NCBI GenBank assembly: GCA_003169975.1
Contig: PNAA01000016.1
Span: 1-34,319 of the forward strand
From: Spartobacteria bacterium
GTDB lineage: Bacteria > Verrucomicrobiota > Verrucomicrobiia > Chthoniobacterales > UBA10450
Length of the DNA: 34,319 nt
Direction: 5' to 3'
The position numbers and the translations under genes are program-made. A model generated the notes under the pieces. The model was not told where the DNA came from. It searched no databases and worked only from the letters and a program-made list of their open reading frames with translations. This document shows, piece by piece, positions 1 to 34,319 of this stretch; within the stretch, counting starts at the first letter, position 1; every line of letters starts with the position of its first letter.

Positions 1-369
1 CATAAATCTTCTGGTCTAGAGCCAAAGTTATTCTTCAGTGTCACGTTCGCCACCGCCCTGCTCGGCTCGGCGGCTTTCGCGCAAACCTCCACCTCCTCCA
101 CCACCGTGGCGGCGGATGGCACGACGCAAACCACCACGACCGAAACGAGCGGAGTGGTTACGGAGTTTACCCCGGGCAGCGTGTTTATTCTAAAAACCGA
201 GGCCGCCGAACCCGTGCACTACAAATTCGCCAAGACGGTCACCTACGTCACGGCCGATGGGCGCGTGATCAAAGCCTCGAAGATCAGGAAAAACTCGAAG
301 GTCCATGTGCACTACATTCGGGATAACGACGACATGCTCGTCGACCGGGTGACGGTGGATCAGGACTAA
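1..369 (+). CDS. Small exported protein, 5' end outside the window
   Basis: The frame is open from base 1 to the TAA at 367. Its first residues look like the end of a Sec signal peptide: a hydrophobic stretch (LFFSVTFATALLG) followed by a likely cleavage site SAAFA-Q. The mature part is Ser/Thr-rich for about 25 residues. It then has a compact beta-rich C-terminus with a repeated valine/lysine pattern (VTYVTADGRV, KNSKVHVHYI) that could be a small OB- or SH3-like barrel. A GTG at 106 is a possible internal start, but it would discard the signal peptide, so I treat the gene as 5'-truncated by the window edge. The family is not recognised. A strong terminator follows the stop, which supports this being a real, separately terminated gene. 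Confidence 0.6.
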   Translation, partial: HKSSGLEPKLFFSVTFATALLGSAAFAQTSTSSTTVAADGTTQTTTTETSGVVTEFTPGSVFILKTEAAEPVHYKFAKTVTYVTADGRVIKASKIRKNSKVHVHYIRDNDDMLVDRVTVDQD

Positions 370-388
370 GCACAGTCTGGCAGTTTTC

Positions 389-430
389 AAGCTCGCTCCG
401 GCCTTGGCGCTGGAGCGAGCTTTTCTTTTT
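389..430 (+). terminator. Rho-independent terminator
   Basis: An 11-bp perfect stem (AAGCTCGCTCC at 389-399 pairing with GGAGCGAGCTT at 412-422) is followed by a T-rich run (TTTTCTTTTT). It lies 20 bases after the stop of the exported-protein gene and fits as its terminator. Confidence 0.85.
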
Positions 431-446
431 CAGGGCGTCGAATCGA

Positions 447-470
447 GAGTCAGAGAATCAAAGAGTCAAC
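447..470. repeat. Three tandem octamers
   Basis: Units GAGTCAGA, GAATCAAA and GAGTCAAC follow each other without a gap. The gap from 431 to 647 holds nothing else recognisable apart from a possible IS end near 569-584. The unit here is 8 bp, against 7 bp in most other gaps of this window. Confidence 0.6.
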
Positions 471-568
471 GAGGGTCAGCGCGTGAATCGTGCAAGAATC
501 CCAAATCGTCGCGGCCAGAGTACCGGCGGCCTGCGTCGTAGCGTTGCTCGCAAGAATTTTGCACGCTT

Positions 569-2150
569 CCCGGGGCTGTTGCCCAAAGCGAAGGGGCAAA
601 AGATAATAGGACCCAAGAGAAGAGGGATTTGGTAAAGCCGTGTTCCCATGATGGGACGGCATGCGAGGCAGAACGAATTGTGGGGTGAGCCGGTGAACCT
701 GGCGCGGGCGGATTCCAGCGGGGATCATCCGCTGCGCAAACTCCGGGAGAGGGTCCAGTTGGATTTCGTGCGCGAAGAGGTGGCGGGCTCCTACGGGCGC
801 AAGGGGAACGTCTCAGTCGATCCGGTGGTCGTGCTGAAGATGATGCTCCTGCTCTTCTCTCGACAACGTGCGGAGCGAGCGGGAACTGATGCGGATCATC
901 CCGTTGCGGATCGATTACCTCTGGTTCTTGGGTTACAGCCTGGAGGACGAGATTCCCAATCACAGCGTGCTTTCGAAGGCGCGGCGGCGCTGGGGGGGGG
1001 CGGAAGTCTTCGCCCGGCTCTTTCGGCAAAGTGTGGCGCAGTGTCTGGAAGCGGGGCTGATTGAAGGGAGCAAGCTGCACACCGATGCGAGCCCGGTGCG
1101 GGCCAATGCTGCGCTCAACTCGGTGGTCGCGGTCACCCCTGGCCAAGCTGGAGGAGAACGCGGAGGAGGAGGAGGAGCCGGCCAAGCGAGGGGGCGGCGG
1201 CGGCGGTGGTGGTGGTGGCGGGCCGGTCAATCAGCGGCACCGGGTGGCGAGCGATCCTGATTCCAGGCTCGTGCGCCAGACCATCGGGAAGAGTTACCCG
1301 AGTTACAAGAGTCATCGGGCGCTGGATGACAAGGCCGGAGTCATCACCGCGCTTCAGACGACGAACGGCATCCGCGACGACGGAGCGGAGCAACCTGCTC
1401 CGTGCAACACCAGGAGAACACGGCCTGCAAACCACGCGCGGTGGTGGCGGCACTGCAAGTATGGCACGAGCGCGAACTTCATTGCCCTGGCGGGCCAGGG
1501 GATTCGCTCCCAGATGGGCGATCGGCGCAGCCGGCTGCGCAACCACCAGCAGAAGGACATCTATCCGCGGCACGTTTTCGGTATGATGAGTGCCGCGACA
1601 CTTACAAGTGTCCGGCGGGCCGCCGCCTTTACCGGCATCACTTCAATCGTCATCGCGGTTACTATGACTATCGGACGCGGCCTGGAGTGTGCGGGCGCTG
1701 TGCCTGAGCCCAACACTGCACCCGTTCCAAGGCCGGGCGCAGCCTGAACCGCTATCCTGGCCACCACCTCCTGGAGCGGGCCCGCCGCCAGTCCCCCACG
1801 GCCCGGCGGCGCGGCGCGATCGCCAGCGCCGGCAATATGGTTGCAGGAGCGCAACTTTGCCGAGGCCACCACTCAGCATGGCTTTAAGCGGGCCCGCTGG
1901 CGCGGCCTCGCCCAACAAACGATCCAAGACCAACTCATCGCCACGCTGCTGAACCTCAAGATCCTTCTGCGCCGGGCCGGCCTTGCTTCTTTAGCGTTCT
2001 TTGCCGTCCTCCAGGAGTGCCTCAAGCATTTGGCCGCGCTCCGGCATGCCTCTCAGTTCTTCGGACAAGCCTCCGTCGCCTAACCAGGAGCCCTCGCTCT
2101 ATCTCCCTCTCACTTCAAAAAAGCCTCTCTCGGGCAACAACCCGGTAAAG
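569..2150 (+). mobile_element. Decayed IS1182-like insertion sequence (limits tentative)
   Basis: CCCGGGGCTGTTGCCC (569-584) is partly inverted at GGGCAACAACCCGG (2132-2145). The two sit just outside the transposase remnant, as terminal inverted repeats would. The match is about 14 bp with mismatches and I see no convincing target-site duplication, so the limits are uncertain. The stretch 2084-2217 between the transposase and the next gene holds nothing else I recognise. Confidence 0.4.
648..2083 (+). pseudogene. IS1182-family-like transposase, multiply frameshifted
   Basis: The product can be followed only by switching frame several times. At 648 it begins MMGRHARQNELWG, the usual opening of IS1182-type transposases, followed by a PLRKL segment and a K-M-M-L-L-L-F helix. 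From about 868 another frame carries RIDYLWFLGYSLED and HTDASPVRANA, the region of the first catalytic Asp. From about 1061 a third frame runs SYKSHRALDDKAGVITA. From about 1570 the typical Cys-containing block YKCPAGRRLY...GVCGRC appears. From about 1841 the C-terminal block GFKRARWRGLAQQTIQDQL appears. At least four frame changes mean no transposase can be made. The middle contains a strongly simple GGA/GGC/GGT tract (about 1160-1225) coding Glu- then Gly-runs. Possible terminal inverted repeats lie near 569-584 and 2132-2145. Confidence 0.8.
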
Positions 2151-2217
2151 GCTTCGCCCACGTCCCAAGGGGAGCGGGACGGGCGCCGAGGAATAGAGGA
2201 CCGGAAGGCGGGTCCGT

Positions 2218-2415
2218 TTAAACCCCGAGTTCCGTTTTCAATGCTTCCAGCGAAATCAAAGGCGCCCTTCCCTCAGCGCGTACTGCCTCGCGCAAGTCCG
2301 TGAGGTCCTGTGCGTCCGCCAGCAGTTTCTGCAAGGCGACAAACTCGTCGTAGGGCAGGATGACGAACTCGCTCACGCCGTTCTTTTTCAGCACTTCAGG
2401 ATGTAGTTCGATCAT
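2218..2415 (-). CDS. Antitoxin, Phd/YefM-like (65 aa)
   Basis: This small protein has the layout of Phd/YefM-type antitoxins: an N-terminal DNA-binding half (PEVLKKNG, then FVILPYDEFVALQKLL) and a C-terminal toxin-binding tail rich in acidic residues and Leu (DLTDLREAVRAEG...LEALKTELGV). I chose the ATG at 2415. A longer reading that starts at 2481 only reads the preceding toxin gene in the wrong frame. It is encoded downstream of the RelE-like toxin, the reverse of the usual antitoxin-first order. The start lies 8 bases after the position where an unshifted toxin would stop, so the pair was built as one operon. Its binding partner is probably damaged. Confidence 0.7.
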   Translation of the reverse strand: MIELHPEVLKKNGVSEFVILPYDEFVALQKLLADAQDLTDLREAVRAEGRAPLISLEALKTELGV

Positions 2416-2423
2416 AATGGCAA

Positions 2424-2671
2424 CTAACGATAAGCCTCGCGGCGATGAACAACACGATAAATGAAAATGTTTTTTCTTCAACCTGGAAGAGCACGCGGTA
2501 GTTGCCGACGCGGAGTCGGTACTCTGGGGTGTAGTTGGTCAGTCGCTTGACATCACCGACAAGGCCGTCAGCCAAGTTCTCGATCTTCTCAAGGACGCGC
2601 AACAGGTCTTTGGAAGGTAGAGCCTTTAGATCCTTTCGCGCGCGTGGTTTGAAGGCAAGTTCGTACTTCAA
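2424..2671 (-). pseudogene. RelE/ParE-family toxin with a C-terminal frameshift
   Basis: The N-terminal part is a normal RelE/ParE toxin (an mRNA interferase or gyrase poison in characterised members): YELAFKPRARKDL, then RLRVGNYRVLFQVEE. After VEEK the open frame runs into an unrelated hydrophobic tail and overlaps the antitoxin, stopping at 2396. One extra A in the A6 run (complement of 2470-2475) would instead give the canonical ending IYRVVHRREAYR and a stop at 2424. The toxin next door ends RHRREAYR, so this reconstruction is strong. The frameshift removes residues that in RelE proteins often take part in catalysis, so the toxin is probably inactive. A sequencing error in the homopolymer, or slippage restoring the frame, cannot be excluded. 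Confidence 0.75.
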
Positions 2672-2737
2672 GGGGCGGCCTTAGTTGATTGGCTCAGGGT
2701 TCTGGCGGGCTCGTTCTTCCGGCGTCGACATTCCGGG

Positions 2738-3010
2738 CTATTTCGTGTTGGCTTCGTTCGTCTGAGTCTCGACCCGATCGACTTTCTGGGTGACTTCGTC
2801 GACGCCTCTCTGGATCGCCTCGACGTTGGGATGCAACTCGGCGAGGATGGCGTGCTCTTCCTCGGAGATTTTTTCGATCCGGTGCGCCTGCCCGCGCAGT
2901 TGCTCGAGCATGGCGTTCTGGCGGCTGGAGATCCGGTGCATCCACCAGAAGCAAACGCACCAGCAGCCGATATCGGCCACGCTAATGGAATCGAGAAAGA
3001 GACGGCTCAT
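2738..3010 (-). CDS. Small membrane-anchored coiled-coil protein (90 aa)
   Basis: I start at the ATG at 3010 (MSRLFLDSISVAD). The frame is open further upstream, but that part reads through simple-sequence DNA and gives an implausible Pro/Phe/Leu-rich extension. Residues about 9-25 form a short, Cys- and Trp-rich hydrophobic segment (IGCWCVCFWW). The rest is a charged, helix-forming region with heptad spacing (MLEQLRGQAHRIEKI, then VDEVTQKVDRVETQ), typical of a coiled coil. No family is recognised. It could tether or oligomerise at the membrane. It lies between two toxin-antitoxin loci on the same strand. Confidence 0.5.
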   Translation of the reverse strand: MSRLFLDSISVADIGCWCVCFWWMHRISSRQNAMLEQLRGQAHRIEKISEEEHAILAELHPNVEAIQRGVDEVTQKVDRVETQTNEANTK

Positions 3011-3069
3011 GGCATAACGGTTCTCCGGAAAGAGGAAATTGGAAAGCTGGACGCGCTGAAATTCGGAGA

Positions 3070-3171
3070 GAGGACGGAGGACGAGAAAGTAGAAAGTAAA
3101 AAGTAGAAGGTAGAAAGTGGGAGACGGAGGACGGAGGGAAATTAAGAAGGATGAAGGAAGAAGGATGAAGT
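3070..3171. repeat. Heptamer tandem repeats, three unit types
   Basis: Read in steps of 7 from 3070: GAGGACG twice; after one base, GAAAGTA, GAAAGTA, AAAAGTA, GAAGGTA, GAAAGTG (3085-3119). Then GAGGACG-like units follow, and AAGAAGG, ATGAAGG, AAGAAGG, ATGAAGT (3144-3171). More GAGGACG units occur near 3186-3200. The tract lies upstream of the small coiled-coil gene and is purine-rich on the + strand. Confidence 0.85.
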
Positions 3172-3240
3172 GGGGGAAGGCAGCCGGAGGACGGAGGACG
3201 GCCGCCTCCATTGAACTTAGGGCGTGCCAAGGAGGACGGA

Positions 3241-3501
3241 TCAGCGATAGGCCTCGCGGCGATGTCGAATGCTCTCGATGGCCACGACAAAGATGGCGTC
3301 CTCGACTGTGTAGATCACTCGATAGTTGCCGACTCGGACGCGGAACGCATTGTCGCTGCCAACGAGCTTGCGGCAGCCTTCCGGCCGCGGGTTGCGCGCC
3401 AGCCCGTTGATCGCACGCAAGACACGACGCTGCACGGTAGCATCGAGTCGGCGAAGGTCCTTGTCGGCCGAACGGCGAAAACTAACGGCGTACTGCTGCA
3501 T
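3241..3501 (-). CDS. RelE/ParE-family toxin (86 aa)
   Basis: The protein has the full length and layout of RelE/ParE toxins. An N-terminal beta strand and helix (YAVSFRRSADKDLRRL) is followed by a central GCRKLVG turn, the FRVRVGNYRVIYTVED strand pair, and the C-terminal IRHRREAYR that carries the basic and aromatic residues conserved in the family. Characterised members cleave ribosome-bound mRNA or poison gyrase; sequence alone does not say which applies here. Its ATG at 3501 lies inside the end of the upstream antitoxin gene (20-base overlap), the standard translationally coupled arrangement. It appears intact. Confidence 0.85.
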   Translation of the reverse strand: MQQYAVSFRRSADKDLRRLDATVQRRVLRAINGLARNPRPEGCRKLVGSDNAFRVRVGNYRVIYTVEDAIFVVAIESIRHRREAYR

Positions 3502-3682
3502 TCGCCTTGAGCCGGCGTTTCACTTCTGCCAGCGGGATGGTTGGCTCATCCTTGCGGCGCGCAATGACCGCCAGATCGTGCAAATCCTCCAGCAATTCCT
3601 CGTATTCTGAGATCGGCAGCACCACCGCTGTCGGCTTGCCGTTCTTCACGATGTATTCCGCCTTCGGATTCAGCGTCTTCAT
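3482..3682 (-). CDS. Antitoxin, Phd/YefM-like (66 aa)
   Basis: The N-terminus (LNPKAEYIVKNGKPTAVVLP, then ISEYEELLEDL) is the Phd/YefM DNA-binding fold. The C-terminus (IPLAEVKRRLKANA) is the short helix that wraps the toxin. The ATG at 3682 gives the usual family length. It is the first gene of a two-gene operon with the RelE-like toxin, which it should neutralise. Antitoxins of this type normally repress their own promoter, so regulation by conditional cooperativity is expected from family knowledge, not seen here. Confidence 0.85.
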   Translation of the reverse strand: MKTLNPKAEYIVKNGKPTAVVLPISEYEELLEDLHDLAVIARRKDEPTIPLAEVKRRLKANAAVRR

Positions 3683-3746
3683 ACGAGCAGACTACTTGCT
3701 TCACGGCCACATTGCCAATTCGAAGCCCGCAAAGTGCCCCTCGAGA

Positions 3747-3992
3747 TCACAGGGTCGATTGATCGAGTGGCTTGAGCGGGTCGTCGGCCAGAGATTTTTC
3801 TGCCCAACTCGCGAAGCGCGCTATGCGCTCAGGATCGCGGAAACGCTGATCCCAGCCGGCCTCATCTTCGCGGACGCGGCTCAGCTCTTTCTCCTGGCGA
3901 AGGAAAAGGGCGTAACTAAGAACCGCGCGCCGCGCTTCTGCCGGGAGAGCATGCACGGTTTCGAGAAGGGCGGCCTCTGTTTCGTCAGGCAT
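3747..3992 (-). CDS. Antitoxin-like small protein without a visible toxin (81 aa)
   Basis: The first half (LLETVHALPAEARRAVLSYALFLRQE) resembles the helical 'ELPEExRxEVLDFxxFL' motif of DUF2281-type proteins, often annotated as antitoxins. The second half is charged with a conserved-looking ERIARFASWAEKSL segment. No toxin gene follows; the next gene on the strand, 64 bases on, is the Phd-like antitoxin of the neighbouring pair. It could be an orphan antitoxin, a regulator, or the survivor of a lost pair. The assignment rests on weak similarity recalled from the family. Confidence 0.5.
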   Translation of the reverse strand: MPDETEAALLETVHALPAEARRAVLSYALFLRQEKELSRVREDEAGWDQRFRDPERIARFASWAEKSLADDPLKPLDQSTL

Positions 3993-4050
3993 GGGCGAAA
4001 GTTAATCAGAGCGGCCGGAAATGTCGAAGACGTTCTTCTGGAAAGCTGAT

Positions 4051-4099
4051 CCGCCTCGGGGACCGAGGCGGGTTCTCGGTTATTGGTTCTTCGTTATTC
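4051..4099. repeat. Perfect 9-bp hairpin followed by GTTATTG heptamers
   Basis: CCGCCTCGG (4051-4059) pairs with CCGAGGCGG (4063-4071) across a 3-base loop. At 4079-4099 three heptamers follow: GTTATTG, GTTCTTC, GTTATTC. The hairpin has no U-tract and no gene ends next to it on the + strand, so I do not call it a terminator. Confidence 0.6.
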
Positions 4100-4178
4100 G
4101 CCGCGGCGAATCCGCGCTGCTGCAGCCGGATTGGTTAAGGAGAAGGAGCGGGGAGGACGACACGGAGGACAGGGCGGG

Positions 4179-4297
4179 GAAAGTAGAAGGTAGAATGGAG
4201 CCGGTGGGGACCGTGCGACATGGACGTAGCCCGGAGGGTGAGCGAGCGGGCTGCGAGTGAATCAAAGTAGAAAGTAAAACGTCGGAGGACGGAGACA
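4179..4297. repeat. Heptamer tandem repeats in the gap before the kinase
   Basis: GAAAGTA, GAAGGTA (4179-4192); then CAAAGTA, GAAAGTA (4263-4276); then GGAGGAC, GGAGACA (4284-4297). These are the same unit families as at 3070-3119. A GC-rich hairpin-like stretch (AGCCCG...CGGGCT, about 4218-4245) lies between them. The remainder of the gap 3993-4478 shows nothing coding. Confidence 0.75.
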
Positions 4298-4478
4298 GGT
4301 CACAAATCGCTGCAGAGGGGAGCAATTTTCTCCGCGGTTTTCCTTTCCGGAAACCCTCCGCTGATGCAAATCTCAAAGGCCTGAGCGCGAGCCGCAATTT
4401 TGGTCCGCTAATTTGCTGGATGAATTGGCAATCTATGGCTAAAATAATGCTCCGTCGCGACAAGCATAGGTAAAGAAA

Positions 4479-5603
4479 ATGGCGTCAGAGAAAGAATTTC
4501 CAGAGCAAAGCGGGCGGGAAAAAAGGGAAGGAACCAGTCCCAGTGGAGGCGCCGCCGCCGGCGAGCCACTCCGCGAATCGGATACGGCGTCTGAGCACCA
4601 GGCAGACGTCAACCGGGATGCAGAACGAGGAGCGGCCGACAAAGCCAAACGGCAAAGTCGCAGCGATTCAGACGCGTCGCGTGATCTGGGGAGGGCGGAT
4701 GTGGGCCGAAGCGGCGCTGAACGCCAGGCCGAAGGAGACGAAAGACTGCGCGTCGAAAGAGAAACCTCGGATGAAGCCATCGACGCCGAACGACTCCGAA
4801 CTGATGCCGCCACCGAGATGGGCCGGACCCACCATCAGGCTTCGGCCAAGTCTTCCGCTGAATTATTATCCCGGGAACAAGAAAGCCACCGCGAAACCAA
4901 GACGGCTCTGACCACGAGGGAAGAATTCCTCGCCATCGTCAGCCATGATTTAAGAAATCCTCTCAATCACATCTCCATGGCCGCGCAGAATCTATTCGAA
5001 GAGCCAGGCGAGCAGGAGGACGTGAAAGAGATCGCCGCCGCGATCAAGAGAAGCACAGGCGAAATGCTCCGGCTCATTCAGGATCTGCTGGACATCGAAA
5101 GAATAGCTATCGGCAAGCTCATCCTCCACTACGAAAAGCATGACATTGGTGAAATCATTCAGACCGTGGTCGGGGATTTCCAACGCGATGCCGTTTCCAA
5201 AGAAATAACCTTGACCGCAAAATGTGACGCTGGGTGTGGCGATGTCGTCTGTGACCACAATCGGGTCGCGCAGGTCTTGTCGAATCTGATCGGAAACGCC
5301 ATCAAGTTCACCTCGGCCAAAGGTCAAATCCGCGTCAGCTGCGCGCGAACCGGTCCGGAAGGTAAAGACGTGCAGGTTTCCGTGAGCGATACCGGAACGG
5401 GCATCGCCCCGGAGAAGATTAAAAGCATCTTCGAGCGTTTCTCACAGATCAATAGCCAGGATCGTCGCGGCATCGGCCTGGGACTCTACATTGCCAAAAT
5501 GATGGTCGAGGAGCATCCGGGAAGAATATGGGTCGAGTCGAAGCTCGGGGAGGGCAGCACGTTTCACTTCACTCTTCCGGTTCGTTCCAGGGCGACCTCA
5601 TAA
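4479..5603 (+). CDS. Soluble sensor histidine kinase, HisKA plus HATPase (374 aa)
   Basis: Residues about 1-145 are very hydrophilic and charged (Glu, Arg, Asp, Ser), probably a long helix or coiled coil, with no membrane segment, PAS or GAF domain that I can see. The HisKA domain follows, with the phosphoacceptor H-box FLAIVSHDLRNPL (His156). The HATPase domain has an N-box ending GNAIKF (Asn273), the G1 box DTGTGIAP (Asp304), an F box FERFSQ and the G2 box GIGLGLYIAK (from Gly331). All ATP-binding motifs look intact. The kinase should be cytoplasmic and sense through its N-terminal helix or a partner. No response regulator gene is adjacent, so it is an orphan in this window and its target is unknown. 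The start ATG at 4479 has a purine-rich stretch (AGGTAAAGAAA) just before it. Confidence 0.9.
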   Translation: MASEKEFPEQSGREKREGTSPSGGAAAGEPLRESDTASEHQADVNRDAERGAADKAKRQSRSDSDASRDLGRADVGRSGAERQAEGDERLRVERETSDEAIDAERLRTDAATEMGRTHHQASAKSSAELLSREQESHRETKTALTTREEFLAIVSHDLRNPLNHISMAAQNLFEEPGEQEDVKEIAAAIKRSTGEMLRLIQDLLDIERIAIGKLILHYEKHDIGEIIQTVVGDFQRDAVSKEITLTAKCDAGCGDVVCDHNRVAQVLSNLIGNAIKFTSAKGQIRVSCARTGPEGKDVQVSVSDTGTGIAPEKIKSIFERFSQINSQDRRGIGLGLYIAKMMVEEHPGRIWVESKLGEGSTFHFTLPVRSRATS

Positions 5604-5620
5604 AGCCAGGCCGCCTTCAA

Positions 5621-5640
5621 GAGGCTCCGGCGTGGCAGGG
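5621..5640 (+). repeat. 20-bp direct repeat, copy 1
   Basis: GAGGCTCCGGCGTGGCAGGG, identical to the copy at 7041-7060 and in the same orientation. Both are followed within a few bases by GGCGGAG or CGGAG. The two copies bracket the peptidoglycan-binding-domain gene. Confidence 0.85.
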
Positions 5641-5699
5641 GGCGGAGGTCAGAAGGCAACGGGCAAAGGACAGGGAGCGGAAAAGCTGACAACTAAAAC

Positions 5700-5756
5700 G
5701 CTGAAAGCTGAAATGGGAGGCAGAGGAAGGTCTTCGGAGGCCGGAGGAAGGAGGAA
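5700..5756. repeat. Heptamer tandem repeats GCTGAAA and GGAGGAA
   Basis: GCTGAAA twice at 5700-5713, then GGAGGCC, GGAGGAA, GGAGGAA at 5736-5756. The gap 5604-5847 contains these, the 20-bp repeat and the terminator, and no gene. Confidence 0.7.
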
Positions 5757-5794
5757 GGGACTGGGCGTGAAAGGCCGGCACACCCCAAGAACAG

Positions 5795-5828
5795 AAAAAG
5801 CCGCCGAGTCTCGGACTCGGCGGCCTTT
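5795..5828 (-). terminator. Terminator, probably bidirectional
   Basis: An 11-bp perfect stem (GCCGCCGAGTC at 5800-5810 with GACTCGGCGGC at 5814-5824) has a 3-base loop. On the minus strand it is followed by a T5 run (complement of 5795-5799), so it should end the leftward peptidoglycan-binding gene 20 bases upstream. On the + strand only a TTT follows, but it may also stop read-through from the kinase. Confidence 0.85.
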
Positions 5829-5847
5829 CGTTACGAGCTGGTTTGTC

Positions 5848-6807
5848 TTAATCCATCCCGAGCGAATTGAGGGTCGGCTCATCAATCGCCGCGGTGGTAT
5901 AGAGTCCATGATCGGATTGGTAGCCGGTGAGCGCTTCCCGCGTTAACGGGCCGAGCAATCCATCCACCTCACCCTTATAGTACCCTTGCTCCTGCAGACC
6001 CGCTTGCACATCGGCGATCACGCGATCAAGTCGCTCTGCGCTGCGACCGGCATAGATCGGTCCGTCGTAGACGTAGTATTGCGCCGACGGCTGGTAACCC
6101 CAGGCCGGATACCAGTAGCCTGCATTGAAGTAGTAGTAACCGCCGCCAATGAGCTCAACCCGGCTGTAGTGTGAGCGGTAGAAATTCTGGTCGTGCATCT
6201 GCGGACGGTAGGAGCGGAAGGCGACGTAATTTTGGCCCTGCCATTGTTCGCTCCCGCTGATCGTGCGGCTCTGGCTAAAGGTGACGGCCGGGACCTGCTC
6301 CGGCTTGGGTTGCGCCTGGAAGTTGGCGTGCTCGGACTTGATCTTCTGGACGGCCTGGGTGTCGAGCTTTTTCGTCTGGGCAGTCGGCTTTTGAGCCGCC
6401 GGATTCGGCTTGTTGGCCAATGGCGCGGCCTGCGGACTCGTTGCGGCGGGTGCGGGGTTGGCCGCCTCATTTGCCGTCGGAGGTGCCTTGGACGCGTTAC
6501 GCCCTTTCTTATGCTGCTGCCCTGTCTGCGCATTGACGTTGGGAGTCGCGTTGGCTGACTCTTTGGCTGGGACGTGTGCCCTTGGGTGGGGGGGCGCGGT
6601 AACGGGCTCCTTCGCTTTCATCCCGGGGTTCGGTCTGTTGGCGGGCCGCTCGCCCTGTGGGTGTGCCGGAGATTGAGGTTCCCGCGGCGCGTGCGCTTTT
6701 TCCTGCTGCTTCTTCTTTGGTGTTGGCTGCGCTTCGTCCTGCTGGGCCATCGCGCCGGCGGAAAGCGCCAGCGAACAGCTGATAAATATCGTGATAAACT
6801 TTTTCAT
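5848..6807 (-). CDS. Secreted Ala/Pro-rich protein with C-terminal peptidoglycan-binding domain (319 aa)
   Basis: I start at the ATG at 6807, because MKKFITIFISCSLALSAGAMAQ is then a clean Sec signal peptide. An ATG 11 codons upstream would only add a charged leader. The mature protein begins with about 150 residues rich in Pro, Ala, Gln and Lys, presumably disordered and able to cross or contact the cell wall. A Tyr/Trp/Gly-rich middle follows (GGGYYYFNAGYWYPAWGY). The last 55 residues match a PG_binding_1 domain: LDRVIADVQAGLQEQGYY, then GEVDGLLGPLTREAL and DEPTLNSLGM. No catalytic domain is visible, so it probably binds or organises peptidoglycan without cutting it. It sits alone, with a good terminator, and is flanked by the two copies of a 20-bp direct repeat. 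Confidence 0.85.
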   Translation of the reverse strand: MKKFITIFISCSLALSAGAMAQQDEAQPTPKKKQQEKAHAPREPQSPAHPQGERPANRPNPGMKAKEPVTAPPHPRAHVPAKESANATPNVNAQTGQQHKKGRNASKAPPTANEAANPAPAATSPQAAPLANKPNPAAQKPTAQTKKLDTQAVQKIKSEHANFQAQPKPEQVPAVTFSQSRTISGSEQWQGQNYVAFRSYRPQMHDQNFYRSHYSRVELIGGGYYYFNAGYWYPAWGYQPSAQYYVYDGPIYAGRSAERLDRVIADVQAGLQEQGYYKGEVDGLLGPLTREALTGYQSDHGLYTTAAIDEPTLNSLGMD

Positions 6808-7003
6808 ATTACTTCTTGGTCGGTTTTCGTTGGGTTTCATTCACATTAACTGACCATCGCCCGAGTAATACTCGTTCCAGACAGTGACAGTCCCTTACGA
6901 TTCGCGGATCGGATCCCTTTTGGTTCCCCCGCGGGGATCATCCGGTTGCGGTTATCGGGCGATTGAGGGGTCGCGGTTATTCGGAGCGGCCGTGGGCGGC
7001 CGG

Positions 7004-7024
7004 GTGATTGGTTATTGTTTATTG
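7004..7024. repeat. Heptamer repeats GTGATTG, GTTATTG, TTTATTG
   Basis: Three consecutive 7-mers of the GTTATTG family, next to degenerate forms around 6950-6985. The gap 6841-7066 holds these and the second 20-bp repeat, and no supported gene. Confidence 0.65.
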
Positions 7025-7040
7025 AGGAAGCCGGCTCCGA

Positions 7041-7060
7041 GAGGCTCCGGCGTGGCAGGG
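7041..7060 (+). repeat. 20-bp direct repeat, copy 2
   Basis: Identical to 5621-5640. The preceding GCCGGCTCCGA and the repeat's own CTCCGGC can form a small hairpin. Confidence 0.85.
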
Positions 7061-7066
7061 CGGAGA

Positions 7067-7275
7067 TTAGGATTGCGGTTGCTGCTGGGTGACGCAGTGG
7101 ATGCCGCCACCGCCTTGATCGAGGCTGGGGAGCGGGATTTGCACAATGGCGCGGCCCGGGAACGCGCTGGCCGCCACCGCCGCGGCGGCGGTATCGGTTG
7201 CGGAGTTACCGGTCTGGATCATCATGACCGCACCATTGACCGGATACATGTTTGCGTAACCGGCGTAATTGGTAC
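7067..7275 (-). pseudogene. aguA: Agmatine deiminase, C-terminal fragment only
   Basis: From the junction at about 7275 the minus strand reads STNYAGYANMYPVNGAVMM, then about 60 residues ending GGGGIHCVTQQQP and a stop at 7067. The Gly-rich loop followed by His-Cys and TQQQP is the C-terminal signature of agmatine deiminase (agmatine to N-carbamoylputrescine, polyamine synthesis), and the Cys is its nucleophile. The N-terminal four-fifths are missing. The IS3-family element begins exactly where the reading frame is lost. The rest of the gene is not found on the far side of that element, so this is not a simple insertion but insertion plus deletion or rearrangement. Confidence 0.75.
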
Positions 7276-7315
7276 TCCCCCGAAAAAATGGACAGCTAGA
7301 GCGCAGTCGTTTTTT

Positions 7316-8196
7316 TTAGTTTAACGATGGTTGTTGGTTTTGAAAGAAGCGGTTTAAGAAGGTGAGCGGTGAGAGACCGCCGAGGGAAGTGTGACGCCGG
7401 CGACGATTGTAGAAGCATTCGATGTAATCGAAGACGGCGCGGGAAGCCGTGCGGTGACTCTCGAAGCGGCCATTTTCCGGCAAGGCTTCATTCTTGAAGG
7501 AAGCGAAAAAGCTCTCGGCCATGGCGTTGTCGTAACAGCATCCCTTGGCGCTCATGCTTTGAAGCAGATTTGCCCTGGCCAGGCGTTTTCGAAGTTGACC
7601 AGAGGTGTATTGGCAGCCGCGATCGGAATGGAATAGAGCCCCCGGGGCCACTGGCCCGCGGGCGAGGGTTTTGTCCAAAGCGGCGGTGACGATATCGCTC
7701 TGCAGAGAGTCGGAGAGTTTCCACCCCAAGGACCATGCGGGTAAATCGATCCAGGACGACGGCCAGATAGAGCCACCCTTGGGCAGTGGGAATATAAGTG
7801 ATGGCGCTGAGCAAATGCTGATGGGGAGCTTGCGCAGCAACGGCGCCAACCAGCAGATTGGGCGAAGGAGCGGCCGCGTGATCCTGACTCGTTGTCTTTG
7901 GGCGAAAGGGACGTCGGGGCCTCGCTCGCAGGCCATTCTTGCGCATGAGTCTTGCGACCCGGTTTTCCGAGCACAAAGCAACCATTTGCCCGAAGCTCCC
8001 AAGTCATTCGAGGACTGCCATAGCAGCGGGTATGACGATGAGCGTGAAGGGTTTTCATCTGATTTAGAAGTTGAGCGTTGGCAAGGTGGCGAGCAGAGGG
8101 CCGACGGTCTTTCCAAGCCAAATATCCCGAACGAGAGACATCCAAGGCAGCGCAAAGCTCTCTCAGGGTGTAACTGACCCGTAATCTCTTCATCAA
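7316..8196 (-). pseudogene. IS3-family transposase OrfB, frameshifted and active-site mutated
   Basis: The N-terminus (MMKRLRVSYTLRELCAALDVSRSGYLAWKDR) runs from 8196 to about 7980 (HTRCYGSPRMTWELRANG). The product then changes frame (SENRVARLMRKNGLRARPRRPF, ITYIPTAQGWLYLAVVLDRF) to about 7740, and again for the C-terminal part (LFHSDRGCQYTSGQLRKRL, CYDNAMAESFFASFKNE, YNRRRRHTSLGGLSPLTFLN). The DDE triad should be Asp in DITYIPT, Asp in HSDRG and Glu in AESFF. The first is Ala here (SAITYIPT), a GAC-to-GCC type change. With two frameshifts and a lost catalytic Asp, it cannot work. Confidence 0.85.
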
Positions 8197-8526
8197 TGCA
8201 TACCGCTCTGTGGGTCCTCCGAGAGTATGCTCACGGCTTTTTTAAAAATCTCGCGCTGCCGCCGCAGGTATTCATTTTCCCGATGCAGACGGCGGATCTC
8301 TGCCGCAGCATCAGCAACAGGCGCTCCACCGCCAGTCTTTCGACTTCGTCGAAAAGACTGGCGTTACGCGCCCGTTGCTCAGCGCCCTATTGCGCCACAA
8401 TCGAAGAGAGTTGGCGCTGATGCCGAGATCGGCCGCTACCACCTTCAGAGGACGACCACTGCTTAAAAGCAGGTCGACGCTTTGCTGACGGAATTCCGTG
8501 CTGTAATTGCCATGAGGTTTGGACAT
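8193..8526 (-). pseudogene. IS3-family OrfA disrupted by a palindromic insert
   Basis: [20 protein letters not shown] begins at 8526 and carries the helix-turn-helix [18 protein letters not shown]. Its original reading ends shortly after this. The canonical C-terminal leucine zipper (AEIRRLHRENEYLRRQREIFKK, ending EDPQSGMH) continues in another frame to a stop at 8193, overlapping the orfB start. Exactly between the two halves lies a perfect-looking hairpin sequence (8330-8363). This makes a small insertion the likely cause of the frame change. Confidence 0.8.
8330..8363. repeat. REP-like palindrome inside orfA
   Basis: CGCCAGTCTTTCGAC (8330-8344), loop TTC, then GTCGAAAAGACTGGCG (8348-8363): a 15-bp stem with one bulged base. 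It interrupts the orfA coding sequence. I see no other copy in the window. Confidence 0.8.
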
Positions 8527-8578
8527 GTCTGGTTTCCTTTCCCAGACTGCGCCCTCCCTGTCCATCAAATCGGGGGAA

Positions 8579-9125
8579 CTTCAAGGTGCTGCGGCTTTTG
8601 GCCGAGCGCCCGGAGGAGCCTTCGGCGGTGATTGTCGATGGACGCAGTCTGCGCTCCACGCCGGAGAGTGGCGGCCGCGCCGGCTACGATGGACATAAGC
8701 GCAAGAAGGGTTCCAAAGTGCATGCGGCGGTCGATCCGCTGGGGCCTCTCTTGGCTTTGAAAGTCACGCCGGCGAACGAACAAGAACGGGTGCACGTGGG
8801 CGCCTTGCTGGCGGAGGTGCAAGAGGCAACGGGAGAGAACGTCCAAGCCGCTTTTGTCGATCAAGGTTACACGAGAGAAGAACCGGCCGCGCAAGCGGCC
8901 CAAGAAGGAGTGCAACTCATCGTGGTAAAACTCAGGGAAGCCAAAAGAGGCTTTATCCTGCTGCCGCGACGATGGGTCGTGGAGCGCTCTTTTGCTTGGG
9001 CCACTCGCTTCCGTCGGCTCGTCCGAGACTACGAAAGGCTGCCTTCTTCCCTCGCAGGGCTCCACTGGGCTGGCCTTTCTTACCCTTATGCTTAACGCTC
9101 TGTTTCAAAATGCATGACAGGCTCT
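8579..9125 (+). pseudogene. IS5-family transposase, 5' end missing
   Basis: The frame is open from the IS3 right end to a stop at 9095. It carries the whole catalytic region of an IS5-type DDE transposase: [17 protein letters not shown] (first Asp), [25 protein letters not shown] (second Asp) and [16 protein letters not shown] (Glu). About the first 90-100 residues, the N-terminal domain, are absent. The element's right inverted end appears to be GAGCCTGTCATGCATTTTGA on the minus strand (ending at 9125). A GTG at 8586 could start a fragment protein, but a working transposase is not expected. The IS3 element abuts it directly, so the IS3 probably inserted into it, or the two were joined by deletion. 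Confidence 0.8.
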
Positions 9126-9304
9126 AGGAAAGAATGAAGCGTTCGGAGTAATCCTGGTCCGGTAGCGCTACCCGACCTCCGGCGAGTCGCCCTGGCAAAA
9201 GAGCAAGGGCGTGCCGCTGGCTGAGCCAGAATGCGTCCGCGTTGCTCAGACCGGCCGCGGCAGGGAGCGTGTCAAATATGGGCCGAACCATTCCGGCAGA
9301 ATCT

Positions 9305-9436
9305 TCACGCACCCGATTCTCTCCCGAGTTCTTCGAGCAGTCGGCTTCGGACCTCCTCTGTGGCATAACGTTTCGCAATCTCCTGAAATTCCGGGCTCCC
9401 GATATCGATTTTTGCTGTTTTGGCCAAATGTTTCAC
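9305..9436 (-). CDS. Unrecognised small ORF after the MazE-like remnant (43 aa)
   Basis: Starting at a GTG it reads VKHLAKTAKIDIGSPEFQEI, continues AKRYATEEVRSRLLEELGR and stops at 9305. It looks like a compact helical protein and lies in the same frame as the end of the antitoxin remnant, so it may be a displaced part of that locus. No family is recognised. Between it and 9126 there are further short frames (for example LPDQDYSERFILS, ending at 9124) that could be scraps of a lost toxin, but I cannot assign them. Confidence 0.3.
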   Translation of the reverse strand: MKHLAKTAKIDIGSPEFQEIAKRYATEEVRSRLLEELGRESGA

Positions 9437-9463
9437 ATCAAGAGCAATCGTCCGGCGTCGCCT

Positions 9464-9692
9464 TCACGCCAGTTTGCGCAGGGTCTTGCGGTAATCTTTG
9501 GCCGTTTTTTGATTGTGGAGCGGATTTCCTGCTTCGACGGGCCCTGGCGAAGGGGCATGAGCACGATCGCTCCGCTTTCCGGCAGGCGGTGATGTGACCC
9601 TGATCGCCAACTTTCACGCGCGCGAGGTCCATCAGGGCGGCGTCGAAGATGATTCCCTGGGAATTGCCGACTTTGGAGATGGTCTTGGTCAT
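9464..9692 (-). pseudogene. AbrB/MazE-like antitoxin, frameshifted
   Basis: MTKTISKVGNSQGIIFDAAL and LARVKVGDQ are the swapped-hairpin AbrB fold used by MazE-type antitoxins. The usual continuation (ESGAIVLMPLRQG) is present but in a different frame, after a disruption near 9595. The likely true end (KTAKDYRKTLRKLA, stop at 9464) is in a third frame after an A6 run near 9506-9511. At least two indels separate the parts, so no normal antitoxin is made. No recognisable toxin follows. Confidence 0.75.
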
Positions 9693-9797
9693 CGTGTAAT
9701 TCTAGGTTTTACATGCGCTTGGGCAAGCGGGACTTGTCCAGTGCGCAGTGTGGAGGGCGCGGACAACGGACGAAGAAGGTGGGAAGCAAACGTTCAA

Positions 9798-9821
9798 TCC
9801 GACTGAGGCGGATCAATTGGG
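9798..9821 (+). repeat. GAGGCGGATC...CAATTG element, copy 1
   Basis: CCGACTGAGGCGGATCAATTG, a shortened form of the element at 11198-11226 and 11558-11587. The gap 9693-9880 holds only this. Confidence 0.5.
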
Positions 9822-9880
9822 GAAGAGGAACGGAAAGATTGTTTCCCTTGGCAGGCTGATTTCGATTATTAGAATTGTCC

Positions 9881-11128
9881 ATGTGCAGAATTTTTTTCCT
9901 GCTGGGGATCGCGATTGGCCTGGTCATTTCTGAGGCGGGTGCAAGTGAGGTGAGGACGCAGCCTTCGAGCGCGATTCGCAGGGAGGTGACGGTCGCGAAT
10001 TGGGATAAGGGCGGGGCGTTGTCCCACTGGGTTTATCTCCATCCTTCGGAGGTTTTTCCGGCCGCCGTGGTGCGGCGCGACGGCCCGGTGCTGGAGCTGC
10101 CGGAGGCGCTCCGTCCGGAGATCGGCCAGCTCGAGCTGAAGGAGGACGACGGATCGAGCGAGACACTTGGTCAGTTCATCAATAATGGCGCGGTCGATGG
10201 CTGCATCGTCCTCCACCAGGGCAAGGTGGTTTACGAGGTCTATCCGACGATGAACCAGAACGATTTCCACCTGCTCTACTCGGTGAGCAAGGTGTTTACC
10301 TCGACCGCGCTGGCCATCCTCGAGGATCAGGAACGGATCGATCTTAACCGGACGGTGGAGAGTTATCTGCCAGAACTGAAGAAAAGCGCCTGGGCCGGGA
10401 CGCGGTTGCGCGATGTCGCGGATATGGCGTCGGGGATGGAAGGAAGTGAGACGGATAACTCGGCCTATCGCAACCCGGCGCATAAGCAATTCCAACTGGA
10501 GGCGACGCTCGGCTGGCAATCGCGGACGGCGGCCAATCTGCCCGCGGCGGTGCGCCAGGGTGATCTGCCTGGGTTTCTCGGGACGATCCAGCGGGTGCGC
10601 AAGCCGGGTGAGGCGTGGGCTTACACGAGCAGTAATACGGCGGTGCTGGGCGAGGTAATCGAACGGGTGACTGGTCAGAGTCTGTCGAATATGATCGGCG
10701 AGTTGATCTGGCGCCGGATGGGAGCGGAGCACGACGGGTTACTGCTGCAAAATGAGCGCGGGTATCCGATCGCGCATGCGGGGATGGTGGCGACCTTGCG
10801 CGATGTGGCACGCTTCGGGTTGCTCTTCACGAAGAGCGCCGGGCCAGCGCAACGCGGGGTGATTTCGGAGAAGGTGCTTCACCGCATCTTCAACGAGGGC
10901 CGGCCGGAGCTGCTGGGGAAGGATCATCCGCCGGGCATGCTGCCGTTGACCTATCAATGGGACATGCTGAGCGACAAGGGAGAGATGGCGAAGGGCGGCT
11001 GGGCGGGGCAGTTACTCTACATCGATCGGGAAAAGGATGTGGTGGTGGCCTATTTCGGAACGAACCTAACGAGTGAACCCAAGGTGGAGGCGTTGCCCTG
11101 CCGGATTATTGCGAAGACGTTTTTTTGA
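9881..11128 (+). CDS. Exported serine hydrolase, beta-lactamase / class C-like fold (415 aa)
   Basis: The ATG at 9881 gives a signal peptide (MCRIFFLLGIAIGLVISEAGA) that a TTG two codons earlier does not improve. The mature protein has a class C beta-lactamase/DD-peptidase fold. The SxxK motif is SVSK (nucleophile Ser134, Lys137), within LLYSVSKVFTSTALAIL. The second motif is YTSSNTAVLGEVIERVTG. A C-terminal GGWAGQLLYIDRE takes the place of the usual KTG/HTG motif. This pattern is close to 6-aminohexanoate-dimer hydrolase (NylB)-type and EstB-type esterases, so ester or amide hydrolysis in the periplasm is more likely than antibiotic resistance. It stands alone. A copy of the GAGGCGGATC repeat lies just upstream (about 9803). 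Confidence 0.85.
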   Translation: MCRIFFLLGIAIGLVISEAGASEVRTQPSSAIRREVTVANWDKGGALSHWVYLHPSEVFPAAVVRRDGPVLELPEALRPEIGQLELKEDDGSSETLGQFINNGAVDGCIVLHQGKVVYEVYPTMNQNDFHLLYSVSKVFTSTALAILEDQERIDLNRTVESYLPELKKSAWAGTRLRDVADMASGMEGSETDNSAYRNPAHKQFQLEATLGWQSRTAANLPAAVRQGDLPGFLGTIQRVRKPGEAWAYTSSNTAVLGEVIERVTGQSLSNMIGELIWRRMGAEHDGLLLQNERGYPIAHAGMVATLRDVARFGLLFTKSAGPAQRGVISEKVLHRIFNEGRPELLGKDHPPGMLPLTYQWDMLSDKGEMAKGGWAGQLLYIDREKDVVVAYFGTNLTSEPKVEALPCRIIAKTFF

Positions 11129-11154
11129 AAGGCTGGCGTTCGAGAATCGAGCGC

Positions 11155-11182
11155 GGTTATTTGTTCATAGTTATTGGTTCTT
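11155..11182. repeat. Heptamer repeats of the GTTATT(G) family
   Basis: GGTTATT, TGTTCAT, AGTTATT, GGTTCTT read in exact steps of 7. Confidence 0.7.
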
Positions 11183-11197
11183 GGAGAAAGAGTGACC

Positions 11198-11226
11198 CCG
11201 CCTGAGGCGGATCAACGCTCAATTGT
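11198..11226 (+). repeat. GAGGCGGATC...CAATTG element, copy 2
   Basis: The palindromic CCGCCTGAGGCGG is followed by ATCAACGCTCAATTGTT. It forms the broken end of the VapC remnant, whose last codons (CNN-stop) are contributed by the element itself. Confidence 0.6.
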
Positions 11227-11281
11227 TGCAGAGACGGCTGAGGAACGAGGGCATCCAAACTGAGGTGTCGGCGAGAATCAC
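11219..11281 (-). pseudogene. VapC-like PIN toxin, N-terminal scrap
   Basis: The GTG at 11281 overlaps the end of the antitoxin frame and reads VILADTSVWMPSF, the typical start of a VapC PIN-domain ribonuclease. The Asp of the metal site is in the DTSVW motif. After about 13 residues similarity ends, and a stop arises at 11219 inside the GAGGCGGATC repeat. The rest of the PIN domain, with its other acidic residues, is absent. Confidence 0.65.
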
Positions 11282-11484
11282 GTGCCTCGAACTTTCTTTG
11301 TTTGAGGGCGCGGCGGCACCTTGAGCGCGGGCATCTTGCCGCCCAGCGCAGCGAGACGCCGGGCGGCCTCGCGCTCGATCAGCGCTTCCAAACCCATTCA
11401 GACGAGGGCGGTTTTCTCAGTCTCGCCGGTGTATTCGCCGGCCCTACCGAGCAAATCGTCGTCGATGTTCAGGGTCATTCTCAT
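11278..11484 (-). pseudogene. VapB-like antitoxin with an in-frame TGA
   Basis: MRMTLNIDDDLLGRAGEYTG, then ETEKTALV, is the ribbon-helix-helix half of a VapB antitoxin. The next codon is TGA (11400-11398). Reading past it gives the expected second half MGLEALIEREAARRLAALGG and a natural stop at 11278 that overlaps the VapC start. Relatives usually have Arg at this point (VRxGLEALI), so a single CGA-to-TGA change explains the break. Confidence 0.75.
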
Positions 11485-11557
11485 GCATACATTGATGCTC
11501 GTTTTGGACACGGGATCAAGCCGGCCGTGAAGCCGGAGCCGAAAGCCAGCCTCCAAT

Positions 11558-11587
11558 CCGGTGGAGGCGGATCGACTTTCAATTGTT
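11558..11587 (+). repeat. GAGGCGGATC...CAATTG element, copy 3
   Basis: CCGGTGGAGGCGGATCGACT, then TTCAATTGTT. Same orientation as copy 2, about 360 bases away, so the two flank the VapBC remnant. The rest of the gap 11485-12029 is GC-rich with long open frames on both strands but no recognisable protein. Confidence 0.6.
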
Positions 11588-12029
11588 AGGGGAAAGGCGA
11601 AGAAGCACGGGCAGACGATGGGGAACCCGAAGTCTCGGGCGAGGGGCGAATTCAAACGCGGCGGACTTTGGCACGGAATTCGCAGCAGAGACGGTATGCC
11701 GAATGCGGCCCTCGACTCTTTCGTCTCTGCGCTGTTCTCGCAGGTAGCGCCTGTCGGGATCATGGCTGGCATCGCGGGTAGTGTGCTGCGCAGGCTGGAG
11801 CAGCGGCGCGGTGGCGGGCAGATCATTCGGCGCGGCGCCGGACACGGCGCGCAAGGGCGGACGCGCGCCCCCGCGCGGAAACAGGGGATACGCAAGCAAA
11901 GGCTCAAAGCAGCTGGCTGAAGAGATGATCCGCCTGGGGGCGGACTGCAAGGCTGAGGTCGGGGGTCGGACAGCAGGTCCGCGGCCGGCGGGTTTTGACG
12001 CCTCGAGGCGACTCGTCGACAATCAAGGC

Positions 12030-13040
12030 ATGAGCAACACGACGCCCGAGCCTCCCTCACCTGCGCTTTTTTTTGAGACGATCAATGCCTATGAACGCTC
12101 GGCGGCGATCAAGGGAGCCGTCGAGCTGGATTTCTTCACCGCGATGGCCGATGGGCCGACGACGGCAGCGGAGCTGGCGCGCCACTGCGCTGTGGCCGAA
12201 CGCGGCGCTCGCATTCTCGCCGATTACCTGACGGTTCTGGGGTTCCTGACGAAGAGCGGCGAGCGCTACGCGCTGACGCCGGATAGCGCGATGTTTCTCA
12301 ATCGCAAGTCGCCGGCCTATGCCGGTGGGATGACGCAATTTCTTTTGTCGCCCGAGCTGCGGCGCGGCTACGACGATATCGCGGCCACAGTACGCAAGGG
12401 CGGGACGGCGCAAAGCGAACTGGGGACGATCGCGCCGGAGCATCCGATCTGGCTGGATTTCGCGCGTGGGATGGGTGGGATGATGAGGATGCCGGCGCAG
12501 ATGCTGGCGGAAATGATCCCTCTGGAAGGCGCACCGAAAGTGCTGGATATCTCGGCCAGCCACGGGATGTGGGGAATGGCTTTCGCACAGAAGCATCCGC
12601 GTGCGCAACTGGTGGCGCTGGACTGGGCGCCCGTGCTGAAACTGACACAGGAGAACGCGCAACGCGCGGGGCTAGCGGATCGCTTCAGCACGATCGCGGG
12701 CGACGCCTTCGAGGTGGATCTAGGGTCAGGCTATGACGTGGTGCTGATCCCCAATTTCCTGCATCATTTCAACAAGCAGGATTGCGCGCGGTTCCTGAAG
12801 AAAGTGCACGCGGCCTTGCGGGACGGGGGACGGGTGGCGATCGCGGACTTCGTGCCGAATCCCGACCGGGTGTCGCCGCCGGAAGCCGCCAGCTTTAGCT
12901 TTGTGATGCTCGCGGGCACGCCGGAAGGGGACGCCTACACGCTGGTGGAATTTGAAAAGATGCTGGCGGACGCCGGATTTGGGGCGGTTGAAAGTCATGA
13001 TCTGCCGCCGGTGTGGACGGCGATCATCGCGAAGAAATGA
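12030..13040 (+). CDS. SAM-dependent O-methyltransferase, hydroxyindole/caffeate type (336 aa)
   Basis: I start at the ATG at 12030 (MSNTTPEPPSPALFFETINA); the frame is open 83 codons further up but reads only GC-rich spacer. Residues 1-100 form the winged-helix dimerisation domain of plant- and bacterial-type O-methyltransferases (TAAELARHCAVAERGARILADYL, then LTKSGERYALTP). A SAM-binding Rossmann domain follows: motif I VLDISASHGMWGMAFAQ, acidic motif LVALDWAPVL, DVVLIPNFLHHF, and the late motif GGRVAIADFVPN. Motif I is unusual, because the usual GGGxG is ASHGM. The substrate is unknown; small phenols or a secondary-metabolite intermediate are typical. No biosynthetic partners are nearby. 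Confidence 0.85.
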   Translation: MSNTTPEPPSPALFFETINAYERSAAIKGAVELDFFTAMADGPTTAAELARHCAVAERGARILADYLTVLGFLTKSGERYALTPDSAMFLNRKSPAYAGGMTQFLLSPELRRGYDDIAATVRKGGTAQSELGTIAPEHPIWLDFARGMGGMMRMPAQMLAEMIPLEGAPKVLDISASHGMWGMAFAQKHPRAQLVALDWAPVLKLTQENAQRAGLADRFSTIAGDAFEVDLGSGYDVVLIPNFLHHFNKQDCARFLKKVHAALRDGGRVAIADFVPNPDRVSPPEAASFSFVMLAGTPEGDAYTLVEFEKMLADAGFGAVESHDLPPVWTAIIAKK

Positions 13041-13217
13041 AGAACAAATAGATTACAAAGTAGCAACGCGAAAGCTGAAAAGGGAGCAACGGGTGGGAAT
13101 TTGCTTGACTCTGCGGCCGGAAGTCGAAAGTCTCACCGCCATCTGTCGCGCCTCACTTTCACAATCCAATCATCACGGATGGGGCACGCGGAATAACACT
13201 GCTATTGCCACCTCACT

Positions 13218-14669
13218 ATGAATAAGAAATTGTCTCTCGCACTCCTCGCTCTGCTCGCGCTCGCGGGCGTTTCGCCGGCTCAGACGCTCCAAACGCTCCT
13301 CCACCCGCCGCCCGGCGGCGCGTTTCTCCCCTTCCAGCTCACCGATGGCACGGTGATGTTCCAGGCCAATAGTTCGCAGGACTGGTGGAAGCTGACGCCG
13401 GACATCACCGGGAGTTATCTCAATGGGACCTGGACGAAGCTGGCTTCGTTGCAGCCCGGCTATGTGCCGGATGATTTTGCCTCGGCCGTGCTGGCGGACG
13501 GACGGGTGGTGATAACCGGTGGTGAATATAACAATGGCCAGTTTACCCTAACGAACCTGGGCGCAGTCTACGATCCGGTCGCCAATACCTGGACACCGTT
13601 GCCGGCGCCCCCCGGCTGGGATTTTATTGGCGATTCCCCGTCGGTGGTGCTGCCCGATGGCCGGTTCGTGGTGGGACGCAAGCTGGATATGCAAGTGGCG
13701 GCGCTGGACCCGGCGACGCTGACCTGGAGCTTGCTCGGCTCCGCGGGGAAGAGCGACTTTAACGCCGAGGAAGGGTGGACTCTGTTACCGGACGGCACGG
13801 TGCTGACTTTCGATGTGAAGAATGCGCCGAACTCGGAACGCTATTTTTCCGCGACGCAAACGTGGCAGACTGCCGGGAGCACGATCGTGGATCTCCATTC
13901 GCCGTCGCAGTTTGGCTGTCTGCCATACGGAGATATGGGGCAGTTTTGCTATTTCCCGCCGGGTGAAGTGGGGCCGGCTCTGCTGTTACCGGATGGCCGG
14001 GTTTTTGCCACCGGCTCCAACTCTTCGGCCGGTCCTGGTCACACGGCGATCTACACGCCGCCAACGGTGGTCGGAGATCCTGGCACATGGGCTGTCGGGC
14101 CCGATTTTCCGAATGGCGATAACGCCGGCGATTCCTTTGGCGCGCTCCTGCCAAATGGCAATGCGCTAATCCTGGGTAATGCGGGAAGGCTTTATGAATT
14201 CAACGGGGTGACTCTCACCCAGACCTTGAGTGCTTCGGGCGCGTTGATGGTGTTGCCGACGGGCCAGGTGGTCGTGGCGAACGGCTCCGTGGTCAAACTC
14301 TATACGCCGGCGGTCACAACCTTCCAGGCGGCCTGGAGGCCGCGGATCAAGAAATTTCCGGCGACGGTGGTGCGCGGCTTGACCTATAAGATCACGGGGC
14401 AGCAGTTCAACGGGTTGTCCCAAGCGGCCGCCTTCGGTGATGAGTTGGAAACGGCGACTAACTATCCGCTCGTGAGGATTACGAACACGGGCACCGGGCA
14501 CGTCTTCTACGCGCGCACGCATGGACATAGCACGATGGGGGTCGCGACCGGCAAGGCCAAAGTGTCGACCAACTTCGATGTGCCGGCAGCCGCGGAAACG
14601 GGCAGCAGCACCCTGGAAGTGGTGGCGAATGGCATTCCTTCCAAGACCGTGACGATCACGGTGAACTGA
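13218..14669 (+). CDS. Secreted Kelch/galactose-oxidase-type beta-propeller protein (483 aa)
   Basis: MNKKLSLALLALLALAGVSPAQ is a signal peptide. The body consists of repeated blades with the pattern 'LxDGRVxxxGG...xxYDPxxxTWxxL': VLADGRVVITGGEYN, YDPVANTWTPLPAP, VLPDGRFVVGR, LLPDGTVLTFD, LLPDGRVFATGSNS and LLPNGNALILGNAG. The last 110 residues (from about PRIKKFPATVVRGLTYKITG) form an Ig-like C-terminal domain as in galactose oxidase relatives. The copper ligands of true galactose oxidase are not evident, so a binding or structural role outside the cell is more likely. The gap 13041-13217 before it shows no gene; a possible promoter there is not convincing. Confidence 0.8.
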   Translation: MNKKLSLALLALLALAGVSPAQTLQTLLHPPPGGAFLPFQLTDGTVMFQANSSQDWWKLTPDITGSYLNGTWTKLASLQPGYVPDDFASAVLADGRVVITGGEYNNGQFTLTNLGAVYDPVANTWTPLPAPPGWDFIGDSPSVVLPDGRFVVGRKLDMQVAALDPATLTWSLLGSAGKSDFNAEEGWTLLPDGTVLTFDVKNAPNSERYFSATQTWQTAGSTIVDLHSPSQFGCLPYGDMGQFCYFPPGEVGPALLLPDGRVFATGSNSSAGPGHTAIYTPPTVVGDPGTWAVGPDFPNGDNAGDSFGALLPNGNALILGNAGRLYEFNGVTLTQTLSASGALMVLPTGQVVVANGSVVKLYTPAVTTFQAAWRPRIKKFPATVVRGLTYKITGQQFNGLSQAAAFGDELETATNYPLVRITNTGTGHVFYARTHGHSTMGVATGKAKVSTNFDVPAAAETGSSTLEVVANGIPSKTVTITVN

Positions 14670-14689
14670 AGGCCGCCCTTTTCGTCCGT

Positions 14690-15877
14690 TTATTTCGGAC
14701 GCTTCGACGGCGTGGGGCGAGGTTTGGTGGAGGGGCCCGCGGTCGGCGCCGGCGGCGGCTCCGATTTGAGCAATGCGCTGCGCTCCTTGAGGAAATGTTC
14801 CACCGTTCCTTTGGCGACGAGGTAGGGCCGACCGGCGAGCTTTTCTTCCTTCGTCAGCTTTTCGTTCAGCTGCTTCTGTTTCTCCTGGAATTGCTGGTCG
14901 AGCCGGGCCTTGTCTGCGGGTTTCTCATCGGCCCCAGGCTTACGTTCGTTAGGCAGGCTCGCTTTCACGGAAACAAGGACGGGATAGTTTGTGCCCATCA
15001 GTTTCCCGATGCGCAATAGGTAGTCAAAACCATCGAAGGTCTCGATGGTGAGCGTGGAAGGCTTGTCCAGGCCGGTCTCGGCCGGCAGCGCGTCGGCCTT
15101 CAGGACGTCGGCGAAGCCCAGGTTGGCGAGGTAGCTGGTGACAGTGTTAAACTTCGTGCTGTCGGGTTCTTCGCCGGGTTTCGCCTCAAGCAAAGTCCAG
15201 GGGCCAGTGACGGTCTGGCGCGAGACTTTCCAATTCATGCCCGGAGCGGCGCCGGCGAGGGCGATGGATTTGGGGTTTTCCACCTTGAGAAAATCTCGAC
15301 TGATCCAGAGATCGGGTTTTGGCTGGACCTCATCGAAGGTCTCCGCAACGAGGTAGACGCGTTCGGCGTGGGCGGGCGACATGACATAGCGCCCGACAGA
15401 AATCGAGACGTCGCCGAAAGAACGGTTAGACATCTGGTTTTGCTTTTTCCCGAGCAACAACGAGCCCAACGGCTTCGCGCTGCCGTCCGTGAGTTCGATC
15501 AACGTGCCGCTATCCGAAGTGCTGCCGGGCTCAAGCAGCTCCAGACGCCCAAGCTGCGAAGGGCCGGCTTTGACATCCTGGGTGGCGCGCAATTCCCAGA
15601 GTTTCCGAAGCAAGCCCGCGACTTTCCCGAAGTCGGCCGGGTAATCAGCGCGCTCCGCCACGCGCCACGTGCCCTCTTGCTTGACCAGGTTGAGTTCGGT
15701 TCCGCTAGTCTTGATGGTGACGCGCGAAACGTCATTGAGCGGAAAGGAAAGAATCTTTTCGCTCGACCCGGCCGCGCTGCTGCTCCAGGAAGCGGAGTCG
15801 CGGCTGCGCAGCAGGAGGGCGACTCCACCGAGCGCCGCGAGCAGGACGAGAATGAGGGCGAGCTGATTCCTTTTCAT
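14690..15877 (-). CDS. DUF4340 membrane-anchored protein, last gene of ABC operon (395 aa)
   Basis: The ATG at 15877 overlaps the stop of the GldG-like gene by four bases (ATGA), which decides the start. MKRNQLALILVLLAALGGVALLL is a single N-terminal membrane anchor. The rest is periplasmic. Residues about 40-300 match the DUF4340 pattern: strands such as ILSFPLNDVSRVTIKTSG, EGTWRVAERADYPAD and VYLVAETFDEV, then repeats of the same fold. The tail has a Lys/Glu coiled-coil stretch and a Pro-rich end. DUF4340 proteins are regularly encoded with Gld-type ABC genes. The biochemical role is unknown; a periplasmic partner of the GldG-like protein is the natural guess. Confidence 0.85.
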   Translation of the reverse strand: MKRNQLALILVLLAALGGVALLLRSRDSASWSSSAAGSSEKILSFPLNDVSRVTIKTSGTELNLVKQEGTWRVAERADYPADFGKVAGLLRKLWELRATQDVKAGPSQLGRLELLEPGSTSDSGTLIELTDGSAKPLGSLLLGKKQNQMSNRSFGDVSISVGRYVMSPAHAERVYLVAETFDEVQPKPDLWISRDFLKVENPKSIALAGAAPGMNWKVSRQTVTGPWTLLEAKPGEEPDSTKFNTVTSYLANLGFADVLKADALPAETGLDKPSTLTIETFDGFDYLLRIGKLMGTNYPVLVSVKASLPNERKPGADEKPADKARLDQQFQEKQKQLNEKLTKEEKLAGRPYLVAKGTVEHFLKERSALLKSEPPPAPTAGPSTKPRPTPSKRPK

Positions 15878-17757
15878 TCTCCGGCGCGTTGCCGCTTCAT
15901 CAGGGCGAGAAGGAATCCGGCCAGGATCACGACGACCGGCATGCCCGCGATGTTGATCCACTTGATTCGATTCTCGAGCGAGTCGATCTGGGCCCTCAGT
16001 TTGCGCCGCATCTCTTTCAACTGCGTTTTTACATCCGCTTCGGTCTTGCGGAAATTCGCCAGCTCTTCCTGTTGCTCGGGGGAAAGGATGAAGCGTTGCC
16101 CGGCGTCCTTGCTCCGTTGCAGCTCGTTCATTTTGCGCTGCGTGTCGGCCAGGCTGCTTTCGAGCTCCTTGATTTTGCTGCGGTAGTTTGCTTCCGCATC
16201 CGCCTGCATTTTCTGCACGACAGTGAAGGGCCGCTCTCGCGAGGCGCGGCTGCGCACCGCGATGAGGTTGCTGTCGCCGGCCAGTTGTTCGACCGCGCCT
16301 TGCGCGAAGCCGAGGTTGCCATTGACCGGAATGATGAGCGGCTCTCCGCCGAGCGTCTGCAATTCGCGCACCGCGACCGCGTTTTGAATCATGTCGGCGT
16401 CACCCACCAGGACAACGGTGGTCGGATGAGTGGACTCCTTCAGAAAACCTGCGTCGGCGGGTTTCTCTTCCGGCTTCGGCTGAGCTGGTTTCGGCTGGGC
16501 GGGCTTCGGTTTGCCGTCCGGGAATGCGGTCTTGAAACGACCGGCCAAACGGATCGCGAGCGGATACTGCGTTCCGCTGGCTTTGAAATCGTTGGCGATC
16601 TGCGCTGCGCCGAAAGAAGCCATCATCGCGTCGACCAGTTGCGAGCGCTTCGAGGTCTTGATGAGATCCGTCTTGGTCAAGCCGGCGACCGGTGTGCCGG
16701 TGAATACGCCGGTGAAGGCCATGATCAGGTTGTCCGCGTCGGCGGTGAGCACGTCGTCCTTGTTCATCGCGGTTTCGTTCAGCGCGAGCACGGTCGGGTT
16801 GCGCTCGCCTCTCATGCTGGCGGCGTATTCCAGATCCGCGGCGACCTGCCCCGCGGGGAAATCCACGCCCCAGGCCTTGAACAATTTGTCGAGGGTCGAA
16901 CTGCTGGGCGGCGGCAATCCGCCGTTTGGAACCTGCGGCCGATCGAGCGCGCAGAGCGGATCGACAAACGCGACCAGTTGGCCGCCGCGCAGGACGAATT
17001 GGTCGAGCGCGAACTGGGTCGCGTCAGATATTTCCTTCGGGTGAATTACGACCAGGACCTTGATCTCGTCCGGGACCTTATCGGTCGTGAGCTCCACCTG
17101 CTTCACGTCGAAGTCGCGTTGTAGCTCGCTGATGAAGGCCCACGGACGCGACTCGTTTTGTTCGCGGCGCATCATCATCGGATTCATCTCACCCATGACC
17201 GGGAGCGCGCTCATCACGCCGACCACCGGCTTTTTCGAAACCATCACGCGCGCGATGGCACGGGAGACATCGTATTCCAGGAGGCGCTCGCGATCCGGAG
17301 TGAGAAGGGGGACGGCCTGTTTCTGGTCGAGCATGCTCACGCTCAGGCCGAGATAGGCTCGCTCGCCGCCGCGCAAGGGCTGCGCTTCCACGCCATCGAG
17401 CCGGGCCGAATCTTCCGCGTCGGAATCCGGCGTCGGGTCGAGCCGCTGGACTGCGATCTTTCCCTTGGAAACCTGCGTGTATTCGCCGAGCAAATCCTCC
17501 ACCCGCTGGGCGTAGTTGGCGAGCGTGACCGGCATCGTCTTCGTGTCCCGGGTGCAATATAAACGGATTTGGACCGGGCCATCGAGTTTGGCCAGGATGG
17601 CCCGGGTGCCGGGCGAAAGGGTGTAGGCTTTTTCGGCGGTGAGATCGATCCGCTGTTTCGCCTGCGCGGCGATGAGGTTGACCGCGACCAGGAGGAGGAG
17701 CATCGCGACGATACCCACGCCGGAATAAAGAATGGTTTCCAGTCCTTTCTTCTTCAT
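15874..17757 (-). CDS. GldG-like ABC-associated extracytoplasmic protein (627 aa)
   Basis: A membrane segment at about 9-30 (ILYSGVGIVAMLLLLVAVNL) is followed by the GldG N-terminal motif RIDLTAEKAYTLSPGTRAIL, then LDGPVQIRLYC and YAQRVEDLLGEY. The central domain (about 195-480) has the 'uncharacterised ABC transport' fold: KPVVGVMSALPVMG, VLVVIHPKEISDATQFALDQ and GGQLVAFVDPLCALD. A long coiled coil (about 530-590, with SLADTQRKMNELQRSKD) and a second membrane helix (about 603-620) end the protein. In Bacteroidetes GldF and GldG accompany the ABC ATPase GldA; some members support gliding or export, but the function outside that phylum is unknown. It is 12 bases downstream of the permease and overlaps DUF4340. 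Confidence 0.88.
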   Translation of the reverse strand: MKKKGLETILYSGVGIVAMLLLLVAVNLIAAQAKQRIDLTAEKAYTLSPGTRAILAKLDGPVQIRLYCTRDTKTMPVTLANYAQRVEDLLGEYTQVSKGKIAVQRLDPTPDSDAEDSARLDGVEAQPLRGGERAYLGLSVSMLDQKQAVPLLTPDRERLLEYDVSRAIARVMVSKKPVVGVMSALPVMGEMNPMMMRREQNESRPWAFISELQRDFDVKQVELTTDKVPDEIKVLVVIHPKEISDATQFALDQFVLRGGQLVAFVDPLCALDRPQVPNGGLPPPSSSTLDKLFKAWGVDFPAGQVAADLEYAASMRGERNPTVLALNETAMNKDDVLTADADNLIMAFTGVFTGTPVAGLTKTDLIKTSKRSQLVDAMMASFGAAQIANDFKASGTQYPLAIRLAGRFKTAFPDGKPKPAQPKPAQPKPEEKPADAGFLKESTHPTTVVLVGDADMIQNAVAVRELQTLGGEPLIIPVNGNLGFAQGAVEQLAGDSNLIAVRSRASRERPFTVVQKMQADAEANYRSKIKELESSLADTQRKMNELQRSKDAGQRFILSPEQQEELANFRKTEADVKTQLKEMRRKLRAQIDSLENRIKWINIAGMPVVVILAGFLLALMKRQRAGE

Positions 17758-17769
17758 GCGCTTTACTCG

Positions 17770-18585
17770 TTAGCCGGCGCGATGCGCGCGGAGAATGACG
17801 CTGGTGGTGAAAAGCGAGAAGAGAATCACCGAGAGGAAAAAAAGCACGTCGCGCGAATCGATCACGCCCACTTGCAGGCCGTCGAAGTGGGTGACCACGC
17901 TGAAGGCCGCGATCGTCTGCACGAACCAGGGGCTGGCCCATTGCGTCAGCAGATCGGTCACGGGCGGCCAGCCCGCGAGGATAAGAAAGAGACAAACCAC
18001 GAGTGAGAGAATGAAGCTTACCACTTGATTGCGCGTCATCGCCGAAGTCATGGCAGCGATGGAAAGGTAAGCGCCGGCCAGCAACAGGCTGCCGAGGTAA
18101 CCGGTGAAGATCACGCCATTATCCGGGTGCCCGAGATAGTTGACCGTGATGACGAGTGGAAAGGTGAGGGCGAGCGCCAGCGCCAGGATCAGCCAGGAAG
18201 CGAGAAACTTTCCGACAATCGCCTGCCAGGGCGTGATCGGCATGGTCAACAAAAGCTCCATCGTGCCGAGGCGGCGTTCTTCCGACCACATCCGCATCCC
18301 GACCGCGGGCACGAGGAAAAGATAAAGCCACGGATGCCAGGCGAAGAAAGAAAGGAGATTGGCCTGCCCGTGTTCGAAGAAGCCCGCGACCATGAAAGTG
18401 AGAAAACCGGAGAGCAGCAAAAAGATGACGATGAAAACGTAGGCGATCGGCGAGGCGAAATAGCCGCTCACTTCCCGCTTGGCGATGGTGAGAATGTGGC
18501 GGAGCGCATCGGTCCACGCGGGTTTTGCGCTCGCGTCCGTGACCGTCTGGGCGTTGGCCGATCGTTCGAGAATGGCTTCGCTCAT
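17770..18585 (-). CDS. ABC transporter permease, GldF-like (271 aa)
   Basis: The ATG at 18585 overlaps the stop of the ATPase gene (ATGA), fixing the start. The cytoplasmic N-terminus is about 30 residues. Then come six predicted membrane helices: SPIAYVFIVIFLLLSGFLTF, FFAWHPWLYLFLVPAVGM, WLILALALALTFPLVITV, YLGSLLLAGAYLSIAAMTSAM, VVSFILSLVVCLFLILAG and LFFLSVILFSLFTTSVI. A conserved cytoplasmic loop MWSEERRLGTMELLLTMPIT is the usual coupling region of GldF/ABC-2 permeases. It should form the membrane channel for the ATPase encoded just before it. The substrate is unknown. Confidence 0.88.
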   Translation of the reverse strand: MSEAILERSANAQTVTDASAKPAWTDALRHILTIAKREVSGYFASPIAYVFIVIFLLLSGFLTFMVAGFFEHGQANLLSFFAWHPWLYLFLVPAVGMRMWSEERRLGTMELLLTMPITPWQAIVGKFLASWLILALALALTFPLVITVNYLGHPDNGVIFTGYLGSLLLAGAYLSIAAMTSAMTRNQVVSFILSLVVCLFLILAGWPPVTDLLTQWASPWFVQTIAAFSVVTHFDGLQVGVIDSRDVLFFLSVILFSLFTTSVILRAHRAG

Positions 18586-19535
18586 GGGTTCCCCTCCCGT
18601 TTGGTTTCCGGCAACGTGATACTGCGGAAGACTTCGTCGAGGCGGCCTTCTTCGGTGTGCAGCTCCTCGATTTTCCAGCGCTCGGCCGCAGCCAGTTCGC
18701 CGATGGCTCGCGCCAGGTCTCGGCCGTTGTTCGTCGCGAAGGCGCGCAGCGCGACCGGCGTTGTGGAAAGCACCGCGCATTTTGCGACCGCCGGGATCTG
18801 CTCCAGTTTTTGCCGGACCTGCGCGACGCTGCCATCCGCGATGCGCAAGGTGACAGCGCCGGCGTAGGTCGAGCGCTGCTTCAATTCCTCCGGGGTGCCG
18901 TTGGCCACGATCTGGCCGCGATCGATGATGATCGCGCGCGAGCAGGCGGCCTCGACCTCCTCCAGGATGTGAGTCGAAAAAATGATCGCCTTCGATTCGC
19001 CCATCTTGCGAATCAACGTGCGGACCTCATGCTTTTGATTTGGATCGAGACCGTCGGTCGGCTCGTCGAGCACAAGCACTTGCGGATCGTGAATGATCGA
19101 CTGCGCGAAACAGGTGCGATGCCGATAGCCCTTCGACAACGTCTCGATGCTCTGGTGGATGACCGGTTCGAGAAAACACATCTCGACCACCCGATGGACG
19201 GCGCGCTTGTTCGCCTCGCCACGCAGCCCGCGCAGCTCCGCGGCGAAGCGGAGAAAGCCGAGCACGGTCATGTCCGTGTAGGAGGGGGCGTTCTCCGGCA
19301 GATAGCCGATCAGGCGTTTCGCCGGGATGGGGTCTTCCAGCATGCTAAAACCGCCGACCGTGATCTCGCCCTCCGACGGCGGAATGAAGCCGGTCAGCAT
19401 GCGCATGGTGGTCGATTTGCCCGCGCCATTCGGCCCGAGGAATCCGAGCACCTCGCCCACCTGCACGGTGAAGGAGACTCCGTCCACCGCCCACTTGGCC
19501 CCAAACGATTTCTTGAGATTTCGAACTGTAACCAT
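18582..19535 (-). CDS. ABC transporter ATPase, GldA-like (317 aa)
   Basis: I start at the ATG at 19535 (MVTVRNLKKSFGAKWAVDGV). Further in-frame ATG codons up to 19580 would add a short leader with no clear ribosome site. The motifs are all present: Walker A GPNGAGKST (34-42), signature LSKGYRHR (133-140), Walker B VLVLDEP (153-159), D-loop and H-loop His189 in IFSTHILEE. A C-terminal domain of about 95 residues (from about 215), ending LDEVFRSIT, is typical of ABC-2 type exporter ATPases. First gene of the four-gene leftward operon, each following gene starting within 12 bases of, or overlapping, the previous stop. It powers the GldF-like permease. Confidence 0.9.
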   Translation of the reverse strand: MVTVRNLKKSFGAKWAVDGVSFTVQVGEVLGFLGPNGAGKSTTMRMLTGFIPPSEGEITVGGFSMLEDPIPAKRLIGYLPENAPSYTDMTVLGFLRFAAELRGLRGEANKRAVHRVVEMCFLEPVIHQSIETLSKGYRHRTCFAQSIIHDPQVLVLDEPTDGLDPNQKHEVRTLIRKMGESKAIIFSTHILEEVEAACSRAIIIDRGQIVANGTPEELKQRSTYAGAVTLRIADGSVAQVRQKLEQIPAVAKCAVLSTTPVALRAFATNNGRDLARAIGELAAAERWKIEELHTEEGRLDEVFRSITLPETKREGNP

Positions 19536-19696
19536 GCTGCCGAGGTTCGTTCTTCGGATGTGCATGTGTAGGACACTCAATTTTTCAGAACGTTCAAGTG
19601 GGAAACTTTAAATTGCCTGGTTTCCTCGGAACAGGAGAGGGACGGCGCACAATTTCGATTTGGAGAAAACGAATCGGCAAAGCAGTATGCAGCGCG

Positions 19697-20659
19697 ATGA
19701 AAGCGATCCGTGTGGGACAGTTTGGGGAGCCCGAGGTGATGAAACTGGTCGAGGTGCCGCCGTTGCAGCCGGGCCCCGGTGAGGTCCTCGTGCGGGTGCA
19801 CGCGGTCGGCGTGAATCCGGTCGAAACCTACATCCGCGCCGGGACCTATGCGCGCAAACCTGCGCTGCCTTTTACGCCCGGCAATGACGGCGCGGGCGTG
19901 ATCGAACTGGTGGGCGAAGGGGTCAGCGAGTTCCGGCCCGGTGATCGGGTTTACCTCGCTGGATCAAGCAGCGGGACCTACGCGGAGTATGCTCTGAGCA
20001 ACGCGGCTCAGGTGCATCGGTTGCCGGAGCCGGCTTCATTCGCGCAAGGCGCCGCGATTGGGACGCCTTACGCGACAGCGTATCGTGGGTTGTTCCAGCG
20101 AGCGGAGGCGCGGCCTAACGAAACTGTGCTCGTTCACGGCGCAAGCGGCGGGGTCGGCACCGCCGCGGTCCAGCTGGCGCGGGCGCGCGGTCTGCGCGTG
20201 CTCGGGACCGCCGGCACCGAGCGCGGGCGAGAACTGGTGCGCGAGCAGGGCGCGCACGAGGTTTTCGATCATCACGCGCCGGACTATCTGGCGCAGATTT
20301 TGAAGGCCACTTCCGGGCGGGGCGTGGATGTGATTTTGGAAATGCTCGCGAATGTGAATCTGGGCAAGGATCTCACCATCCTCGCGCCGCGCGGCCGCGT
20401 GGTGGTCATCGGCAACCGGGGTCGGGTTGAAATTGATGCGCGGGAGACGATGTCGCGCGACGCCGATATTCGCGGAATGGTACTGCCGAACACGCCGCCG
20501 GCCGAGCTGGCGAGCATTCACGCCGCGCTCGTGGCCGGCCTGGAAAACGGGAGCTTGCGTCCGGTGATCGGAAAGGAGTTGCCGCTGGGGGAAGCGGCGG
20601 AAGCGCATCGCGCGGTGCTGGAGCCGGGAGCGTTTGGGAAGATTGTGCTCGTTCCGTGA
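19697..20659 (+). CDS. NADPH:quinone oxidoreductase, zeta-crystallin type (320 aa)
   Basis: Start at the ATG at 19697 (MKAIRVGQFGEPEVMKL), the standard beginning of this family. The catalytic GroES-like domain contains GVNPVETYIRAGTY and LPFTPGNDGAGVI. The NADPH site is VLVHGASGGVGTAAVQLA (145-162), followed by DVILEMLANVNL and the C-terminal AHRAVLEPGAFGKIVL. No zinc ligands are present, as in quinone reductases and unlike alcohol dehydrogenases. It probably reduces quinones or enones with NADPH in the cytoplasm. It is divergent from the ABC operon (160 bases between starts), so the two share a promoter region, in which I see no clear operator. Confidence 0.9.
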   Translation: MKAIRVGQFGEPEVMKLVEVPPLQPGPGEVLVRVHAVGVNPVETYIRAGTYARKPALPFTPGNDGAGVIELVGEGVSEFRPGDRVYLAGSSSGTYAEYALSNAAQVHRLPEPASFAQGAAIGTPYATAYRGLFQRAEARPNETVLVHGASGGVGTAAVQLARARGLRVLGTAGTERGRELVREQGAHEVFDHHAPDYLAQILKATSGRGVDVILEMLANVNLGKDLTILAPRGRVVVIGNRGRVEIDARETMSRDADIRGMVLPNTPPAELASIHAALVAGLENGSLRPVIGKELPLGEAAEAHRAVLEPGAFGKIVLVP

Positions 20660-20686
20660 TGGGGCAGGGAAGAAAAGGCAGATTCG

Positions 20687-21316
20687 CTAACTCTGGCGGA
20701 AGATCCGCGGCCGCGGCGTTGTGTTGTTTCGCTGGTGACCAACGATTTCGCCTTGGACAGTCCGGCCGTCTACGCGCGTGAGATTTTTCACCTGGGCTGG
20801 ATTCAACAGTGGCATGTGCGGGATATCGCAAAGATGGTTTGGCACGACCCAAATGTTTTTCTCCGAGGTCATCCACTGGTCTTGGTCGAACCGGGTGAGG
20901 TTTACCGGGCGGGAGTAGCGACGCAGGGTGCGCTCGCCGCGCAGGTTGAAATAGATGTGAAAGTAACTCAGGGCCAACTCGCGCAACGTGCGATAGACCG
21001 GCTCGCGATATCTGCACCCGGTAAAGTTCGATTTTGCCAGCGCACCCCAATGGCCGCGGACTTTGAAGACGGCGAGCACATGATCGGTATCGTTGTCCGC
21101 TTCCAAGTCGAGGAGCAACGGCGGGAAGCCAAGCACGCGCAGAGCGGCCGCGGCGAAGATCGCGCCTTCCAGACAATGCGCGGTGCGCTCGCGCAGGACG
21201 ACGCGCGGCGACCAGGCGGTGGGCGCAAGATGATAGGGCATCGCGTCGAGGAACCGCTGGATGCCGACAGGCGTTTTGAGGGAGCGGAGCTTTCTTAATT
21301 CCGACGAATTAAGCAT
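20687..21316 (-). CDS. Transglutaminase-like cysteine-protease-fold protein (209 aa)
   Basis: Residues 43-52 (ERTAHCLEGA) contain the candidate nucleophile Cys48, and TDHVLAVF contains His79, 31 residues later. Cys-(about 30)-His is the transglutaminase-like core also seen in bacterial peptidase homologues. The stretch GFPPLLLDLEADNDTDHVLA matches the strand between them. Further on, SNFTGCRYREPVYRTLRELA and a basic tail with no similarity I can name. There is no signal peptide or membrane segment. Function is unknown; amide hydrolysis or cross-linking is possible if the third catalytic residue is present, which I cannot place. It stands alone. Confidence 0.6.
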   Translation of the reverse strand: MLNSSELRKLRSLKTPVGIQRFLDAMPYHLAPTAWSPRVVLRERTAHCLEGAIFAAAALRVLGFPPLLLDLEADNDTDHVLAVFKVRGHWGALAKSNFTGCRYREPVYRTLRELALSYFHIYFNLRGERTLRRYSRPVNLTRFDQDQWMTSEKNIWVVPNHLCDIPHMPLLNPAQVKNLTRVDGRTVQGEIVGHQRNNTTPRPRIFRQS

Positions 21317-21355
21317 GAATGAGGAGTCCTAGAAGCGGTCTGGCGCTGGAAATGA

Positions 21356-21390
21356 GTCACTGAGGACAAATAACTGATCACCGGGAACCG
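21356..21390. repeat. Heptamer repeats GTCACTG, ATAACTG, ATCACCG
   Basis: GTCACTG, AGGACAA, ATAACTG, ATCACCG, GGAACCG in exact steps of 7, filling most of the short gap 21317-21398. Confidence 0.65.
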
Positions 21391-21398
21391 GAACCTTC

Positions 21399-22256
21399 CT
21401 AGTCGAACCGGTTGTCTTTGAAGTGGCGTTTGCCTTTTAACGCTTTGGCGTACTCGTCGCGGCTGAGGATGTTCTCGTCGAGCTGCACCTCGGTGCGACA
21501 GAAGGTCTGGAAGAAGGTCGCCACCTTGTCCGAAGCGCTCAGTACTTCTTCGGTGAGATAGTTAGCATCGACATTGATGCACACGGCCCCGACCACCCCA
21601 TACTCCGGCCGGGTGATGGGGATGGTGGTGCATTTGAAGCGCCGCGCGCCGATGTTCAGCTCATAGTTCAACTTCTCTTCATGGGTCAGCAGCCGCTTCT
21701 TCAGGTCGATGACCAGGTTGGTGGTCCCATCGTGCAGGTTACGGCCGGTAACGTTGTTCTCCAGCGCGACGAGCGAGCGCGACGGATTCGAGAGATCGTG
21801 TAGCAGGATCTCAATCCCGAGGTTGGGGAATGATTTACCGAGCAGGCGGACGATCCGGGCGTAGTTCTCCAGATATTCCTGGGTGTCGTCGGCGATTCTC
21901 TTCCCGTCGTAGCGCGTGAGTAAGCGGGCGTAAACCTTCTGCTCGGCTGGTTCAAGCTGAGCCCGCACGTTGTTTTGTTCGCCGATGAAAATGAGCTGCC
22001 GCGCCGCCATCGGATCGAAATTCCGCAGGAAGTAATGCATCCCAAGCCGGAAGTCCTTGAGACTAAATTCCGGGAAGTTGTCGCGGTCGATGATGTAGGG
22101 ATAGAAGTCGTATTCCTCGAGCTTGCGCCCGTAGCGCTGCCGCTCCTTGTATTTTCCCCAAAGAAAGCCAGCCCCGAGAAGAATGGCGGAGGCGATGACG
22201 GAAGCGATCACATTGACTGTGATGTCGCTCCCAAAACCGGCGGATAAGATTGGCAT
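21399..22256 (-). CDS. Membrane-anchored YheO-PAS-like sensor (285 aa)
   Basis: One membrane helix (about 13-34, VNVIASVIASAILLGAGFLWG) is followed by a basic stop-transfer (KYKERQRYGRK). Residues about 45-130 form a helical region of unknown type. Residues about 133-232 resemble the YheO-like PAS domain: LGKSFPNLGIEILLHDLSNP, then SLVALENNVTGRNLHDGTT, then RRFKCTTIPI and VVGAVCINVD. In YheO this domain precedes a helix-turn-helix; here no DNA-binding domain is visible and the domain is tethered to the membrane instead. It may sense a cytoplasmic ligand and signal through a partner. The C-terminal 50 residues are charged. It lies 12 bases after the small membrane protein and may share its transcript. 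Confidence 0.7.
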   Translation of the reverse strand: MPILSAGFGSDITVNVIASVIASAILLGAGFLWGKYKERQRYGRKLEEYDFYPYIIDRDNFPEFSLKDFRLGMHYFLRNFDPMAARQLIFIGEQNNVRAQLEPAEQKVYARLLTRYDGKRIADDTQEYLENYARIVRLLGKSFPNLGIEILLHDLSNPSRSLVALENNVTGRNLHDGTTNLVIDLKKRLLTHEEKLNYELNIGARRFKCTTIPITRPEYGVVGAVCINVDANYLTEEVLSASDKVATFFQTFCRTEVQLDENILSRDEYAKALKGKRHFKDNRFD

Positions 22257-22268
22257 GGTGTTTCCGGA

Positions 22269-22445
22269 CTACTTGATCTCGGGCTTGCCTTTGATGTGAA
22301 GCTGGGCCCTGCCCGTGCCTTGGTTTATGCTTAACATTTCATCCGCTTTGCCGTCAGCTCCGATCGGGAGAAGGCCGGTCAGTGCTCCGCAAAGGCAGCC
22401 CAGCGCCATGCCAATGAAAAATCCGATTAGGGCCGTTCTGCGCAC
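22269..22445 (-). CDS. Short membrane protein, start uncertain (about 58 aa)
   Basis: The frame ends with a hydrophobic helix rich in Gly and Cys (LIGFFIGMALGCLCGALTGLL) and a polar tail (QGTGRAQLHIKGKPEIK). A GTG at 22445 (VRRTALIGFF) gives the most sensible protein. The open frame upstream reads purine-rich spacer. It precedes the YheO-PAS-like gene by 12 bases, so the two may be co-transcribed. No family is recognised. Confidence 0.45.
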   Translation of the reverse strand: MRRTALIGFFIGMALGCLCGALTGLLPIGADGKADEMLSINQGTGRAQLHIKGKPEIK

Positions 22446-22598
22446 CTGGCAATCTGCGACCTTCAAGATCGAGATCAAGCAGTAAGGGGACGGATGGAGG
22501 ACGGCGACCGGAGGTCCCGCGGGTTGGAGAGCGGAAGGAAAGGCGGGGCTTTTTGCTTGCCCGGGGAAGCAAAAGCTTGCTAGTCTCGCCTCACGGCC

Positions 22599-24200
22599 AT
22601 GCCCAGAAAAGGTCACCCTCCGTTGACCCGCAACTTGCGGGAGGCATTCGCGGTTGCGCGGGAGGCGTGGGAACGCAATATGCCACCGCAAGACGTGGCA
22701 GAGCAGCGCCGCGAGCGCCGAGCGGTTGCAATCACTCGCCGCCGATTTCTCGGTACCGCCGTCGCTGCCACGGCGGGTCTGGCGTTGGCGCGGCCCCTTC
22801 GCGCCTCAGGCAACTCTCCTAGAATCGTAGTCATCGGCGCCGGTCTCGCGGGATTGCGCTTCGCCCACGCGCTTTGGACTCGTAAGGGGATCGCATCGAC
22901 GATCTACGAAGCGAACACACGACTGGGTGGACGATGCTGGACCAATCGTGACTTCTTTGCCAGCGGTCAGGTGGCCGAGCAGGGGGGAGAATTCATCTCG
23001 AGCGAGCACACTTCGATGCGGCAACTGGCGGCGGAGTTTGGTTTCCAGTTGGCCAACGTCTACGGAGGCTCCGAACCCGCTTACAACGACGTCTGCTGGC
23101 TGGACGGCGATTACTATACGGTCCCGGAGTTGAATGCCGACCTGCACCCGCTCCTGCCCGTGCTGGCTGCGGCGCGCAGGGCTGCTCCTTATCCGACACT
23201 CTATAACCGTTACATGCAGGCGGGTTATGAGCTGGATCATATGTCATGCACGGACTGGATCAGCCGGAATGTGGCGGGCGGGACAACGAGCAAGCTCGGG
23301 CGGATTTTGCTCTCCAATCAGATAGGAGAATACGGCTGCGAACCTGATGTCCAGCCCGCGCTGAATTTGATCTACCTGATCAGCGGCCTCGGGACGGGCG
23401 GTTTGGCCGGAACCGATGAACAGTATCATGTCATCGGCGGAAATGATCAGATTCCGACAATGATGGCCGACCAGTTACCCCAAGGCTCAATCCAGACCGG
23501 GATGGCGCTGGTGGCGCTCAAACGGCGCAGTGACGCCAGTTACACCTGCACCTTCGAGGCCGGCTCCGGGCAGGTGGAAGTGTCGGCGGACCATGTCGTC
23601 CTCGCGCTGCCCTTCAATCAATTGAAGAAGGTCGATCTGAGCAAGGCGGGATTATCTCCGGTGAAGATGGCGGCGATCAATGGTTACGCGCTGGGCACGA
23701 ACGCGAAGCTGGCGTTGCAGTGCAAGACGCGTCCGTGGGCTCGGCCGGATCATTGGAGCGGCGTTTGCTATACCGAGCCGCAAGGCTTTCAACTATCCTG
23801 GGATGCGACGGTCTCGCAAAATGGGCCGGCGGGAATCCTATTACGGTTCCCGGGTGGTAACGCAGGAGGTGCGAATGCTTTTCCGGGAGCGGCCGCTCAT
23901 GGCCCGGCTCCGGCGCAATACGCGCAGGATTTCCTGGCCGGTGTCGAGGCTCCGTTCCCCGGATGCCAGGCGAGTTATAATGGGCTGGCTTGGCTCGATT
24001 GGTGGGAGCAAGACCCATTCATCGGCGGCGCCTACGGTTGCTATCAATTGGGTAACTACACCGCATTCGCCGGCATCGAGAAGGTGTCGGAGGGTAACGT
24101 CCATTTCTGCGGCGCGCAGACGGACTTGGATTTCCAAGGGTTTATGGAAGGGGCCGTCCGCTCTGCCGAAACATTGGCCCTGAGAAGCGGACTCTTTTGA
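22599..24200 (+). CDS. Tat-exported flavin amine oxidase (533 aa)
   Basis: A long N-terminus carries a twin-arginine motif TRRRFLG (46-52) followed by a hydrophobic stretch (TAVAATAGLALA), so the folded flavoprotein should be exported by Tat. The FAD-binding Rossmann motif is VVIGAGLAGLRFA (Gly80, Gly82, Gly85). The flavin region LGGRCWTN, the late EQGGEFIS and the C-terminal VHFCGAQTDLDFQGFMEGAV are typical of monoamine oxidase / L-amino-acid oxidase relatives. It would oxidise an amine in the periplasm, giving aldehyde or imine, ammonia and hydrogen peroxide. The ATG at 22599 is the only one before the Tat motif with a plausible leader. The substrate is unknown; no partner gene is adjacent. 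Confidence 0.88.
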   Translation: MPRKGHPPLTRNLREAFAVAREAWERNMPPQDVAEQRRERRAVAITRRRFLGTAVAATAGLALARPLRASGNSPRIVVIGAGLAGLRFAHALWTRKGIASTIYEANTRLGGRCWTNRDFFASGQVAEQGGEFISSEHTSMRQLAAEFGFQLANVYGGSEPAYNDVCWLDGDYYTVPELNADLHPLLPVLAAARRAAPYPTLYNRYMQAGYELDHMSCTDWISRNVAGGTTSKLGRILLSNQIGEYGCEPDVQPALNLIYLISGLGTGGLAGTDEQYHVIGGNDQIPTMMADQLPQGSIQTGMALVALKRRSDASYTCTFEAGSGQVEVSADHVVLALPFNQLKKVDLSKAGLSPVKMAAINGYALGTNAKLALQCKTRPWARPDHWSGVCYTEPQGFQLSWDATVSQNGPAGILLRFPGGNAGGANAFPGAAAHGPAPAQYAQDFLAGVEAPFPGCQASYNGLAWLDWWEQDPFIGGAYGCYQLGNYTAFAGIEKVSEGNVHFCGAQTDLDFQGFMEGAVRSAETLALRSGLF

Positions 24201-24203
24201 CGA

Positions 24204-24224
24204 GGCAGTGATCAGTGATCTGCG
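24204..24224. repeat. Heptamer repeats GGCAGTG, ATCAGTG, ATCTGCG
   Basis: Three 7-mers directly after the amine oxidase stop. Same family as at 21356. Confidence 0.55.
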
Positions 24225-24294
24225 GGCGGGCAGCACTGCTTCATTTGGCTCGTTGCCCATTCGCTCCGATGAGCGGTGCCTGATATTGTGGCGG

Positions 24295-24801
24295 GTGAGA
24301 AACACGGCAAAGCAGCCACAGCCACTCGGGATGAAGGTGCTGGTAGTGTTTTTTGCCTTTGGAGCGACGGCTTGCGCGATCACCATCGCCGCGCTCATTT
24401 TCCCGGGCGGCTGGATCGAGTTGGTCTGGCGATTGAACCCAGAGGCGCGGATCGGGTTCCAGGGGATGGGACCGGCATTGTCCGTGTTGCTGATGACGGT
24501 GGTGGGGATGGCGGGTGCAGGAGTGGCCTTCGGGTTGGCGAAGTGCAGGCCGTGAGGGCGGCAGTTGGCGATCGGGATCGTGACGGTGAATCTCCTCGGC
24601 GACTCCCTGAACGCCTTGGTGCGGCATGATTGGCGGACGTTGATCGGGCTGCCAATCGGAGGGGCGATGATCGCGTATCTTTTGAAAGGCCGAAGGATGA
24701 AGGCTGACGCCAAGATTCCGAAATCAGGAGGGACGCGATATAAAGGGGCGCCGAATCCGCGGTGTATGCTTTACCCGGTCGGGCATGGAAGCTGCTTTTA
24801 A
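24295..24801 (+). pseudogene. Four-helix membrane protein with an in-frame TGA
   Basis: From a GTG at 24295 (or the ATG at 24331) the frame reads RNTAKQPQPLGMKVLVVFFA, then two membrane helices (AITIAALIFPGG, LSVLLMTVVGMAGAGVAFGLA) and a TGA at 24553. The same frame continues without interruption as GRQLAIGIVTVNLLGDSLN, VRHDWRTLIGLPIGGAMIAYLL and a stop at 24801. Together they look like one protein of about 168 residues with four helices. The stop falls in CRP-stop-GRQLA, where a TGG (Trp) one base different would restore it. The protein family is a small integral membrane protein I recognise only by appearance. Either a true nonsense mutation or a sequence error. Confidence 0.6.
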
Positions 24802-24826
24802 ACATGGTGAATATAGCGAAATCACC

Positions 24827-25120
24827 ATGACAACAACCTTCTCTGATCCCGCATTAGCTCCTCAACCATCATCGTTTGGATTCTCCGAACTGGGAACCGC
24901 CTTGCTTGAGCCCTTGTTGGTCGTGGGCGCTTCCCTGTTCTGGCTGGTCGCGCTCCCCTTCGTGGCGCTCTCTCTGATGTGCGTGAAGATCTGGGACACG
25001 GTGGCGGCACTCCGAATGGGCACGGCGGCACGCGCCAATCCGCTCATCCTCCGCAGCGGCGCGCCAAAAACCATCCAGGCCCTTTCCGAACGCAAGTCGG
25101 CCAAGGCAGCGCAAATCTAG
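24827..25120 (+). CDS. Small single-pass membrane protein (97 aa)
   Basis: I use the ATG at 24827 (MTTTFSDPALAPQPS). An earlier in-frame ATG at 24785 lies within the end of the preceding pseudogene. One strong membrane helix (LLVVGASLFWLVALPFVALSLMCV) with a polar N-terminal part and a basic, Ala-rich tail. No family is recognised. Its TAG and the TAG of the convergent VOC gene share the palindrome CTAG, so the two genes are fully end-to-end. Confidence 0.5.
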   Translation: MTTTFSDPALAPQPSSFGFSELGTALLEPLLVVGASLFWLVALPFVALSLMCVKIWDTVAALRMGTAARANPLILRSGAPKTIQALSERKSAKAAQI

Positions 25121-25515
25121 TCGCTTTGCGGGTTCGCCCCTTGGACAGATAGCTCCCAGCGATAGCCGTCGGGATCGTGGAACCAGAGGCCCATGTGCGG
25201 CGAGCCCGGCGCTTCCGGGCCGATTTCGTCCCCGGGGTCCTCGATATCAGCACCGATCTTCTTGAGGTGCTTCAGTGCCTTTTCCAAGGTCGCCAAGTCA
25301 GGCAGGTGAAACGACATATGGCCGATGGTTTCCGGCGAGGGTCGGCCTTTGGAAAACGCGATCGTAACGTTTTCGTTGCCGACGGCGACGCCATCCTCGA
25401 AGTCGAACTGCTTCTTGAGTCCCAACGCGCGCGCAAACCACTGCGCGCTTTTTTTCGGATTGCGTACGGCCAGGCCAAGATGACCGACGGTGCCGAGAGT
25501 GAATGGAGCGCGCAT
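25117..25515 (-). CDS. VOC (glyoxalase/bleomycin-resistance fold) protein (132 aa)
   Basis: The ATG at 25515 gives MRAPFTLGTVGHLGLAVRN. The two beta-alpha-beta-beta-beta modules of the vicinal oxygen chelate fold are visible. Module 1 (GHLGLAVRNPKKSAQWFARAL to VTIAFSKG) begins with a metal-binding His. Module 2 (GHMSFHLPDLATLEKALKHL to MGLWFHDPDGYRWELSV) carries the His of GHMSF and the Glu of WELSV. Length is right for a one-domain dimer. Metal-dependent lyase or dioxygenase activity is possible; the substrate cannot be told. It is convergent with the small membrane protein and overlaps it by four bases. Confidence 0.85.
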   Translation of the reverse strand: MRAPFTLGTVGHLGLAVRNPKKSAQWFARALGLKKQFDFEDGVAVGNENVTIAFSKGRPSPETIGHMSFHLPDLATLEKALKHLKKIGADIEDPGDEIGPEAPGSPHMGLWFHDPDGYRWELSVQGANPQSD

Positions 25516-25627
25516 GATTATCTGCAAAGAGAATCGCGGCGCGCGGTTGGTGCGGACGGGGGGAGACGCGCGGAACAGGTGTGGTTTCGGCTGAAGCTTA
25601 CAGTGTAGAGCAATAAGGCGTTAAGTC

Positions 25628-25763
25628 CGGCGACCCATTGTGTCATCCTGAGCGGAGCCGAAGGATCCCGTTGTGCTACGAGTAGTTCTCTCCGCGTGCC
25701 GGGCCGCTCGTCACTCCACGGGATCCCTCGGCTTCGCTCGGGATGACCGCAATGGGTCGGCCG
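25628..25763. repeat. Long imperfect inverted repeat
   Basis: The left arm (25628-25671, with GACCCATTG, GTCATCCTGAGCGGAGCCG and AAGGATCCCGT) is repeated inverted in the right arm (25717-25763, reading on the minus strand GACCCATTGC, GGTCATCCCGAGCGAAGCCG and AGGGATCCCGTG). The loop is about 45 bases. The core GTCATCCTGAGCG...AAGGATC is a dispersed repeat of a type common in several bacterial phyla. It fills the gap 25516-25772, with no gene inside. It may act as an RNA hairpin ending the MsrB transcript. Confidence 0.85.
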
Positions 25764-25772
25764 ACGAAGCGG

Positions 25773-26444
25773 CTACTTCTTCGTCTCCTTGTCGAAGAGA
25801 TAAAGATATTGGCCGTAGCCTTCTTCTTTCATCTTCTCGACCGGCACGAAGCGCAGCGCGGCAGAATTGATGCAATAGCGCATGCCGGTTGGTGCCGGGC
25901 CGTCGTCGAAAAGATGGCCGAGATGTGCGTCGCCCTCCTTGGACCGGACTTCGTTGCGCTCCATGAACAAGCTCCGATCGCTTTTTTCCGCGATGTGCGC
26001 CGGGTCGATCGGCTTGGTAAAGCTCGGCCAGCCGGTGCCGCTCTCAAACTTGTCGGTCGAAGCGAAGAGCGCTTCGCCGCTGATCAAGTCGACGTAAATG
26101 CCGGGCTTGTGGTTGTCCCAATAGGCGTTGTGAAATGGCGGCTCGGTCCCGTTTTCGCGGGTCACGTGATATTGTTCGGGAGTGAGTTTCTTGCGCAATT
26201 CGGTATCAGACATGGTTTTGATCTCGTTGGTTTTATCGGAAGCGTTTTGGGCGTTGGTCGCCACATCGTTGGCCGCGACCACCGCGGAAGTCTGGGGGGC
26301 CGGATCCTGTTTTCCGCCGGCGTGTCCGACATAAAGCGATGTCGCTGCGATCAACATCAGGATCGCGGCGCCGACCCAGATGACTGACCGCCGGTTTCCC
26401 TGGCGGAGCGACTGCCGATAGAGTGAATCAGGTATTTCGTTCAT
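25773..26444 (-). CDS. msrB: Membrane-anchored methionine sulfoxide reductase B (223 aa)
   Basis: An N-terminal membrane helix ([20 protein letters not shown], 21-40) and a 40-residue linker precede a complete MsrB domain: [42 protein letters not shown] and the catalytic [11 protein letters not shown] (Cys191). MsrB reduces methionine-R-sulfoxide in proteins. Cys191 is the only cysteine, so the zinc-binding CxxC pairs and a resolving Cys are absent; the usual YVCxxCG segment is YVDLISG. Regeneration must therefore use an external thiol. The anchor places the enzyme on the outer face of the inner membrane, suggesting repair of extracytoplasmic proteins. It is followed by the long inverted repeat. 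Confidence 0.92.
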
Positions 26445-26496
26445 CGGAGATAAGACAATCTAAGACCCGATTTATTCCCCGGCAACGGTTGCATTG

Positions 26497-27984
26497 TCAG
26501 GCGAAATCCGGCCGGCCGGCTTCGGGAACCCGGATGTAACGGCGGAAGACGAGCAATCCGACCGGTGCGACCGTGGCCGCGAGCGCGAAGATGAGCCACA
26601 TCATGCCGGGCCGGCGCGGCCCTTCCGCGGGACAGAAAGCCGCAAGGATCCAACCGGACGTGCCAACGAGGAGCTTGCCGACGAGAAACGGAAGATAAGC
26701 CAGCGCGCCGTAGGAGGCTTCCTGACCGGCGGGCGCGATGGCGGCCGCGTATTCGTAGACGCGCGGCGAATAAAAAGCTTCGCCCACGGAGAAGACCATC
26801 AGATACAGCGCCGCCATGACGTAATAGGGATTGATGCTTCCCTCGAGCCCGAGATAGCCGTGCCCGAGCCATTGCCCGAATGGGCCATTCGCCAAAGGTA
26901 CGAACCACACCGGCGGCAACGCCATGATGAAAACTCCCGCGGCACAAATGGCGCCGCCGATCACGACCATGCGATAAGCGGCGAACTGTTGCGTCAGCGC
27001 CCCGATGGCGGGTAGGAGCAGGATGATGAGAATCGCATTGATATTCGCGAGCTTGCCGACAGGCGCATGCAAGCCCAGTACGCGATCACCAAACTTCGGG
27101 AAGACATAATCCATCTGCAGGAAGATGGCTTTGAGAAATCCGATCAGAAGAAAGAAGACGAGGATGCGAGCGAAAGAAGACTGCCCGACGAGCCGCCGGA
27201 AGAGCCGGAGGGTATCGGCCGCGCTTTGTCGCACCGTCTCGGCGATTCCTTGCAAGAAGCCGGATGTTGCTGCCACCACCCGCTCCTCCCGCGCTTTCTC
27301 CTCCTCCCCGCGGCGGAGAAAGTAAATCGCGGGGAAAATCAGGATCTCGATCGTTAGGCTGACCAGGAAGAGTTGCTCGTGTGTCGTCGGTTGGAACCCG
27401 AAGAAGCTAAGCCGCAGATCCAGTTGCCGGATGTAATCAAAAATCCATCCGGCCGCGACGTAACCGACGTTCATCACCATGTAGATGATCGAGAAAGAGA
27501 TCGAGCGCTGCTGGGTGGTCGAATAACGCCGCGTCGCGGCCAGCAGCACCGGTGTCCCGAGCGCCTCGCCGACCGCGAGCGGCAGCACGCCGCAAATCAG
27601 CGCGAGCGAGGGAATCGTAGTCACGACCATGACGCTGCGTGCGAAGGTGCAAATGGCGACCCCGAGGAAAAACGTCCGGCGCAAACCGATGGCATCGGTG
27701 AGCGAGCCGGCGAGCAAGGTAAACACCGTCATAGCCGGCGCCCAGACCCAGCCGACCAAGGCCCCGGCCGCCTGATCGCTGAAGCCGAGATCCCGCGAGA
27801 GCCATAGCACCATGGTCTTGTTCGTGACCGAGTAGGCGGTGTAGATGAGAAACTTAATCAGGAACGTGAGCCACAGCTCGCGTTGCGCACTTTTCAGCAC
27901 GGCGAACTTGGCAAAGAATCCGGCCAGGCCCGTCTTGATCGGCGGAGGATCGCCCACGGCCGCGCCTTCTTTCGTCGGAGTCAC
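26497..27984 (-). CDS. Major facilitator superfamily transporter (495 aa)
   Basis: Starts with GTG at 27984, after which there is a 35-residue cytoplasmic leader. About 12-14 hydrophobic helices are visible (for example WLTFLIKFLIYTAYSVTN, LVGWVWAPAMTVFTLLAG, RMVVIGGAICAAGVFIMAL). The MFS loop 2-3 signature appears as GSLTDAIGLRRTFFLG. A charged central loop with GEEEKAREERVVA lies between the halves, and a smaller domain-like loop follows (GIAETVRQSAADTLRLF). It resembles uncharacterised verrucomicrobial and planctomycetal MFS proteins. Substrate unknown. It ends 52 bases upstream of the msrB start, so the two may be co-transcribed. Confidence 0.85.
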   Translation of the reverse strand: MTPTKEGAAVGDPPPIKTGLAGFFAKFAVLKSAQRELWLTFLIKFLIYTAYSVTNKTMVLWLSRDLGFSDQAAGALVGWVWAPAMTVFTLLAGSLTDAIGLRRTFFLGVAICTFARSVMVVTTIPSLALICGVLPLAVGEALGTPVLLAATRRYSTTQQRSISFSIIYMVMNVGYVAAGWIFDYIRQLDLRLSFFGFQPTTHEQLFLVSLTIEILIFPAIYFLRRGEEEKAREERVVAATSGFLQGIAETVRQSAADTLRLFRRLVGQSSFARILVFFLLIGFLKAIFLQMDYVFPKFGDRVLGLHAPVGKLANINAILIILLLPAIGALTQQFAAYRMVVIGGAICAAGVFIMALPPVWFVPLANGPFGQWLGHGYLGLEGSINPYYVMAALYLMVFSVGEAFYSPRVYEYAAAIAPAGQEASYGALAYLPFLVGKLLVGTSGWILAAFCPAEGPRRPGMMWLIFALAATVAPVGLLVFRRYIRVPEAGRPDFA

Positions 27985-28139
27985 CGGGGAAAAGAATCAG
28001 CGGAATTCATCGGAATGGAAGAGCCATCTCACAAGTATCGGTTCGGAGCGAATACGATCGCCCGGGAAGGGGCAGGCCACACTTCCGCGACGTTGGCCTA
28101 ACGACTCCGTGAAACGCTCAAGAAGACGTGTTCCGAAGA

Positions 28140-28514
28140 TTAGGGCCGCAGGATTGCGGCGAAGGCCGCCCAATATCGCCAGAGGAGGAAAAGGAAAAGG
28201 GCCGCGATGATGAGCGCGAGCGGGAGACCTTCGGTGGCGAGCAGGATGTGGAAGAGGACGATGTTGACGATGATCGGCCCGAGGATGGTGAGCCCGAGCG
28301 GGACAAAGCGGCCGATGAGGAGGAGGAGCCCGCCGACGAACTGGCAGGCCGCGATGGCGTAGACGTATCCGCTGGCGAAGAAGGCGTGCAGGAATTCGCC
28401 CGCAAGGCCGTGGGGCAGGGGCGGCATGGGGAGGAAGCGCAGAAACCCATTCGCGCCAAAGACGACGAAGACCAGCCCGAGCAGAACGCGCACGATGATG
28501 GTGACGATTTTCAT
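28140..28514 (-). CDS. DoxX-like membrane protein (124 aa)
   Basis: ATG at 28514 (MKIVTIIVRVLLGLVFVVFGANGF); the longer open frame is only an overlap with ftsY. Four membrane helices are visible: the N-terminal one with the DoxX-like GLVFVVFGANGFLRF, then YVYAIAACQFVGGLLLLIG, LGLTILGPIIVNIVLFHILL and PLALIIAALFLFLLW. DoxX-family proteins occur in thiosulfate oxidation and in membrane oxidoreductase complexes, but most have unknown function. It lies 70 bases downstream of ftsY on the same strand. Confidence 0.8.
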   Translation of the reverse strand: MKIVTIIVRVLLGLVFVVFGANGFLRFLPMPPLPHGLAGEFLHAFFASGYVYAIAACQFVGGLLLLIGRFVPLGLTILGPIIVNIVLFHILLATEGLPLALIIAALFLFLLWRYWAAFAAILRP

Positions 28515-28584
28515 GGGCCCTGTTATTCCAGAACTCGCGCTGGTTTGGGAGAGAGAAGATGAGGCTGGCGGCTCACCGCATTTC

Positions 28585-29433
28585 TCACAGCATTTGCTCG
28601 ATGAATGCGCGGCTGTCGAAGGGCGCGAGATCTTCCAGCTTCTCGCCGGTGCCAACAAAGCGTGTCGGGATCCCGAGTTCATGCTGGATCGCAATCACGA
28701 CACCGCCCTTGCCGCTGCCGTCGAGCTTGGTCACGATGAGGCCGGTGAGATCGACCGCGGCGTGAAACTCGCGCGCCTGCGCGAGGGCATTGCTGCCCGT
28801 CGTCGCGTCGACCACGAGGAGGCGTTCGTGTGGCGCCTGCGGATCATGTTTCGCGAGTGAGCGTTTAATTTTCTCCAACTCCGCCATCAGGTTTCTCTTG
28901 GTGTGCAGACGCCCGGCGGTGTCGCAAATGAGGAACTCGATGTCGCGCCGGTCCGCGGATTGGTAGGCTTCATAACAGAGCGCGGCCGGATCGGCGTTGT
29001 ATTGGCCGCGGATCATTTCAATTTTCAAGCGCTCCGCCCAGATGGCGAGTTGCTCGATCGCGGCGGCGCGGAAGGTGTCGGCCGCCGCGAGTAAGACGGA
29101 GTGCCGGCTGCGCTGAAAATAATAGGCGAGCTTGGCCGTTGAGGTGGTCTTACCGGTGCCGTTCACGCCGACGATGAGGATCGCTTTTGGCTTCGCGGGG
29201 AGGGGACGGATTGGCGCCGGCTGGATCGGCAGGACGCGCAGGATTTCTTCCCGGGCAACTTCCGCGACATCCTGCGCGGTGATCGTCTGCGTGAGGGCGC
29301 GTTCCCGCAGCGCGCTCACGATGCGCAGACTCATCGGCACGCCGAGATCGCTCCGGATGAGCATCTCTTCGAGCTCATCCCAATCGACCGGCTTGCCGGC
29401 GAATTTCTGAATAAGCGACTTGAAGAATTTCAT
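28585..29433 (-). CDS. ftsY: Signal recognition particle receptor FtsY (282 aa)
   Basis: The SRP receptor GTPase. The N domain (about 1-75: DWDELEEMLIRSDLGVPMSLRIV) leads into the G domain with G1 GVNGTGKTT (89-97), the insertion-box region LLAAADTFRAAAIEQLAIWA, G3 DTAGR (171-175), G4 TKLD (235-238) and the C-terminal FVGTGEKLEDLAPFD. It docks ribosome-SRP complexes at the membrane for co-translational insertion. The acidic A domain of E. coli FtsY is missing; the protein starts directly with the amphipathic MKFFKSLIQKF helix, which can bind membrane, as in other short FtsY proteins. Confidence 0.95.
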   Translation of the reverse strand: MKFFKSLIQKFAGKPVDWDELEEMLIRSDLGVPMSLRIVSALRERALTQTITAQDVAEVAREEILRVLPIQPAPIRPLPAKPKAILIVGVNGTGKTTSTAKLAYYFQRSRHSVLLAAADTFRAAAIEQLAIWAERLKIEMIRGQYNADPAALCYEAYQSADRRDIEFLICDTAGRLHTKRNLMAELEKIKRSLAKHDPQAPHERLLVVDATTGSNALAQAREFHAAVDLTGLIVTKLDGSGKGGVVIAIQHELGIPTRFVGTGEKLEDLAPFDSRAFIEQML

Positions 29434-29531
29434 TGCCTAACGACGGAGTGATGGAGTAGTGAAATGATGGAGTAATGGGGAGGTGACATTTCAATACTCC
29501 ATCACTCCATGCCTTCCTCCACCTTCGCAAA

Positions 29532-29562
29532 AAGAAAAATACAGCGCCTCGCTCGGAGACGC
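29532..29562 (-). terminator. Terminator after the TPR gene
   Basis: On the minus strand GCGTCTC...GAGGCGC forms a 7-bp stem (one G-U pair), followed by TGTATTTTTCTTTTT. It lies between the TPR gene and ftsY. The adjoining part of the gap 29434-29530 contains degenerate copies of ATGGAGT(A/G) in both orientations and no gene. Confidence 0.7.
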
Positions 29563-29671
29563 CGCATTTACGAATTAGGTGCCGGTTACGTCGCCTCGGC
29601 CAGCGCGTCTTCCACCACCTGGAGATGCTCTTTCAAGGCCGGGAGAGACGGCTCCGGCGGGCGCGCCGAGC

Positions 29672-31087
29672 CTAGCTTCCTTCAGCCGTGCCGCTATAAG
29701 AGATCTCGACTCGGGCTGCCACATCGCGATAACCGTAATCGGCCTCGTAAATTTTCTTCATCGCGTCGATGTATTTTTGGGACTCGCCCATCTGTTCGTA
29801 AACCAGCCCCAGATTATAGACGATTTCCTTTTTGACCGCGTCCATCACTATCATCTCGTGGGCGGCGTCCTCGAGTTGCTTGGCCGCGAGGTCGAGCATG
29901 CCGAGTTCGCGATAACAGCGGCCGAGCAAATTCATCGCCTTCAGACGCGCGTTCGGATTCTGGCGGGCGCGCTGCAGTTCGGGAAGCGCGTCCCGGTACT
30001 CGCCGGCGTTCGTCAACTGCTCGCCCAACTCGTAGCGCAATTGCAGGTCGGTTGGATTTCGGTCGAGCCGTTTGCGCGCGTCGGCGATGAGAATTTCCGA
30101 CCGCTGTTTCCTGGCCGCCTCGAGCTGGGCCATTTTCTCCCCGAACTGCGCATCGCTCTTCCCGTGTGCGGCGAGATATTGCTCGTCATCCCGGATCTGC
30201 CGCTCGAGTCGCTTCATTTTCATGTCGGCCACTTTTCGCACCAGCCCGGGATCGCTTCTATTCGTTAGGTCGGCCGCGTATTGATACCAGGCGATCGCAC
30301 CGTCGAGATCCTCTTTTTGATCATGCAATCCGCCCAGTCGCTTCGCCAGATCGACATTTTGTGGCTCCGCCTCGTGCCGCGCGAAAGTCTCGTTGATTTG
30401 TTCCTCGAGCGATTCATCGGTGAGCTGAATTCGACTTTGCTGTTCGAGCGAGACGGCGACTTCCTTGTCTTTGATCAGGTCGCGGTAACTCTCGGCCTCC
30501 GTCCAGCCCCCTGTTTTCATCGAGGCGCGCGCCGAAGCGTCTTTGCCGAGTTTGATAGCCTCAAGGTCGTTGGGGGCGATCGCCGAGATTCGATTGTAAA
30601 CCTCGACGGCTTTGTCGCTCTGTTCATACTGATGATAGAGGCGGCCCAACTCGTGCAGCACCTTCACATCCTGCGGATCATTTTCGAGCAGCGTCTCCAT
30701 CGCGAAGATCGCTATCTCCGGATAGTCCGCAGCCATCGCGGCATCTTTGAGGAGCATGTTGGCCTGCGGATTATAAGGTCCGGTTTCCAGCACTTTCTCA
30801 ATCAACTCGATCGTTTTCCGGGGGTCCCTCTTCAGTTCGCGCTGCGCCTTCATGACCGCAAGCGGTGCGGTCGAGATGTTGAAGAACCCTTTCTTCTCGG
30901 TCTTCGTCCGCGTCACTTCCGCGCGGCGCAACATCTGGCGTCCGGTCAAAAACTCCGGTTCCTGCTTGAGCAAATTCTGCAAAAGGTCGATCGCGTAGCC
31001 GAAATTGCGCAGCTCAATCGCCGCCACGGCTTTGAGCCAGGAGGCGCGCAGCTGGTCGCTGAGATTTTTTTCGTTTTTTACCGCCAT
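29672..31087 (-). CDS. TPR-repeat protein (471 aa), C-terminus possibly frameshifted
   Basis: A soluble, all-helical protein of tetratricopeptide-type repeats, for example VAAIELRNFGYAIDLLQNLL, KVLHELGRLYHQYEQSDKAVEV, DLAKRLGGLHDQKEDLDGAI and KAMNLLGRCYRELGMLDLAA. There is no signal peptide. The ATG at 31087 gives MAVKNEKNLSDQLRASWLKA. Such proteins are scaffolds; no partner is identifiable. After the stop at 29672 another frame on the same strand continues for about 28 codons (PPEPSLPALKEHLQVVEDAL, then AEAT, stop at 29586) right up to the terminator. The natural C-terminus may thus have been lost by a one-base indel. The next gene upstream is mutS, 84 bases away on the same strand. Confidence 0.8.
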   Translation of the reverse strand: MAVKNEKNLSDQLRASWLKAVAAIELRNFGYAIDLLQNLLKQEPEFLTGRQMLRRAEVTRTKTEKKGFFNISTAPLAVMKAQRELKRDPRKTIELIEKVLETGPYNPQANMLLKDAAMAADYPEIAIFAMETLLENDPQDVKVLHELGRLYHQYEQSDKAVEVYNRISAIAPNDLEAIKLGKDASARASMKTGGWTEAESYRDLIKDKEVAVSLEQQSRIQLTDESLEEQINETFARHEAEPQNVDLAKRLGGLHDQKEDLDGAIAWYQYAADLTNRSDPGLVRKVADMKMKRLERQIRDDEQYLAAHGKSDAQFGEKMAQLEAARKQRSEILIADARKRLDRNPTDLQLRYELGEQLTNAGEYRDALPELQRARQNPNARLKAMNLLGRCYRELGMLDLAAKQLEDAAHEMIVMDAVKKEIVYNLGLVYEQMGESQKYIDAMKKIYEADYGYRDVAARVEISYSGTAEGS

Positions 31088-31171
31088 GGATTGAATCGTT
31101 AGTTATTATCCAGCTCGCGGCGTTGCGTCAGCCAAAAAAAAGACAGGGCAGGTCGCGCCTCTTCTCGCCTG

Positions 31172-33685
31172 CTAAAGCAGGTCGAGCTGCGGGCTTTCGC
31201 TCTTCGGCGGAAGTTTTTGGGTGCGCTTTTTCCGGCGCGCGTCCGATGACTCAGTCGCGCCATTGGGCTTTTCCAAATGGGAGAGGATGTCCTTCGCGCG
31301 ATTCAAAATTTCCTGTGGCAAACCGGCCAGGCGCGCCACTTGAATGCCGTAGCTCTTGTCCGCTCCACCAGGAACGATCTTGCGCAGGAAGATGATCTGT
31401 TCGTTCCATTCGCGTACCGCGACGTTGAAATTACAAACTCCCCGGCGTTCATCTGCGAGCTTCGTCAGCTCGTGATAATGGGTGGCGAAGAGGGTGCGCG
31501 CTTTGATCTTGTCGTGCAGGAATTCGGCTACGCTCCAGGCGATCGAGAGCCCGTCGAAGGTCGAAGTGCCCCGGCCGATTTCGTCCAGGATGACGAGGCT
31601 GCGCTTGGTCGCGTTGTTCACGATATTGGCCGTCTCGTTCATCTCCACCATAAAGGTCGATTGGCCGCGCGAAAGATCGTCATTCGCCCCGACGCGGGTG
31701 AAAATGCGATCGACCAGGCCGATCTGCGCGCTGGCCGCGGGAACGAAGCTGCCGATCTGCGCCATCAAAACAATCAGTGCAACCTGCCGGATGTAGGTGG
31801 ATTTCCCGGCCATGTTGGGTCCGGTGATGATCGCGAGGCGGAGCTTGTCGCCATCGAGGTCGGTGTCGTTAGGCACGAATTTTTCTTCGGCCAGGTTTTG
31901 ATCCAGGACCGGATGGCGCGCGTCTTTCAGGCAGAGGCGAAGCGAGGCGTCGAGCTCCGGCCGGCAATAATGGAAAAGCCGGGCCGTCTCCGCCAGGGAG
32001 CAGATCACGTCGAGGGTGGCGATGGCGTTGGCCGTCTCCTGGATCGGCGCCAATTCGCCTAACGTCTCTTCGCGCAGGGTTTGGAAAAGTTGGTATTCGA
32101 GTTGCCGCGCCCGCTCATCAGCGCCGAGGATCTTCGCCTCCATTTCCTTGAGCTCGGGCGTGATGAAGCGCTCGCCACCGACGGTGGTCTGCTTGCGGGT
32201 GTAATGGGCCGGGGCGTTGGCCAGATTCGATTTCGTGATCTCGATGTAATAGCCGAAGACCGAGTTGAAACGCACTTTGAGCGACTTGATCCCGGTGTTC
32301 GCGATCTCCCGTTCCTGCAATTCGGTGATCCAATTTTTTCCGTCGCGCGAAGCCTGTCGCAGCTCGTCGAGTTGCGGATCGAAGCCATCGCGAAAAATGC
32401 CGCCCTCCTTGAGGGCGAGCGGTGGATCATCGGCCAGCGCGCGACCCAACTTTGCCGCCAGCTCTGGCATCTCGCGCAGTTCCTTTTGCAAGCGTGCTGC
32501 GAGCAGGTCGGTGCCGGCAGATTCGTCCCGGCGATTCGCGCCAAACGCGAGTCGGTCGAGAAGTTTCTGCAGTTCTCGCTTCAGTTCGGGGATTTGCTGC
32601 AGGGAAATTTTCAGCGCGACAAGGTCACGTGCATTCCCCGAAGCCTGGCCAAGTCGCCCGGAAGCGCGCTCAAGATCGCGGATTGATTTCAAAACTTCGC
32701 GCAGCGACGCGAGCAGATCCGGCTCGTGCAAGAGATCAGCGATGAATTGCTGCCGGCGATCGAGTTCCGCCAGATCGCGGATCGGCTGCAAAATCCAGGT
32801 GCGCAGTCTCCGGCCACCCATTGGGGTCACAGTTCGGTCGAGCACCGCGAGCAGACTGGTATCGCGGGCTCCGCGCGAGCTGACCAACTCCAGGTTGGCC
32901 TGGGTCGCGGCATCGAGCACGACGTGGTCGGCTGGTGCATCGCAACGCAACGAGGCGAGGTGATCGATTTTCCGGCGGAGTTGATGTTTTAGATAATGAA
33001 TGATCGCGCCCGCCGCGGCGATCCCCTGGGGCAGATTGGAGCAGCCGAAACCGTCGAGCGATTTCACTTTGAAATGTTCGCAGAGGGTGAAGCGCGCGTT
33101 CTCCGGCAGGAAAGCGTAATGGTCGTAGGGCAGCGCGCGATCGAACTCGCCAAATTGGTCCCCCTGGCGGTCGCTGATCAGCAATTCGGAGGGGGAAACG
33201 CGCGCCAGTTCATCGAGCAACGCGCGGGTGTGAGCGACCTGCATGAGACGGAACTCACCGGTGCTGAGGTCGGCGTAGGCGAAACCGAAGACTCCATCGG
33301 CAAAAAAGACGGCGCCGAGATAGTTGGCGCGCTTCGATTCCAAGAGATCGAGGTCGCTCACCGTCCCGGCCGTGATGATTTGCGTGATATCCCGGGTCAC
33401 GATCTTGCCCTGCTGCGGCTCGCTCGTCTGGTCGCAGACCGCGACGCGCCGGCCGGCGGTAATGAGCTTGGCGATATAGCCCGGCGCCGCGTGGTACGGC
33501 ATGCCGCACATCGGAACCTCGTTGCGCTTGGTCAGAGCGAGGTTGAGCAAGCCGGAGGCGACCTTCGCGTCCTCGAAAAAGAGCTCGTAGAAATCCCCGA
33601 GCCGAAAGAGCAGCAATGTATCAGCCGGTACGCTGGCGCGGAGCCGCTGATATTGCTGCATCATCGGGGTGAGGGCATGGGCCAT
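31172..33685 (-). CDS. mutS: DNA mismatch repair protein MutS (837 aa)
   Basis: A full-length MutS. Mismatch-binding domain I begins TPMMQQYQRLRA and has the F-x-E motif in GDFYELFFEDA (Phe32, Glu34). The clamp and lever domains follow. The ATPase has Walker A GPNMAGKST (622-630), the STFMVEMNETANIV signature, Walker B VILDEIGRGTSTFDG (from about 698) and THYHEL. The C-terminus is a Lys-rich tail with PQLDLL, resembling the clamp-binding motif of other MutS proteins. MutS recognises mismatches and small loops and starts repair with MutL. The MutL gene is not in this window. Confidence 0.97.
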   Translation of the reverse strand: MAHALTPMMQQYQRLRASVPADTLLLFRLGDFYELFFEDAKVASGLLNLALTKRNEVPMCGMPYHAAPGYIAKLITAGRRVAVCDQTSEPQQGKIVTRDITQIITAGTVSDLDLLESKRANYLGAVFFADGVFGFAYADLSTGEFRLMQVAHTRALLDELARVSPSELLISDRQGDQFGEFDRALPYDHYAFLPENARFTLCEHFKVKSLDGFGCSNLPQGIAAAGAIIHYLKHQLRRKIDHLASLRCDAPADHVVLDAATQANLELVSSRGARDTSLLAVLDRTVTPMGGRRLRTWILQPIRDLAELDRRQQFIADLLHEPDLLASLREVLKSIRDLERASGRLGQASGNARDLVALKISLQQIPELKRELQKLLDRLAFGANRRDESAGTDLLAARLQKELREMPELAAKLGRALADDPPLALKEGGIFRDGFDPQLDELRQASRDGKNWITELQEREIANTGIKSLKVRFNSVFGYYIEITKSNLANAPAHYTRKQTTVGGERFITPELKEMEAKILGADERARQLEYQLFQTLREETLGELAPIQETANAIATLDVICSLAETARLFHYCRPELDASLRLCLKDARHPVLDQNLAEEKFVPNDTDLDGDKLRLAIITGPNMAGKSTYIRQVALIVLMAQIGSFVPAASAQIGLVDRIFTRVGANDDLSRGQSTFMVEMNETANIVNNATKRSLVILDEIGRGTSTFDGLSIAWSVAEFLHDKIKARTLFATHYHELTKLADERRGVCNFNVAVREWNEQIIFLRKIVPGGADKSYGIQVARLAGLPQEILNRAKDILSHLEKPNGATESSDARRKKRTQKLPPKSESPQLDLL

Positions 33686-33739
33686 GGCAGTAGAATCAAA
33701 TCGACGGGGGCAAAATGCGAGCCTCTAATTTTTCGTGAC

Positions 33740-33777
33740 AAGAAAAAGCCCGGCACCTTGTTTCCAAGATGCCGGGC
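33740..33777 (-). terminator. Terminator of the rRNA operon
   Basis: GCCCGGCA (33748-33755) pairs with TGCCGGGC (33770-33777), extended by CTTG/CAAG inside. On the minus strand a T-rich CTTTTTCTT follows. It lies 7 bases beyond the 5S gene and 54 bases before the mutS start. Confidence 0.85.
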
Positions 33778-33783
33778 GTAAAT

Positions 33784-33898
33784 TCTGGCAACGTCCTACT
33801 CTCGCACAACCTATAGAAGCACTACCATCGGGGCTGCAGCGTTTCACTTCCGTGTTCGGAATGGGAACGGGTGGGGCCACTGCGCTATGATCACCAGA
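33784..33898 (-). rRNA. rrf: 5S ribosomal RNA
   Basis: The minus strand begins TCTGGTGATCATAGCGCAG and contains the conserved loops CCCACCCGTTCCCATTCCGA and GAAGTGAAACGCTGCAGCCC. It ends GAGAGTAGGACGTTGCCAGA. The two ends pair (TCTGG with CCAGA). Length is about 115 bases, the usual size. A frame reading across it (33725-33964) is spurious. Confidence 0.95.
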
Positions 33899-34102
33899 AA
33901 GCTGCTCCGAAGTTCGGGGCAGATCTCTGGCGGCGGCTTCCGCCGCTGCGACAAATTCTCTCAAAGAACACTGATTCTCTGAAGTCTACATACAGGAAGT
34001 TTCCAACAGTTTTTAGGCTTCGTTTTGTTTAAATTGTCATTCCCCTCTATTTGCCACCGCGTCAGGTTTAACGCCGACGCGGCGGGTTAATAGAAAAGTA
34101 AA
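33899..34102 (-). other. 23S-5S spacer
   Basis: About 204 bases with no tRNA that I can fold. It contains a possible processing stem (CCGCGTC...GACGCGG near 34058-34082) and short repeats of GATTCTCT. The + strand is AT-richer than the genes around it. Confidence 0.6.

Positions 34103-34319
<217 letters not shown>

Follow-up and report, generated by a model that had tools for sequence, protein, structure and literature searches.

The window, i.e., the whole 34,319-nucleotide stretch of DNA analysed, carries at positions 21399..22256 (minus strand) a gene for a 285-residue membrane-anchored PAS_6 protein in which an N-terminal membrane helix is followed by a helical domain and then by a PAS domain of the YheO-like type, with no recognisable DNA-binding domain. 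This membrane form is a conserved family rather than a one-off. The protein is proposed to serve as a membrane-tethered ligand-sensing adaptor that acts via a partner protein, with the Verrucomicrobia form probably being tuned to pterin/aromatic metabolism, a reading to which a probability of about 45% is assigned.

Domain composition of the window protein

An earlier, sequence-only reading of this DNA had proposed the presence of a YheO-type PAS domain. Such a domain was indeed detected by profile search at residues 129-235 (21552..21872, minus strand), where PF08348 (PAS_6, YheO-like) scored 63 bits, as compared to a cut-off of 27, with an E-value of 3e-17. This was the sole Pfam family above cut-off in the protein, while no NCBIfam family exceeded its cut-off. 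A genome scan revealed the protein to be the sole PAS_6 protein of its whole genome. An AlphaFold2 model built with 40 alignment rows, of moderate confidence (pLDDT 72.7, pTM 0.62), contains a helix at residues 10-41 that includes the membrane segment, helices within residues 66-141, a PAS fold at residues 148-230 and short C-terminal helices. When residues 124-234 were used in a fold search, PAS and related sensor domains appeared on top with Z-scores of up to 10.8, the leading PAS entries having Z-scores of about 8-11 and no entry having an E-value under 0.001. A single-sequence search found no solved homologue and a profile search returned two insignificant matches; neither search found a ligand-bound homologue.

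The predicted N-terminal membrane helix likewise found support, in that the Kyte-Doolittle maximum of the protein (2.19) falls at residues 14-32 (22161..22217, minus strand), within helix 10-41 of the model, with all later segments reaching values of at most 1.02. A hydrophobic segment with a maximum of at least 1.6 was seen in 39 of the 40 aligned members, the exception being a copy cut by a contig end (L068). The net charge is -1 before the segment and +4 in the next 15 residues. Based on these flank charges and the positive-inside rule, the PAS and helical domains, and hence the main part of the protein, are predicted to be cytoplasmic.

The helical domain and the helix linking it to the PAS domain together span residues 42-141 (21834..22133, minus strand), as delineated by the model and by homology to the corresponding region of plasmid-encoded proteins. 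The helical domain of 85 residues described earlier corresponds to about residues 42-122, to which is added a long helix that continues into the PAS domain. When modelled alone (pLDDT 71.3), the helical domain gave no significant match in a fold search (best Foldseek E-value 0.69, best Z-score 5.8). TPR proteins such as Fis1 were among the top Foldseek rows, weakly suggesting that the modelled domain may contain TPR-like hairpins.

The remainder of the protein, namely, the C-terminal tail at residues 236-285 (21402..21551, minus strand), is conserved in the Verrucomicrobia form and contained no HTH in the scans performed. The assertion that no DNA-binding domain is present held when a C-terminal HTH was sought by Pfam (at E-values of up to 1), in the model and in a scan of 31 PAS_6 proteins (set A4, from which L158, containing an in-frame stop, was left out). 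In this last scan, HTH_22 was found in 28 of the 31 members, i.e., in all 27 other scanned loci and in a Citrobacter plasmid copy, and was not found in the window protein, L144 or L145; two further PAS_6 matches with long reading frames also contain HTH_22. A hidden HTH or other extra domain was ruled out by Pfam, NCBIfam and the 31-member scan. Across all 31 aligned proteins, with or without an HTH, residues E149, H153, R172, Y198, C226 and N228 (window protein numbering) are invariant, arguing that the sensing core was retained and the output altered.

Distribution and conservation

The search for relatives took in samples of Verrucomicrobiota genomes and one of Pseudomonadota, records of plasmids, phages and viruses, and one pattern scan of genome contigs. 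Of 83 genomes from the window's own Verrucomicrobiota family (Chthoniobacterales), 49 contain a close relative; among the 30 with completeness of 90% or more and contamination of 5% or less, the number is 18. The hosts of these close relatives are soil bacteria, with the named ones being assigned to Chthoniobacterales, Spartobacteria and Candidatus Udaeobacter, together with unplaced Verrucomicrobia MAGs. In the class as a whole, PF08348 was over cut-off in three of 236 genomes, all three from the window's family, while the family profile found matches in three of the 387 genomes of the phylum sample.

A copy 61% identical to the window protein was found in a MAG labelled Alphaproteobacteria (L068), the genome of which yielded no aromatic amino acid hydroxylase. 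At this locus (positions 1-1724), the PAS gene faces a YkuD-type gene, the product of which is 29% identical to the Verrucomicrobia one; genes of this type are found close to the PAS gene at many Chthoniobacterales loci as well. In a sample of 398 genomes from the phylum of this MAG (Pseudomonadota, according to the label of the MAG), 44 genomes gave a match, which was full length in two, namely, the MAG itself and G875. The claim that the architecture is unusual for a PAS protein, as such, stands in comparison with the HTH form, given these two genomes in 398, but does not extend to uniqueness, since the same architecture is conserved in the Verrucomicrobiota family and also occurs on plasmids. 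Carriage by phages or viruses was considered and ruled out: viral contigs contained no relative of the protein and phage records offered just two partial matches, annotated as yheO.

The ORF begins with an ATG codon and has full-length homologues. The window protein aligns with 39 homologues at 61-84% identity, and the mean column identity over the 40 aligned sequences is 84%. In comparison with the copy at locus L025, differences at codon positions 1, 2 and 3 number 26, 23 and 115, respectively, and third-position differences dominate in comparisons with five relatives. This clustering of differences at third codon positions, together with the alignment of 39 homologues, marks the ORF as a real gene. 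For these analyses, truncated copies were excluded from sets A1 and A2, with L068 being kept, and L035 was excluded from A2 and from the tree. That tree, a rapid reconstruction in which many forks are weak, places the window copy beside another solitary copy, L025 (SH-aLRT 99), and beyond this shows only that the label of operon-linked or solitary switches few times.

Two loci contain additional PAS copies. Genome G570, which has an operon copy, contains a second, solitary one on contig C1 (L035 4992-5828; also L131), interrupted by an in-frame TAG. At L060 1912-3581, two PAS genes are found in tandem, the second being cut off at the contig end.

Gene neighborhood in Verrucomicrobia

Neighboring genes were clustered over 48 related loci and the window. 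This revealed a recurrent operon in which genes encoding 4-hydroxyphenylpyruvate dioxygenase (HPPD; TIGR01263, over cut-off), a homogentisate-dioxygenase-like protein, GTP cyclohydrolase I (FolE; Pfam/NCBIfam), a triple PTPS, an SDR and the PAS protein follow one another, with a gene facing the HPPD-FolE-PTPS-SDR operon that encodes a hydroxylase of aromatic amino acids (over cut-off for NF010657). The neighborhood is thus one of tetrahydrobiopterin synthesis plus phenylalanine/tyrosine breakdown; judging from its position, the operon SDR would act as sepiapterin reductase. The homogentisate-dioxygenase-like protein contains Pfam HgmA domains but attains only 64.6 bits, as compared to 510.75 for TIGR01015. 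The copy at L062 1190-2371 lies far below the NCBIfam HmgA cut-off, such that its substrate may differ. At the same locus (3035-4219), and in homologues of the protein encoded there, the usual PTPS of the operon is a fused triple-PTPS protein.

The sequence-only reading had called for a search for conserved neighbors, and at least one biopterin or phenylalanine/tyrosine gene was present on the locus of the PAS gene in 41 of the 48 related loci, those without such genes being L025, L026, L028, L029, L033, L035 and L068. In 28 loci, the SDR gene is found immediately upstream of the PAS gene and in the same orientation, at gaps of -4 to 177 bp, while in L030, L031, L032 and L037 the order is PTPS-PAS-SDR. 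The finding of the PAS gene either before or after the SDR gene indicates that the operon association withstands rearrangement. At the same time, the operon was kept in genomes where no PAS gene was found (L124, L125, L133 and L134), which argues that the PAS protein is accessory, as a regulator would be, rather than a required enzyme. Co-occurrence across the 83 genomes (hydroxylase, 62; PTPS, 72; PAS gene, 49) was uninformative because the hydroxylase and PTPS are more widespread than is the PAS gene, and adjacency was used instead.

Several other kinds of neighbor were also sought. The conserved neighbors of the Verrucomicrobia copies included neither a kinase gene nor a DUF1805 gene that could be recognised. 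DUF1805 was rejected as a partner in Verrucomicrobia, being over cut-off in one of the 83 genomes (G028, in which there is no PAS gene) and absent from the window's own genome. No RidA/L-PSP gene was recognised among the ten window genes scanned or in the conserved Verrucomicrobia neighbor clusters.

The window copy is itself solitary, and is not found at the operon location seen in 41 of the 48 related loci. In its genome, contig C9 carries the HPPD, HgmA, FolE and PTPS genes and contig C1 the hydroxylase gene. The window genes scanned included no recognisable kinase gene. A transglutaminase-like ORF (20687..21316, minus strand), with weak Pfam matches under cut-off, is a co-directional neighbor that only the locus of the nearest relative (L025) has in common with the window, and no functional partnership is proposed for it. 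The neighbors of the window copy in general were rejected as partners, L025 being the only locus to share several of them. A possible small membrane ORF (22269-22691, minus strand), which ends 12 bases before the PAS gene begins, had no homologue in the related loci at an E-value of 1e-6. Further away, positions 15874-19580 (minus strand) contain an ordinary-looking ABC transporter set that includes an ABC_transp_aux (PF09822) protein.

Relatives on plasmids

Matches to the window protein were detected in 21 plasmid records by tblastn, while 16 records, mostly from Proteobacteria, were matched at 80% coverage or more when a plasmid relative served as query. The full-length plasmid homologues share 24-30% identity with the window protein. 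The helical domains of the Verrucomicrobia and plasmid groups are homologous, as reflected in an hhalign probability of 97.8 (E-value 8.8e-13; score 65.8), with the best of 20 column-shuffled controls scoring 14.0 and reaching a probability of at most 0.96. Flank charges in the plasmid forms gave no clear match to the orientation of the Verrucomicrobia form.

The neighborhoods of 12 of the 16 full-length records were inspected. A histidine kinase gene follows the PAS gene in ten of the 12, and in eight (L080, L084, L085, L177, L178, L179, L180 and L182) the order is PAS protein, DUF1805 protein, kinase and a convergent response regulator, in or near transfer genes. On two Marinobacter plasmids (L082 and L181), a hybrid kinase gene lies next to the PAS gene, while the Azospira (L081) and Streptomyces (L083) plasmids contain neither the DUF1805-kinase set nor the hybrid kinase. 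Pfam confirmed the domains of the B. savannae set (L084) and of the Marinobacter hybrid kinase (L082); the kinase and DUF1805 protein of L085 (both 'hypothetical') and the DUF1805 protein of L080 ('conserved hypothetical') were recognised by size and position.

Other features were noted on two plasmids. On the Streptomyces plasmid (L083 7087-8792), the PAS copy and a TauD/TfdA dioxygenase gene overlap, and a gene for a Rid-family hydrolase lies about 1.1 kb away. On a Citrobacter plasmid (L183 151-1217), a RidA gene directly precedes a PAS_6-HTH_22 gene, the same arrangement as has been described for HTH-type proteins.

Discussion

Because the window protein contains no recognised output domain and combines a helical domain with a membrane anchor, a ligand-responsive adaptor acting on another protein is the simplest reading. 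According to this proposal, the single N-terminal helix would anchor the protein in the inner membrane, leaving both the YheO-type PAS domain and the helical domain on the cytoplasmic side. The PAS pocket, containing residues invariant in the sampled DNA-binding YheO-type regulators, would bind a small metabolite, and the signal would be relayed not to DNA but to a separate partner protein, by contacts made via the helical domain and the helix entering the PAS domain. For the Verrucomicrobia form, the most likely ligand would be a metabolite of the operon pathway, be it an aromatic amino acid, the corresponding 2-oxo acid or a pterin from tetrahydrobiopterin synthesis. On proteobacterial plasmids, the neighborhood points to the adjacent histidine kinase as the most likely partner. 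The Verrucomicrobia operon hints at what is sensed and names no partner. Speaking against the proposal are the solitary position of the window copy and of the copies at seven of the 48 related loci, the failure to recognise a kinase or DUF1805 gene near Verrucomicrobia copies, the lack of a hydroxylase match in the genome of the MAG labelled Alphaproteobacteria and the ambiguous flank charges of the plasmid forms. In terms of ligand, partner, orientation and direction of control, the assignments made here are putative. An extended version of the proposal, in which a class of membrane-tethered, output-less PAS proteins has a Verrucomicrobia branch that reads, at the membrane, a pterin of the tetrahydrobiopterin pathway or an aromatic 2-oxo acid and adjusts phenylalanine/tyrosine breakdown, and a plasmid branch that feeds a conjugation-controlling two-component system, is considered unlikely.

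Operon membership by itself cannot tell sensing from scaffolding. The protein could instead hold the SDR, PTPS and hydroxylase at the membrane or carry a pterin, with the PAS domain acting as a docking module. The tight operon association in the absence of an output domain or a nearby kinase would fit such a role, as, weakly, would TPR-like hairpins suited to docking. However, plasmid relatives of the same architecture mostly adjoin kinases rather than pterin genes, several operon-bearing genomes contain no PAS gene and the conserved PAS_6 signature is common to DNA-binding regulators, making scaffolding or cofactor handling improbable. Another alternative is a sensor of a more general signal, be it redox or amino acid breakdown products such as an enamine or imine, that was recruited into the operon, with the pathway link being incidental or lineage-specific. 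The linkage to an L-PSP/RidA-type gene described as common for HTH-type relatives (PMC4519771), and which is seen on the Citrobacter plasmid, is consistent with this idea, as are the invariance of cysteine C226 over 31 proteins and the existence of solitary copies, that of the window included. Still, no RidA gene was recognised in the conserved Verrucomicrobia neighbor clusters and the operon association persists despite reshuffling of gene order, such that a general-signal sensor is deemed doubtful, if the most credible of the alternatives.

The patchy distribution of the gene (49 of 83 genomes) and the in-frame stop in one second copy (L035/G570) could also be taken as signs of a decaying, functionless relic of a regulator. 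This is scarcely credible in the face of third-position-dominated differences, 84% mean column identity over 40 sequences and invariant signature residues. The ligand-sensing adaptor remains the preferred reading.

Known YheO-type PAS proteins offer context for this proposal. In PMC4519771, five PAS_6 architectures are reported, with PAS_6-HTH being the commonest (1816 sequences), and what the YheO-type PAS domain senses or binds is given as unknown; one of the five architectures could be a form like that of the window protein. In titles and the starts of abstracts of the open-licence literature, to which the search was confined, no membrane PAS_6 protein or biopterin link was described. A PAS_6 form found in a defined metabolic operon provides a short list of candidate ligands, rendering the question of what YheO-type domains bind testable. 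Should a pterin prove to be the ligand, the PAS domain would be sensing a cofactor that is more familiar from the metabolism of animals. The plasmid branch points to a way in which host metabolism may be sensed by some conjugative plasmids.

The window protein can be compared with several known systems. YheO-type regulators (PF08348 plus HTH_22, PF13309), such as Cj1387c/CfiR of Campylobacter jejuni (PMC4519771), belong to the same PAS family, and the HTH-type PAS_6 proteins sampled share the signature residues with the window protein, which, by contrast, presents a membrane helix and a helical domain in place of HTH_22. The 'PAS domain-containing protein' encoded ahead of DUF1805, kinase and response regulator genes on plasmids such as pAOVO01, pALIDE201 and, in Sulfuricystis, pSTJ1 shows the full-length architecture, including the homologous helical domain, but is neighbored by kinase rather than pterin genes and differs in the charges flanking the membrane segment. 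Finally, Aer2, BvgS and other PAS sensors contain a PAS fold like that of residues 124-234. Those sensors possess output domains of their own, unlike the window protein, in which no such domain was recognised.
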